A DNA stretch of 43,450 bases from a virus, in the IMG/VR virus record IMGVR_UViG_3300044632_001862, positions 1-43,450 of that record. The stretch is one strand, 5' to 3'. Below, one piece after another: positions 1-43,450 of this stretch; the stretch's first letter is position 1, and the number at the start of each line of letters is the position of its first letter. The position numbers were made by a program, and so were the translations under genes. The notes under the pieces were generated by a model. It was given only the letters and a program-made list of their open reading frames with translations. It searched no databases and was not told the DNA's origin.

Positions 1-1
1 C

Positions 2-139
2 AATCCGGCGCTGGACGCCTGGCAGGCCGCGCAAGCCGTGCTGGGCAGCGTAACGCCTGAAACGCTGGCGCTGGCAGCGTTTCGCAAGCCGGTGGCGCCG
101 CCTTTATCGCAGGCCTTCCCCTTCGTTAATCGCGTTTAG
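2..139 (+). CDS. C-terminal end of an unidentified phage protein (cut by window start)
   Basis: An open frame enters from the left edge and ends at TAG 137-139, giving the last 45 residues of a protein. The tail is rich in Ala and Pro and ends in FVNRV. I do not recognise a family. It lies 11 bases before the holin gene, so it is probably a small late protein read with it. The gene before the second copy of this holin (42856-43242) has an unrelated C-terminus, so the two neighbourhoods differ here. Confidence 0.5.
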   Translation, partial: NPALDAWQAAQAVLGSVTPETLALAAFRKPVAPPLSQAFPFVNRV

Positions 140-333
140 GGAATTCCATCATGGCTGAAGATTCGGTTGGCTTCATCGCAAAGCTTGCGGCAGCGGCGGC
201 TGGCACGGGCGCGTTTGCGCGCGTGGTTTTCGCGGCAAAGGACGGCAAGCGTGGCTGGTGGTTGGTGGTTGAAGGCGGGATTGGTGCGGCCCTTGGCGTT
301 GTGGCTGCGGCTGCCGTTGTGTGGCTAGACCCC
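137..333 (+). repeat. 197-nt long-distance direct repeat, left copy
   Basis: This stretch, from TAGGGAATTC through most of the holin gene, recurs at 43254-43450 with only a few base changes. The changes are clustered in the first codons of the gene. The right copy is cut by the window end, so the repeat may be longer. The spacing of 43,117 bases is about one phage genome. Confidence 0.93.
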
Positions 334-453
334 GCGGTGAAGGCGGATTCCTGGGCGATCTTCATCACTGCCGGCGCGGCTGGCCTGGCTGGTGCCATGG
401 GCACGCGCGGGCTGGATTTATTGACTGAATGGCTTTCGCGGCGGGCGAAGTGA
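151..453 (+). CDS. LydA-like phage holin
   Basis: This 100-residue protein has two hydrophobic segments, about residues 35-60 and 68-85. It ends in a GTRGLDLL motif and a basic tail (LSRRAK), the usual layout of LydA/holin superfamily III proteins. Such holins sit in the inner membrane and time release of the endolysin. ATG follows TAGGGAATTC, a modest ribosome-binding site eight bases upstream. A near-identical paralogue begins at 43268. The endolysin lies 7.5 kb downstream, beyond a tail-fibre cassette, so it is separated from the main lysis block. The holin assignment rests on size, topology and C-terminal motif. Confidence 0.72.
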   Translation: MAEDSVGFIAKLAAAAAGTGAFARVVFAAKDGKRGWWLVVEGGIGAALGVVAAAAVVWLDPAVKADSWAIFITAGAAGLAGAMGTRGLDLLTEWLSRRAK

Positions 454-463
454 GGGCTGAGAC

Positions 464-559
464 ATGACTTTCTCCCTCGCCGGTAGCGTCATCACCCAGG
501 CTAACGAGAGCGGCATTGCCATCACTGCGGCTGCCTCCATCACGGGCGAGGTAAAGTAA
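464..559 (+). CDS. 31-residue ORF before the tail-fibre gene
   Basis: ATG 464 to TAA 557-559 encodes 31 residues beginning MTFSLAGSVITQ. The stop is directly followed by the ATG of the large tail-fibre gene, and the GAGGT that serves that gene lies inside this ORF. The text resembles the beta-strand opening of phage tail proteins. It could be a leftover N-terminus from a cassette exchange or a short coupling peptide. The start has only a weak ribosome-binding site. Confidence 0.35.
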   Translation: MTFSLAGSVITQANESGIAITAAASITGEVK

Positions 560-2491
560 ATGCCCACTTGGACATCTGGCACGAGCACTTTGACGTTGAC
601 AGAGACACAAGCGTCACCGTGCACTCTCGACGCTGTGGTTTCGGCTGTAGGAAACACCGCAAAAGCCCAACGTCTTGGAAATGGCACTTATCTGTTTCAA
701 GACATGACAATTGTGGGGGGTAGTGGGTGGATTCGGTTTGCCCCCGACACAAAGACGATTTTGCGTCAGGTTGTTTTTACCCGTGCTGGCGCTACGGGTG
801 GTGTGATACACGCGGAGCGATCAATTGTTCGTTATGAAGGCACTTTCGACAGCGGCGATACAGCAAACGCTTTAGCGGGGTACGGATTTACAGCAATTCG
901 GGATCGAGCTGGAGTAAATCCACGCTTAATCCTGAACACAACAGGGCGTTATGATTTTTTCTCAGGGCCATTTGGTGCAACTGCTGGTTCGGTCTATAAC
1001 ATCACAGGGCTAGACATTGAAAGTATTGGATCAATTACCACGACCGCAGCCGTAGCTGCCTCAAACAAGGTTGTTTCAAGTACGGGCAGCGTGGTTTCCA
1101 ACTTGCGTTTGTTGTCACGATCTTCACCAGCAATTATGGAACTTCTTTTATATAGGGGCACATTTACTAACTTATGGCTTGAAAATACCAGCATAGGGAC
1201 CAATGCCGACACGGGACAAACTATAACGCTAGACACACCGACGTACGATTTTTTAGGAACATCATCTAGTTTATCTTTTAATTTTAACCAAATATCTACA
1301 ACTATAAACGTAATCGACCCATTGTTCAGAGATGGCTCTTGGAATGGTAATTATATCGGTTACGCAGCAGGATGGAGAAACAATGCTAGTTGTTTGGTTA
1401 ATGTTTTATTTACAGACACTTATACTTTTTTGGAAGGGTCTGTAGGTCGTGTTCTAAGGTTGCGCCATACTAGAAATGACGCAACCGTTATTGATAATAC
1501 AGCAAACGGCTCTGGTGTTGTATCAAAAGTGCAGCTTTTAACCAGTACAAAAAATGGGACAGGATTTTCAACGGGCACCCAAGGCCCCTCTGCCACTTAT
1601 ACGTGGTCAGCGCGTGCGCGGGCCTACGGTTTCAAAGTCGCGGGTTCAGATAATTTAATTTTGGCCAAATCGTTTTCGGCCTCAGCAAGCACACCAGTGC
1701 AAGTGCTGGCCGTTGCTGGATTAACGCTAACAGAATCACAGGCGGCGGCTCTGACTGGGATTACCATGGCCGCTTCCGGCGCGGCAGCAGGCACGGCAAC
1801 TGTGAGCGTTACCAGAACGACTGCGGAACTTTGGCAGTATTACCGGCAATGGATTTCCACGTTTGCAAATTTTGGCAGCAACGACACTTGGGCGTTTTCT
1901 GCTAATGAGTTGACAATTGGCGGTTGGTCGCTGGCGGCAAGCTTTTCTGGTGGGCAGTCCTACACTTACACCGCTGGCATTTTGTCGGGAACAACGGCAG
2001 CACCGAATTTTGAATCGGGTACATTAACGCTGAACGTGGCTGGAACGTACAGCCGGTCGTTTAATAATGTGAGCCTAGTATTCAATCAGGCTGGCACCTA
2101 TGACCTGCGCGGTGCGACAATCAGCGGGACCATAACGCTAATCAATACGAGCGGCGGTGCGGTGACAGTGCGGCTTCAGCCTGGCGTGACCTTCGTGAAC
2201 AGCGGCCCAAACATCACCGTGGATAACGCAGCCAGCTACACGCTGACGGTCAGCAGCATTGCGGCGGGGTCGCGCATCCTGATCCGCCGCACTGATACGC
2301 AAGTGGTCCTCGCCAATCAAACTGTCGCAGGGACAAGCTTCAGCTACACGTACACGCACACCGCTGATGTGCCGGTTGAAATTGTGGTGCGGAAGGCGTC
2401 TGCCTCTCCATTTTATCAGGAATGGCGCACAACAACCACGCTGGCCGCTTCGAATAATAGTCAAACCGCCAACCAACAACTGGATGAATAG
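560..2491 (+). CDS. Tail fibre / spike-like protein, beta-rich
   Basis: This 643-residue protein is dominated by Thr, Ser, Gly and Asn with short alternating hydrophobic stretches. That composition is typical of beta-helix or beta-sandwich receptor-binding proteins. The C-terminal third (from about residue 480) repeats strands of the pattern GTxxLxxxGTY, and the end EWRTTTTLAASNNSQTANQQLDE is cut here as EWRTTTTLAASNNSQT. Bases of about 600-1720 are far more AT-rich than the neighbours, while the 3' end returns to the local composition. A recently acquired receptor-binding domain on a conserved base is the simplest reading. Start: GAGGT lies seven bases before ATG 560. Receptor and enzymatic activity are unknown. 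Confidence 0.72.
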   Translation: MPTWTSGTSTLTLTETQASPCTLDAVVSAVGNTAKAQRLGNGTYLFQDMTIVGGSGWIRFAPDTKTILRQVVFTRAGATGGVIHAERSIVRYEGTFDSGDTANALAGYGFTAIRDRAGVNPRLILNTTGRYDFFSGPFGATAGSVYNITGLDIESIGSITTTAAVAASNKVVSSTGSVVSNLRLLSRSSPAIMELLLYRGTFTNLWLENTSIGTNADTGQTITLDTPTYDFLGTSSSLSFNFNQISTTINVIDPLFRDGSWNGNYIGYAAGWRNNASCLVNVLFTDTYTFLEGSVGRVLRLRHTRNDATVIDNTANGSGVVSKVQLLTSTKNGTGFSTGTQGPSATYTWSARARAYGFKVAGSDNLILAKSFSASASTPVQVLAVAGLTLTESQAAALTGITMAASGAAAGTATVSVTRTTAELWQYYRQWISTFANFGSNDTWAFSANELTIGGWSLAASFSGGQSYTYTAGILSGTTAAPNFESGTLTLNVAGTYSRSFNNVSLVFNQAGTYDLRGATISGTITLINTSGGAVTVRLQPGVTFVNSGPNITVDNAASYTLTVSSIAAGSRILIRRTDTQVVLANQTVAGTSFSYTYTHTADVPVEIVVRKASASPFYQEWRTTTTLAASNNSQTANQQLDE

Positions 2492-2493
2492 CC

Positions 2494-3936
2494 ATGCCCA
2501 TAAGCACAGATTTCACAATTTCTGCGACAGGCGACATCCGGCGCCAAGCCGGGGCCAGCACTGAAGTCTATTCGGTGCTGGCGCTGCACCAGTTTTTGCA
2601 AGACCTGGCCGATGATGCGGCGGCTTCGGGTGGCGACCTGCTGGATATTCTTGCGCCAAACCCCACAAGGTTGGACGGCCCGCGCGATGCCGCGGTTGCT
2701 TCGCGCTTGAACCTGCTGACAGATGGATCGGTGGCGTTCAACCTGGATGACACGGCGGCGCAGTTTATCAATTTCGGCTCCATTAAGCAGCAGGGCGCTT
2801 TTGTCCAGTATTCGGGCCTAAAAACCATTGGTGGGATTGTCGCCGGCAGCCCGATCTATGTGGTGCAGTCGGGGGCCAAGCTGACTAAGTTTTGGTCAGA
2901 CGGGCATATTCAGGTTCTGGTAAAGGTCAAAACTGCAAACGCATTTATTGATAGCGGCAATGTCACGGCCTTCAGCCGCAAATGGGGCCAGACCTATTCG
3001 CACTTTGATGTGGGGCTTTCCGCTGGTGGCGAAAGCAACGCGGCGCTTTCAACCGCGATTGACAGCAATATCCTGCTGACTGAGGGGCAGGCGGCGCTTC
3101 TTTCAACCAAGGTGGCGGTAGCCTTTGGCGATACCACGCAAGACTTGGCGAATGGTAACGGCGCCAAGCTTTACAAGGGGACCATCACGCTTTCCAATTC
3201 CTGCACATTGCAGGAGGCGTACCAGTACCTTCAATACCTCACGCGGGAAGACAGCGCTGCCACCTTGAATAGCATTCCCGGCTGGCGGTATCGTGTGCTG
3301 AATGCCGCTTACACTGAAATCCCCTCGGCGCCTTTCGGCACCTTTGCGGGGGGCACGTTCTTTGTCGCGCAGGGCTGGTTTATCACTGGCGTCCTGCCGG
3401 CTGAAAGTACACGGTATCAGCTTATCGCGCATGATGGCACCGCGCAGGTGCCGCCTACGCTGGTCGGCATTACCATCGGCAATCTTGTCTCCGGTGACCG
3501 CGTTCTGGTGGCGCGGGACAATGGTTCGGGCGCGCTGCTAAAGGATGAATACACGCCGGTCGCGGCATCATCCGGCGCCACGGCTTTGACTGTGGTGGAG
3601 AGCATCAAGACAGACACGCCTGCTTCCGGCGTCATCCGCATCAAGGGGCTGCGCTACACCTATTCCTCCTTCAACGCTGGCACCAAGACTTTCAGCGGCC
3701 TTTCCCCGGCGCTGGCGAGCAACATTGTCACGGCGGATGATGTTTTCGTGCCTTACATTGACCGGCAGGCGGCGGGTGCGACGGAAAGCGTCACCTTCAT
3801 CTATGCGGCGAATTTCAATACACGGGTGGATGTCAGAAACGGCTCCGGCGCTTCGCCCATTGTGCCATTCAGCACCACGCTTTCCATCACGAATGCGGGC
3901 GGGAGCGTGAACGCAAGCCGCAATAGTGATGTGTAA
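2494..3936 (+). CDS. Phage tail structural protein
   Basis: This 480-residue protein starts two bases after the tail-fibre stop and overlaps the next gene by one base (TAATG). It begins with a short helical region, including LALHQFLQDLADDAAASGG, and continues as a Gly/Thr/Ser/Ala-rich beta protein. No catalytic motif is visible. Position within an unbroken tail-fibre cassette makes a virion role likely. Proteins with this N-terminal layout occur beside phage fibres, but I cannot name a family. Confidence 0.65.
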   Translation: MPISTDFTISATGDIRRQAGASTEVYSVLALHQFLQDLADDAAASGGDLLDILAPNPTRLDGPRDAAVASRLNLLTDGSVAFNLDDTAAQFINFGSIKQQGAFVQYSGLKTIGGIVAGSPIYVVQSGAKLTKFWSDGHIQVLVKVKTANAFIDSGNVTAFSRKWGQTYSHFDVGLSAGGESNAALSTAIDSNILLTEGQAALLSTKVAVAFGDTTQDLANGNGAKLYKGTITLSNSCTLQEAYQYLQYLTREDSAATLNSIPGWRYRVLNAAYTEIPSAPFGTFAGGTFFVAQGWFITGVLPAESTRYQLIAHDGTAQVPPTLVGITIGNLVSGDRVLVARDNGSGALLKDEYTPVAASSGATALTVVESIKTDTPASGVIRIKGLRYTYSSFNAGTKTFSGLSPALASNIVTADDVFVPYIDRQAAGATESVTFIYAANFNTRVDVRNGSGASPIVPFSTTLSITNAGGSVNASRNSDV

Positions 3937-4451
3937 TGGCCTACTATGCAGCGCCTTTCACCTTTGACTTCGTGACGTCCCGCATTGATGTGGATGTGGG
4001 GTTTGCGGATGTGGATTGTGCCACGCTTTACGCTGCGGTGAAGGCAGCGCAGGCAAGTGAGGAGGGGATCATCTATGACCGTATCGGACGCGGATCAGGG
4101 CTCAATAACCTCGGTCCCGGTGTTCAGGTCGGCCTCACCGTCGAAGTATTGGGGGCGTGGCAACTTCGCTTCCCAGCCGGGGATTACGTCGCTAGAGTCG
4201 CAGGCGGCAACTTCATCGGCGGACCAGGCGGAGACCCCATTGCCTATACAGCCGGGGTTCAAACCCTGCTGATCCAATCCGCGGCTTCAACTGTGGTCAC
4301 GGCGGGCGGAAGCGTGCCGACTGCGGCACAGAACGCGGCGGCGGTGCTGGCGGCGGCGCAGTCAACGCCGATCCATGCAGACATCCGCAAGGTGAACGCC
4401 ATCACTGTGGATGGCGCTGGCACTGAAGCTGATCCTTTCGGGCCGGTGTGA
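3936..4451 (+). CDS. Tail-cassette protein, hypothetical
   Basis: This 171-residue protein has its ATG overlapping the previous TAA by one base, so translation is probably coupled. The first 120 residues look beta-rich. Residues about 120-145 form an Ala-rich helix, and the end (residues ~150-171) reads VNAITVDGAGTEADPFGPV. That end resembles the linker seen at the C-terminus of phage appendage proteins. A structural or adaptor role in the fibre cassette is an inference from context. Confidence 0.6.
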   Translation: MAYYAAPFTFDFVTSRIDVDVGFADVDCATLYAAVKAAQASEEGIIYDRIGRGSGLNNLGPGVQVGLTVEVLGAWQLRFPAGDYVARVAGGNFIGGPGGDPIAYTAGVQTLLIQSAASTVVTAGGSVPTAAQNAAAVLAAAQSTPIHADIRKVNAITVDGAGTEADPFGPV

Positions 4452-4855
4452 TGGCCTCCGCCTGGGGTGCGGCATGGGGCAATGCCTGGGGTAATGCCTG
4501 GGGCTCGCTTGATGGCGTTGCGGGCCTTTCCGCTGCCCGGCGCGCCTTGGTGCCCGGCCTGGTGCGGCGGGCCAATATCCCCTCTGGGCGGCTGCTTTCG
4601 GCGGTTGCGGCAGAGCTGCGTGACTGCCGGATTAGCGCCGCGGCGCGGGTGGTAGCGTTTGATGCAGTGCGGCGCCAGGTGGCGATCGCCGGGATTATCC
4701 GCGCGGTTGAAGTGCCAAGCGCGCCGCGTGATGCGTCGGCTGCTGCTGATCTGCGCGCCGTGTCTTTGACGGCGGCTGAACGCCAGGCGCGAGTTGATGC
4801 CCTGCGTCGGGCTTTGGCTGCCCGTGCTGCGCGGCGCGCGACCATTTCAAGCTGA
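4451..4855 (+). CDS. Small protein with N-terminal Trp-Gly repeat
   Basis: ATG 4451 overlaps the preceding TGA by one base. A GTG one codon upstream is an alternative start. The 134-residue product opens with a tandem W-G-x-A motif (ASAWGAAWGNAWGNAWGSL), followed by a long Ala/Arg-rich helical region of about 110 residues containing many RR pairs. I do not recognise a function. The repeat and position point to a small virion or assembly protein of the fibre module. Confidence 0.6.
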   Translation: MASAWGAAWGNAWGNAWGSLDGVAGLSAARRALVPGLVRRANIPSGRLLSAVAAELRDCRISAAARVVAFDAVRRQVAIAGIIRAVEVPSAPRDASAAADLRAVSLTAAERQARVDALRRALAARAARRATISS

Positions 4856-4873
4856 ACAAAAGGAATTCACACC

Positions 4874-5182
4874 ATGGCGATTGTGCCGCTGCAGTGGCCC
4901 GATAAGCGGCCAGGCGATAGGGCCTATTGGCAGCTTGATTGGACAGACCAGCTTGGCCTGGAAGACCCAGCGGATACCATCGAGACCGTTTCATGGGTGG
5001 TGCCGGCCGGTATCACGCGCGTCTCGGCTGGCAAGATTGCCAAGGATGCGGCTTCGAAGATTGCGCTGATTTGGCTGGAAGGTGGCACGGCGGGGCAAAG
5101 CTATGCCTTTGTCTGCACCATCACCACGGCCAATGGCATCACGCTGGAACGCGGCGTGAATTTGTTTGTGAGGGCTGCCTGA
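4874..5182 (+). CDS. Phage fibre-tail adaptor-like protein
   Basis: This 102-residue protein has the arrangement seen in the fibre-tail adaptor family: LDW near residue 21, then VSWVVPAGIT, then IWLEGGTAGQSYAFVCTITTANGITLERG, an immunoglobulin-like beta sandwich. Such proteins link fibres to the tail tip. Its place at the end of the fibre cassette fits. Start: AAGGAA eleven bases before ATG 4874. Its stop overlaps the next ATG (TGATG). Confidence 0.7.
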   Translation: MAIVPLQWPDKRPGDRAYWQLDWTDQLGLEDPADTIETVSWVVPAGITRVSAGKIAKDAASKIALIWLEGGTAGQSYAFVCTITTANGITLERGVNLFVRAA

Positions 5183-6456
5183 TGCCCCCGACACCGCTCA
5201 GCCGTGCCGAACTTATCAAAACCGTGAAGGCCTATGACAAGGCCGGGCACAACAAGGCGCGTGCTGCGCTGGCGCTGGGCATTGGGCATAACGCCATGCA
5301 CAATCGCCTTCGGCGTGCGCGTGAAGCCGGGCTGCAGGTGAGGCCCGGCTCAGGGCATAAGGATGGCGGCGCCAAGCGCCTGCCGGAAATGAGCCTGGAA
5401 GATCGGGTGCGCTACAAAACCTTGGAGGCAAAGAACCGGGAATTGGCGCGCCTGCTTGCGGAAGCGGATGCCAAGGCAGCCCAGGCGGATAAGTTCCGCG
5501 CGCTGTCGGCTGAATTGCATGACAGCCCCCAGCCCCCGCCTAAATGGACGGTGCGCGTGCCCGCGGGCAAGGATGCGCCGGGTGTGCCTGTGTTGATGCT
5601 TTCCGATTGGCATATTGGGGAGACGGTTGATGCGGCGCAGGTGCATGGCTGCAATGAATTCAACGCGGCTGTTGCCGATAGGCGCGTGAAATCCGTGATC
5701 GATCGGGTTTTGCATTTGGCCTTTTATCACGTCAAAACGCCTGAATACCCCGGTATTGTGGTGATCCTGGGTGGGGATTTTGTTTCTGGCTGGTTGCATG
5801 AAGAATTGTTCCGCACGGATTGGTGCGCGCCGCCGACTGCGGCGAATTGGTGTGTCAGCCGCTTGCATGCCGCGCTGCTGCGCCTGGCTGAAGCCTTCGG
5901 GCGCGTGCATGCGGTGTGTGTGCCGGGCAATCACGGAAGACTGACGCGCAAACCCATGGCCAAGGGTGGCGCCACAAGCTGCTTTGACCATGCGATTTAT
6001 GAGGCGCTTTCGGATCGGCTGCGCGATGATGCGCGCATCACCTGGCAGATACCCGCTTCCGGTGATGCGCTTTTCCAGGTGGCGGGCACGCGGTTTTTAG
6101 CGATGCATGGGCATGAATTGGGCGTGAAGGGTGGGGACGGGCTTATCGGCGCGCTGGGGCCCATCATGCGTGGCGCAATCAAGACTGGCCGGGCGGAGCG
6201 TTCCCTTGGGCGCGACTTTGATGTGCTGCTGTTGGGCCATTTCCATCAAAGCATCTGGCAGCCGCATAGCGGGCTCGTGGTGAATGGCACGTTGAAGGGG
6301 TTTGATGAATACAGCAGAATGCAGCGCTACAGCTTTGCGCCGCCGACTCAATCCCTGTTTTTCGTGCATCCGCGCTTTGGGCCGAACCTGCCCTTCAATG
6401 TGTTCTGCGATGAACCCAAGCAGCGTGAGCAAGTAAAATTCGTGGCGGTGGCGTGA
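5182..6456 (+). CDS. HTH-metallophosphoesterase fusion
   Basis: This 424-residue protein has an N-terminal helix-turn-helix-like segment (residues ~5-50), a charged coiled-coil linker (70-112), and a calcineurin-type metallophosphoesterase domain. The metal ligands are visible: D142 and H144 in SDWHIGE, GD at 198-199, GNH at 249-251, H309/H311 in MHGHE, and GHFH at 352-355. The family hydrolyses phosphodiesters or phosphomonoesters with two metal ions. The DNA-binding-like N-terminus suggests a nucleic-acid substrate, but this is not shown. ATG overlaps the adaptor stop, and the dNMP kinase start overlaps its own stop, so the gene is translated with late genes. Confidence 0.88.
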   Translation: MPPTPLSRAELIKTVKAYDKAGHNKARAALALGIGHNAMHNRLRRAREAGLQVRPGSGHKDGGAKRLPEMSLEDRVRYKTLEAKNRELARLLAEADAKAAQADKFRALSAELHDSPQPPPKWTVRVPAGKDAPGVPVLMLSDWHIGETVDAAQVHGCNEFNAAVADRRVKSVIDRVLHLAFYHVKTPEYPGIVVILGGDFVSGWLHEELFRTDWCAPPTAANWCVSRLHAALLRLAEAFGRVHAVCVPGNHGRLTRKPMAKGGATSCFDHAIYEALSDRLRDDARITWQIPASGDALFQVAGTRFLAMHGHELGVKGGDGLIGALGPIMRGAIKTGRAERSLGRDFDVLLLGHFHQSIWQPHSGLVVNGTLKGFDEYSRMQRYSFAPPTQSLFFVHPRFGPNLPFNVFCDEPKQREQVKFVAVA

Positions 6457-7025
6457 GGGCGCCGCTGATCGGGCTTTACAGCCCCGCGCCTGGGTCCGGG
6501 AAATCCACTCTGGCCGGCGCAATGTTCGGCCATGGCTGGCGGGTAGTGAAATTCGCCGCGCCGCTGAAGGCAATGGTGGCTGCGCTGCTGCGTGAAGCGG
6601 GCGAATCGGCGGATGTGATTGAGCGCGCGCTTGAGGGTGATTTGAAAGCCCAGCCGATGGAAGCGCTGGCGGGTCGGAGCCCGCGCTACACCATGCAAAC
6701 ACTCGGCACGGAATGGGGCCGGGGTGCCATGGCATCCGATATTTGGGTGCGCCTGGCCATCATGCGCGCAAATCGGCTGCGCGCTGAAGGTGTGGCGGTA
6801 ATTGTGGATGACATGCGGTTTGAGAATGAAGCGCGGGCCATCCAGGAAGCGGGCGGAAAGCTGGTGCGGATCACGCGGCCCGATGCTGCGCGGCTTGCCG
6901 GGCATGCCAGCGAAGGCGCGCTGGATGACTTCCGGTTCGGTCTGGAGGTCAGCAACACGCAGGCTTCTGGCCTGGCCTTTGGGTTGAATTGGGCCAGCCC
7001 GGTTTCCGCTTTCGGGTGGCGCTGA
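6453..7025 (+). CDS. Deoxynucleoside monophosphate kinase
   Basis: This 190-residue P-loop kinase has Walker A at residues 9-19 (SPAPGSGKSTL). The central YTMQTLGTEWGR resembles the substrate/lid region of phage T4 gp1-type dNMP kinases. VAVIVDDMRFENEARAI is the Walker B-like strand and helix. The enzyme would phosphorylate dNMPs to dNDPs, feeding phage DNA synthesis. It starts at GTG 6453, overlapping the phosphoesterase stop by four bases. A nucleotide-metabolism gene between tail and lysis genes is unusual but occurs in mosaic phages. Confidence 0.82.
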   Translation: MRAPLIGLYSPAPGSGKSTLAGAMFGHGWRVVKFAAPLKAMVAALLREAGESADVIERALEGDLKAQPMEALAGRSPRYTMQTLGTEWGRGAMASDIWVRLAIMRANRLRAEGVAVIVDDMRFENEARAIQEAGGKLVRITRPDAARLAGHASEGALDDFRFGLEVSNTQASGLAFGLNWASPVSAFGWR

Positions 7026-7040
7026 AACTTCAAGCAAAAC

Positions 7041-7157
7041 ATGAAAGTTGGGGGTCGCATGACGGCAAGCGTGAAGCGCAAGGCTGCGCCTGTGGATTTG
7101 TCCGTGCCGGCCGTCACCGCGCTGGAAGAGGCCTGGCCGATAGGCCGCTCTGCCTGA
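7041..7157 (+). CDS. Small hypothetical protein (38 aa)
   Basis: ATG 7041, or an in-frame ATG at 7059, reads to TGA 7155-7157. The product is short and basic, beginning MKVGGRMTASVKRK. Its stop overlaps the next ATG (TGATG), a coupling pattern shared with the rest of the operon. Nothing identifies a function. Confidence 0.4.
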   Translation: MKVGGRMTASVKRKAAPVDLSVPAVTALEEAWPIGRSA

Positions 7158-7258
7158 TGATTGTGGCGGAATACCGCGATGGTGTCCGGGTGTTTTCCGT
7201 ACCGGAAAGCCCTGCGCTGCAACGCGGCCTGCACATCATGTCCGAAAGGCTGATCTGA
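7157..7258 (+). CDS. Small hypothetical protein (33 aa)
   Basis: ATG 7157 overlaps the preceding stop. The 33-residue product reads MIVAEYRDGVRVFSVPESPA at its start. The frame stays open upstream into the kinase gene, so a longer form is formally possible. Overlap with the small upstream gene makes the ATG 7157 start more likely. No family recognised. Confidence 0.4.
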   Translation: MIVAEYRDGVRVFSVPESPALQRGLHIMSERLI

Positions 7259-7290
7259 CCGGAATTGAAAGATGATGAAGGGGAAGACGA

Positions 7291-7470
7291 ATGAAGGCGA
7301 TTGACTATCTGCGGGATCGGTTGGCCGAACCCGGTACCATGCGCAGCCTGATTTGGGTGTGCCTTTCCGTGGCCGGGCTTGATACGGGCGACACGGCGGT
7401 GACGCATATCGCGCTTTCGTGCGGGGTGCTGCTTGGCCTTGTTTCTGCGTTTCTGCCGGAACGGAAGTGA
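7291..7470 (+). CDS. Small two-segment membrane protein, candidate holin
   Basis: This 59-residue protein has two hydrophobic stretches, about residues 19-30 and 38-55, and ends in PERK. It is preceded by AAGGGGA and ends in a TGATG overlap with the Rz gene. Position at the head of a spanin-endolysin block suggests a holin or antiholin. The LydA-like holin copies are separate, so the phage may carry more than one membrane lysis protein. Confidence 0.6.
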   Translation: MKAIDYLRDRLAEPGTMRSLIWVCLSVAGLDTGDTAVTHIALSCGVLLGLVSAFLPERK

Positions 7471-7841
7471 TGATCGCGGCCTTGGCGTTCATCCGCTCGC
7501 CCCTTGGTCGGTTTGCGGTGCTGGCGGGTGTGGTCGCGGCCCTGATCGGCTGGGCAAGCCTGGAACGCATGGGGCGGCAGGCCGCCAATGCGCGGGCTGA
7601 GGCGGCAGAGGCTGAGGTGGCGGCGCGCGACCAAGCCATTGCCGCGCTTGAACAGGCAGCGGCGGAAAGCGCCGCGCGCCGGGCAAAAATGGAACCAATC
7701 AGAAGGGCGGTGAACAGTGCGCCAGCTTCGAATTCCTGCGCTGATAGCCCTGCTATCCGTGCTGCTCTTGACGGGTTGCGCGCAGCCCAAGGTGGCGGTG
7801 CCCGCCAGCCTGCTTCAGTGCCAGGCGCAGCCCGGCCTTGA
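7470..7841 (+). CDS. Rz-like inner-membrane spanin
   Basis: This 123-residue protein has one N-terminal transmembrane segment (residues ~13-31, FAVLAGVVAALIGWASL). A long Ala/Glu-rich coiled coil (35-85) follows, then a periplasmic end with CADSPAIRAALDGLRAAQ. This is the Rz i-spanin layout, which bridges to the outer membrane and disrupts it at the last step of lysis. An outer-membrane partner is nested in another frame at 7717, as in lambda. ATG 7470 overlaps the stop of the preceding gene. Confidence 0.82.
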   Translation: MIAALAFIRSPLGRFAVLAGVVAALIGWASLERMGRQAANARAEAAEAEVAARDQAIAALEQAAAESAARRAKMEPIRRAVNSAPASNSCADSPAIRAALDGLRAAQGGGARQPASVPGAARP

Positions 7842-7950
7842 ACTGACGATGGATGATCACGCGGTCGCGCGCTGGATGTTGGACACGGTTGATGCCGGGG
7901 AAGATTGCCGCGCCAAGCTGCGCCTGGTGCGCGGGCTGGTCGCGCCATGA
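7717..7950 (+). CDS. Rz1-like outer-membrane lipoprotein spanin, nested in Rz
   Basis: GTG 7717, with AAGGGCGG upstream, opens a 77-residue frame that overlaps the last 125 bases of Rz in a different frame. Residues 8-21 form a lipoprotein signal with lipobox LTGC (Cys 21), followed by a short mature domain. Nesting within Rz and the lipobox together identify an o-spanin. It is less Pro-rich than lambda Rz1. Its end overlaps an upstream alternative start of the endolysin. Confidence 0.82.
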   Translation: MRQLRIPALIALLSVLLLTGCAQPKVAVPASLLQCQAQPGLELTMDDHAVARWMLDTVDAGEDCRAKLRLVRGLVAP

Positions 7951-7991
7951 ATTGGTTCAAGCGCATCTTTGCGCCAGCGCCGGAGGTGAAA

Positions 7992-8627
7992 ATGAGCGTT
8001 CCTGATCCTGCCATTACCGCCAAGCAGCTTGACGCGATCTTCCCGGGCCGCGGCGATTGGTCGGTGTGGCTGGATGCGGCAATGCAGCGCTATGCCATCA
8101 CCACGCCGCGCCGCGTGGCGCATTTCCTGGCTCAGGTGGGGCATGAAAGTAACGGCCTGACCGTCACGGAAGAGGACCTGTTCTATCGCACCGCCGGCCG
8201 CATCCAGGCGGTATGGCCGCGCCGATTCGCGACGGAGGCTGAGGCTGCGCGCTATGTGCGGGATCCGGAGGCGCTGGCGAATTTGGTCTATGGCGCGCGT
8301 CGAGACCTGGGCAATGTGAAGCCGGGTGACGGATTTGCTTTTCGCGGGCGCGGCCTTATCCAAACCACGGGCCGGCGCAATTTCACGCGGTTGGCTGAGG
8401 TGTATGGCCTGGATACGCCAGAAGCCGCCGCGGCCTGGGCAGCCACGCGCGAAGGTGCGGCGATGTCTGCCGGGTTGTTTTGGGCGGATAACCGGCTGAA
8501 TGATCTGGCGGATCAGGGTGCTGGGGAAATGGTGGAAAGCATTACGTTGCGCGTGAATGGCGGGCGGAATGGGCTGGCGGATCGGCGGGCGATCTACGCC
8601 CGCGCGGCGGCGGTGCTGGGGGCTTGA
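7992..8627 (+). CDS. GH19 chitinase-like endolysin
   Basis: This 211-residue protein belongs to the glycoside hydrolase 19 endolysin group, which cleaves peptidoglycan glycan strands. Visible landmarks are the catalytic Glu in QVGHESNGL (E52), a second acidic pair at EEDLF (60-61), and the substrate-groove motif FRGRGLIQTTGRRNF. ATG 7992 is chosen because a perfect GGAGGT lies four bases upstream. An in-frame ATG at 7947, overlapping Rz1, would add 15 residues (MNWFKRIFAPAPEVK). No signal peptide is evident, so export through a holin is expected. Confidence 0.9.
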   Translation: MSVPDPAITAKQLDAIFPGRGDWSVWLDAAMQRYAITTPRRVAHFLAQVGHESNGLTVTEEDLFYRTAGRIQAVWPRRFATEAEAARYVRDPEALANLVYGARRDLGNVKPGDGFAFRGRGLIQTTGRRNFTRLAEVYGLDTPEAAAAWAATREGAAMSAGLFWADNRLNDLADQGAGEMVESITLRVNGGRNGLADRRAIYARAAAVLGA

Positions 8628-8649
8628 TTGGGCAAGACCTGGGCAGCAA

Positions 8650-8684
8650 AAAGGGGCGCTCAATTCAATTCGATGCGCCCCTTT
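8650..8684 (+). terminator. Stem-loop after the endolysin gene
   Basis: AAAGGGGCGC at 8650-8659 pairs perfectly with GCGCCCCTTT at 8675-8684 around a 15-base loop. It lies 22 bases after the endolysin stop, at the end of the late operon. No long U-tract follows beyond the TTT in the stem, so termination may be weak or assisted. Confidence 0.6.
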
Positions 8685-8847
8685 CAGGAGGTGTTGCCAC
8701 CCTCGCCACTTCATCGCCATTTAAGGCAGGCGCAGACGAATCTGCACCGGAAGGATGTATTTTTAACATTTTTCTGGCGTCAGTGAAATGGTTTATCACT
8801 CCGGAAATTCCGGATAGTTCAGGTGTCAAGCAATCCTTGTCATGTCA

Positions 8848-8875
8848 ACCATTTTCCTGATGCTGGGAAAATGGT
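8848..8875. repeat. 10-bp perfect hairpin in the attachment region
   Basis: ACCATTTTCC (8848-8857) and GGAAAATGGT (8866-8875) form a perfect inverted repeat with an 8-base spacer, about 80 bases from the tRNA-derived core. It could be an integrase arm site or a transcription stop protecting the attachment site. Confidence 0.6.
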
Positions 8876-8955
8876 GGCGCTGGCAGGAAATTGACAAGCG
8901 GCCCGGCGTGATGGCGATTAACGCATTGATTCTGCGCAGCAATTCAGCACAGGCC

Positions 8956-9006
8956 GCGCCCTTGGTAAGGGAGAGGTCGAGAGTTCAATCCTCTCCAACA
9001 GCACCA
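8956..9006 (+). other. Attachment-site core: 3' half of tRNA-Thr(GGT)
   Basis: These bases fold as the 3' half of a tRNA. There is an anticodon loop TTGGTAA with anticodon GGT at 8964-8966, a variable region AGGTC, a T-arm GAGAG-TTCAATC-CTCTC, an acceptor strand CAACAGC, discriminator A and CCA ending at 9006. The D-arm and 5' acceptor strand are not present upstream, so this is not a full tRNA gene. Tyrosine integrases commonly use the 3' half of a tRNA as the crossover identity region. The integrase gene lies 760 bases away. Confidence 0.85.
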
Positions 9007-9140
9007 TGATTTCAAGGGCTTAGCGCGGATATTTTTGCGGCCAACAGGAACAGAATGGCACTAAAAGGCATGAACAAGAACGGAACAGTGGCAAGTTTCT
9101 GACAAATGCCGGGCGGTGCAAATCAGGTTGCGGCAAGCGA

Positions 9141-9761
9141 TCAATTCCGAGGTGATGCGCGTAGGTTGAGCATTTCTGCCTCAATGTCGCGCAGGAAAAT
9201 AAGGGTGTAGCCATTTGATTCAAAAATTTTTTTGACGATGGGCTCCGATGTACCCCGTCCGGTGTAGTGTTCCGCAACGCAGATTTTCACGCCTAAGCGC
9301 TCCATTTGCCGGAGTACCGTGGGAAATTCATCGCCGATTGATGGCTTTATTTCAAGTCCAGTGAAGTCAGTTGGGTCTGAGAAGCTTTCACGGTCCCTCG
9401 TCCAATAATTAATTAAGACATCAATCCCCTTTCTTTCAAAAGAAACCTTGTATTTTAATGGCCGACGATCCTCTATTATGTATCGGCGGCTCAGGCTTAT
9501 GAATGCATCGCAGAACAATGGGTCAAGAAAGCGGGCCTGGATTTTATTGTGTTCTGGGGTTTCGTCTGTCGGGGCTCCGCGACTTAAAAGGGCGGCATGA
9601 AGATCTGAAAAGCGCTCAGCCAGCCAGCTTTGACCCGTCAGCCACTCTACATAGCTTTTGTGATTGTGTAGCAGTTCGGCCACGGTTAGCCCTTGATGCT
9701 TTCCAAAGGTTATGACTTGCTGTGTTGGGTCTTTTGGTTTTTCAAACGAATCACTCATCAT
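9141..9761 (-). CDS. Accessory nuclease: ExoX-C-like domain plus PD-(D/E)XK-like domain
   Basis: This 206-residue protein starts at 9761 or one codon later, behind AAGGA. Residues ~16-60 carry FGKHQGLTVAEL and YVEWL, the pattern of the small domain at the C-terminus of exonuclease X. Residues ~105-195 look like a restriction-endonuclease fold: D114 in KGIDVLI, then LEIK (E137, K139), RQMER (Q152) and a following strand ICVAEHY. Family and residues suggest a DNA nuclease. Base composition is visibly lower in GC than its neighbours. Its place between attachment site and integrase is typical of accessory cargo such as defence genes. The substrate is unknown. Confidence 0.68.
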   Translation of the reverse strand: MMSDSFEKPKDPTQQVITFGKHQGLTVAELLHNHKSYVEWLTGQSWLAERFSDLHAALLSRGAPTDETPEHNKIQARFLDPLFCDAFISLSRRYIIEDRRPLKYKVSFERKGIDVLINYWTRDRESFSDPTDFTGLEIKPSIGDEFPTVLRQMERLGVKICVAEHYTGRGTSEPIVKKIFESNGYTLIFLRDIEAEMLNLRASPRN

Positions 9762-9769
9762 TTTTCCTT

Positions 9770-10819
9770 TCACGCCGCAGCGCGCTTGCTGGGCTTGGTT
9801 AGCCCCAAAAATTTCCGAATCTCCGCAGCCATCGTGCCCGGCACCAGCTTTGTGTAGCGCTCGGTCTGGCTCACGGTTGACCAATCTCCATCGGATTTCA
9901 GCCGCATCAGATCCCGGTGCATCGCGTAGTGCCAGCTCGCCCAAGTGTGCCGCAGGGTGTGAGGGCTAACATCGGCTATGCCGGCGCGCTTGCAGGCGCC
10001 GCGCCAAGCGCTGGCTATCTGCCCGCCGTATAGCCCGCCCGTGTCGGCATAGGCCAGCGGCTGCTTGCCGCGTTTCTTGGCCGGCGGGCGGAACACATGC
10101 CCTTCCCGATGCGGCAGATTGGCCAGGGCTGCCACGGTGCGCGGGGGCAGGCTTGCCACGCGGTCCCGGCCCTGTTTGGTGTCGCGCAGCAGCGCGCGGC
10201 CATGTGTCAGGTCCAGATCGGCCCATTGCAGCGCCAGCGCCTCGCTCAGGCGCGCGCCGGTGCCAAGCAGGAACAGGATCAGCGGCGCCAGGTGCGGCGC
10301 GGCGGCGGCGGTGAGGGAATCGGCCTCGGCCGGGGTGAGCCATCGGGTGCGCTTGACGCCGCTGGCGCCCTTCGGCGCTTCGAAGTTCGGCATATCACAC
10401 CATTGGCGCCGGGCGGCATGGGCCAGCACGGCGCGGATCGGCGTGATCACTTCCCGCAGCTTCGTGGCTGGCTGCGCGCCCGGGCGGCACCGGGCCTGGA
10501 TCACGCGGTCAATGGTGGCTTGGGTGATGTCTGAAAGGCGCTTGCCGGTCAGGCTATCCAACAGGCGCAGCAGCCGGGCGTTTTCCGCGGCGCTACGCTG
10601 CGCTGCGTCCAAATAGGAATTGACGGCCTGATCCCAGGTAACTACCGCCCGCGCGCCGAAAATGGCACCACGGTACAGGCTGGCTTCGAGTTCGGCCCTT
10701 GCTTCTTCCGCGAGCCTGCGGTCAGACGTACGCGCAGATTGCCTGATCCGCTGCCCGGCAACGGTCCCGGTGATTTGCCAAGCGCCTGTGGCGCCGCTGC
10801 GGGTGAGCGAGAGGGGCAT
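9770..10819 (-). CDS. int: Tyrosine-type phage integrase
   Basis: This 349-residue recombinase has a basic N-terminal arm-binding region (residues ~8-55), a SAM-like core-binding domain (60-140), and a catalytic domain. The catalytic residues are R190 (GTGARLSEAL), K215, H287 and R290 (HTLRHTWASW) and nucleophile Y322 (ERYTKL). It would recombine the tRNA-Thr-derived attachment site at 8956-9006. The start at 10819 is supported by the typical N-terminal motif WQITGTVAGQRIRQS. Its first 178 bases overlap the excisionase-like frame. Confidence 0.95.
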   Translation of the reverse strand: MPLSLTRSGATGAWQITGTVAGQRIRQSARTSDRRLAEEARAELEASLYRGAIFGARAVVTWDQAVNSYLDAAQRSAAENARLLRLLDSLTGKRLSDITQATIDRVIQARCRPGAQPATKLREVITPIRAVLAHAARRQWCDMPNFEAPKGASGVKRTRWLTPAEADSLTAAAAPHLAPLILFLLGTGARLSEALALQWADLDLTHGRALLRDTKQGRDRVASLPPRTVAALANLPHREGHVFRPPAKKRGKQPLAYADTGGLYGGQIASAWRGACKRAGIADVSPHTLRHTWASWHYAMHRDLMRLKSDGDWSTVSQTERYTKLVPGTMAAEIRKFLGLTKPSKRAAA

Positions 10820-10983
10820 CTGATCGCGGCTTCCAGTTGCAGGATAGCGGCGGTGTCATACCGCACCGCTCGGCCAGCCTTGAGGATGGGGATTGAATGC
10901 TCTTTCTCCAAATCTGCCAAGTGACGGGCGGTGATTTGGAAGCGATCGGCAACCTGGGGGCGGGTGAGAAGGCGGTCAGTCAT
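10642..10983 (-). CDS. Excisionase-like HTH protein overlapping integrase
   Basis: This 113-residue frame begins MTDRLLTRPQVADRF, and its first ~55 residues are a winged/MerR-like helix-turn-helix of the excisionase (HTH_17) type. The remaining half is low-complexity and basic, and lies entirely within the 5' end of the integrase gene in another frame. The functional part is probably the N-terminal domain. A role in directing excision fits its place directly upstream of the integrase, but it may instead be a transcription factor. Confidence 0.7.
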   Translation of the reverse strand: MTDRLLTRPQVADRFQITARHLADLEKEHSIPILKAGRAVRYDTAAILQLEAAIRCPSRSPAAAPQALGKSPGPLPGSGSGNLRVRLTAGSRKKQGPNSKPACTVVPFSARGR

Positions 10984-11215
10984 GCGCCACCGCCCTTGCC
11001 CGTAGCGCGGCGGCGGTTTCTTTGTAGACAGCGCCAAATGGTGGCGGCACGTTCTTTTCGCCGTTCCGGTCGCGCCACCAAGCGCGCTTTTCGTTCCCGC
11101 GCTTTTTGAATGTCCAGCCGAGTGCGTATGCGATGTCTGAATCAAGCACGCGATCCGGCCCGGCTGCCTGTTCGCAGCGGTCGGCAAGGGCGAGTAGAGT
11201 GGCGGGGTCAGTCAT
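10976..11215 (-). CDS. Small phage protein, ABA-sandwich-like
   Basis: This 79-residue protein begins MTDPATLLALADRCEQA and contains DSDIAYALGW, a pattern common in small phage proteins with the ABA-sandwich domain. Function is unknown. ATG 11215 has AAGGTG seven bases upstream. It overlaps the stop of the preceding gene in the leftward operon and the start of the excisionase-like gene. Confidence 0.65.
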   Translation of the reverse strand: MTDPATLLALADRCEQAAGPDRVLDSDIAYALGWTFKKRGNEKRAWWRDRNGEKNVPPPFGAVYKETAAALRARAVAHD

Positions 11216-11651
11216 TGGTTTCACCTTTCTCTGCCGCTTTCAGCATTGCGCGCCAGCATCGCCGGGCGTTCTCGCTTGGGCTTGGATAGGTCTGCCCCGG
11301 GTGAACCTCGGTTGTCTTGGTCTCTGCCATAAAGTCCAAGGCGGCTTGCAGGCAGGCTTTTATCATCGCGGGTGTCGGCTCACGCGGCACCAGCACCATG
11401 TCGGGCGGCGCATCGGATAGCGCGCGGATGGCGGCTGTTATGATTTCTGGCTTTTCGCCGGCCATCTCTCGCAAGTCCTGCAAAATGGCAAAGCGCCACG
11501 CCTCCGGTGTGTTTGGTCGAATGACCATAGATTGATATTTTTCAATCATCCCCCGCGCCGCTTCTGCCAGCGCGCTATCCCGCGCCGCTTCCATCAGCGC
11601 ATCGGTATCGTGGTTCAACTCGGCAAGCCATTCTTTGTGGGCGGCGGTCAT
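11208..11651 (-). CDS. Hypothetical phage protein (147 aa)
   Basis: ATG 11651 overlaps the upstream gene stop. The C-terminal half carries the motif VPREPTPAMIKACLQAALDF and later RRCWRAMLKA, a short module found at the end of many phage accessory proteins. The N-terminal half is helical and charged. No enzymatic residues stand out. Confidence 0.6.
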   Translation of the reverse strand: MTAAHKEWLAELNHDTDALMEAARDSALAEAARGMIEKYQSMVIRPNTPEAWRFAILQDLREMAGEKPEIITAAIRALSDAPPDMVLVPREPTPAMIKACLQAALDFMAETKTTEVHPGQTYPSPSENARRCWRAMLKAAEKGETND

Positions 11652-12073
11652 AGCCCGGCCTCCGTCATTGCATCCGCCGCGGCTTTCAGGGCCGCGACCA
11701 TGCGTTGAAACTCGGCGCCATCGTGCGGGGCGAGGCTGAATGAGATGTGCGCGCACATGGGTATGTTGTATTTGCCGCCTTTCGGTGCCGGCCAAATCTC
11801 GCCATCAAGATTGGCACTTGTCGTCCATGCGTCGTGGTTGACATCATTGGCGGCGTTTTGACGATATGTTTTCCACTCAATCCGGTGCGGTGCCAGCGCC
11901 CGCTTCATGTGGGATTCGAGCTTTTGATACGGGCGATTTCCAAGCGCGCCGAGCATTTTGCATTGCGCTTCGTATTCAGCGCGGGCGACGCGTTCCGCCG
12001 CTTTGGCCTTGCGGTATCCGCTAGTGTCGCGCGTTTTCAGGGTTTCGATTGCTTCGTTGATGGCTTTATTCAT
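11648..12073 (-). CDS. Hypothetical phage protein (141 aa)
   Basis: This protein starts MNKAINEAIETLK with a helical, Lys/Ala/Glu-rich N-terminus and a mixed C-terminal domain. Its start lies in the sequence GGTGAAGCCATGAA, which recurs at the start of the gene at 16345. It is coupled by overlap to both neighbours. I do not recognise a family. Confidence 0.6.
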   Translation of the reverse strand: MNKAINEAIETLKTRDTSGYRKAKAAERVARAEYEAQCKMLGALGNRPYQKLESHMKRALAPHRIEWKTYRQNAANDVNHDAWTTSANLDGEIWPAPKGGKYNIPMCAHISFSLAPHDGAEFQRMVAALKAAADAMTEAGL

Positions 12074-12795
12074 GGCTTCACCCTTTCAAAGCTGATCACC
12101 CATACCCAGGGGTTTGCGTCCCATGCGCCGGGGCCGTTGATTTCATGCCAAAGGCGCGCGAAACCCCGACGCCACGTTGGAGGTTGACGATACCGAACCG
12201 TGTCATTGTCATCCTCATCTAGCCATGATGGAGAGACGCCTTCCGCCTTCGCATCATCTTCAGAAATATCCTGCAACCGCTCCACGCGAATATCCGTGAT
12301 GCGAAGCGTGATGCGGCTTGCCCATCGCGGCATGTGGATTGAGGGGCGCCACTTTGGCACTTCTGGACCATTGCCCTCGTCGGCTGGCCATTCGCCCGGA
12401 CGATCCGTGCAGCCAGGCGGCAGATCGGCCCGATACTCAATCTCGCATTGCCTTAGCGGCACTGGCTCGTCCGCAGGCCAGGCCGCTCCCCAAGTTTCCC
12501 GCACCCAAAGCGTATCGCCGGGCTGGCCGTAACGGCAGCGAAACTCCCGGCCCATCCGATTATCCGGCGTCCACCAGCACCACATCGCGCTCATGCCGCG
12601 AGGGTTCTGTGGCGTTTTTTTCTCGCTGCAATAGGCGTCAAGATATGGCGCCGGATGCAAGCGCTCGTGGTTTGGGTAAATAGCGTTTGCTGGGGGCGGC
12701 GGCAGGTTTGTGGCAATCCGCCGCGTTTGGGTTTTCCGGCCATCCAGTATGGCGCGCACCATCTCGGCAGAAAATAGAATTGGGCGGTCAGTCAT
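12070..12795 (-). CDS. ASCH/PUA-like domain phage protein
   Basis: This 241-residue protein begins RPILFSAEMVRAILDGRKTQTRR after MTD. That motif marks a widespread phage protein related to ASCH (PUA-like) domains. GDTLWVRETW and ITLRITDIRVERLQDISEDDAKAEG are also characteristic. ASCH folds bind RNA or modified nucleotides, and the phage family has no settled function. ATG 12795 sits in the shared start sequence ATGACTGACCGCC. A longer in-frame start at 12831 overlaps the neighbouring gene and is less likely. Confidence 0.78.
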   Translation of the reverse strand: MTDRPILFSAEMVRAILDGRKTQTRRIATNLPPPPANAIYPNHERLHPAPYLDAYCSEKKTPQNPRGMSAMWCWWTPDNRMGREFRCRYGQPGDTLWVRETWGAAWPADEPVPLRQCEIEYRADLPPGCTDRPGEWPADEGNGPEVPKWRPSIHMPRWASRITLRITDIRVERLQDISEDDAKAEGVSPSWLDEDDNDTVRYRQPPTWRRGFARLWHEINGPGAWDANPWVWVISFERVKP

Positions 12796-13447
12796 TGGGC
12801 TTCCCCATTTGGGAAATCGGCGGCAAGCCATGCACCTGATCGCCTTCCACCCATAGGCGGATAAGCATGGCGAGAAGCTGCGTCATTTCCTTCGCCACAT
12901 TCTCAGATGTCTCGCGCTTCTCGGCGCAGTGAATCGCCGCTTTGACTACTTCGCCAGCCTCCTCCGCGATCTTGCTGATCACGTAGTTTGGCTGGGGAAA
13001 GCGCTTCATGGCCTTTGTGGCCTCGACGTGCGCTTGCCTGACTAAAATGCCGAAGCTGTATATCCGCTCCAGTTGGTCTTCCGTGTCGCTAATCGCTTCC
13101 CGCACCGCTGCCTTAGTGAATCCTGCATTCAGAAACCGGCAGGCGGCAACAAACCATGTGGGCTCCTTCTCCTTATCCCCGTTTTGTTCCACGGCTACCT
13201 GCAAAATGCCGATGAGTTGATTCCTTTCGGCTAGAATCTTTGCCGCGCGGGTTTCCGCCTCTTTTTGCTGCCTGATGTATTCGTTAATCGTGCAGTCATC
13301 ATCATCCTGCGGGCGGCATGGGATGGTAAAGCGTGGGCGGTCGCAGGCGGGTAACACCAACCCGTCCCGCCGAAAGGCGCCTTTGATCAGCCTGCGTGCG
13401 GCTTCTCTTGCTTGGTCATGTGAAATGCGGCCTTCTTGCTCATCCAT
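12788..13447 (-). CDS. MazG-like helical protein
   Basis: This 219-residue, mostly helical protein has at its C-terminus YVISKIAEEAGEVVKAAIH followed by NVAKEMTQLLAMLIRLW. That spacing resembles the EExxE and ExxD helices of MazG-like NTP pyrophosphohydrolases. The last Asp appears replaced by Gln (EMTQ), so activity is uncertain. Such enzymes remove nucleoside triphosphates or the ppGpp signal during infection. The N-terminal 140 residues are not recognised. Start ATG 13447 overlaps the previous stop. Confidence 0.55.
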   Translation of the reverse strand: MDEQEGRISHDQAREAARRLIKGAFRRDGLVLPACDRPRFTIPCRPQDDDDCTINEYIRQQKEAETRAAKILAERNQLIGILQVAVEQNGDKEKEPTWFVAACRFLNAGFTKAAVREAISDTEDQLERIYSFGILVRQAHVEATKAMKRFPQPNYVISKIAEEAGEVVKAAIHCAEKRETSENVAKEMTQLLAMLIRLWVEGDQVHGLPPISQMGKPND

Positions 13448-14298
13448 CACGCGGCTTCCTTCTGTTGTTCGCGATACACCGCGTGAAGGCGCCACGCTTC
13501 GCGAAGGTAGATTCCAAGCGCGCCGCTGACTGTCGCGGGGCTTTCGCCGCGCGCAAAGCGTTTCATCGCCTGTTCTTCAATGCGCGCCCATTTCGCCAGC
13601 ACGTTGGCTTCCTGTTCCTCAATCGTCAGGGGGCGCGGCGCGGGTTCGGGTGTGTTGGCTTCCAGGGGCGGGCGTGGCCTGGCTGCGCGGGATGCGCGTG
13701 GTGCGGGTGGGGTGCGCACCAGCCCGGCGCTTTTGATGCCCAGCCGCACTGCCGCGCTGCGCACGGTTTTCAGGCTGCTGATGGCCGGGCCGGGCATGTA
13801 TTGCAGCGCGACAAGCAGTTGCGCCGGCGGGATGCGTCCGTAGTTTTCGCGCAGGAAGGATGTCCGCAATTCTGTCCAGGTGCCTTGATTGGGGCCGGAT
13901 TTGCGCGGGCGTTCGGCGAGATAGCCAAGTTCCTGAGCTTTGTCCCGCATGGATCGCCGGTTGCGCACTGCCGGGCCGGGCAGGGCGTTCAGCCTTTCCA
14001 GCAAATCATCATCCGGGATCAGGTTGATCAGGTTGTGTAGTAGTTCCTTTCGCTGATCGGTCCAGGTGCGGGCCTTGGCGGTTTGCTTTTTTGCGCGCAT
14101 CCAGCCTTCGGGCCGTTTGAGTCCCATCACGCGGGCCTTGTCTATCACTGCTTGAGCGCTGGCGACGGGGTAGGCGCAGGGCATGGTGTTCAGCCGCGCC
14201 ATGATGGCGCTGGCGTCCCTGCCCGCTTCCCAGTCTTCCTTCAGTGCCGCGCAGCGTTCAGGCGTGAAGACGATGCGGCCATTGCCGGGGTGAGTCAT
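13447..14298 (-). CDS. Protein with three tandem GcrA/SANT-like HTH repeats
   Basis: This 283-residue protein contains three diverged ~55-residue repeats. Each starts with an aromatic-Thr-x-x-Arg motif and ends near a GL or LG (about residues 10-65, 75-130 and 138-192). The pattern is like the GcrA or SANT/Myb DNA-binding helix bundle. A Pro/Arg/Ala-rich linker follows, then a C-terminal helical segment with RFARGESPATVSGALGIY. DNA binding is likely. Neither an enzyme motif nor a known regulator name is evident. Confidence 0.6.
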   Translation of the reverse strand: MTHPGNGRIVFTPERCAALKEDWEAGRDASAIMARLNTMPCAYPVASAQAVIDKARVMGLKRPEGWMRAKKQTAKARTWTDQRKELLHNLINLIPDDDLLERLNALPGPAVRNRRSMRDKAQELGYLAERPRKSGPNQGTWTELRTSFLRENYGRIPPAQLLVALQYMPGPAISSLKTVRSAAVRLGIKSAGLVRTPPAPRASRAARPRPPLEANTPEPAPRPLTIEEQEANVLAKWARIEEQAMKRFARGESPATVSGALGIYLREAWRLHAVYREQQKEAA

Positions 14299-14912
14299 TA
14301 TTTTTTCTCCCCCTCACCAAAAAGCGTTCTGTTCGTTCTTTCGGTAAGTTGAAAGCCGCGCCTCTCTGCGCTAATCGCGCCGCCTAATTGAAATTTTTCA
14401 TTAGGCTTATAAAGTTTCGTCGGAAGCTTGCCGTCGCGCCATGCGGCCTGCACCGCCTTTGAGGTTCGACCGTAAATGCGGCCTGCTTCTTTCGGGCTCA
14501 CCCCTTGATCCAGAAGGCCCGCCACACCTTCACATTCTGCCGGCGTCCAAGCCTTCCCTTTTCTGGAAATGCCGCGTGCGTGTGTAAGTGGTGCGGCGGG
14601 CGGCGGCTCACCCCTCAGCTTGTAATAAGAATCAAGGTCTATAAGTCCGTCTTCGCCGACCAGCCGGTGTTCCCGTGCGTCGCGCGATACTGTCGAAACT
14701 GAAACGCCCGCCCGTGTCGCGATCTCGGTCATGTTGAATCGCCGGCGTGGTTGGTCGATCGCTGGTCTTGAGGGGTGGTTTGGCGTGCTAATCGTGTTTG
14801 CTTGGCCGGTATCTTCAGAAACAAAAGCGGCCATTTCGCGCGCAAGTTTAAGCGCTTGCTCTGGGTCTGCGTTTTTGCTGAAGGCCATGCGCAAGATTTC
14901 CATCTTGTCCAT
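14298..14912 (-). CDS. Two-HTH DNA-binding protein
   Basis: This 204-residue protein has a helix-turn-helix near residues 58-85 (NMTEIATRAGVSVSTVSRDA). A second DNA-binding-like segment lies near 120-165 (WTPAECEGVAGLLDQGVSPKEAGRIYGRTSKAV), which resembles the GcrA-type bundle. It may control the leftward operon. ATG 14912 has AAGGAAA upstream. Its TAA overlaps the ATG of the next gene by one base. Confidence 0.65.
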   Translation of the reverse strand: MDKMEILRMAFSKNADPEQALKLAREMAAFVSEDTGQANTISTPNHPSRPAIDQPRRRFNMTEIATRAGVSVSTVSRDAREHRLVGEDGLIDLDSYYKLRGEPPPAAPLTHARGISRKGKAWTPAECEGVAGLLDQGVSPKEAGRIYGRTSKAVQAAWRDGKLPTKLYKPNEKFQLGGAISAERRGFQLTERTNRTLFGEGEKK

Positions 14913-14951
14913 TTTTCTTTCCTTGTCTTGTTTGCTTGTTTTTCGTTATGT

Positions 14952-15170
14952 TCAGGTGTTCTGTTGGGCTGGGGGCGCCATAACCATTCGGCGGAGGCTG
15001 TCGCCATCCACCATGCAGCGCCCGCCGCACCGGAATAGGCGAAGCTTGCCTTCCGCCCCGCGTCGGCGAAGCGTGATTGTGCTTAGGCCGCAGAGGCGGG
15101 CGGCTTGCTGTAGGGTGTAGGAAAGCGCGGTAGCCAGTGGCGCCGGCGCATCCTTGCGAAGCTTGGGCAT
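14952..15170 (-). CDS. Small HTH_17-like DNA-binding protein
   Basis: This 72-residue protein carries SYTLQQAARLCGLSTITLRRRGAEGKLR, cut here as LQQAARLCGLSTITLRRRG. This is a MerR/excisionase-type helix-turn-helix followed by a wing. It could be a second excisionase or a small regulator. ATG 15170 has AGGAAC upstream. A 40-base gap separates its stop from the next gene, one of the few gaps in this operon. Confidence 0.68.
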   Translation of the reverse strand: MPKLRKDAPAPLATALSYTLQQAARLCGLSTITLRRRGAEGKLRLFRCGGRCMVDGDSLRRMVMAPPAQQNT

Positions 15171-15180
15171 CGGGTGTTCC

Positions 15181-15453
15181 TCAGATGCAATGAATGGGGA
15201 TGTGCCGCGCGCGGCGGAGTGGCACCACGTTTGGCGGCATGTCTGCCAGCGCGACCGGCTGCTGGCGCCAGTGCGGCGGTATGGGGGGTGCTTCCATTGC
15301 TTCCACGCGGGCGACATCTGCTTTCAGCGCTTGCACGGCCATGCCGGCGCGGCGCAGGTGAAGCAGCGTTGTCATGCGGTCTGGCGCGCGTTCGGCGGCG
15401 CTCAGCGCTTCATACGCCACGGCAATCGCCGCGTTCAGGCTGGGCGCGATCAT
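15181..15453 (-). CDS. Hypothetical phage protein (90 aa)
   Basis: ATG 15453 overlaps the TGA of the upstream membrane-protein gene. The N-terminal 60 residues are an Ala/Leu-rich helical hairpin, and the C-terminus is Pro-rich (APPIPPHW). No family recognised. Coupling to a membrane protein may be functional or only organisational. Confidence 0.55.
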   Translation of the reverse strand: MIAPSLNAAIAVAYEALSAAERAPDRMTTLLHLRRAGMAVQALKADVARVEAMEAPPIPPHWRQQPVALADMPPNVVPLRRARHIPIHCI

Positions 15454-15665
15454 GCCAGTACCGCCGCGAAGATCAGCGCCAATACGCCCAAGCCTTTCAC
15501 CAGGTAGTAGGCCATCCACAGGAACCCGATGGCGAGTAGCGGGCTGGCCAGCACAAGGGCGGTCAGCTTCATGCCGACCCAGCTTTTGCGCGGCAGGCGC
15601 TGGCCTTCCATGGCCTGCCAATCATAGCAGCCGCGGTGCGGCGCTTGGTTGGGGTGGTGTGTCAT
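15450..15665 (-). CDS. Small membrane protein (71 aa)
   Basis: This protein has a soluble N-terminus (MTHHPNQAP) and hydrophobic segments around residues 33-71 (LTALVLASPLLAIGFLWMAYY, cut here as LTALVLASPLLAIGF, then LGVLALIFAAVLA). It has the size and topology of small inner-membrane phage proteins. Its first 26 bases match the start of the next upstream gene at 16048 with two differences. Function unknown. Exclusion or lysis control are possibilities without direct evidence. Confidence 0.6.
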   Translation of the reverse strand: MTHHPNQAPHRGCYDWQAMEGQRLPRKSWVGMKLTALVLASPLLAIGFLWMAYYLVKGLGVLALIFAAVLA

Positions 15666-16048
15666 GCTGCTGCCTCCGGTTCTGTCGGCGCGTCAAATTC
15701 TTCGCGGAAAATGCGTTCAAGTTGCTTTTCCAATTCATCAAGCCGCCAAAGTAGCAATGCGAACGGCGCTTTGGGGTCAAACTGCCAGCCCCAGGTTCTC
15801 TCCGTTTCGATTTCACGCGCCCGCACAATGAGCATGCGTGCAATCGTTAAAAGCGCGCGCGGTGTCATGGCCCCGTATTCCGAAAGGGCATATTGAGATG
15901 CGTCCTTGGAGCATCCAAGCAACACGGCGCCGCCACCTTCGACTAACGTCTCCCGCAAGACGTCTGTCGTTATCTGGATGGCCCTAACGGTTGGGTTCCA
16001 GTTGCCGTTTGATGCCGCACGCGGCGCCTGTTTGGGGTGGTGTGTCAT
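15662..16048 (-). CDS. Hypothetical phage protein (128 aa)
   Basis: The N-terminus MTHHPKQAP repeats that of the downstream membrane protein. The rest is helical, with a long charged C-terminal helix containing WRLDELEKQLERIFREEF. There is a single Cys and no catalytic motif. The shared start region points to duplication or recombination at gene borders. Confidence 0.55.
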   Translation of the reverse strand: MTHHPKQAPRAASNGNWNPTVRAIQITTDVLRETLVEGGGAVLLGCSKDASQYALSEYGAMTPRALLTIARMLIVRAREIETERTWGWQFDPKAPFALLLWRLDELEKQLERIFREEFDAPTEPEAAA

Positions 16049-16051
16049 GCC

Positions 16052-16345
16052 TCAGCTATCCTTCCGGTTGGCTTCGATAATCGGGGCGGCTTCGCGCAGC
16101 AGCGCGGCCATCAGGCGGTAGGCGGCGGCTTCCTTGTCTCCGCGCAGGATGTTTTCGGCTTCGCGGGCGGCTTCATCTGCTCCATCGGCGACAAGCAGCA
16201 CGTGATCCGCGCTGGTGGCGGTGCGGAGCGTCAGGCTTGCCCAGGCGCAAAGCGGCGGGGGAAGGTCTTCAAGCCGGGCGGAGATTGCGGCGACGGGTTC
16301 CATGGGCGGCACATAGAACCTGCTGGGGCGGATGATCTGGTTCAT
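16052..16345 (-). CDS. Hypothetical phage protein (97 aa)
   Basis: This 97-residue acidic helical protein starts MNQIIRPSRFYVPP. It is preceded by GGTGAAGCCATGAA, the same linker as at 12073. It lies three bases from the next gene and overlaps the preceding stop. No family recognised. Confidence 0.55.
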   Translation of the reverse strand: MNQIIRPSRFYVPPMEPVAAISARLEDLPPPLCAWASLTLRTATSADHVLLVADGADEAAREAENILRGDKEAAAYRLMAALLREAAPIIEANRKDS

Positions 16346-16596
16346 GGCTTCACCTTGTACGCGGCCACATCATGCGCGGCGGCGATTAGGGCCTCTCCCC
16401 ACGCAATCGCTTCGTGCGGTTCAAGTGGTGCGGCTTCGCGATCCATGTGCATTTCGCATTTGATGCTGCCGCTGTTCAGGTCGCTCAGCACTACGGCGCC
16501 GTGAAAGCCTGGATCAAACCGTTCAACAAAATCGTCTTCGATTTCGATCCATGTGCCACGGGACTGCTTGCCGATCGGGATTGCTCGCCGGTTCAT
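16342..16596 (-). CDS. Hypothetical phage protein (84 aa)
   Basis: This 84-residue protein starts MNRRAIPIGKQSRGTW, almost the same opening as the gene at 16862. It then diverges into an acidic domain and ends in YKVKP. The opening and the preceding gene end lie in a 59-base direct repeat. No function assigned. Confidence 0.55.
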   Translation of the reverse strand: MNRRAIPIGKQSRGTWIEIEDDFVERFDPGFHGAVVLSDLNSGSIKCEMHMDREAAPLEPHEAIAWGEALIAAAHDVAAYKVKP

Positions 16597-16610
16597 GGCT
16601 GCGCCTCCTG
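16552..16610. repeat. 59-nt boundary repeat, copy A
   Basis: This stretch matches 16818-16876 with three differences. It covers the end of one gene (QEAQP stop), the ATG, and the first 15 codons of the next gene (minus strand). It is a gene-boundary repeat, not an internal coding repeat. Confidence 0.9.
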
Positions 16611-16862
16611 TGTTGCGATGAAAAATTGAAGCGGTTCCCGCGTAGCAGGTGGCGTGTAAGCTTCTGCAAATGCAACCGCGTCTCGCTTGGTCTGAAAGCC
16701 ATGCTTGGCAGTGAGATACCCTTCGGCATCCGTCGCCACGGCAATCCAGCGATGCTCTTCAGCAAAAGAATTTGGTCGGCTTTCGATATACCAGCCGTTG
16801 ACCATCACGGATGTCATTGTGCCACGGGACTGCCTGCCGATAGGGATTGCGCGCCGGTTCAT
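16593..16862 (-). CDS. Hypothetical phage protein (89 aa)
   Basis: This protein opens MNRRAIPIGRQSRGTM, then has a small alpha-beta-like domain (GWYIESRP, HRWIAVATDAEGYLTAKHGF), and ends TQEAQP. It shares its start with the downstream gene and its end with the upstream gene, both through the 59-base repeat. No family recognised. Confidence 0.55.
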   Translation of the reverse strand: MNRRAIPIGRQSRGTMTSVMVNGWYIESRPNSFAEEHRWIAVATDAEGYLTAKHGFQTKRDAVAFAEAYTPPATREPLQFFIATQEAQP

Positions 16863-16876
16863 GGCTGCGCCTCCTG
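16818..16876. repeat. 59-nt boundary repeat, copy B
   Basis: Partner of 16552-16610, 266 bases away. Recombination between the two copies would remove or add exactly one gene and leave intact starts and stops. Confidence 0.9.
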
Positions 16877-17125
16877 CGTGGCGGGCGTATGGGCCAGGAT
16901 GTCGGCTTCTGTGCCGCCGATGATCAGGGTTAGCGCGCGCACCAATTCGCCTTGCCAGAAGGCTTGGCATTCGCGGCAATGGGCTTCTCCCCAAGGAGAA
17001 GTTTGGCGGCGGGCGATGCGGCCCTGCCAAAGCAGGGCCATCGCCTTGTAGCTGATGGCGCTGCGGATCAGGGCTTCCAGCGCTTGCGTGCTCGCGGGCG
17101 CGAATTGCGGCGTGATCGCGTTCAT
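16859..17125 (-). CDS. Hypothetical phage protein (88 aa)
   Basis: This protein starts MNAITPQFAPASTQALEALI and is mostly helical, with one CxxC pair (HCRECQAF). It ends TQEAQP like the next gene downstream. ATG 17125 overlaps the preceding stop; a longer in-frame start at 17164 would overlap further. Function unknown. Confidence 0.55.
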   Translation of the reverse strand: MNAITPQFAPASTQALEALIRSAISYKAMALLWQGRIARRQTSPWGEAHCRECQAFWQGELVRALTLIIGGTEADILAHTPATQEAQP

Positions 17126-17340
17126 TGGTCGCGCGCCTTCATCATGGCGTCGGCCTGTTTCCACGCCTCACCCGCCGCCTCATCGCGGTTGTATGCGTGG
17201 TGATCTCCGGCAGCCAACAGCCCAGAGAGCGCGGCCATGGCAAATTGATCGCGGAGCGTCAGGTAGGGTGGGCTGGGCCGCGCCGGGGAATGCGTATCGC
17301 CGGGTGGGCGGGGTGGTTTGACCATTTGGGCCTCCGTCAT
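17122..17340 (-). CDS. First gene of the leftward operon (72 aa)
   Basis: This is the promoter-proximal gene of the leftward operon. It begins MTEAQMVKPPRPPGD and has a helical second half (LRDQFAMAALSGLLAAG). GGAGG lies before a second in-frame start as well. The promoter and operator at 17355-17383 lie directly upstream, so it should be the first gene made on induction. No family recognised. Confidence 0.55.
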   Translation of the reverse strand: MTEAQMVKPPRPPGDTHSPARPSPPYLTLRDQFAMAALSGLLAAGDHHAYNRDEAAGEAWKQADAMMKARDQ

Positions 17341-17354
17341 GGTTTGACGGAAGC

Positions 17355-17383
17355 AATATGCAGATTTTCTGCATGTCACGCAA
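17355..17383 (-). promoter_or_regulatory. Leftward early promoter (PL-like)
   Basis: On the minus strand TTGCGT (17383-17378) is followed by a 17-base spacer and CATATT (17360-17355). A 17-bp palindromic operator occupies the spacer. It precedes the leftward operon by about 15 bases. The hexamers are partial matches to the sigma-70 consensus. Operator overlap supports the assignment. Confidence 0.62.
17358..17374. promoter_or_regulatory. Operator OL1-like palindrome
   Basis: ATGCAGATTTTCTGCAT is a perfect 17-bp palindrome around one central base. Related sites lie at 17391, 17784 and 17842. It sits inside the leftward promoter spacer, so repressor binding would block that promoter. Confidence 0.75.
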
Positions 17384-17390
17384 GCATAAA

Positions 17391-17407
17391 ATGCAGAAAT
17401 TCTGCCG
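17391..17407. promoter_or_regulatory. Operator OL2-like site
   Basis: ATGCAGAAATTCTGCCG matches the same dyad with one arm degraded at its outer bases. It is centred 33 bases from OL1, about three helical turns, which would place two repressor dimers on the same face. Confidence 0.68.
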
Positions 17408-17510
17408 TTGACGGGTTTTCCCGTTTTGTTCTAGTTTTGCGACATGTTTCCTAATTCACCAAAAAGAGGGTTCCGAGAGCCTGGATCGCCTCTGCCGTCA
17501 AAGCCGCCGG

Positions 17511-17783
17511 CTATGCCGGCTCCGCCGCCCGCAAATATGCCGCCACGCCGGCCGCCACGCCCGCGCGAGCCCCCCGATAAAACCAATCGGTGGTAAGGCC
17601 GAATTCGTCACAGACCCGCACAAGCCAAATGGGGTCTGGGTAATTGTCCCCGCGTAGGTAATTGCTAAGTTTGTTTGGGGCGATTCCAGTGCGGCGGCAG
17701 AATTCAGCCTGAGATAGCCCGAGCGCGTCTATCGCGATGCGGAGGTTATTCCCAACGAAGGTCTTGTGCGGGGTTGCTGGCAT
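17511..17783 (-). CDS. XRE-family repressor (CI-like)
   Basis: This 90-residue protein has an XRE helix-turn-helix at about residues 15-55 (ALGLSQAEFCRRTGIAPNKLSNYLRG). It ends in FGLTTDWFYRGARAGVAAGVA, a small dimerisation-like tail. It has no LexA-type protease domain, so SOS cleavage is not expected from sequence. It lies between two clusters of matching operators and is read leftward, as expected for the lysogeny repressor. The ATG at 17783 abuts an operator-like dyad (17784-17798) and lacks a clear ribosome-binding site. Confidence 0.75.
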   Translation of the reverse strand: MPATPHKTFVGNNLRIAIDALGLSQAEFCRRTGIAPNKLSNYLRGDNYPDPIWLVRVCDEFGLTTDWFYRGARAGVAAGVAAYLRAAEPA

Positions 17784-17798
17784 GGCAGAGATACTGCC
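17784..17798. promoter_or_regulatory. Operator-like dyad at repressor start
   Basis: GGCAGAGATACTGCC is a dyad related to the TGCAGA-N3-TCTGCA consensus, with two changes. It touches the repressor start codon, so binding would limit the repressor's own expression. Confidence 0.5.
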
Positions 17799-17831
17799 TG
17801 CAGGTTTTTTGCTTTGCCATGCAGAAGGTGA

Positions 17832-17861
17832 TTGACATGGTATGCAGAAATCCTGCATGGT
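17832..17861 (+). promoter_or_regulatory. Rightward early promoter (PR-like)
   Basis: TTGACA (17832-17837), a perfect -35, is followed by 18 bases and CATGGT (17856-17861), a weak -10. An operator lies in the spacer, as at the leftward promoter. The expected transcript start falls at or next to the ATG of the Cro-like gene. Confidence 0.6.
17842..17858. promoter_or_regulatory. Operator OR1-like site
   Basis: ATGCAGAAATCCTGCAT matches the 17-bp operator with one mismatch between arms. A half-site (ATGCAGAAGG) lies at 17819-17828. Together with the sites at 17358 and 17391 it defines the probable immunity specificity. Confidence 0.7.
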
Positions 17862-17867
17862 TGCGCC

Positions 17868-18080
17868 ATGTCCGATCCCTTGTCCCGTGCAATCGAAGCT
17901 GCTGGGGGGCTTGATGCCTTCATCAGTGGTATTGGTATTTCCAGCCGAACCCTTGCGGATTGGCGCCGGTACGGGGTGCCGGACACCCGCTGTCTTGCGG
18001 TTGAAAAAGCGACGAATGGGGCGGTGACCGCCCAGGAACTGGCGGTACACCGTGTTGATCGGTTGCGGGGTGCCGCCTGA
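17868..18080 (+). CDS. Cro / YdaS-like antirepressor HTH protein
   Basis: This 70-residue protein reads SDPLSRAIEAAGGLDAFISG early on and then WRRYGVPDTRCLAVEKATNG, the arrangement of Cro/YdaS-family helix-turn-helix proteins. It is divergent from the repressor and first on the rightward transcript. No ribosome-binding site precedes ATG 17868, and the predicted transcript start is at the ATG, so the message may be leaderless. An in-frame upstream start (17832) lies within the promoter and is unlikely. Confidence 0.72.
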   Translation: MSDPLSRAIEAAGGLDAFISGIGISSRTLADWRRYGVPDTRCLAVEKATNGAVTAQELAVHRVDRLRGAA

Positions 18081-18082
18081 TG

Positions 18083-18550
18083 TCATTGCGTGCGGGCTCG
18101 CTCCAAAACACGCCGGCGCGCTGCGGCGCATTGTTCGGCGTCAGCACGGGTAGCGCTGGCGCGGCCCATGTTCCATTCCGGGTCATCCGGCACGGCGGTG
18201 ACGCTGCTGCGGTAGCGTTGAAGCGTCGCGCTGCTGACGCCGCCGCAGCCTTCGGCCAGCCCTCCCAGGAAGGTGGCGCTGTTCATGCTGAACTGGCGGT
18301 TGGATGTGGGCAGACTCGCAGCGGGTGGTCGCCTTTCCTGGTTTTCCAGGCGCCGCAGATTATAGCACTGGTCCTTCAGCATGCCCGCCTGAAAGCCCGC
18401 GGCGATGCCGCTATAGATGCTTGCGGTCGCAAGCTGCGCTTCATAGTCGCAGCGGGCTTTCTGTGCCGGCGAGAGCCCAGCGGCGGGGTCCGGCAGGTTG
18501 CACCCCATCAGGGTCAGCCCCAGGGCTGCGGCGGTGATTGGTTTCAGCAT
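18083..18550 (-). CDS. Lipoprotein 1, probable lysogenic-conversion gene
   Basis: This 155-residue protein starts MLKPITAAALGLTLMGC. That is a lipoprotein signal with Cys 17 as the lipidation site; the next residue is Asn, so outer-membrane sorting is expected. The mature part has several Cys residues and a helical region with DYEAQLATASIYSGIAAGF. ATG 18550 has AAGGAGA eight bases upstream; a longer in-frame start at 18577 would place the signal internally. It is antisense to the rightward early transcript and converges on the Cro-like gene. Superinfection exclusion or surface modification is a context-based guess. Confidence 0.65.
   Translation of the reverse strand: MLKPITAAALGLTLMGCNLPDPAAGLSPAQKARCDYEAQLATASIYSGIAAGFQAGMLKDQCYNLRRLENQERRPPAASLPTSNRQFSMNSATFLGGLAEGCGGVSSATLQRYRSSVTAVPDDPEWNMGRASATRADAEQCAAARRRVLERARTQ
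18501..18550. repeat. Signal-peptide repeat, copy A
   Basis: These 50 bases encode the start of lipoprotein 1 and match 18864-18913, the start of lipoprotein 2, with four differences. The genes diverge after the lipobox Cys. Confidence 0.88.
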
Positions 18551-18589
18551 TGGGGGAATCTCCTTTTCATTGGACATGGCCGCTGCCCG

Positions 18590-18913
18590 CTACCGTGCCG
18601 CAGGGCAGATCACGCGCAAAACCGCATCCTCCCTGCCCATGGCAAGCTTGATGCGCGCTTCTTCGATTATCGGCGCGTCTTTGCATTTGTCGCCAAACAG
18701 GGCGTTGACCACATTGCGCGGGCCTTCAGGGGTGCTGCGCGCAAGAGTGTCCAGCGGTATCCATTGAACTGCCATGATGACGCGCACGCTGTCCGCGTGG
18801 ATCGGGTGGGGTTCCACCCGCAGCATGCCGTACATCATGGACATGCTGGCATCCAGCTTGGCGCACCCCATCAGGGCAAGCCCCAGCGCGGCGGCGGTGA
18901 TTGGTTTCAGCAT
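18590..18913 (-). CDS. Lipoprotein 2, probable lysogenic-conversion gene
   Basis: This 107-residue protein has the signal MLKPITAAALGLALMGC, almost the same as lipoprotein 1, then an unrelated mature domain with three Met-rich residues (SMSMMYGM) and one later Cys pair. AAGGAG precedes ATG 18913. A minus-strand promoter candidate lies at 18938-18966, so the pair could be expressed in a lysogen without the early promoters. The 39-base gap to lipoprotein 1 suggests one transcript. Confidence 0.65.
   Translation of the reverse strand: MLKPITAAALGLALMGCAKLDASMSMMYGMLRVEPHPIHADSVRVIMAVQWIPLDTLARSTPEGPRNVVNALFGDKCKDAPIIEEARIKLAMGREDAVLRVICPAAR
18864..18913. repeat. Signal-peptide repeat, copy B
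   Basis: Partner of 18501-18550. Identity stops at the lipobox, so only the export signal and start site were duplicated or exchanged. Confidence 0.88.
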
Positions 18914-18937
18914 CGGGCCATTCTCCTTCTCTGCCGG

Positions 18938-18966
18938 AATATGGCGAAGGCTTTCGCGTTTGTCAT
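18938..18966 (-). promoter_or_regulatory. Promoter candidate for the lipoprotein pair
   Basis: On the minus strand ATGACA (18966-18961) precedes, by 17 bases, CATATT (18943-18938). The -10 and spacing are the same as in the leftward early promoter, but no operator overlaps it. Transcription would start about 18 bases before the lipoprotein 2 ATG. Confidence 0.55.
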
Positions 18967-18996
18967 GCGGAATGGTTCCGCGATGGGGGCGCGCCC

Positions 18997-19449
18997 ATGC
19001 ACCTGACCACGGAAGAAGAACGTCGCGCGCTGAAAACCGGGTTTCGGGTGTTGGTTCAGCATTCGGGCGGGCTGGAAGCGGCGGCGGCGGCATCGCGCCT
19101 GAACAAGACTCATCTGGCCGCAAGCTATGATCAGGAAGCGAAAGATCGCTTTCCTGCGCTGGATGTTGTGGCGGATTTGGAACGCGCGGCGGGTGTGCCT
19201 GTGGTCACGAAGCTGCTGGCTGCCATGCATGGCCTGGCGCTGGTGCATGTGGAACCCATCGGCGGCTGCGCGATCAGCGCCATAGCCTCGGTCGGGCAGA
19301 ATTCCAGTGATGTTTTCGCTGCCTTCGTGCGCGCGGTTTCAGATGGCGTGATCACGGAAGCTGAGCGCGCCGATCTGCGGCAGAAAATGTTGGATTTGGT
19401 TGCCGTCGCCACAGAAGCGGCGGCGATTTTGGAGGGGGTGAAGAAATGA
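18997..19449 (+). CDS. CII/CP76-like phage regulatory protein
   Basis: This 150-residue protein begins HLTTEEERRALKTGFRVLVQ (after Met) and has a helix-turn-helix-like region (residues ~18-60, GGLEAAAAASRLNKTHLAASY). A C-terminal helical segment follows (AFVRAVSDGVITEAERADLR). The layout resembles the phage regulatory CII (CP76) family. ATG 18997 is the start with family-like length. It is the first rightward gene after the lipoprotein pair. Confidence 0.65.
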   Translation: MHLTTEEERRALKTGFRVLVQHSGGLEAAAAASRLNKTHLAASYDQEAKDRFPALDVVADLERAAGVPVVTKLLAAMHGLALVHVEPIGGCAISAIASVGQNSSDVFAAFVRAVSDGVITEAERADLRQKMLDLVAVATEAAAILEGVKK

Positions 19450-19586
19450 TCAAGGCGGCGATATGGCGCGCGGTTTCAGCGCGGCTGGGAAAGCTTGGCG
19501 ATTGGTGTTGGAATCTGGCTGATGCGGCGGAGCATCGTGCGAGGGCCAGCGAGAAAGCCAAAACAGCCCGCAGGCGCCAGCCATGA
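19446..19586 (+). CDS. Small hypothetical protein (46 aa)
   Basis: ATG 19446 overlaps the CII-like gene and its stop overlaps the GcrA-like ATG, so it fits the coupled operon exactly. The product is an amphipathic basic helix (IKAAIWRAVSARLGKLGDW then many Arg/Ala). No family recognised. Confidence 0.5.
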   Translation: MIKAAIWRAVSARLGKLGDWCWNLADAAEHRARASEKAKTARRRQP

Positions 19587-20215
19587 GCGCCCATCCTGGC
19601 CCATGGGGCAAGCCCGGAATGATTGATCGGCTGCGCGAATTACATGCGCGCGGCGATAGCTTCACTGAAATTGCGGATGCGCTTGGCGTGTCCAAGGGTT
19701 CCGTTGTTGGCAAGGTGCATCGGTTGAGGCTGGATGCCCGGCCTCTGCCGGCGGCGCTTGAAGGTGTGAAGAATAAGCCGCGTGCCGCCTACACGCGGTT
19801 TAGGGCGACGGTCGTTGGGGGGTTCCAAGTGGCGACCGTCGCCCACCAAAACTTGGCTGAGGCTTCGGCCCAGCCCGGGCCGCGCGCGGCGGCTGCTACC
19901 GCGCATTTGCCTTTCCTCCCTTTGGTGAACTCTGCGGCTGAGGTTTCAAAGCCTCGGCCGCAGCTTTTTCCAGCGCGGGGCTGTCAGTTTCCGATGTGGG
20001 GCGACAAGGAAAGGCCGCTTGGGGAAGAACCGCGCTTTGGCGATTCGCCGGCGCGGCGGAATGAAGAAGGGCGGCAAGATAGCGCTTACTGCCCAGCGCA
20101 TCACGCGCGCTGTTTCAGCAAGCGCGGGGCGGCAGAAGATGAAGTGCGGCAGAAGCCAAAGAATCGCGCATGGCAGGGTCCGCCCGCTCGTGGAAGGTTC
20201 CCGGCCTATGTGTGA
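19583..20215 (+). CDS. GcrA-family transcription regulator
   Basis: This 210-residue protein has the GcrA N-terminal helix-turn-helix (residues ~13-50, with IADALGVSKGSVVGKVHRL). A long linker leads to a C-terminal part with CQFPMWGD and YCPAHHARCF, the Cys-rich sigma-70-interacting end of the family. In Caulobacter, GcrA binds RNA polymerase and activates promoters carrying methylated GANTC. A phage copy may redirect host transcription or serve phage promoters. It precedes an orphan methyltransferase by 0.5 kb in the same operon. Confidence 0.82.
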   Translation: MSAHPGPWGKPGMIDRLRELHARGDSFTEIADALGVSKGSVVGKVHRLRLDARPLPAALEGVKNKPRAAYTRFRATVVGGFQVATVAHQNLAEASAQPGPRAAAATAHLPFLPLVNSAAEVSKPRPQLFPARGCQFPMWGDKERPLGEEPRFGDSPARRNEEGRQDSAYCPAHHARCFSKRGAAEDEVRQKPKNRAWQGPPARGRFPAYV

Positions 20216-20471
20216 TAGGGCGGAATTCGCGCGGCTTGGTCTCGCGGGGAAAGAAGTGCGCGAAGTGCTGGCGCGGCATGGGTTGACGCTCGCTCAGGAA
20301 AAAAAGGTGCTGGCTGCGCTGATGGCGCAGAAAACCATCGCCGGACGACGGCAGGATCAATGGCCAGAAGCGGGGAAAGATACGCTCGATCTGGTCTATG
20401 GCTACATCCTGGCCGCAACGGCGCGCCAGACCGCCGCCTTCGCCGCTGCGCCGATTGAGGGCCACGCATGA
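20208..20471 (+). CDS. Hypothetical early protein (87 aa)
   Basis: ATG 20208 overlaps the end of the GcrA-like gene and its stop overlaps the next ATG. The protein is helical, with VREVLARHGLTLAQEKKVLAAL and a C-terminal helix. No family recognised. A longer in-frame start (20019) would overlap the GcrA gene heavily and is unlikely. Confidence 0.5.
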   Translation: MCDRAEFARLGLAGKEVREVLARHGLTLAQEKKVLAALMAQKTIAGRRQDQWPEAGKDTLDLVYGYILAATARQTAAFAAAPIEGHA

Positions 20472-20725
20472 GCGCGGATTTGGCGGCAAGGCTGCTGACG
20501 CTTCTGACGCTGGCGGAAGTGTGGCTGAAGATGCGGGCCTACGATGACTTGGCCGTGGCGCATAAGGAGATGGTCCAGTTGCTGGATTTGCCCTTGCACA
20601 GCATTGAAATGGATTTCTTCAAGCTGCTGAATCAAGCGAAAATCTGGCGGCTAAAGGAGAATGCCGGAGAGATACAGCGCTGCCATGCGGAGATGCGGGC
20701 CTTGTTGGAGGGCTGCGTGAATTGA
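20468..20725 (+). CDS. Hypothetical early protein (85 aa)
   Basis: This 85-residue all-helical protein (ADLAARLLTLLTLAEVWLKM) overlaps both neighbours by four bases. Its stop overlaps the TTG start of the methyltransferase. It could be a small partner in replication or modification. No motif supports a choice. Confidence 0.5.
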   Translation: MSADLAARLLTLLTLAEVWLKMRAYDDLAVAHKEMVQLLDLPLHSIEMDFFKLLNQAKIWRLKENAGEIQRCHAEMRALLEGCVN

Positions 20726-21654
20726 GCGGCCCGCGCATCCTGATCGGTGACTGCCTTGAAGTGCTGCGCGGCTTGCCCGATGGTATGGCGCAGACATGCG
20801 TGACAAGCCCGCCTTACTATGGGTTGCGCGACTATGGCTGCGCTGGGCAGATCGGGCTTGAGGTAACGCCGGACGCCTATGTCGCGCGGTTGGTTGACGT
20901 GTTTCGGGAAGTGCGGCGGGTGCTGCGCGATGACGGGACGCTTTGGCTGAACCTGGGCGATAGCTATGCAAGCGGCGGACGCAAGTCGCGCGATCCTGGG
21001 CAATCAAAGATTCATCCCGCGTTTGATGGTGATGCGTTTGCGGATGGCCTGCGGCCCGTTGATCCGCCCGGCATCAAGCCCAAAGACCTCCTCGGCATCC
21101 CCTGGGTGGTCGCCTTTGCCCTTCGCGCCGATGGTTGGTGGCTGCGCCAGGACATCATCTGGCACAAGCCGAACCCCATGCCTGAAAGCGTCACTGACCG
21201 CTGCACAAAGGCGCATGAATATGTTTTCCTCCTGACCAAAAGCGCGCGGTATTTCTATGATGCGGCGGCGATTGCGGAGGAAGCGGAGCGCGGCGATGCG
21301 GGCTCGCGCTTTGATCAAGGCAAGACAGCGCAGCATCAGCTTGATCGGCAGGCTTCCGGCGCGCGGATAGATGATGGCCGGCGCAACGCCCGATCCGTTT
21401 GGCCCATTGCCACGCAGCCCTATAGCGGCGCGCATTTTGCCACCATGCCGCCCGCATTGGCTGAGCGTTGCATCAAGGCGGGCAGCAAGCCCGGCGATAT
21501 GGTCTTGGACCCGTTTGGTGGCGCTGGCACCACGGGGCTTGTCGCGGATAGGCTTGGGCGCAGCGCCACGCTGATAGAATTAAACCCGGAATATGCGCGG
21601 CTGGCGCGGGAACGCATTACGGCGGATGCGCCGTTGTTGGTGGGTGCGGCATGA
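20722..21654 (+). CDS. Orphan DNA methyltransferase (SPPY, beta class)
   Basis: This 310-residue protein has the catalytic SPPY at residues 29-32 (TSPPYYGLRDYG) and the AdoMet-binding DPFGGAGTTG at 263-272. The catalytic motif before the cofactor motif is the beta-class order. SPPY occurs in N4-cytosine and some N6-adenine enzymes. The start is TTG 20722, overlapping the preceding stop. No restriction endonuclease lies beside it, so it probably protects phage DNA or regulates gene expression. The target site is not predictable by eye. Confidence 0.88.
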   Translation: MSGPRILIGDCLEVLRGLPDGMAQTCVTSPPYYGLRDYGCAGQIGLEVTPDAYVARLVDVFREVRRVLRDDGTLWLNLGDSYASGGRKSRDPGQSKIHPAFDGDAFADGLRPVDPPGIKPKDLLGIPWVVAFALRADGWWLRQDIIWHKPNPMPESVTDRCTKAHEYVFLLTKSARYFYDAAAIAEEAERGDAGSRFDQGKTAQHQLDRQASGARIDDGRRNARSVWPIATQPYSGAHFATMPPALAERCIKAGSKPGDMVLDPFGGAGTTGLVADRLGRSATLIELNPEYARLARERITADAPLLVGAA

Positions 21655-22214
21655 GCGCTGCCCTCGCACCTGATCGGCGCGCCAGAATCCAAGCCGCGTG
21701 GGATAAGCGTCGGTTCGCCAGAATCGCATCCGCGTGGGATAACCGCAAGCCGCATGGGATCGAGACCGGCATTTACGCGCCGTTGCCGAAACGCGGCACC
21801 AAGGCTGGTGAGCAAATTGCCTGGGCCTTCCCGGAAGAACTCACGAAGCAGGATGAGGGCCACATGGCGCGCGCGATGGTGGCGCTGGGCCTCACGCGGC
21901 GGCTGATGACAGCGCCGCGTTGTGGCACCCCGCTTTGGTATGAGGCACGGCTGCCCCAAGTGAATGCGCTGCGCGATGACAGGCTCGAATGGCCGGTGCT
22001 GCTGATGGCGTCCGCCATTGATGCGCCCGAACAGCATGCGGTTTGGGTCTGCACTGTCTCCGGTGACTGGATCACCGGGTCGGGCGGTGCGCGGGGGCGC
22101 AGCTTTGTCAGCCTCGGCCAATACATTTGGGCGGTGTCGGAATTTGAAGCCGCGCGGCGCTTGTGCCGGGCGAATGGCTGGAAGGGGGTTCTCCGTGTCG
22201 GCGACCTTCGATGA
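21651..22214 (+). CDS. Hypothetical early protein with a tandem repeat (187 aa)
   Basis: Near the N-terminus two ~12-residue repeats occur (RARIQAAWDKRRF then ARIASAWDNRKP), with a DNA repeat unit of 36 bases at 21681 and 21717. The rest has conserved-looking aromatic residues (VWVCTVSGDWITGSGG). No family recognised. ATG overlaps the methyltransferase stop, and the following replication gene begins inside it. Confidence 0.55.
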   Translation: MSAALAPDRRARIQAAWDKRRFARIASAWDNRKPHGIETGIYAPLPKRGTKAGEQIAWAFPEELTKQDEGHMARAMVALGLTRRLMTAPRCGTPLWYEARLPQVNALRDDRLEWPVLLMASAIDAPEQHAVWVCTVSGDWITGSGGARGRSFVSLGQYIWAVSEFEAARRLCRANGWKGVLRVGDLR

Positions 22215-24015
22215 TGGATTTGACCGCGCCCTTAATGATGCGGGCAGGCTGTTGAAGGTGGTGGAAGGCGGCAAGGGCAAGCGCCGGGGTGGGGGTGGTG
22301 ATGCTCCGCCGCCCGAATCGCCCCCGCCGGAAGATTTGGATTGGGCGGCGGCGCCTGTGGAATGCTTGGGCGTGAATGGGGAGACCTGGTGGTTTGTGGA
22401 TGCGTATCGGCAGATCATCGCTATTCAGGCGGGCAAGCTTTCCGCGCGTGGCGCCTTGAATGCGCTGCTGGGTGGGGACGCCACGGGCTGGGCGGCGCGC
22501 CACTTCCCGGAATTTGACAAGGAAGGCATGAAGACTGGGGATTATAGCCCGCGCAAGCTGCACAAGGCGCTGGCGGAACGCATGACGGAAGTAGGGCTGT
22601 TTGACCCCTCCACGCCGCGCCGCGGGCCTGGGGTGTGGCTGCATCAGGGCAAGCCCGTGGTGCATGCCGGCGCCAATGTTCTATTTGCGGATGGGGCGCG
22701 CAAGCCAAGCTTTATCCGCGATGGCATTGCCTATATCGCGGCGCGGGCCATAGCGCAGCCGCATGATGGGCAGGATGGCCGGCCAGAAGCGGGCAGCGCC
22801 GCGCTGGCGGAGGAAGCGGAAGCGATGTTCCGGCAATGGAATTGGGAAAACGGCGCGTCAGATCGGATGCTGTTGGGTTGGTGGGTGATTGCCAATTTGG
22901 GCGCGCTGGCGCCCATGCGCCCTCTGGCGATGATTGATGGCCAGGAAGGTGCGGGGAAATCCACGCTGTTGGAAATTCTGGCGGCGCTTTGCCCGGCTGG
23001 TGAAATGACGAATGACACCACGGAAGCGGGCCTGCGCCAGCGCATGAATCAGCGCGCGGCGCCGATGATCCTGGATGAATTTGAAGGTGAGGAATTGCTC
23101 CGCGTGCTGGCCATGCTACGGCGCATTGTCACCGGGGAAGGTAGCCGGTCCTTCCGAGGGCAGGGCAGCCAGACCGCTGTGGTGACGGAAGTGGTGGGCA
23201 CGGCGGTGATGGGCGCCATTGGCGCACCTGTCGCCAATTCTGCGGAAACCACGCGCATCCTGCGCCTGATGCTTTGGCCCCGCGCCCCTCATGTGCCAAG
23301 CCTGGAAAAATCCGCCTTGCTATCTTGGTGCCAGAAGGAAGCGCCGGCCTTGTGGGGCCGCGCGATCGCCGCCTGGCCGCGCATCCACGCCAATGCCGCC
23401 ATGATGCGCCAAGCGCTGAACCGTGCGGGCTGTTCGCCGCGATACGCGGATATGCTGGGCTGGCTGATCGGCGCGCGCGAAGCCATGGTGGCTGATCTGC
23501 CCTTGACGGAAGCGCAGGCTGAAGAAGCTTTGGAATGGGCAAGCGGTTGGGTGGTGACGGAAGCCGAACAGGCGGAAGACACTACGGCTGCGCGCTGCCT
23601 GCAGCATCTGATGTCCTATCAGATTCAGACTGGCCCAGGCGCCACGCAAACGATTGCCGCGCTGATCAGGGACGCCTTGCCCGGCAATTTCTCTGAACGG
23701 GTATTGCTCGAAAATGGGCTGCGACTGGCCCCGTACCCCATCGCGAATGAAAGCGACGGCGCGCGGATGGGGTTGTACGTGGCGACGGGGCGAAGACCGT
23801 CCTTGGCGCGCATCTATGGCCAGACGGAATGGCAGGGCGGGCGCTGGGGCACGGTGCTGGCGCAGCTTCGATCCAGCGCAGAAGGCAAGGAGGTCCGGGC
23901 CGTGGTGGTGAAGACACGCATGCGCTTCAGCGGGGAGAATGATCGTTCGCAAGCGGTATGGTTGGCGCCACAGTTGCTGCCGGCGGCCGGGAAGAAGGGT
24001 GAGGGGATGGATTGA
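22195..24015 (+). CDS. Replication P-loop ATPase / helicase-like protein
   Basis: This 606-residue protein has Walker A GQEGAGKST at residues 249-257 and Walker B MILDEFEGEE near 291-300. The helical and sensor region after it resembles phage helicases related to the primase-helicase superfamily. An N-terminal ~200-residue region may hold a primase-like or accessory domain, but no Toprim motif is evident. GTG 22195 is chosen because it follows GGGGG and restores a normal length; the open frame extends further upstream inside the preceding gene. An iteron cluster lies immediately downstream. It is the best candidate for the replication initiator or helicase. Confidence 0.75.
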   Translation: MSATFDDGFDRALNDAGRLLKVVEGGKGKRRGGGGDAPPPESPPPEDLDWAAAPVECLGVNGETWWFVDAYRQIIAIQAGKLSARGALNALLGGDATGWAARHFPEFDKEGMKTGDYSPRKLHKALAERMTEVGLFDPSTPRRGPGVWLHQGKPVVHAGANVLFADGARKPSFIRDGIAYIAARAIAQPHDGQDGRPEAGSAALAEEAEAMFRQWNWENGASDRMLLGWWVIANLGALAPMRPLAMIDGQEGAGKSTLLEILAALCPAGEMTNDTTEAGLRQRMNQRAAPMILDEFEGEELLRVLAMLRRIVTGEGSRSFRGQGSQTAVVTEVVGTAVMGAIGAPVANSAETTRILRLMLWPRAPHVPSLEKSALLSWCQKEAPALWGRAIAAWPRIHANAAMMRQALNRAGCSPRYADMLGWLIGAREAMVADLPLTEAQAEEALEWASGWVVTEAEQAEDTTAARCLQHLMSYQIQTGPGATQTIAALIRDALPGNFSERVLLENGLRLAPYPIANESDGARMGLYVATGRRPSLARIYGQTEWQGGRWGTVLAQLRSSAEGKEVRAVVVKTRMRFSGENDRSQAVWLAPQLLPAAGKKGEGMD

Positions 24016-24017
24016 AC

Positions 24018-24281
24018 TGTCCCGCTAAGTGTCCCGCTGAAAGGCCGATTTGTCCCGCATGAAGCGGGCAAGTCATTGAAAAGCTTAGATGCGGGACAGC
24101 GGGACAAGCGGGACAGGGCACTTCCTCATGCGTGTGCGCGCGTCACATGTGCGCGCATTTAGAAAATAGGTGTGTCCCGCATGTCCCGCTTGTCCCGCTG
24201 TGTATAATAATAAGTAAAATCAGATAGATAGATAGATAGTAAAGGGACAAAGGGCGGGACAGTTTCTGGTTGGGCGGGACA
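24018..24281. other. Putative replication origin with TGTCCCGC iterons
   Basis: Six TGTCCCGC octamers lie at 24018, 24030, 24051, 24173, 24182 and 24191. Five inverted copies (GCGGGACA) lie at 24091, 24099, 24108, 24254 and 24274. The clusters at 24091-24115 and 24173-24198 are spaced by 8-9 bases. Between lie TGTGCGCGC direct repeats (24133 and 24148), and at 24199-24243 an AT-rich segment with GATA tandem repeats (24223-24238). Iterons beside an AT-rich tract downstream of a replication ATPase are the usual make-up of an origin. A packaging or regulatory site is an alternative. Confidence 0.72.
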
Positions 24282-24303
24282 ATTCAGCGAAAGGGGCGGC
24301 GAT

Positions 24304-24984
24304 ATGGCGGAACATCGGGCGGTGAAGGGGATCACCTTGGGGGTTGGCGTGGTCCAGCCGGGCGAGGCGTGGGTTACAGGGGACGGTATGGCTCAGCGCT
24401 TGATGGAATCGGCCCATGCGCGCGCAATGGCCGAGCAAGCCCGCGCGGTCGCGGCTCAGTGCCACGTGGCGCCGCTTTTCAGGGTGCCGGTGCAATATGA
24501 CCCTGATGCGGCTGTGCGGGCAGCGGAAGGGGCGCAGCGCAGGGCGGCGCGGCGGCTGATGTCGGATAAGCTGGCGCTGTTGGCAGAACGTGGCAGGATT
24601 GGGCAGTCCGAATGGTGGGCGGCTTTGGAAATGCGGCACGTGGTTGAGTATGTGGAAGGCGGTCGCATGCCGCTGGTGCGGTCTCAATTGCGGGAACGGT
24701 TGCCCTCGGGTGGGGATGGCACTGGCGAACTGATCGCGACGGAAGAACTGGTGCGGATCGCCTATGATCCGTGGCGGCGGTATGCTCGGCGGTATCCAGT
24801 CGCGAAAGGCGCGACGCTTGAATGCCTGACGCGCGGGCCTGTGTTCAATGGCAAGGGGCTCAGGCAGGTGGCGAATGACATTGGGATTGACCAGCGCCGT
24901 GCGGAGCGTCTGCTGAGGCGCAGCCTAAGCCATTACGCGGGGCTGCGCGGCTGGCCCAGTGCCGCGGCGGAAGAATGCTGTTGA
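24304..24984 (+). CDS. Helical DNA-binding-like protein before the terminase (226 aa)
   Basis: This 226-residue protein is preceded by AAGGGG and the iteron region. It is Ala/Arg-rich and helical; the C-terminal segment (GKGLRQVANDIGIDQRRAERL) resembles a sigma-like helix-turn-helix. A late-gene activator or antiterminator at this position would suit lambda-like order, but this is inference. A stem with a U-tract lies 48 bases after its stop. Confidence 0.55.
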   Translation: MAEHRAVKGITLGVGVVQPGEAWVTGDGMAQRLMESAHARAMAEQARAVAAQCHVAPLFRVPVQYDPDAAVRAAEGAQRRAARRLMSDKLALLAERGRIGQSEWWAALEMRHVVEYVEGGRMPLVRSQLRERLPSGGDGTGELIATEELVRIAYDPWRRYARRYPVAKGATLECLTRGPVFNGKGLRQVANDIGIDQRRAERLLRRSLSHYAGLRGWPSAAAEECC

Positions 24985-25031
24985 CACGCTGCCACGTTTC
25001 AGGGCATGAAACCACTAATAGGCGAATCTGC

Positions 25032-25061
25032 GCCCGGATGGCTCCACCATCTGGGCTTTTT
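25032..25061 (+). terminator. Intrinsic terminator between early and late regions
   Basis: GCCCGGATGG (25032-25041) pairs with CCATCTGGGC (25047-25056) with one G-T pair around a CTCCA loop, and TTTTT follows at 25057-25061. It separates the early operon from the packaging genes. Confidence 0.8.
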
Positions 25062-25168
25062 CATGCCATGCACCCCTCTGCCACATCAATCGCGCGCCCA
25101 GCATCGCGGGTCCTTCCGGGCCTAAACTGTATGCGGGCGGCTGACGCGCTCGAGTTTTCTAGTGTGGG

Positions 25169-25197
25169 GGTTCATCGAAACGGTTCACTGGGGTTCA
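25169..25197. repeat. Three GGTTCA repeats before terminase small subunit
   Basis: GGTTCA occurs at 25169-25174, 25182-25187 and 25192-25197, just before the terminase small-subunit start. Short direct repeats next to terminase genes can be terminase binding sites in cos or pac regions. The spacing is uneven (13 and 10 bases). Confidence 0.4.
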
Positions 25198-25199
25198 CG

Positions 25200-25721
25200 A
25201 TGGCCGCTGGCGGTAAACTGACGGTCGGCACCAAGGCTGAATATGCCGCGCATCGGGGGTGTTCCCGGGCGTATGTGTCCAAGCTGATCCGCGAAAAGAA
25301 GCTGGATGCGCCGGCCTTGATGGCTGATGGCAGGGTGAATTTTATCCTAGCGGATCAGTTGATTGGCACGCCATCCAGCGCTGATGCCGAATCGCTGTTT
25401 TCTGCCCCATCTGCCGGCGCCCCGAACTTCGCCGAAGAACGCGCCCGCCGCGAAGCCGCAGAAGCCACGCTGGCTGAAATGAAACTGCAGGAAAAGCAGC
25501 GCGAAGTCCTGAAGGCCGATGCGGTGGCGCAGGCCGCGACCAGTGTTTTTGGGCGGGCGATGGCCAGGTTTTCAGAGGCTTGGGTGGAACTGGCCGTGGT
25601 GCTGGCACCAATGACCGACCCCGCTGCCATTGCTGACCGCCTGGCTGATGAACAGCGCCGCGTGATGGCGGGGCTACACAAGGAATTCATGGAGGATGCT
25701 GCCAACCGCTCCGCTGCGTGA
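25200..25721 (+). CDS. Terminase small subunit-like protein
   Basis: This 173-residue protein has an N-terminal helix-turn-helix (GTKAEYAAHRGCSRAYVSKLI, cut here as AEYAAHRGCSRAYVSKLI; residues ~10-35), a linker, and a long coiled-coil/helical part with EERARREAAEATLAEMKLQ. That arrangement fits Nu1-type small terminase subunits, which bind the packaging site. It overlaps the large subunit by 26 bases. ATG 25200 was chosen over longer in-frame starts that lie upstream within the terminator region. Confidence 0.72.
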   Translation: MAAGGKLTVGTKAEYAAHRGCSRAYVSKLIREKKLDAPALMADGRVNFILADQLIGTPSSADAESLFSAPSAGAPNFAEERARREAAEATLAEMKLQEKQREVLKADAVAQAATSVFGRAMARFSEAWVELAVVLAPMTDPAAIADRLADEQRRVMAGLHKEFMEDAANRSAA

Positions 25722-27726
25722 TGCTGAGGCGCTGCTGCTGAATGCAGTAGCCTTCGCTTGCCGCGTGGCTCCCCCGCGTAATGTGGCGGAATGGGCGGAA
25801 GCGGAACGCATTGTGGCGGCCGAATCGGGCAGCCCTTGGCCTGGTCGCTGGAAGACTGATCGGGTGCCCTATCTGCGTCAGATCATGGAAGTGATGACGC
25901 TGAGCCATCCGGCCAGGCGCGTGACGTTTCTTAAATCCGCGCAGATCGGCGGGTCTGAGGCTGCGCTGAACCTTATCGGCCAGGTGATGGCCGAAACGCC
26001 AGCCCCCGTGCTGGTGATGTTGCCTTCGATTGACATGATGCGCGGCTATAACCGGCTGAAGCTTGATCCCATGATCAGCGCCAGCCCGGCCCTGGCGGCG
26101 CGCGTGGAAGAAGTGGTGGCGCGATCTGGTGAGGAAAGCACCGCCACTTTCAAAAGGTTCCCTGGCGGGTATCTGCAGCTTCTGACCGCCAATTCATCGG
26201 CTAACCTGCAGATGCGATCTGCCCGGGTGCTTTTGTGTGAAGAAGTTTCTGACTATCCGCTGGACGCGGATGGCCGCGGTGACCCGGTTCGCCAGCTTGA
26301 AGCCCGCGCCATCATCTATGCTGGCCGCGAAAAAATCTGCAAAGTCTCGACGCCGGCGGAAGAAGGTTCCTGCCGCGTCACGGCAGCTTATGAGGTTTCC
26401 AGTCAGGGCAAGTTTTTTGTCCCCTGCCCGCATTGCCAAACCAAGCAAACGCTGGAATGGGAAAGCCTGCGCTGGCCGAAGGGGCAACCGCAAGCGGCAC
26501 AGTACCATTGCAGCGAATGCGGCACAGGAATCGACCCGATCCATCGCCCGGCGATGCTGGCGCAGGGCGAATGGGTGCATGCAAAGCCTGAATTCCTGAC
26601 GGAACATGCGGGCTTCGCAATCAATGCGCTGTATAGCCCGACGATCTCATGGGCGGATTTGGCCGCCGAATTCGAAGAAGTTAAGGATGATCCGGAAGGC
26701 CTGAAAACCTTCACGCAGCAAAAGCTGGGCCGCGCCTGGCGCATCGCTGGTGAAGCACCGGAATTTCAGCGGCTTTATGACCGTCGCGAAAGCTGGGCGC
26801 CCGGCACGGTGCCGAAGGGCGGGCTGGTCCTGACTGCCGGGATTGACGTTCAGCGCAACCGAATCGAGTTGTTCATCTGGGCCTGGGGTCGCCTTCGGCA
26901 AAGCTGGCTGGTGGATCACATCATCATCGCTGGCAGCCCCTTCGCTTGGGCAACCTGGGAACAGGTGGCGGCGGCGCTTGAAACCATCTACCCGCATGAG
27001 GCAGGCGGCGCGTTGCCGATCAGCCTTTCCGCAGTGGATAGCGGTGACGGTACCACCACGGCCGAGGTCTATGCCTTCGTTCGGAAGGTTGGGCAGCGCC
27101 GCGCCATTGCCGTGAAGGGCCGCGATGCTCAGCCCCAGGCCATTGCGCCAGGCGGCAAGGTGGATGTGCGGCGCAGCGGTAAGCGGGTTGGCCAGTTGAA
27201 GCCTTGGTTGGTGGGATCATCCTACCTCAAAGGCGAATTCTACGGGCAGCTGCGGTTGGACAAGCCCACTGCCGAAAGCGCGGCAGGCTATCCGCCGGGG
27301 TATGTGTTTCTGCCCGAACACCTGGCCGGCGAAGAAGTGTGCCGGCAGTTGGTTTCGGAAGAAATCCGCCGCCATAAAGTCCGCGCCGGGGTGTTCCGGC
27401 AGGAATGGGTGAAGACCCGCGAAAGAAACGAAGCGCTGGATTGCCGCGTTTATGCCCGTGCCGCCGCCGCGCTGCTTGGGATTGAACGCTGGCAGGAAGC
27501 GGAATGGGCCCGGGCTGAATTGCAGCTGGCCCTGATGCAGCCCGCCCGCCGCGCGCTGCAAACGAATTTGGCGCTTGATGCTGAAGAAGAAGCGCCGCTT
27601 GAAGAAGCTCAGCCGGATGAAACGCCGGTTGATGAACCCGCTACCGTGCCGGCCCATGCCGCACCGCCGCCGCGCCCTGCCTTCCGCCCGCGTGGCTGGG
27701 GTGGGGCTGCTGGCGGCGCCTGGTAA
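25696..27726 (+). CDS. GpA-type terminase large subunit
   Basis: This 676-residue protein is of the lambda GpA terminase family. It has an N-terminal ATPase with the adenine/P-loop region KSAQIGGSEAALN (residues ~80-92) and a Walker B-like VLLCEEVSDYP. A zinc-finger pair CPHC...CSEC sits near residues 242-275. A C-terminal nuclease domain contains TAGIDVQRNRIEL and VDSGDGTTTAEVY. A low-complexity acidic/Pro tail (from about 615) follows. It translocates DNA into the procapsid and cuts genome ends. GGAGG directly precedes ATG 25696, with unusually close spacing. Confidence 0.93.
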   Translation: MLPTAPLRDAEALLLNAVAFACRVAPPRNVAEWAEAERIVAAESGSPWPGRWKTDRVPYLRQIMEVMTLSHPARRVTFLKSAQIGGSEAALNLIGQVMAETPAPVLVMLPSIDMMRGYNRLKLDPMISASPALAARVEEVVARSGEESTATFKRFPGGYLQLLTANSSANLQMRSARVLLCEEVSDYPLDADGRGDPVRQLEARAIIYAGREKICKVSTPAEEGSCRVTAAYEVSSQGKFFVPCPHCQTKQTLEWESLRWPKGQPQAAQYHCSECGTGIDPIHRPAMLAQGEWVHAKPEFLTEHAGFAINALYSPTISWADLAAEFEEVKDDPEGLKTFTQQKLGRAWRIAGEAPEFQRLYDRRESWAPGTVPKGGLVLTAGIDVQRNRIELFIWAWGRLRQSWLVDHIIIAGSPFAWATWEQVAAALETIYPHEAGGALPISLSAVDSGDGTTTAEVYAFVRKVGQRRAIAVKGRDAQPQAIAPGGKVDVRRSGKRVGQLKPWLVGSSYLKGEFYGQLRLDKPTAESAAGYPPGYVFLPEHLAGEEVCRQLVSEEIRRHKVRAGVFRQEWVKTRERNEALDCRVYARAAAALLGIERWQEAEWARAELQLALMQPARRALQTNLALDAEEEAPLEEAQPDETPVDEPATVPAHAAPPPRPAFRPRGWGGAAGGAW

Positions 27727-27738
27727 AGGATAAACCGC

Positions 27739-27972
27739 ATGTTCGCTGATACGCTCGCCTGGGCCCTGGCTCAGGTTGCCGGAACGCGCGCGCGCGTGCT
27801 GGCAGATGCCTATACCAGCGGCACGCGCAAGGTGACGTTCGAAAACCGCACGGTGGAATACGCGACGCTGGCTGAAATGGAACGTGCGCTGAGCGCCCTT
27901 TACGCCGCCAGCGTCAGCACCACGCAGCGGCGCCCGGCGCGTACCATCGCTGTCATTGGCGGTGGTTCCTGA
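27739..27972 (+). CDS. gpW-like head-tail joining protein
   Basis: This 77-residue protein matches the gpW layout: a helix, a short beta hairpin (RKVTFENRTVEYATLAEM) and a second helix ending ALSALYAAS. Lambda gpW closes the head after packaging and allows tail joining. It lies between terminase and portal exactly as in lambda, and its TGA overlaps the portal ATG. Confidence 0.82.
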   Translation: MFADTLAWALAQVAGTRARVLADAYTSGTRKVTFENRTVEYATLAEMERALSALYAASVSTTQRRPARTIAVIGGGS

Positions 27973-29444
27973 TGGGCTTGCTTGATAGGTTGCGTAAAAC
28001 CCTTTCTGGCAGGTCGGCGGCCTTTGCTGCAGCGCGCCAGCCGGCGGGCCGTGCAAATTGGAATGCGCCAACCGGGTCCGCGCGTAAGGCGATGGATGGC
28101 GCGATCCGCACCATTGCTGATCGGTCGCGGGATGCGGTGCGGAACAATGCCTATGCCAGCCGCATTGTGGATTTGTGGGTTGCCAATGCTGTCGGCACCG
28201 GCATCACCACCACCTGGAAAGTGCCGGAAGGCTCAAATTCCGGCGCGGCGCCTGAAGCCGCTGCCTGGGCGAATTGGGCGGCTGGCCCCGGCTGCGATGT
28301 GGAAGGCGAACTTGATTGGGCGGGCCTGCAGGCTTTGGCCTTTCGCGCCGTTGTGGAAAGCGGCGAAAGCCTGATTTGGATGCGCAGCGTGCGCCCTTCC
28401 GCCGATAACCCTGTGGGCTTGGCGTTGCAGGTGCTGGAAGCAGATCGGTTGGATTGGCACCACACCGGCATGGCGCCGAATGGAAACCGGATTATCCAGG
28501 GCGTGGAAGTCAACCAAAGGGGCCGCAAGGTTGCCTTCCACCTGCGCGAAGATGATGATGATTTCCCGCTGCTGCGCCGCGCCCATGCCAAGCGCATCCG
28601 CGTGCCCGCCGAAGACCTGATCCACCTTTATCGCCGCCGGCGCCCCGGCCAGTTGCGCGATGTGTCCTGGTTGGCGCCCATCTTGTGGCAGTTGCGCGAT
28701 TTAAGCGAATACGAATCGGCCCTGCTGAAAAAGGCGTTTGTGGAAGCCTGCCTTGCCCTGGTGGTGACCGGCGATGACGAAGAATCGGTTTCCGGCGAAG
28801 TGTTGCAAGACGCGGCTGGGAACAAGGTTGAATATCTGGAACCTCAGCAGATTTTATACCGGCGCGGCGGCGGCACCATTGAAACGGTGAACCCATCGGG
28901 CGGCGGCGATCATGCGGGTTACGCCAGGCGCCATTTGGAAGCCATTTCTGTCGGCGCCGGCCTGACTTATGACCAGGTTTCGGGCGACCTGTCACAGGCA
29001 AATTATTCCAGCTTGCGCGCTGGCAAGATTGAATTCCGCCGGCTGCTGGAACAAGTCCAATATACCATGCTGGTCCCCATGCTGATCAGCCGCGTGGCGC
29101 GGCGCTTTCATGCTCAGGGTGCGCTTTTGGGCCTGTTCCCATCCGATTATCTGGCGCCTTTCCATGTGCCGCCAGCGCCGGAAATGGTGGACCCCAGCAA
29201 GGATACCGCCGCACTGATCGCGCAGGTGCGCGCTGGCTTTATCAGCCAGGATGAAGCTGTTGGCATGTTCGGTTCGAATTTCGATGAAGTCATGGCGAAG
29301 ATCGCCAAGGCGAACAAGAAAGCCAAGGAGCTTGGCGTCATTCTGGATACTGACCCGCGCTATGTCGCCAAATCCGGTGGCGCGCAGGATGCCAAGCAAA
29401 ACGCGGCGGTGCAGCTTGCGGCAGATGACGCCGCGCAAGCCTGA
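27972..29444 (+). CDS. Lambda-family portal protein
   Basis: This 490-residue protein is a lambda gpB-family portal. Landmarks are the N-terminal SARKAMDGAIRTIADRSRDAVRNN (cut here as AIRTIADRSRDAVRNN), DRLDWHHTGM, and the helical core with LTYDQVSGDLSQANYSSLRAG. It forms the dodecameric ring through which DNA enters. It is followed at 12 bases by the protease-capsid gene. Confidence 0.93.
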   Translation: MGLLDRLRKTLSGRSAAFAAARQPAGRANWNAPTGSARKAMDGAIRTIADRSRDAVRNNAYASRIVDLWVANAVGTGITTTWKVPEGSNSGAAPEAAAWANWAAGPGCDVEGELDWAGLQALAFRAVVESGESLIWMRSVRPSADNPVGLALQVLEADRLDWHHTGMAPNGNRIIQGVEVNQRGRKVAFHLREDDDDFPLLRRAHAKRIRVPAEDLIHLYRRRRPGQLRDVSWLAPILWQLRDLSEYESALLKKAFVEACLALVVTGDDEESVSGEVLQDAAGNKVEYLEPQQILYRRGGGTIETVNPSGGGDHAGYARRHLEAISVGAGLTYDQVSGDLSQANYSSLRAGKIEFRRLLEQVQYTMLVPMLISRVARRFHAQGALLGLFPSDYLAPFHVPPAPEMVDPSKDTAALIAQVRAGFISQDEAVGMFGSNFDEVMAKIAKANKKAKELGVILDTDPRYVAKSGGAQDAKQNAAVQLAADDAAQA

Positions 29445-29455
29445 AGGAAAATCGA

Positions 29456-31432
29456 ATGACTGAAATGCAAACTGCGGAAGTGCCGCGGCTTGAAGCGCGC
29501 TTTGCGCCCAGCACCTTCAATGCGGATACCCGCACGGTGGAGCTGGTGTGGAGTACGGGCGCCCGCGTGCGCCGTACCGATTGGCGCAGTGGCCAGCCTT
29601 TCATTGAAGAGCTGGCCATGACTGAAGAAGCGGTGGACCTGGCCCGGCTGAATGGCGGCGCACCGCTGCTGAATACACATGGCCAGTATGATTTGCGTGA
29701 TGTGATTGGCGTGGTTGAACGCGCCTGGATCATGAATGGCGAAGGCCGCGCCCAGGTGCGCTTTTCTGCGCGCGATGAAGTCCAGCCCATCTTGAATGAT
29801 GTGCGCGATGGCATTTTGCGCAATGTGTCCGTTGGCTACGCGGTTGCTTCTGAAGATTGGCAGGAATCGCGTGGGCCGGATGATGTGTTGGTCCGCACCG
29901 CCAAGAAGTGGACCCCGTTCGAGATTTCGCTTGTCCCTATCCCGGCCGATGCCAGCGCGCAGGTGCGTGCGGCCGGTGCCGCTTCCACGGCAGAAGGCAA
30001 TAACGCGCCTAGGCGCGAAGGAGAGAGCATGGCCGATACTACGGTCCCCGCCGCCGAGCAGGCGCGCGACAATAATGTGGCATCTGCCGCCGCGGCGGTT
30101 GATGCCAATGCAGTGCGCACGCAGGAACGCGCGCGCATTGAAAGCCTGGAAGAACCCGCCCGTCTGGCGCGTTCCCAAGGGCTGGATGAAGCGCAGGTCA
30201 ACGCACTGAAGGCGCGTGCCATCAACGGTGACCATGACGCGGCCTGGCTGCGCGCGGAATTGTTCGGCGCCATTGTGGCCGCCGATGAAACCCGCCCGGC
30301 GCTGAAGCCTGGTGCGGTGAGCCAATTCGGCCGTTCTTATGAAGACCCGGCCAATATCGTTGAAGCCATGGCGACTGCCATTGCTGCCCGCCACATGCCC
30401 GCGGTCGCCAGCAAGGCGGGTGAAGGCCAGTGGCGCAACTTCGCGGGCCTTCGCCCTTCCGATATGTTGATTGAATTGGCGCAGGCGCGCGGTGAAAAGG
30501 TTTCTTCCCGTGACCGTGAAAGGCTGATCGCCCGCGCTTTCCACACCTCGTCTGACTTCCCGCTGCTGCTGGCCAATGCCGGCAATAAAATGCTGGAAGC
30601 GGGCTATGCGCTGGCGTCGCCTTCTTATCGGACGTTCTTTGCCCGCCGCCGCTTCAATGATTTCAAGGCGCATTCCTTCCTGACGGCGGGTGATTTCCCG
30701 TCCCTGCAGGTTTTGGGTGAGGGTGGCGAAATCAAGCGCGGCACTGTCAGCGAAAAGCGCGAACAGATCACGCCGGCCACTTATGCGCGTGGCGTAGCCG
30801 TCACGCGCCAGATGCTGGTGAATGATGATCTTGGCGCCTTTACTGACTTCGGCACCATGATTGGCCGCCGCATTGCGGATTGGGAAAACGCCACGGCTTA
30901 TGGCGTGGTGAATACCGCTTCCGGTGACGGCCCGACTTTGGCCGAAGGCAGCGCGGCGGTGTTTGCCGCTGGCGGCACGCGCAACAATAAGGCGGGCACC
31001 GCCAGCACGGTGACGGATGTGGCGCTCGGCCTTGGCTTCAATGCCATCAAGGCGCAGTCCAGCTTGGATGGCCTGAAGCTGAACATCCAGCCGCGTTACC
31101 TGGTGTGTTCGGTCATTCAGGAATTCGTGGCGGCGAAGTTTGCGTCTTCCACGGTGGTCCCCGCCGCGCCTGGCAACGTCAACCCCTTCGCGAACCGCTT
31201 TGAAGTGGTTTCGGATGCCAATATCCCGAACAACCGCTGGTATCTGTTTGCTGATCCTGCCGCCGCGCCGGTCTATGTGTACGGCTATGTGGGCGACAAT
31301 GAAGTCCCGCAAGTGCGCGTGGGTCAGCCGATGGGTGTGGATGGTACGGTGGTTGAAGTGGTGCATGACTTCGCGGTTGGCGCCATGGATTTCCGCGGCG
31401 GGTTCTTCAACGCGGGCGCTGCTCCGGCATAA
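29456..31432 (+). CDS. Prohead protease - major capsid protein fusion
   Basis: This 658-residue protein has an N-terminal HK97-type prohead protease domain (residues ~15-175), with H75 in NTHGQ and S125 in RNVSVGY as the probable catalytic pair. A helical scaffold-like delta region (195-260) follows, then an HK97-fold major capsid domain (~300-658, including SYRTFFARRRFNDFKAHSFL and MGVDGTVVEVVHDF). An in-frame ATG at 30029 with AAGGAG six bases upstream could start a separate capsid product from residue 192. Family-wide, the protease is removed during head maturation. Confidence 0.9.
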   Translation: MTEMQTAEVPRLEARFAPSTFNADTRTVELVWSTGARVRRTDWRSGQPFIEELAMTEEAVDLARLNGGAPLLNTHGQYDLRDVIGVVERAWIMNGEGRAQVRFSARDEVQPILNDVRDGILRNVSVGYAVASEDWQESRGPDDVLVRTAKKWTPFEISLVPIPADASAQVRAAGAASTAEGNNAPRREGESMADTTVPAAEQARDNNVASAAAAVDANAVRTQERARIESLEEPARLARSQGLDEAQVNALKARAINGDHDAAWLRAELFGAIVAADETRPALKPGAVSQFGRSYEDPANIVEAMATAIAARHMPAVASKAGEGQWRNFAGLRPSDMLIELAQARGEKVSSRDRERLIARAFHTSSDFPLLLANAGNKMLEAGYALASPSYRTFFARRRFNDFKAHSFLTAGDFPSLQVLGEGGEIKRGTVSEKREQITPATYARGVAVTRQMLVNDDLGAFTDFGTMIGRRIADWENATAYGVVNTASGDGPTLAEGSAAVFAAGGTRNNKAGTASTVTDVALGLGFNAIKAQSSLDGLKLNIQPRYLVCSVIQEFVAAKFASSTVVPAAPGNVNPFANRFEVVSDANIPNNRWYLFADPAAAPVYVYGYVGDNEVPQVRVGQPMGVDGTVVEVVHDFAVGAMDFRGGFFNAGAAPA

Positions 31433-31440
31433 TTTTGATG

Positions 31441-31467
31441 GCCCTGGGCGCATGGGGCGCCCGGGGC
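31441..31467 (+). terminator. Hairpin after the capsid gene
   Basis: GCCCTGGGCGC (31441-31451) pairs with GCGCCCGGGGC (31457-31467) around a 5-base loop, with one G-T pair, eight bases after the capsid stop. No U-tract follows directly. It may be a transcript stabiliser or an attenuator that keeps capsid mRNA high relative to downstream genes. Confidence 0.6.
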
Positions 31468-31498
31468 TTCCCCATTTTCCTGTGAAGGAGGCATTTAG

Positions 31499-31846
31499 AT
31501 GAAGACTTATGTGCAGGATGGCAATGCCATCGACATTTTGGCGCCTGCAAATATCACTGCAGGGCAAAGCCTTTTGGTGGGTGATCTTTTTGGCGTGGTG
31601 CTGGCCGATGCCGCTTCTGGCGCGGCTGCGGTTATTCAGACCAGTGGCGTTTTCACGCTGCGCAAGGCAACCGGCAGCATTGCTGTGGGTGCCCGCGTTT
31701 TCTGGGATGACACTGCCAAGCGCGTGACCACCACTGCCACCAGCAATCGCTGCATCGGCTGGCATGTGGGCCTTGCTGCCAATGCGGGCGCGGATAATAC
31801 TGACATTCTGGTGAAGCTCGGCGGGCCAAACGCGGTCGCGGCTTAA
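31499..31846 (+). CDS. DUF2190-like capsid decoration protein
   Basis: This 115-residue protein begins KTYVQDGNAIDILAPANITA and ends with NTDILVKLGG. This pattern and length match DUF2190 proteins found directly after capsid genes, which decorate or stabilise capsids. AAGGAGG lies upstream of ATG 31499. Role inferred from family position. Confidence 0.82.
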   Translation: MKTYVQDGNAIDILAPANITAGQSLLVGDLFGVVLADAASGAAAVIQTSGVFTLRKATGSIAVGARVFWDDTAKRVTTTATSNRCIGWHVGLAANAGADNTDILVKLGGPNAVAA

Positions 31847-31848
31847 TC

Positions 31849-32163
31849 ATGAACGCCTTCGCTACCGCCATGGCCGCGCTTGTCGCGGATGCAAACATGG
31901 CGGAAGCGGTGACGCATTATGCGGGTGGCAGCGGGCCAGGTGTGGCCCTGCGCGCCATCCGCACCGCGCCAGACGCGACGGAACAAGCCTTCGGCACCGG
32001 CATTGTGCAGGCGACTGACGTGCTTTCTGTGGCCGTGGCTGACCTGCCGGCCGTGGCCATCGGTGATGTCTTCATCCTGGCGGATGAGGCGGAATTGACT
32101 GTGGTGTCTCAGCCCATGCGCGATGTGACGCAAACCGCCTGGCAGGTGATGTGCCGCCGATGA
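31849..32163 (+). CDS. Head-tail attachment protein (gpFII-like)
   Basis: This 104-residue protein starts two bases after the decoration-gene stop and overlaps the next ATG (ATGA). It has a helical N-terminus and then a small beta domain (VAIGDVFILADEAELTVVSQP), as in phage head-tail joining proteins. Order (capsid, decoration, this, tail completion) supports the call. Sequence similarity to lambda gpFII is only general. Confidence 0.62.
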   Translation: MNAFATAMAALVADANMAEAVTHYAGGSGPGVALRAIRTAPDATEQAFGTGIVQATDVLSVAVADLPAVAIGDVFILADEAELTVVSQPMRDVTQTAWQVMCRR

Positions 32164-32888
32164 AGTTTGTGGCGCAGGTCAAGGGCAATATCGCGGAATA
32201 CATGAAGTTGGAAGCCGAAGGTGGCGCGCGCGCGGCTTCCCGCGTGATGGGTGAAGAAACCCGCCGGCTGCAGCTTGATTTGCGCGGCCAGATCAATGCC
32301 GCCTTCGGCCCCAAAGGGCGCGGCATTGGCAATGCCTGGCGCGCCCGCACCTTCCCGCGCAGGCCAAGCCTGGGCGCGGCGGGGTTGGTTTGGTCCAAGG
32401 TGCCGGCCATTGTGGACGCCTTTGAAAAGGGCGCGATGATTCGGCCCAAGGGTGGCAAGAAGTTTTTGGCGATCCCGACTGGCTTCAACGCGGATCGCGG
32501 GCGCCGTGGTCGGGGCAATGGCGGCATGCGCGTGACACCGGCGCAAATGGTGGCCAGCAAGCAAGCCTTCATGCGGCCTTTCAAATCCGGCAAGGGCTTT
32601 GTCTGGTGCCTGCCTTTGAAGCGTGGCGAAAATACCGGAAAGCAGCGCCGCACGCGGCTGATGGCGGGTGGTGTGGCTGAAGTCGGCACAGGCAATCGCA
32701 AGGGCCGTGAAGCCTGGGCGCGCGGCCTGCTGAAGCAAGGCATGGTGCCGATGTTCATCCTGACGCCCGCCGTGAAACTGCCCAAGCGCCTGGACATTCG
32801 CAAGCCAGCCGAACAAGCCGCCGCGCGCATCCCGGCCCGCTTTGTCGCCGAATGGGATAAGGAGGTCCGCGCAAATGTCCGCACGTGA
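32160..32888 (+). CDS. DUF6441-like tail completion protein
   Basis: This 242-residue, very basic protein begins KFVAQVKGNIAEYMKLEAEG and contains SKVPAIVDAFEKGAMIRPKG and MVPMFILTPAVKLPKRLD, features of DUF6441. Proteins at this place (gpZ-like) complete the tail or head-tail joint. ATG 32160 is used; GTG 32151 is an upstream alternative. Confidence 0.72.
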   Translation: MKFVAQVKGNIAEYMKLEAEGGARAASRVMGEETRRLQLDLRGQINAAFGPKGRGIGNAWRARTFPRRPSLGAAGLVWSKVPAIVDAFEKGAMIRPKGGKKFLAIPTGFNADRGRRGRGNGGMRVTPAQMVASKQAFMRPFKSGKGFVWCLPLKRGENTGKQRRTRLMAGGVAEVGTGNRKGREAWARGLLKQGMVPMFILTPAVKLPKRLDIRKPAEQAAARIPARFVAEWDKEVRANVRT

Positions 32889-33324
32889 AACGGCGATTGC
32901 CGCGCTGGTGGCGCAGATCACCGCTTCCGCCGCCGCCCGGCCCGCGCCCAAGCCCGTGGTGCTGCGCAATGAACCCTATCCGCAAAGCCTGCCCGCCGGC
33001 GGCCTGGTTGTCGTGCGGGACGGGGAAGTGGTGACTTCTGAAGCCATCATGTCACCGCTGCGCTACCACATTGAACATGCCGCCGAGGTGGAAGTGGTGG
33101 TGGCCGGCAATACTGCCGCCGCCCGCGCCACGGCGATTGATGCGCTGCTGATGGCCTTGTCCGCTGGCGTGTCCGCCAACCGCACGCTTGGCGGTGCGGT
33201 AGGATATGCTGAGGTCGGCACCGCCGATCTGGAGGACATTGAATTTGAAGGTGCCGCCGCACTGCGTGCCGCGCGCTTCACTGTAACCCTGCAATTCACC
33301 GCGGCTGAAACGCCGCTTTCCTGA
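32875..33324 (+). CDS. Tail terminator-like protein (gpU-like)
   Basis: This 149-residue protein begins SARETAIAALVAQITAS and has a beta-rich body ending in a strand ARFTVTLQFTAAETPLS. Length and place between the tail completion and tail tube genes match tail terminators, which cap the tail tube. AAGGAGG lies eight bases upstream of ATG 32875, and the gene overlaps its predecessor by 14 bases. Confidence 0.72.
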   Translation: MSARETAIAALVAQITASAAARPAPKPVVLRNEPYPQSLPAGGLVVVRDGEVVTSEAIMSPLRYHIEHAAEVEVVVAGNTAAARATAIDALLMALSAGVSANRTLGGAVGYAEVGTADLEDIEFEGAAALRAARFTVTLQFTAAETPLS

Positions 33325-33340
33325 CCGGAAGGATACTGCC

Positions 33341-34297
33341 ATGCCGCGTGCCATTGGCGCCAATGGGCGCATTCACATGATCAAAGAAAGTGCGTATGGC
33401 ACCGCGCCTGGTGGTAACTGGCTGCGCATGCCGTTCATGTCTATTGATCTTGGTGCGGAACAGCCGCTGATCCAGTCTGACGTGCTGGCGGTAGGCAATA
33501 ACCGCGATTCCGCCGCGCCGTTTCAGGACACGGTGACAGTCCAGGGCAATGTCGTGGTGCCGATTGACGTGATCAATTTCGGCCATTGGCTGCGCACGCT
33601 GTTCGGCGCGCCGGTCACTACGGGAAGCAACCCGAACTTTATCCACACTTTTGCTTCCGGCGCTGCTAGCTTGCCATCCCAGGCCATCGAAATCGCGCAT
33701 CCTGATGTACCTTCCTTTGAGGTCTGTGTGGGTGGGCGCGCTGGCAGCCTGGATATTGATTTCAGCCCTACCGGCCCGGCCCAGGCGACGATTGGCTTGA
33801 TGGCGCAAGGTAGCAGCCGTGCGGGCACAACCGCCGCCGGCACGCCAACCAGCGCGGCGTATACGCGGTTCAGCAAGCATCAGGGCAGCATCAGCCGGGG
33901 TGGTTCGGCCTTGGCGCAGGTGACCAGCGCGCGGCTGAACTTCAATAACAACCTGGAAATGGTTCGCACCATTCGCGCGGATCGCAAGCTGGAAGGTATT
34001 GACCCTGGCGTTTCGCTGGTGACCGGCCAGATCACCACGCGCTTTGAAAACACCACGCTGCTGACGCAGGCGGATAATGGTTCCAGCGCGGAATTCGCCT
34101 TTGCCTATACGATTGACGCGAACACCAGCCTGACCTTCACGGTGCATGAAGTGTATCTGGCGCTGGCGAAGACGCCGATCACCGGCCCATCTGGGGTGGA
34201 AGCCACGTTTGACTTCCGCGCAGCCTTTAATGCCACGGCTACCCGCGCCATGACGGTGGTGCTGCGCAACAACCAGGCTGGCACTGTCTATGCTTAA
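33341..34297 (+). CDS. Major tail tube protein
   Basis: This 318-residue beta-rich protein begins PRAIGANGRIHMIKESAYGT. It has the tail-tube pattern GNWLRMPFMS, GHWLRTLFGAP and a second beta domain. It lies directly before the tail assembly chaperone pair and is the expected most abundant tail protein. Its stop overlaps the chaperone start. Confidence 0.85.
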   Translation: MPRAIGANGRIHMIKESAYGTAPGGNWLRMPFMSIDLGAEQPLIQSDVLAVGNNRDSAAPFQDTVTVQGNVVVPIDVINFGHWLRTLFGAPVTTGSNPNFIHTFASGAASLPSQAIEIAHPDVPSFEVCVGGRAGSLDIDFSPTGPAQATIGLMAQGSSRAGTTAAGTPTSAAYTRFSKHQGSISRGGSALAQVTSARLNFNNNLEMVRTIRADRKLEGIDPGVSLVTGQITTRFENTTLLTQADNGSSAEFAFAYTIDANTSLTFTVHEVYLALAKTPITGPSGVEATFDFRAAFNATATRAMTVVLRNNQAGTVYA

Positions 34298-34670
34298 ACT
34301 GGACCTGCCGGTCGAACCCTTCTGGGCCGATCTGCCTCATGGTGTGCGGGTGCGGATCAAGCCCGTGACGACTGCCATTGTTTCCGCCGCGCAGCACCGC
34401 GCCGCGCGGCTGGGGCGGGAAGCGGCAGAAGCCGCCGGCGGTGAATTGGACCCCGACATCAGCCGGGGCCTGGCCTTCGTGCTGATGGCGAAGGCCTTGG
34501 CGCGCTTTGCCATTGAAGCCTGGGAAGGCGTGGTGGGGCCGGATGATGCGCCGCTGCCCCTGACCGGCGATGCGGCGGAACGGCTGATGGATATTGAAGC
34601 CATGGCCAGCGCCTTTTGGGATGCGGCGCTGCGCCCCATACAGGTAGTGAGCGCTGAGGGAAACGGCTAA
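34290..34670 (+). CDS. Tail assembly chaperone, short form (gpG-like)
   Basis: This 126-residue protein (LDLPVEPFWADLPHGVRVRI near the start) lies between tail tube and tape measure, the place of lambda gpG. Near its end is GGGAAAC at 34658-34664 in the register G-GGA-AAC, the classic slippery heptamer. A small fraction of ribosomes should slip -1 to make a gpGT-like protein. The two products help load the tail tube onto the tape measure. Confidence 0.82.
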   Translation: MLKLDLPVEPFWADLPHGVRVRIKPVTTAIVSAAQHRAARLGREAAEAAGGELDPDISRGLAFVLMAKALARFAIEAWEGVVGPDDAPLPLTGDAAERLMDIEAMASAFWDAALRPIQVVSAEGNG

Positions 34671-34993
34671 GGGCCCGCGCTGAATGGCACTTCGGCGCCG
34701 GTCCCGGATACTGTAAAGGCTGCGCCGCACTTGAAAAAAGCTGCGGCGACAAGTGCCCTTATGAAGCGAATTCGCCAGAATCGGCGGAAGGCTTCACCGC
34801 CTGGCATGCCGCCATGGGCTGCGTCCAGGCCGATATGAACGGGCTTTCTTTGGATATTTCTGCCGCCTTGGCGCTGATGCGCGAAGGCGGTGTTTCAGGT
34901 TGGCCGGCAGCGCAAATGCTGGTCGCGATCCGCACCGGTATGGCGATGGCCAGTAATGAGAAGGAGGCAACCGATGGCGCAGACGCAGCATAG
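34658..34993 (+). CDS. -1 frameshift extension of tail chaperone (gpT-like)
   Basis: The -1 frame is open from TGA 34655-34657 to TAG 34991-34993, with no start of its own near the beginning. It overlaps the tape measure start. Slippage at GGGAAAC would give a fusion of about 234 residues. The extension carries a Cys cluster C-x2-C-x6-C-x3-C (in CKGCAALEKSCGDKC), suggesting bound zinc or an iron-sulfur cluster. Frame, heptamer and position together make programmed frameshifting very likely. Confidence 0.8.
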   Translation, partial: GKRLRARAEWHFGAGPGYCKGCAALEKSCGDKCPYEANSPESAEGFTAWHAAMGCVQADMNGLSLDISAALALMREGGVSGWPAAQMLVAIRTGMAMASNEKEATDGADAA

Positions 34994-37007
34994 GGTTGCG
35001 ATCCGTCTTGGTATGGATGGCGCGCTGGAAGTCAAGCAGGGCCTGCGGGAGATTGGCGAAGCTGGCAACCGCGAAATGGGCAAGCTTGCCCAAGGCGCGC
35101 AGGTGGCGCAGCGGGCGTTTTCCTTGCTTGGGCCGGTGCTGGCGGGAATCTCCGTGGGCGCGCTGGCGGCCTTCACCAAGAACGCCATTGATGCGGTTGG
35201 TGGTCTTGGCGCATTGGCGGACCAGCTTGGCGTTTCCACGGATGCACTGCAGGCGCTTAGCCTTGCTTCCACGCAAGTTGGCATCAGCGGTGAAGAATTA
35301 CAGCGCGGGTTGGCGGCGTTGACGCGCAAGATTGCCGATGCGGCCACGGGTGAAAAGGAAGCGGAGCAAGCCTTCGCGCGGTTGGGTATTGCTTTTCGGA
35401 ATGCTGATGGAACCGGGCGCGCGACTGAAGCTGTCTTTACGGATTTGGCGGAAGCCATTAGAAGTGTAGAAGACCCAGCGCAAAGGGCTTCGATTGCGAC
35501 GACCTTCTTCGCTGATGGGCTCGGCCAAAAGCTGATCCCATTGCTGTCGCAAGGCCGCGAAGGCTTGGTGGCGATGACGGCTGAGGCGATTCGCTTTGGC
35601 ACCATCGCCAGCCCGGAACTGATCGCGAAGGCGGATGAAGCGGCGGGTAAGGTGGCCGCGCTGAGCGCCAGCTTTTCCGCTTTTGCGAATAACATGGTCG
35701 CCAATGTGGCACCGGCCATTGTTTCCGTGATTGATGGTTTGAACCGCCTGATTTTTGGGTTGAGCACGGCTGAGCGGCGCGCGCAGTTGGATTTGCAGAT
35801 CAGTGCGGCGCAAAGCCGTATTGAACAACTGCAGCAGGGCAGCACGGGTATTTCGCCAGGCCGCCGTGGTTCCATCCGTTCGGGGTTGGTGGGTACGGCG
35901 CAGGGCCAAACCGGCGAAACGCCGGAAAGCCTGCTTTCGCAAGAGCGACTGCGCCTTGATGAATTGCAGCGTGAAATGGCTGCGCTCAATCAGCGTGAAC
36001 AGGAACTACGCACGCAGGCGGAGCGCATCTTGAACCCTGCCGGCGGCACCGCAGGCGCCTTGCCTGCCACCACAGTCACCGCCCCGCGCGGCGGCGCGGC
36101 TCCGCGCGCCCCAGGCCGTGACCCCTTTGCGGATGCGCTGCGCGAACAGCAATCCTTGCTGCGCGCGAATGAGACCGCGTATGAGCGTTATCAGCGCCAG
36201 CTTGAAGAATTGGCCGCGCTGCAAGATCGGCTGAATGAAGCGGAGCAGCAGGGCGTGGAAATCAATGGCGTGCGGGTGCGCGCGCTTTCCACGGAAGAAC
36301 TCAGCCGCGCCACGGAACGCTTCGCCAATGAATTGGAACGCGCGGAAAAGCAGACCGAACGCACGGACCGCATGGGCGTGCAAATGGGCATGAGCTTCAG
36401 CAGCGCCTTTGAAGACGCGATCCTGGATGGCAAAAGATTCTCTGAGGTGTTGCAGGCTTTGGAGCGGGACATCGCGCGCATTATCCTGCGCACGGCGGTG
36501 ACCGGCCCGGCTGGTGAAGCAATCGCAGGTGCGGTTTCGGGTGGCATGCGGTCCATTATGGGCAGTTTTAGTTTCTCGTCTGCTGGTAACTCGCAAGGCG
36601 TTCAAGTCTATTCATCCGCATCTTCGGTTGGGCCGTTCCTACCCTCCGCCAACGGCAACGCGTTCTGGGGCGGCAACGTGATCCCCTTCGCGAATGGCGG
36701 CGTTGTATCCTCCCCCACCATGTTCCCCATGGCGCGCGGTATGGGGCTGATGGGGGAAGCCGGGCCGGAAGCCATCATGCCCTTGCAGCGCGGCGCGGAT
36801 GGCAAGCTGGGCGTGCGGGCTGGCGGTGGCGGGCAGGGTGGCGTGGTCATCAACCAGACCATCACCATTGATGCGCGCGGCGCGGACCCGGATGTAGATC
36901 AGAAAATCCGCGCAGCCATCACGATTGCGACAAAGCAGGCGCAGGCTGAAATGCTGGATGCGGTGAACCGTGGCGGGAATGCCGCGAAAATCATGGGCCG
37001 CCGCTGA
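34974..37007 (+). CDS. Tape measure protein
   Basis: This 677-residue protein has an N-terminal helical segment with a hydrophobic stretch (LLGPVLAGISVGALAAF, residues ~50-67), long Ala/Glu/Arg/Gln coiled coils, and a glycine-rich end (GGVVSSPTMFPMARGMG and GEAGPEAIMPLQRG), a tape-measure hallmark. It sets tail length. AAGGAGG is eight bases before ATG 34974; the frame is open further upstream but without support. The gene overlaps the frameshift extension. Confidence 0.9.
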   Translation: MAQTQHRVAIRLGMDGALEVKQGLREIGEAGNREMGKLAQGAQVAQRAFSLLGPVLAGISVGALAAFTKNAIDAVGGLGALADQLGVSTDALQALSLASTQVGISGEELQRGLAALTRKIADAATGEKEAEQAFARLGIAFRNADGTGRATEAVFTDLAEAIRSVEDPAQRASIATTFFADGLGQKLIPLLSQGREGLVAMTAEAIRFGTIASPELIAKADEAAGKVAALSASFSAFANNMVANVAPAIVSVIDGLNRLIFGLSTAERRAQLDLQISAAQSRIEQLQQGSTGISPGRRGSIRSGLVGTAQGQTGETPESLLSQERLRLDELQREMAALNQREQELRTQAERILNPAGGTAGALPATTVTAPRGGAAPRAPGRDPFADALREQQSLLRANETAYERYQRQLEELAALQDRLNEAEQQGVEINGVRVRALSTEELSRATERFANELERAEKQTERTDRMGVQMGMSFSSAFEDAILDGKRFSEVLQALERDIARIILRTAVTGPAGEAIAGAVSGGMRSIMGSFSFSSAGNSQGVQVYSSASSVGPFLPSANGNAFWGGNVIPFANGGVVSSPTMFPMARGMGLMGEAGPEAIMPLQRGADGKLGVRAGGGGQGGVVINQTITIDARGADPDVDQKIRAAITIATKQAQAEMLDAVNRGGNAAKIMGRR

Positions 37008-37621
37008 TGCCTGTGCTGACCTTCCCCTCCATCCGGCGCCCATCTGAAGCCGCTGAAAAGCTGATCGGCCTGACCCAGACGCATGAAAGCCCCTTCGATG
37101 GCACCATGCAAACGCTGGAAATGCCGGGCGCGCGCTGGGAATTCACCGTCACCTGGCAAACCCTTTCGCCGGATGATCGGCGCGAATTATCGGCCTTTCT
37201 GGCGCGGCTGCGTGGCCGGGCCGGGCGCTTCACCTATGGGCCCATCTGGTCACCGCGCCGCGCCACGGGTGGCGGTGTGCCGGTCATCAATGGCGCTGGC
37301 CAATCCGGCGAAGTGCTTTCAACATCGGGCTGGACGCCAAGCGTGCAGGTGATGCGCGCGGGCGATTGGCTTTCCTATCTGGATTCGGCCGGCAGGCAGC
37401 GCCTGCATCAAGTGGTGGCGGATGCCTCAGCCAATGTTTCCGGCATCGCAGCCCTGACCATCAGCCCGCCCATCCGGCGCGCGGGCAACAATGGCGCTGC
37501 GGTGGAAATCACCGCACCCATCGGCGCCTTCATGCTGCCACAGGATGAAGCGCCCAGCCTGAATATCCGCCCGCCCAGCTTCGGCCAGGTCACCATCACC
37601 ATGCGGGAAGCTTTGATATGA
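37007..37621 (+). CDS. Minor tail protein (distal tail-like)
   Basis: This 204-residue protein begins PVLTFPSIRRPSEAAEKLIG and contains FTVTWQTLSPDDRRELSAFL and RFTYGPIWSPRRATGGG. That pattern and place after the tape measure fit a baseplate-hub or distal tail protein. No enzyme motif is visible. Overlaps both neighbours by a few bases. Confidence 0.7.
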   Translation: MPVLTFPSIRRPSEAAEKLIGLTQTHESPFDGTMQTLEMPGARWEFTVTWQTLSPDDRRELSAFLARLRGRAGRFTYGPIWSPRRATGGGVPVINGAGQSGEVLSTSGWTPSVQVMRAGDWLSYLDSAGRQRLHQVVADASANVSGIAALTISPPIRRAGNNGAAVEITAPIGAFMLPQDEAPSLNIRPPSFGQVTITMREALI

Positions 37622-38190
37622 CGCGCGGGCTTTCTGTCGCCCAGCAAGCCGCCGCCAGCGCCGAACAGGTGGCCCGCACGGTGGCGGTTGAATTGGACTT
37701 TCCGGATGGCTTTGCGCGCTTCCATGGCGGGCATGATGCCATCACCATCGGCGGCAACACCTTCCCGGGTGTGGGGCATCTCGGCAGCATCAGCGTGGCG
37801 GAAGAAAGCGCGGAACTTCGCGCTTATGGCTTGGTGGTGAAGCTTTCCGGCGTGCCGCGTGATGCGGTGGCCTATGCGCTGGGCCAGGCCTATCAGGGCC
37901 GGAAGGGTACGGTGTGGGAAGTGCAGCTAGACCCCGCCACCTTCCAGGTGATCGGCACGCCTCTGGTGGTGTTTCGTGGCCGGATGGATCAGCTTGACAT
38001 TGCCTTGGGCGCGCAAGCCAGCGTGACCTGCCGGCTGGAAAACCGGCTGGCGGATTGGGACCGCCCGCGCATTCTGCGTTTCACGCATGATGAACAGCGC
38101 CGGCGTGATCCCGCCGATGGCAGCTTTCGGTTTCTGTCGGCCACCACGGAAAAGGAAATCATCTGGCCCGCGCGGAGCTTCACGGGATGA
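37618..38190 (+). CDS. Minor tail protein, DUF2163-like
   Basis: This 190-residue protein has ARTVAVELDFPDGFARFHGG near the N-terminus and later VTCRLENRLADWDRPRILR, as in DUF2163/BR0599-type minor tail proteins. These lie after the tape measure and contact the hub. It has few Cys residues, so a gpL-type iron-sulfur site is unlikely. Coupled to the peptidase-like gene by overlap. Confidence 0.7.
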   Translation: MTRGLSVAQQAAASAEQVARTVAVELDFPDGFARFHGGHDAITIGGNTFPGVGHLGSISVAEESAELRAYGLVVKLSGVPRDAVAYALGQAYQGRKGTVWEVQLDPATFQVIGTPLVVFRGRMDQLDIALGAQASVTCRLENRLADWDRPRILRFTHDEQRRRDPADGSFRFLSATTEKEIIWPARSFTG

Positions 38191-38606
38191 TCCGCGCCAC
38201 ACGCCTGCCCGATTGGCCTGAACAACTCGCCGCCTTCATCGAAGCGCGGCGCGACATGCCGTTTGACTGGGCAGTGAATGATTGCTGCGTGCTGGCGGCG
38301 GATGCGGTGCTTGCCATGACGGGGCGGGATTTCCTGGCGGATTATCGTGGCCGCTACGTGACTGAGGCGCAGGCTGAAGCACTGATGGGGGAAGGTGGCA
38401 TCACTGCCTTCCTGCCGCGCGTTATGGCGGCCTTCGGTGCCCCGGAATTGCCGCCGGCGGGCGCGCAGCGCGGCGATGTGGCGCTGATTGGGCTTGAGAA
38501 TCAGTTGGTGTGCGGTGTGGTGACAGGCCCGCATATCGCAGCCCCTGGCGCGCGTGGCCTGGCCTTTGTGCCGCTGCGCCGCGCCACCATGGCTTGGGGG
38601 GTGTAG
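38187..38606 (+). CDS. DUF6950 / NlpC-P60-like tail peptidase
   Basis: This 139-residue protein has FDWAVNDCCVLAADAVLAM (Cys 33/34) and a later His in VTGPHIAAPG. This spacing matches DUF6950 and the NlpC/P60 cysteine-peptidase group at the tail tip (lambda gpK-like). It would open cell-wall peptides during DNA entry. The C-terminal half lacks the third conserved residue to my eye, so activity is uncertain. Confidence 0.72.
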   Translation: MIRATRLPDWPEQLAAFIEARRDMPFDWAVNDCCVLAADAVLAMTGRDFLADYRGRYVTEAQAEALMGEGGITAFLPRVMAAFGAPELPPAGAQRGDVALIGLENQLVCGVVTGPHIAAPGARGLAFVPLRRATMAWGV

Positions 38607-38609
38607 GCC

Positions 38610-41213
38610 ATGGCGCGGATTGTTGTTGCGGTGATTGCGGCTGCTGTGACCGTCGCGGTGACTGCGTTGCTTGTCCCGTTTCTCGGCCCGTTCGCCCCCA
38701 TTGTTGGCGCGATGGTGGGTTCCTTAGTGGCTTATTATGGCAACCGCATCGTCGATTCTATGGAGAAAAAAAAGCGGGCGGGGCCGAGTCTTAATCAGGA
38801 AGACGCAAAGCGCCTGCTGCGCGGCAGTTCCGAGCCCCGCCGCATCATCTATGGCCGCGCCCGCGTTTCCGGCCCGCTGATCTATGCCGCCAGCTACGGC
38901 GCGCAGAAGGAATGGATATTGCTGGTGATTCCGCTGGCGGATCACGCCTGCCAAAGCATTGACGCCATCTGGCTTGGTGAAACGCGCATCGCGGCTTCAG
39001 AGATTGACGGGAATGGCTTGGTGGTAGCCGGGCGCTTCGCCAATAACGTGTATATCAAGCGCTACCTTGGCGCGCAGACCAGCGCCGATGCTGACCTGGT
39101 GGCCAATAGCCCGGATGGCTGGACCGCAGCCGATAAGCTGACGGGCGTCACCTACATCTATCTGCGCATGCGCTTCAATGCCGATCTGTTCCCCTATGGC
39201 ATCCCGAACATCAGCGCCGAAGTCACCGGCAAAAGCGCGATCCTGGACCCGCGCACCAGCACCACGGCTTATGCGAATAATTGGGCGCTTTGCATCCTGG
39301 ATTATCTGCAAGCCGAATATGGCCTGGCCGCCACGGATGATGAAATAGACCTGCCCAGCTTCATCGCCGCCGCCAATCTTGCCGATGAAGCGGTGCCGCT
39401 GAACCAGGCCGGCACGGAAACACAAAGCCGCTACACGCTTGATGGCAGCTTCACGCTGGATGAAGCGCCGATCGACATCATCGAAAAAATGCTGGCGCCA
39501 GGCGGCGGCGCTTTGGTTTATGTGGCGGGCAAATACCGCATCTATGGCGGTGCCTATAACGCGCCGGCCATCACGCTAACGCCTTCAGATATGGCGGGTG
39601 ATTTCGAAGTCACCACCAAGCCACCGCGGCGGGACTTGTTCAATTCCGTGCGCGGCAACTTCATTGACCCTGCGCGCTTTTGGCAATCTTCCGAATTCCC
39701 GCCCCAGCAATCGGCGGCGCTGATCACGGAAGATGGCGAAGAAATCTGGCGGGAGATTGATCTGCCCTTCGTACTGGATGCCACGCGCGCCCAGCGTATT
39801 GCGAAGCAGCTTCTATTGCGGGCGCGGCAGTCCATCATGTTCAGGGGCAGCTTCCGCTATGCCAGCCTGGACCTGGCTGTCTGGCAGGTGGTGGCCCTGA
39901 CCATCCCTGATCTGGGGTGGGTGGCCAAGCCCTTCCGCATCATGTCCTGGTCCTTCAGCCCGGAAAGCGGCTTGATCAGCCTGATCATGCAGGAAGAACA
40001 GGCATCATCCTATGCCTGGACCTGGGATGCGGCGGCCAATACGCCGAACGTTGCGGATACCACGCTGATCAGCCCTTTGAATGTGGCAGCGCCAAGGGGC
40101 TTGACGGCCACTGAAAGCCTTTACGCCACACGGGATGGGGCTGGCGTGCGCACCGCTGTCGCGCTGGATTTTCTGGAACCCGAAAACCCCTTCATTCGCG
40201 AATACCAGGTGCAATACGCGCTGGAAGGCGCCGCATCCTTTCAATCCGCGCCGCCAGTGCTGGCGTCGCCCGCGCAGGTGTTGGACCTTGCCAACGGCAT
40301 TTATGATTTCCGGGTGCGTGCGGTCACGGCGGCGGCGGAAGGCCAATGGGCCAATTTGCGGTTTTCGGTTGGTGGGCTGGCAGCGCAGCCGCCTGTGGCA
40401 GTTACCGGCCTGAACCTGCAGGCCATTGGTGGCTTTGCTTGGCTTGGCTGGGATCGGCACGCGGAATTGGATGTACGAATCGGCGGGCGGTTTGAAATTC
40501 GCCACACGCCAAGCACATCCAGCCCCACCTGGGCAGGTGCGACCAGCCTTGGCCTGGCGCTGAATGGGGAAGCAACCTATGCGCCGGTGCCGCTGCGCGC
40601 GGGCACCTACTTCATTCGCGCGGTGGATGCGGGCGGCAATTACGGCGCGGTCGCGTCCATTCAATCCATCCAGGCAACAGCGCTGACTTTCGCAAATGTC
40701 GCCAGTGTGCAGGAAGATTCGGGCTTCATCGGCGCCCGGACAGATACGCTGGCAACGGGCGGCGTCTTGAAATTGGATAATGATGGAAATTGGGATGCGG
40801 AGGCATCGGTGGATGCCATCCCGAATGTTGATGGCATGGGCTTTACCAAGGCAAGCGGCAGTTACGCCTTCAGCGGCGGCATTGACCTTGGCACTGTAAA
40901 GCCCATTCGGCTTTCGGCGCATATTCTGGCTTCTGTCGCGTCCTTCGGTACCAATATAGATCAGCGGGTTTCCAATATTGATGATTGGGGCGCGATAGAT
41001 GGTGCTTTCGGTGGTGAGGCAGATGCCTGGGTGGAAGCCCGCCGCACCAATGACAACCCGTCTGGTTCGCCCACCTGGTCTGCCTGGCAGCGCCTGGACA
41101 GTGGCGAATTCAATGCGCGGGCCTTTCAGTTCCGCGCGCAGCTTCGTTCCTATCAACCCGAATACAACATCGAAGTCACGCAGCTTCGCGTGGCAGCGGA
41201 TGAGGTGGTCTGA
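38610..41213 (+). CDS. Tail tip / host-specificity protein (gpJ-like)
   Basis: This 867-residue protein begins with a hydrophobic stretch (residues 3-40, with AAVTVAVTALLVPFLGPF) followed by a basic MEKKKRA, the usual start of gpJ-type tip proteins including a gpI-like segment. The middle carries the tip-attachment region (PIDIIEKMLAPGGGALVYV). Beta domains with fibronectin-III-like patterns follow (near 500-690). It contacts the cell during adsorption. It overlaps the fibre gene by one base. Confidence 0.82.
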   Translation: MARIVVAVIAAAVTVAVTALLVPFLGPFAPIVGAMVGSLVAYYGNRIVDSMEKKKRAGPSLNQEDAKRLLRGSSEPRRIIYGRARVSGPLIYAASYGAQKEWILLVIPLADHACQSIDAIWLGETRIAASEIDGNGLVVAGRFANNVYIKRYLGAQTSADADLVANSPDGWTAADKLTGVTYIYLRMRFNADLFPYGIPNISAEVTGKSAILDPRTSTTAYANNWALCILDYLQAEYGLAATDDEIDLPSFIAAANLADEAVPLNQAGTETQSRYTLDGSFTLDEAPIDIIEKMLAPGGGALVYVAGKYRIYGGAYNAPAITLTPSDMAGDFEVTTKPPRRDLFNSVRGNFIDPARFWQSSEFPPQQSAALITEDGEEIWREIDLPFVLDATRAQRIAKQLLLRARQSIMFRGSFRYASLDLAVWQVVALTIPDLGWVAKPFRIMSWSFSPESGLISLIMQEEQASSYAWTWDAAANTPNVADTTLISPLNVAAPRGLTATESLYATRDGAGVRTAVALDFLEPENPFIREYQVQYALEGAASFQSAPPVLASPAQVLDLANGIYDFRVRAVTAAAEGQWANLRFSVGGLAAQPPVAVTGLNLQAIGGFAWLGWDRHAELDVRIGGRFEIRHTPSTSSPTWAGATSLGLALNGEATYAPVPLRAGTYFIRAVDAGGNYGAVASIQSIQATALTFANVASVQEDSGFIGARTDTLATGGVLKLDNDGNWDAEASVDAIPNVDGMGFTKASGSYAFSGGIDLGTVKPIRLSAHILASVASFGTNIDQRVSNIDDWGAIDGAFGGEADAWVEARRTNDNPSGSPTWSAWQRLDSGEFNARAFQFRAQLRSYQPEYNIEVTQLRVAADEVV

Positions 41214-42274
41214 TGCCCCAGCATGATTTGATCCTGGATAATGGTTCCGGCGCGGCGTTCCGAGCGGACGCGAATAATGCCCTGGCTGCGCTGGGCAGCA
41301 ACATGAAGGGGCCGAACGCCCCGCCGGTGCCTTTCGCGGGCATGTTGTGGTGGGATGATGACACGCCATCGGCCAGTATTTGGACGCTGAGGGGCTATGA
41401 CGGGGCGGATTGGATTGAAATTGGCCGGCTGGATGTGGTCAACAATGTCTTTTCGGTGGCCGAGGGTTCCTTCGCGCCAGTTGATATTGCCAGCGCGGCC
41501 ACCACGAATATCGGTGCCGCCACTTCGCCGAATGTGCGGATTACCGGCACCACTACCATAACCAGCCTTGGTACTGCTCCCGCGGGCACGCGGCGTTTTC
41601 TGACCTTTGCGGCGGCGCTGACCATTGCCTATAACGCGACCAGCCTGCAAACGCCGGGGTTGGCGAACATCACCACGGCGGCGGGGGACAATGCCGTTGC
41701 GCGGTCGCTCGGTTCCGGGAATTGGGTGATTGAAAGCTATACGCGGGCCTCCGGTGTATTGATTGGGGCAGTCATTGCGCCGCTTGGCAGCGCTGCGGCA
41801 CCTTCCGTGTCTTTCTCAGGTGATCCTGACACAGGCGCGCTTTCGCCCGGCGCCAATCGTATCCAGTTTGCAACCAACGGCGTGGCGCGGCAGGAAATCG
41901 CGGCGGATGGTTCGCAGCTTTCCGTCATCCCTGGCGGCAGCGCATTGTTGCCAGATTTCAAATGCCGCGCTTGGGTGAATTTCAACGGTAGTGGCACGCC
42001 AGCCATCCGCGCTTCCGGCAATGTCAGCAGCATCACCGATAATGGGTTGGCCGATTACACAGTCAACTTCACTACGGCTATGCCAGACAATGACTATGCG
42101 TGGATTGGAAGTGCTGGCCACGACAACAATACTCAACAAGTCTGGGTTTCAAGCCCAAATTCAGTGGCGCGCGGTACTTGGCGAACAACCGCCTCCTTAC
42201 GCATCATTGTGGTTTACGCGAACGTGAGTTTGAACGCAGACCCGGCAGACATTAACATTGCCATTTTCCGCTGA
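41213..42274 (+). CDS. Tail fibre protein
   Basis: This 353-residue protein begins PQHDLILDNGSGAAFRADAN and contains MLWWDDDTPSASIWTLRGYD. That is a common phage fibre opening, also seen in virion proteins that carry beta domains. The C-terminal ~110 residues (from FKCRAWVNFNGSGTPAIRAS) look like a separate receptor-binding head. It lies directly after the tip gene. Receptor unknown. Confidence 0.75.
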   Translation: MPQHDLILDNGSGAAFRADANNALAALGSNMKGPNAPPVPFAGMLWWDDDTPSASIWTLRGYDGADWIEIGRLDVVNNVFSVAEGSFAPVDIASAATTNIGAATSPNVRITGTTTITSLGTAPAGTRRFLTFAAALTIAYNATSLQTPGLANITTAAGDNAVARSLGSGNWVIESYTRASGVLIGAVIAPLGSAAAPSVSFSGDPDTGALSPGANRIQFATNGVARQEIAADGSQLSVIPGGSALLPDFKCRAWVNFNGSGTPAIRASGNVSSITDNGLADYTVNFTTAMPDNDYAWIGSAGHDNNTQQVWVSSPNSVARGTWRTTASLRIIVVYANVSLNADPADINIAIFR

Positions 42275-42286
42275 AGGATCATTCCC

Positions 42287-42550
42287 ATGCAAGCGATCAT
42301 CTACCCCAACACTCAAGGCGGTATCGCCATAGTCCTGCCCGCGCCGGGCTGCGGTATCCCGCTGCAAGAAATAGCACGAAAGGACGTGCCTGCGGGCATT
42401 CCTTTTTGCATCATCCCGGCGGCAGCCATCCCGCAAGATCGCACTTACCGCGAAGCCTGGACCGCTGATTTCAGCACGCCAGATGGGCATGGCATCGGCG
42501 CCGAAGCATGGTTTGCGGAACAGGCTTCGGCCAATGCGGCGGGAGGGTGA
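42287..42550 (+). CDS. Small fibre-cassette protein (87 aa)
   Basis: This 87-residue protein begins QAIIYPNTQGGIAIVLPAPG and ends in an acidic/Ala tail. It starts 12 bases after the fibre stop, behind GAAGGA. A fibre chaperone or assembly role is plausible by position. I do not recognise a named family. Confidence 0.55.
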   Translation: MQAIIYPNTQGGIAIVLPAPGCGIPLQEIARKDVPAGIPFCIIPAAAIPQDRTYREAWTADFSTPDGHGIGAEAWFAEQASANAAGG

Positions 42551-42553
42551 GCT

Positions 42554-42856
42554 ATGATCACGATTGACCAAGTGAAAGCGGCGGAAATTGACAGGCGGGC
42601 AGTCCCGCATGAAGTCTCAAATTTCCAAGCCCGCGCCCTGCTGATGAATATGCCGGGCAGCGCGGCAGGGCGCAGCCTGTTCCAAGATGTGGATGATACG
42701 CTGCGCGCACTTGGCGGGGTGGAATGGCAGGCGTGGGAATACACAACGATATTCCCGCGCAACAGCCAGCTTATTGCCACGCTCGGCGCGCAGCTTGGGC
42801 TTACTGACGCGCAGCTTGACCAGATGTTCATCGCGGCGGCGGCGATTAGCGCCTGA
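42554..42856 (+). CDS. Small fibre-cassette protein (100 aa)
   Basis: This 100-residue protein (ITIDQVKAAEIDRRAVPHEV then LGAQLGLTDAQLDQMFIAAA) has a helical C-terminus like the small proteins that follow phage fibres. GGGAGG lies upstream of ATG 42554. The TGA overlaps the next ATG. Function unknown. Confidence 0.55.
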   Translation: MITIDQVKAAEIDRRAVPHEVSNFQARALLMNMPGSAAGRSLFQDVDDTLRALGGVEWQAWEYTTIFPRNSQLIATLGAQLGLTDAQLDQMFIAAAAISA

Positions 42857-43242
42857 TGCAAGCGCTCCGCCTGATCCTGGCCGAACTCAATACGCCATCG
42901 GCGCAGCGTGACAGTTGGTTCACCTGGGCTGCTGGGCAAATGGCGCACGCCCTGATCGGCGCTGTGATCGCAGGTGGCCTGCTGTTTGTGCTTTCGCCCG
43001 GTTGGGCCTTCGCGCTGGCGGCGCTGGGCTATGCGCTGGGCAAGGAACTGCCTGACTTCCTGCAAGCCCGCACCTGGGCCAATGCGCGCGACTGCGTGCA
43101 GGATGCGCTTTTCGTGACAACTGGCGCAGCCTTGGTGGTTGCCATCGCCGGCGGGCATGAACGGCTGTTCATCGCGGCTGCTTTGGCCGCTGGCATTGGC
43201 CTTTGGCTTGGTGTTTCCGCGCGGCTCAAGCCGCCGGTCTGA
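42856..43242 (+). CDS. Membrane protein, candidate holin-associated (128 aa)
   Basis: This 128-residue protein has hydrophobic segments at about residues 30-46, 49-62, and 85-120. A soluble N-terminal segment (ALRLILAELNTPSAQRDSWF) precedes them. It lies 25 bases before a LydA-like holin gene, suggesting a holin, antiholin or exclusion protein. In the left-hand element the corresponding gene (ending at 139) has a different C-terminus. Confidence 0.6.
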   Translation: MQALRLILAELNTPSAQRDSWFTWAAGQMAHALIGAVIAGGLLFVLSPGWAFALAALGYALGKELPDFLQARTWANARDCVQDALFVTTGAALVVAIAGGHERLFIAAALAAGIGLWLGVSARLKPPV

Positions 43243-43253
43243 GCCTGTATCCG

Positions 43254-43450
43254 TAGGGAATTCAATCATGTCTGATGATTCGATTGGCTTCATCGCAAAG
43301 CTTGCGGCAGCGGCGGCTGGCATGGGCGCGTTTGCGCGCGTGGTTTTCGCGGCAAAGGACGGCAAGCGTGGCTGGTGGTTGGTGGTTGAAGGCGGGATTG
43401 GTGCGGCCCTTGGCGTTGTGGCTGCGGCTGCCGTTGTGTGGCTAGACCCC
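43254..43450 (+). repeat. 197-nt long-distance direct repeat, right copy (cut by window end)
   Basis: Right partner of 137-333, near-identical except for changes around the start codon region and a few other bases. Upstream sequences differ between copies. The copy continues past the window. Confidence 0.93.
43268..43450 (+). CDS. LydA-like phage holin, second copy (cut by window end)
   Basis: The first 61 codons match the holin at 151 almost exactly. The N-terminus differs: MSDDSIGF here and MAEDSVGF there, and Thr 19 is Met. The first transmembrane segment is present; the second lies beyond the window. TAGGGAATTC again precedes the ATG. It follows fibre-cassette genes of the second element. 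Confidence 0.75.
   Translation, partial: MSDDSIGFIAKLAAAAAGMGAFARVVFAAKDGKRGWWLVVEGGIGAALGVVAAAAVVWLDP

Follow-up and report, generated by a model that had tools for sequence, protein, structure and literature searches.

Replication origins made of iterons 3' of a helicase gene are known. In the GN-PICI and SaPI elements short iterons lie 3' of rep (PMC6092414, PMC7581432), with the origin immediately adjoining that gene; it has an AT-rich region between two sets of iterons and supports plasmid replication (PMC6092414). The rep-ori segment of a GN-PICI drives plasmid replication in E. coli DH5alpha (PMC6092414), and the C-terminal domain of SaPI Rep recognises the iterons directly downstream of rep, apparently as two hexamers; Cch2 of SCCmec binds direct repeats that closely follow the gene encoding it (PMC7581432). 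A similar organisation is seen in the P4 alpha/ori1/crr system (NC_001609), where the helicase gene is followed by a cis region with 8-bp repeats in both orientations; these annotated type 1 repeats, TGTTCACC, are 9-11 bp apart, with some in runs of three. The P4 crr lies just 3' of the alpha helicase gene, which is also the position of the array described here.

The window, i.e. the whole 43,450-bp stretch of DNA that was analysed, is the genome of a temperate tailed phage. It encodes an integrase (9770-10819), a repressor-like gene (17511-18131), a DNA methylase and a helicase, along with small and large terminase (gpA type), portal, head protease/capsid, tape measure and tail fibre. A close relative was found in a Roseomonas MAG (L057) pointing to hosts among the Acetobacteraceae; DNA-level similarity to named phages was restricted to a chance-level match. 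Upstream of the replication module are genes for a GcrA-like cell-cycle regulator (19583-20215) and an N6/N4 DNA methylase (20722-21654), suggesting that the phage touches the methylation-based cell-cycle control of its host. Genes for a phage exonuclease and a deoxynucleoside monophosphate kinase are found at 4939-7025, left of the integrase. The GC content falls to 47% at 1001-2000, in a neighbourhood of 56-65%; this segment, possibly a recent insert, is inside an ORF (560-2491) without a PHROG match.

Architecture of the octamer array

The preliminary description had reported eleven perfect octamers in 264 noncoding bases, six direct and five inverted, and a search of both strands of the window for the word bears this out: 11 of the 14 TGTCCCGC/GCGGGACA sites fall within 24018-24281. 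Three lie in the rest of the 43 kb, where chance would give about two. When the window was shuffled in full with dinucleotides preserved, the mean was 1.9 sites and the maximum 9, with none reaching 14, and the repeat score in sliding 350-bp windows was 11.5 at the array versus 5.0 for the best stretch elsewhere in the genome. To these a degenerate site can be added, AAGGGACA at 24242-24249, whose invariance in 15 of 15 aligned relatives indicates that the true count is twelve, arranged as four triplets (+++ --- +++ ---). The array is noncoding, beginning 2 bp past the helicase stop codon (24015) and ending 22 bp before the ATG at 24304. Its parts are:

24018-24281, no strand: candidate origin array, 11 perfect TGTCCCGC octamers and 1 degenerate, in four triplets
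24018-24058, + strand: triplet 1, direct, sites at 24018, 24030 and 24051
24091-24115, - strand: triplet 2, inverted, sites at 24091, 24099 and 24108, spacing 8 and 9
24127-24143, no strand: alternating purine-pyrimidine tract CATGCGTGTGCGCGCGT in the central spacer, 17 nt
24173-24198, + strand: triplet 3, direct, sites at 24173, 24182 and 24191, spacing 9 and 9
24200-24241, no strand: AT-rich stretch with GATA repeats, candidate DNA-unwinding element, 83% AT
24242-24281, - strand: triplet 4, inverted, degenerate AAGGGACA at 24242-24249, then sites at 24254 and 24274

The 8-9 bp spacing that had been noted for some of the octamers holds in the two inner triplets only (24091/24099/24108 and 24173/24182/24191), whereas the outer triplets are spaced by 12 and 20-21 bp. 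The AT-rich GATA tract is likewise real: it sits between triplets 3 and 4, is among the most AT-rich stretches of this GC-rich genome, and its best 30-mer (83% AT) is equalled or exceeded by 0.04% of all 30-mers. GC skew, suggested earlier as a means of mapping the origin, showed no clear or sharp switch at the array across the window and is uninformative as an origin marker.

The adjacent helicase

The array is preceded by a predicted initiator helicase and followed by a gene without an assigned function:

21651-22214, + strand: gene overlapping the helicase start, upstream of it, 187 aa, no family assigned
22174-24015, + strand: predicted initiator helicase, 613 aa from a probable ATG at 22174, the ORF being open from 22018
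23557-24012, + strand: C-terminal domain of the helicase, predicted origin-binding part, residues 462-613
24304-24984, + strand: neighbouring gene, function unassigned, 226 aa, no family match

The helicase carries a P-loop (Walker A, GQEGAGKST) and a Walker B motif (ILDE). It matches phrog_21086 (1e-83) and the primase family phrog_35358 (1e-26), i.e. families of unknown function and primase, while Pfam and NCBIfam searches matched no family. Its AlphaFold2 model (mean pLDDT 74) is closest in the PDB to SCCmec Cch (5dgk, Foldseek E 1.9e-8), followed by NrS-1, poxvirus D5/E5 and PriRep1 with dsDNA (matches 5dgk, 6lrb, 8wh0, 8hwa and 7pds in all); among viral models it matches phage proteins, including DUF927 and "Replication protein B" entries. 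As the TM-scores are low (~0.3-0.5), these fold matches support membership of a superfamily rather than close kinship. Judged by the model, the protein combines the Walker A/B motifs with the D5/Cch-like fold of the SF3/D5-like (AAA+) initiators. The C-terminal domain (residues 462-613) is modelled with a pLDDT of 82 and a pTM of 0.80, and a PDB search gave it neither a significant fold match nor a known DNA-binding fold. Its secondary structure raises the suspicion of a winged helix; given the absent PDB fold match, we do not claim one of the P4 type.

The octamer word follows the helicase

In 17 close IMG/VR relatives 9-11 exact octamers are found directly 3' of the helicase gene with the same spacing and orientation. 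Using gene 24304 as the bait for comparison retrieves loci with a homologous neighbour but another helicase. One such set comprises L025, L027-L031, L033 and L034, in which gene 24304 is homologous and the helicase only 28% identical to that of the window; their arrays read TTCACACC/GGTGTGAA in the same layout as the window. Homologues of gene 24304 with 54-58% identity hence adjoin a different octamer, and in two of these loci, L029 and L034, the large terminase is ~83% identical to its counterpart in the window. The contrast is plainest in L029, with 82.6% identity in the large terminase, 54% in gene 24304 and 28% in the helicase, and the word TTCACACC. In L011 and L018-L020 the terminase is ~43%, gene 24304 55-62% and the helicase 84-92% identical, and the word is TGTCCCGC. 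Thus, the word goes with the helicase, since the octamer changes with it and follows neither the terminase nor gene 24304. The sequence downstream of the array differs among the loci, with helicase and array staying together.

A homologue of the 187-aa gene (21651-22214), 46-51% identical, precedes the other helicase type too, and its product is a possible partner of the helicase. In L029 (4899-5696) and L025 (4905-5705) the homologue of gene 24304 has an in-frame upstream ATG with a good ribosome-binding site, and its frame, if begun there, spans the second half of the octamer array.

Distribution, words and geometry

By profile search, the share of genomes with a helicase relative was 35 of 398 at family level, 8 of 385 at class level and 6 of 399 at phylum level, with the Roseomonas MAG G001 counted in each of the three tallies; a scan with the L076 protein as query gave no matches. 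Arrays were sought de novo as any repeated octamer in the 330 bp 3' of each helicase gene. This uncovered them at 26 of the 28 testable Acetobacteraceae loci, with scores of 5-10.5, while shuffles did not exceed 4 and coding controls mostly scored 0; no array was found by this search near the homologous helicases of L080 and L083. Further IMG/VR loci had an array in 19 of 19 cases, weakly so in L120. Outside Acetobacteraceae, the array adjoins the gene in 5 of 13 loci and lies farther 3' in 3 more. The score of L102 was discarded, as it reflects low-complexity AT repeats and is nearly equalled by its own shuffles. In the cultured Synechococcus phage MinM1, TGTGAG occurs exactly twelve times, in four triplets, 3' of a helicase gene that is annotated as hypothetical. 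In phages of Bordetella, Yersinia, Pseudomonas and Serratia, whose fused primase-helicases are more distant, no 3' array was found. In L135 (Acinetobacter phage Acjo_20) an array-like GTGTTACA block (1-420), in very AT-rich DNA, lies 5' and not 3' of a helicase relative.

Across 46 non-redundant helicases about 12 sites occur 3' of the gene, in more than 20 different words (TGTCCCGC, TGTGAA, TGTGAG, TGTAACC, CGTAGCC, TGTCTCA, TGTTCC, CGTTACC, CGTTAGGT and others). The words commonly share (T/C)GT at one end, a constancy that is partly by construction since their frames were set by hand on the GT. Twelve is the modal site number (22 of 46), and 39 of 46 arrays have 11-13; neighbouring sites are 8-9 bp apart in 159 of 316 cases and 11-12 bp in 101 of 316. 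Two layouts recur, the +++ --- +++ --- of the window and +++ +++ --- +++, and nearly all arrays have an AT-rich gap, the AT-richest stretch being most often after site 9. The array is therefore conserved and linked to the helicase rather than to its other neighbours, with a geometry that stays constant while the words change. An open-literature search found no description of this strict twelve-site layout and word vocabulary, which does not prove its absence.

Alternating purine-pyrimidine runs of at least 12, which are Z-DNA-prone, occur in the central spacer of 29% of arrays versus 0% of control stretches. They are found in the window, L010, L029, L076, L079, L081, L084, L087, L091 and L092, mostly in arrays of the +++ --- +++ --- layout.

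Covariation between helicase and word

Differences in each protein segment were compared with differences in the word, controlling for overall divergence and deriving p by permutation. Segment 519-557 of the C-terminal domain was the best associated with word differences, both when every sequence was used (partial r 0.14, p 0.003) and within the largest cluster (partial r 0.24, p 0.007), residues 519-597 being the best associated in the all-sequence test; among the closest pairs the C-terminal segment was not the top-scoring one. The covariation is modest (partial r 0.14-0.24), with relatedness not fully corrected. Where the word has G at position 4, one residue of the predicted wing is Asn in 10 of 13 helicases, versus 2 of 33 others (Fisher 4e-6, relatedness uncorrected), and residue and word position switch together in three sets of close relatives; for instance, at 91-92% core identity L060 has TGTGAC and Asn, whereas L061 and L103 have TGTAAC and Ala. 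The helicases of L060 and L061 are 89% identical. We treat this link as a lead, because columns outside the domain, in the ATPase core, score as high.

Mechanistic interpretation and alternatives

We propose, with a probability of roughly 0.85, that the array is a phage replication origin bound by the C-terminal domain of the adjacent helicase. Its origin activity we infer. Weighing against the proposal are the absent GC-skew switch, the C-terminal model that matches no DNA-binding fold, the modest covariation and the homologous or more distant helicases near which no array was found. Recognition of an origin by the neighbouring ATPase was already the suggestion of the preliminary description, and comparison lends it good support in that the word tracks the helicase, the layout is kept and the protein model is initiator-like. 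The array would serve a temperate Acetobacteraceae (Roseomonas-like) phage, whose SF3/D5-like helicase is predicted to bind the octamers via its C-terminal domain, with one subunit per octamer and the twelve sites seating two hexamers. The DNA would melt in the AT-rich stretch that separates triplets 3 and 4; the helicase would thus be loaded directly and unwind the DNA, with priming provided by host or other phage proteins.

A wider reading, for which the odds are somewhat less than even, is that these proteins form an uncatalogued, widespread family of phage initiator-helicases with a fixed twelve-site pad (four triplets, two hexamers), free diversification of the word around (T/C)GT, mutually orthogonal origins and a readable protein-DNA recognition code. 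If so, the origins of many uncharacterised phages and prophages could be read from sequence, an unnamed helicase family would gain a function, and the twelve-site layout would offer a concrete test of self-loading hexameric helicase assembly and DNA melting. The dozens of natural helicase-word pairs, some of them 91-92% core-identical with a one-base word change, make the code and the orthogonality of the origins testable.

The origin might instead be recognised by another phage protein, either that of gene 24304 or the 187-aa upstream product, which would recruit the helicase, much as the origin binder (O) of lambda-like phages is separate from the helicase. The 187-aa gene is indeed conserved in both helicase groups, but gene 24304, put forward earlier as a candidate for footprinting, is unlikely to be the binder, as it stays homologous across a change of word and has diverged across loci with the same octamer; on the whole we regard such an intermediary as improbable, the 187-aa product being a possible candidate for it. 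Instead of an origin, the octamers could also be operators, bound by a repressor or used to autoregulate the genes that follow. The array does lie upstream of gene 24304, repeats in two orientations could serve in this way and initiators often autoregulate; yet the sequence 3' of the array varies between loci while helicase and array remain paired, no sigma-70-like promoter was found in the array region, and an origin is the better fit for twelve sites that surround an AT-rich gap and always follow the helicase. An exclusive operator function is accordingly rather more improbable, although a dual role, operator besides origin, is possible.

The small and large terminase genes (gpA-type, lambda-like) begin ~1 kb downstream of the array, and the lambda cosB has short repeated binding sites beside its terminase genes. 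Binding by terminase, an alternative named in the preliminary description, would make the octamers a cosB- or pac-like packaging site, but nearly the same large terminase in L029 comes with a different octamer and 43% identical terminases come with the same one, so that the word is independent of this protein. Between the array and the position where the terminase probably starts there are moreover gene 24304 and the noncoding 24985-25199. A packaging role is thus very unlikely, and the lambda-type cosB/terminase site was rejected as the repeats are not conserved together with the terminase. Least credible is that the inverted octamers work at the RNA level, whether as a terminator hairpin, an attenuator or an antisense structure. 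The array transcript does fold far better than shuffles (z -8.1) and contains a perfect 20-bp inverted repeat, but any set of inverted repeats must fold. Across 14 distinct relatives compensatory change is seen at 0 of the 20 pairs of this repeat and six pairs are broken in some; its pairing is no better than in shuffles and single sites decay alone. A terminator scan found no terminator-like site, Rfam gave no match, and relatives of the +++ +++ --- +++ layout would give a different fold.

Comparison with known systems

The origin reading places the array beside the systems introduced above. It shares with P4 a cis region, 3' of a helicase gene, in which octameric repeats run in both orientations, and the P4 repeat word, like that of the window, begins TGT. 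By hhalign, however, the P-loop alone aligns between P4 alpha and the window helicase, and P4 alpha has a zinc ribbon, a Toprim primase and a Pox_D5 C-terminal domain, none of which the window helicase matches. No fused primase (Toprim, zinc ribbon) was found in the latter, and the Pfam domains D5_N, DUF5906 and Pox_D5, matched by P4 alpha, are absent in 25 members of its family. P4 also has a separate second origin region, whereas the window has 12 sites in four triplets with one AT-rich gap.

Compared by their published descriptions, the PICI and SaPI origins share the position 3' of the helicase gene and the iterons flanking an AT-rich region. They differ in that the window array occurs in whole tailed-phage genomes and not in satellites, in its strict twelve-site, four-triplet layout and in a helicase without a named family. 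With genes of its own for integrase, terminase, portal, head and tail proteins, the window is not a phage-inducible satellite; neither is its system a P4-alpha member. SCCmec Cch provides the closest solved fold (5dgk) at a sequence identity of ~9%, and only three 5-nt iterons are reported for Cch/Cch2. The origins of lambda (O/ori) and of iteron plasmids resemble the array in placing repeated initiator sites beside an AT-rich stretch; their initiator is not the helicase, and their iterons are longer, direct and ~20 bp apart. The suggestion that the ~8-base, two-orientation spacing implies a novel mode of binding is weakened by these parallels, as the P4 type 1 repeats are similar and the PICI/SaPI iterons are short.

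Thus, the shared layout features indicate a phage system that works like P4 alpha/crr and the SaPI/PICI rep-ori in its organisation, and, on the strength of the sequence comparisons, the array is a real and conserved element that resembles an origin and is very probably paired with the helicase next to it. Helicase-adjacent 3' iteron origins as such are known; what differs here is the strict twelve-site layout and a helicase without a Pfam family.
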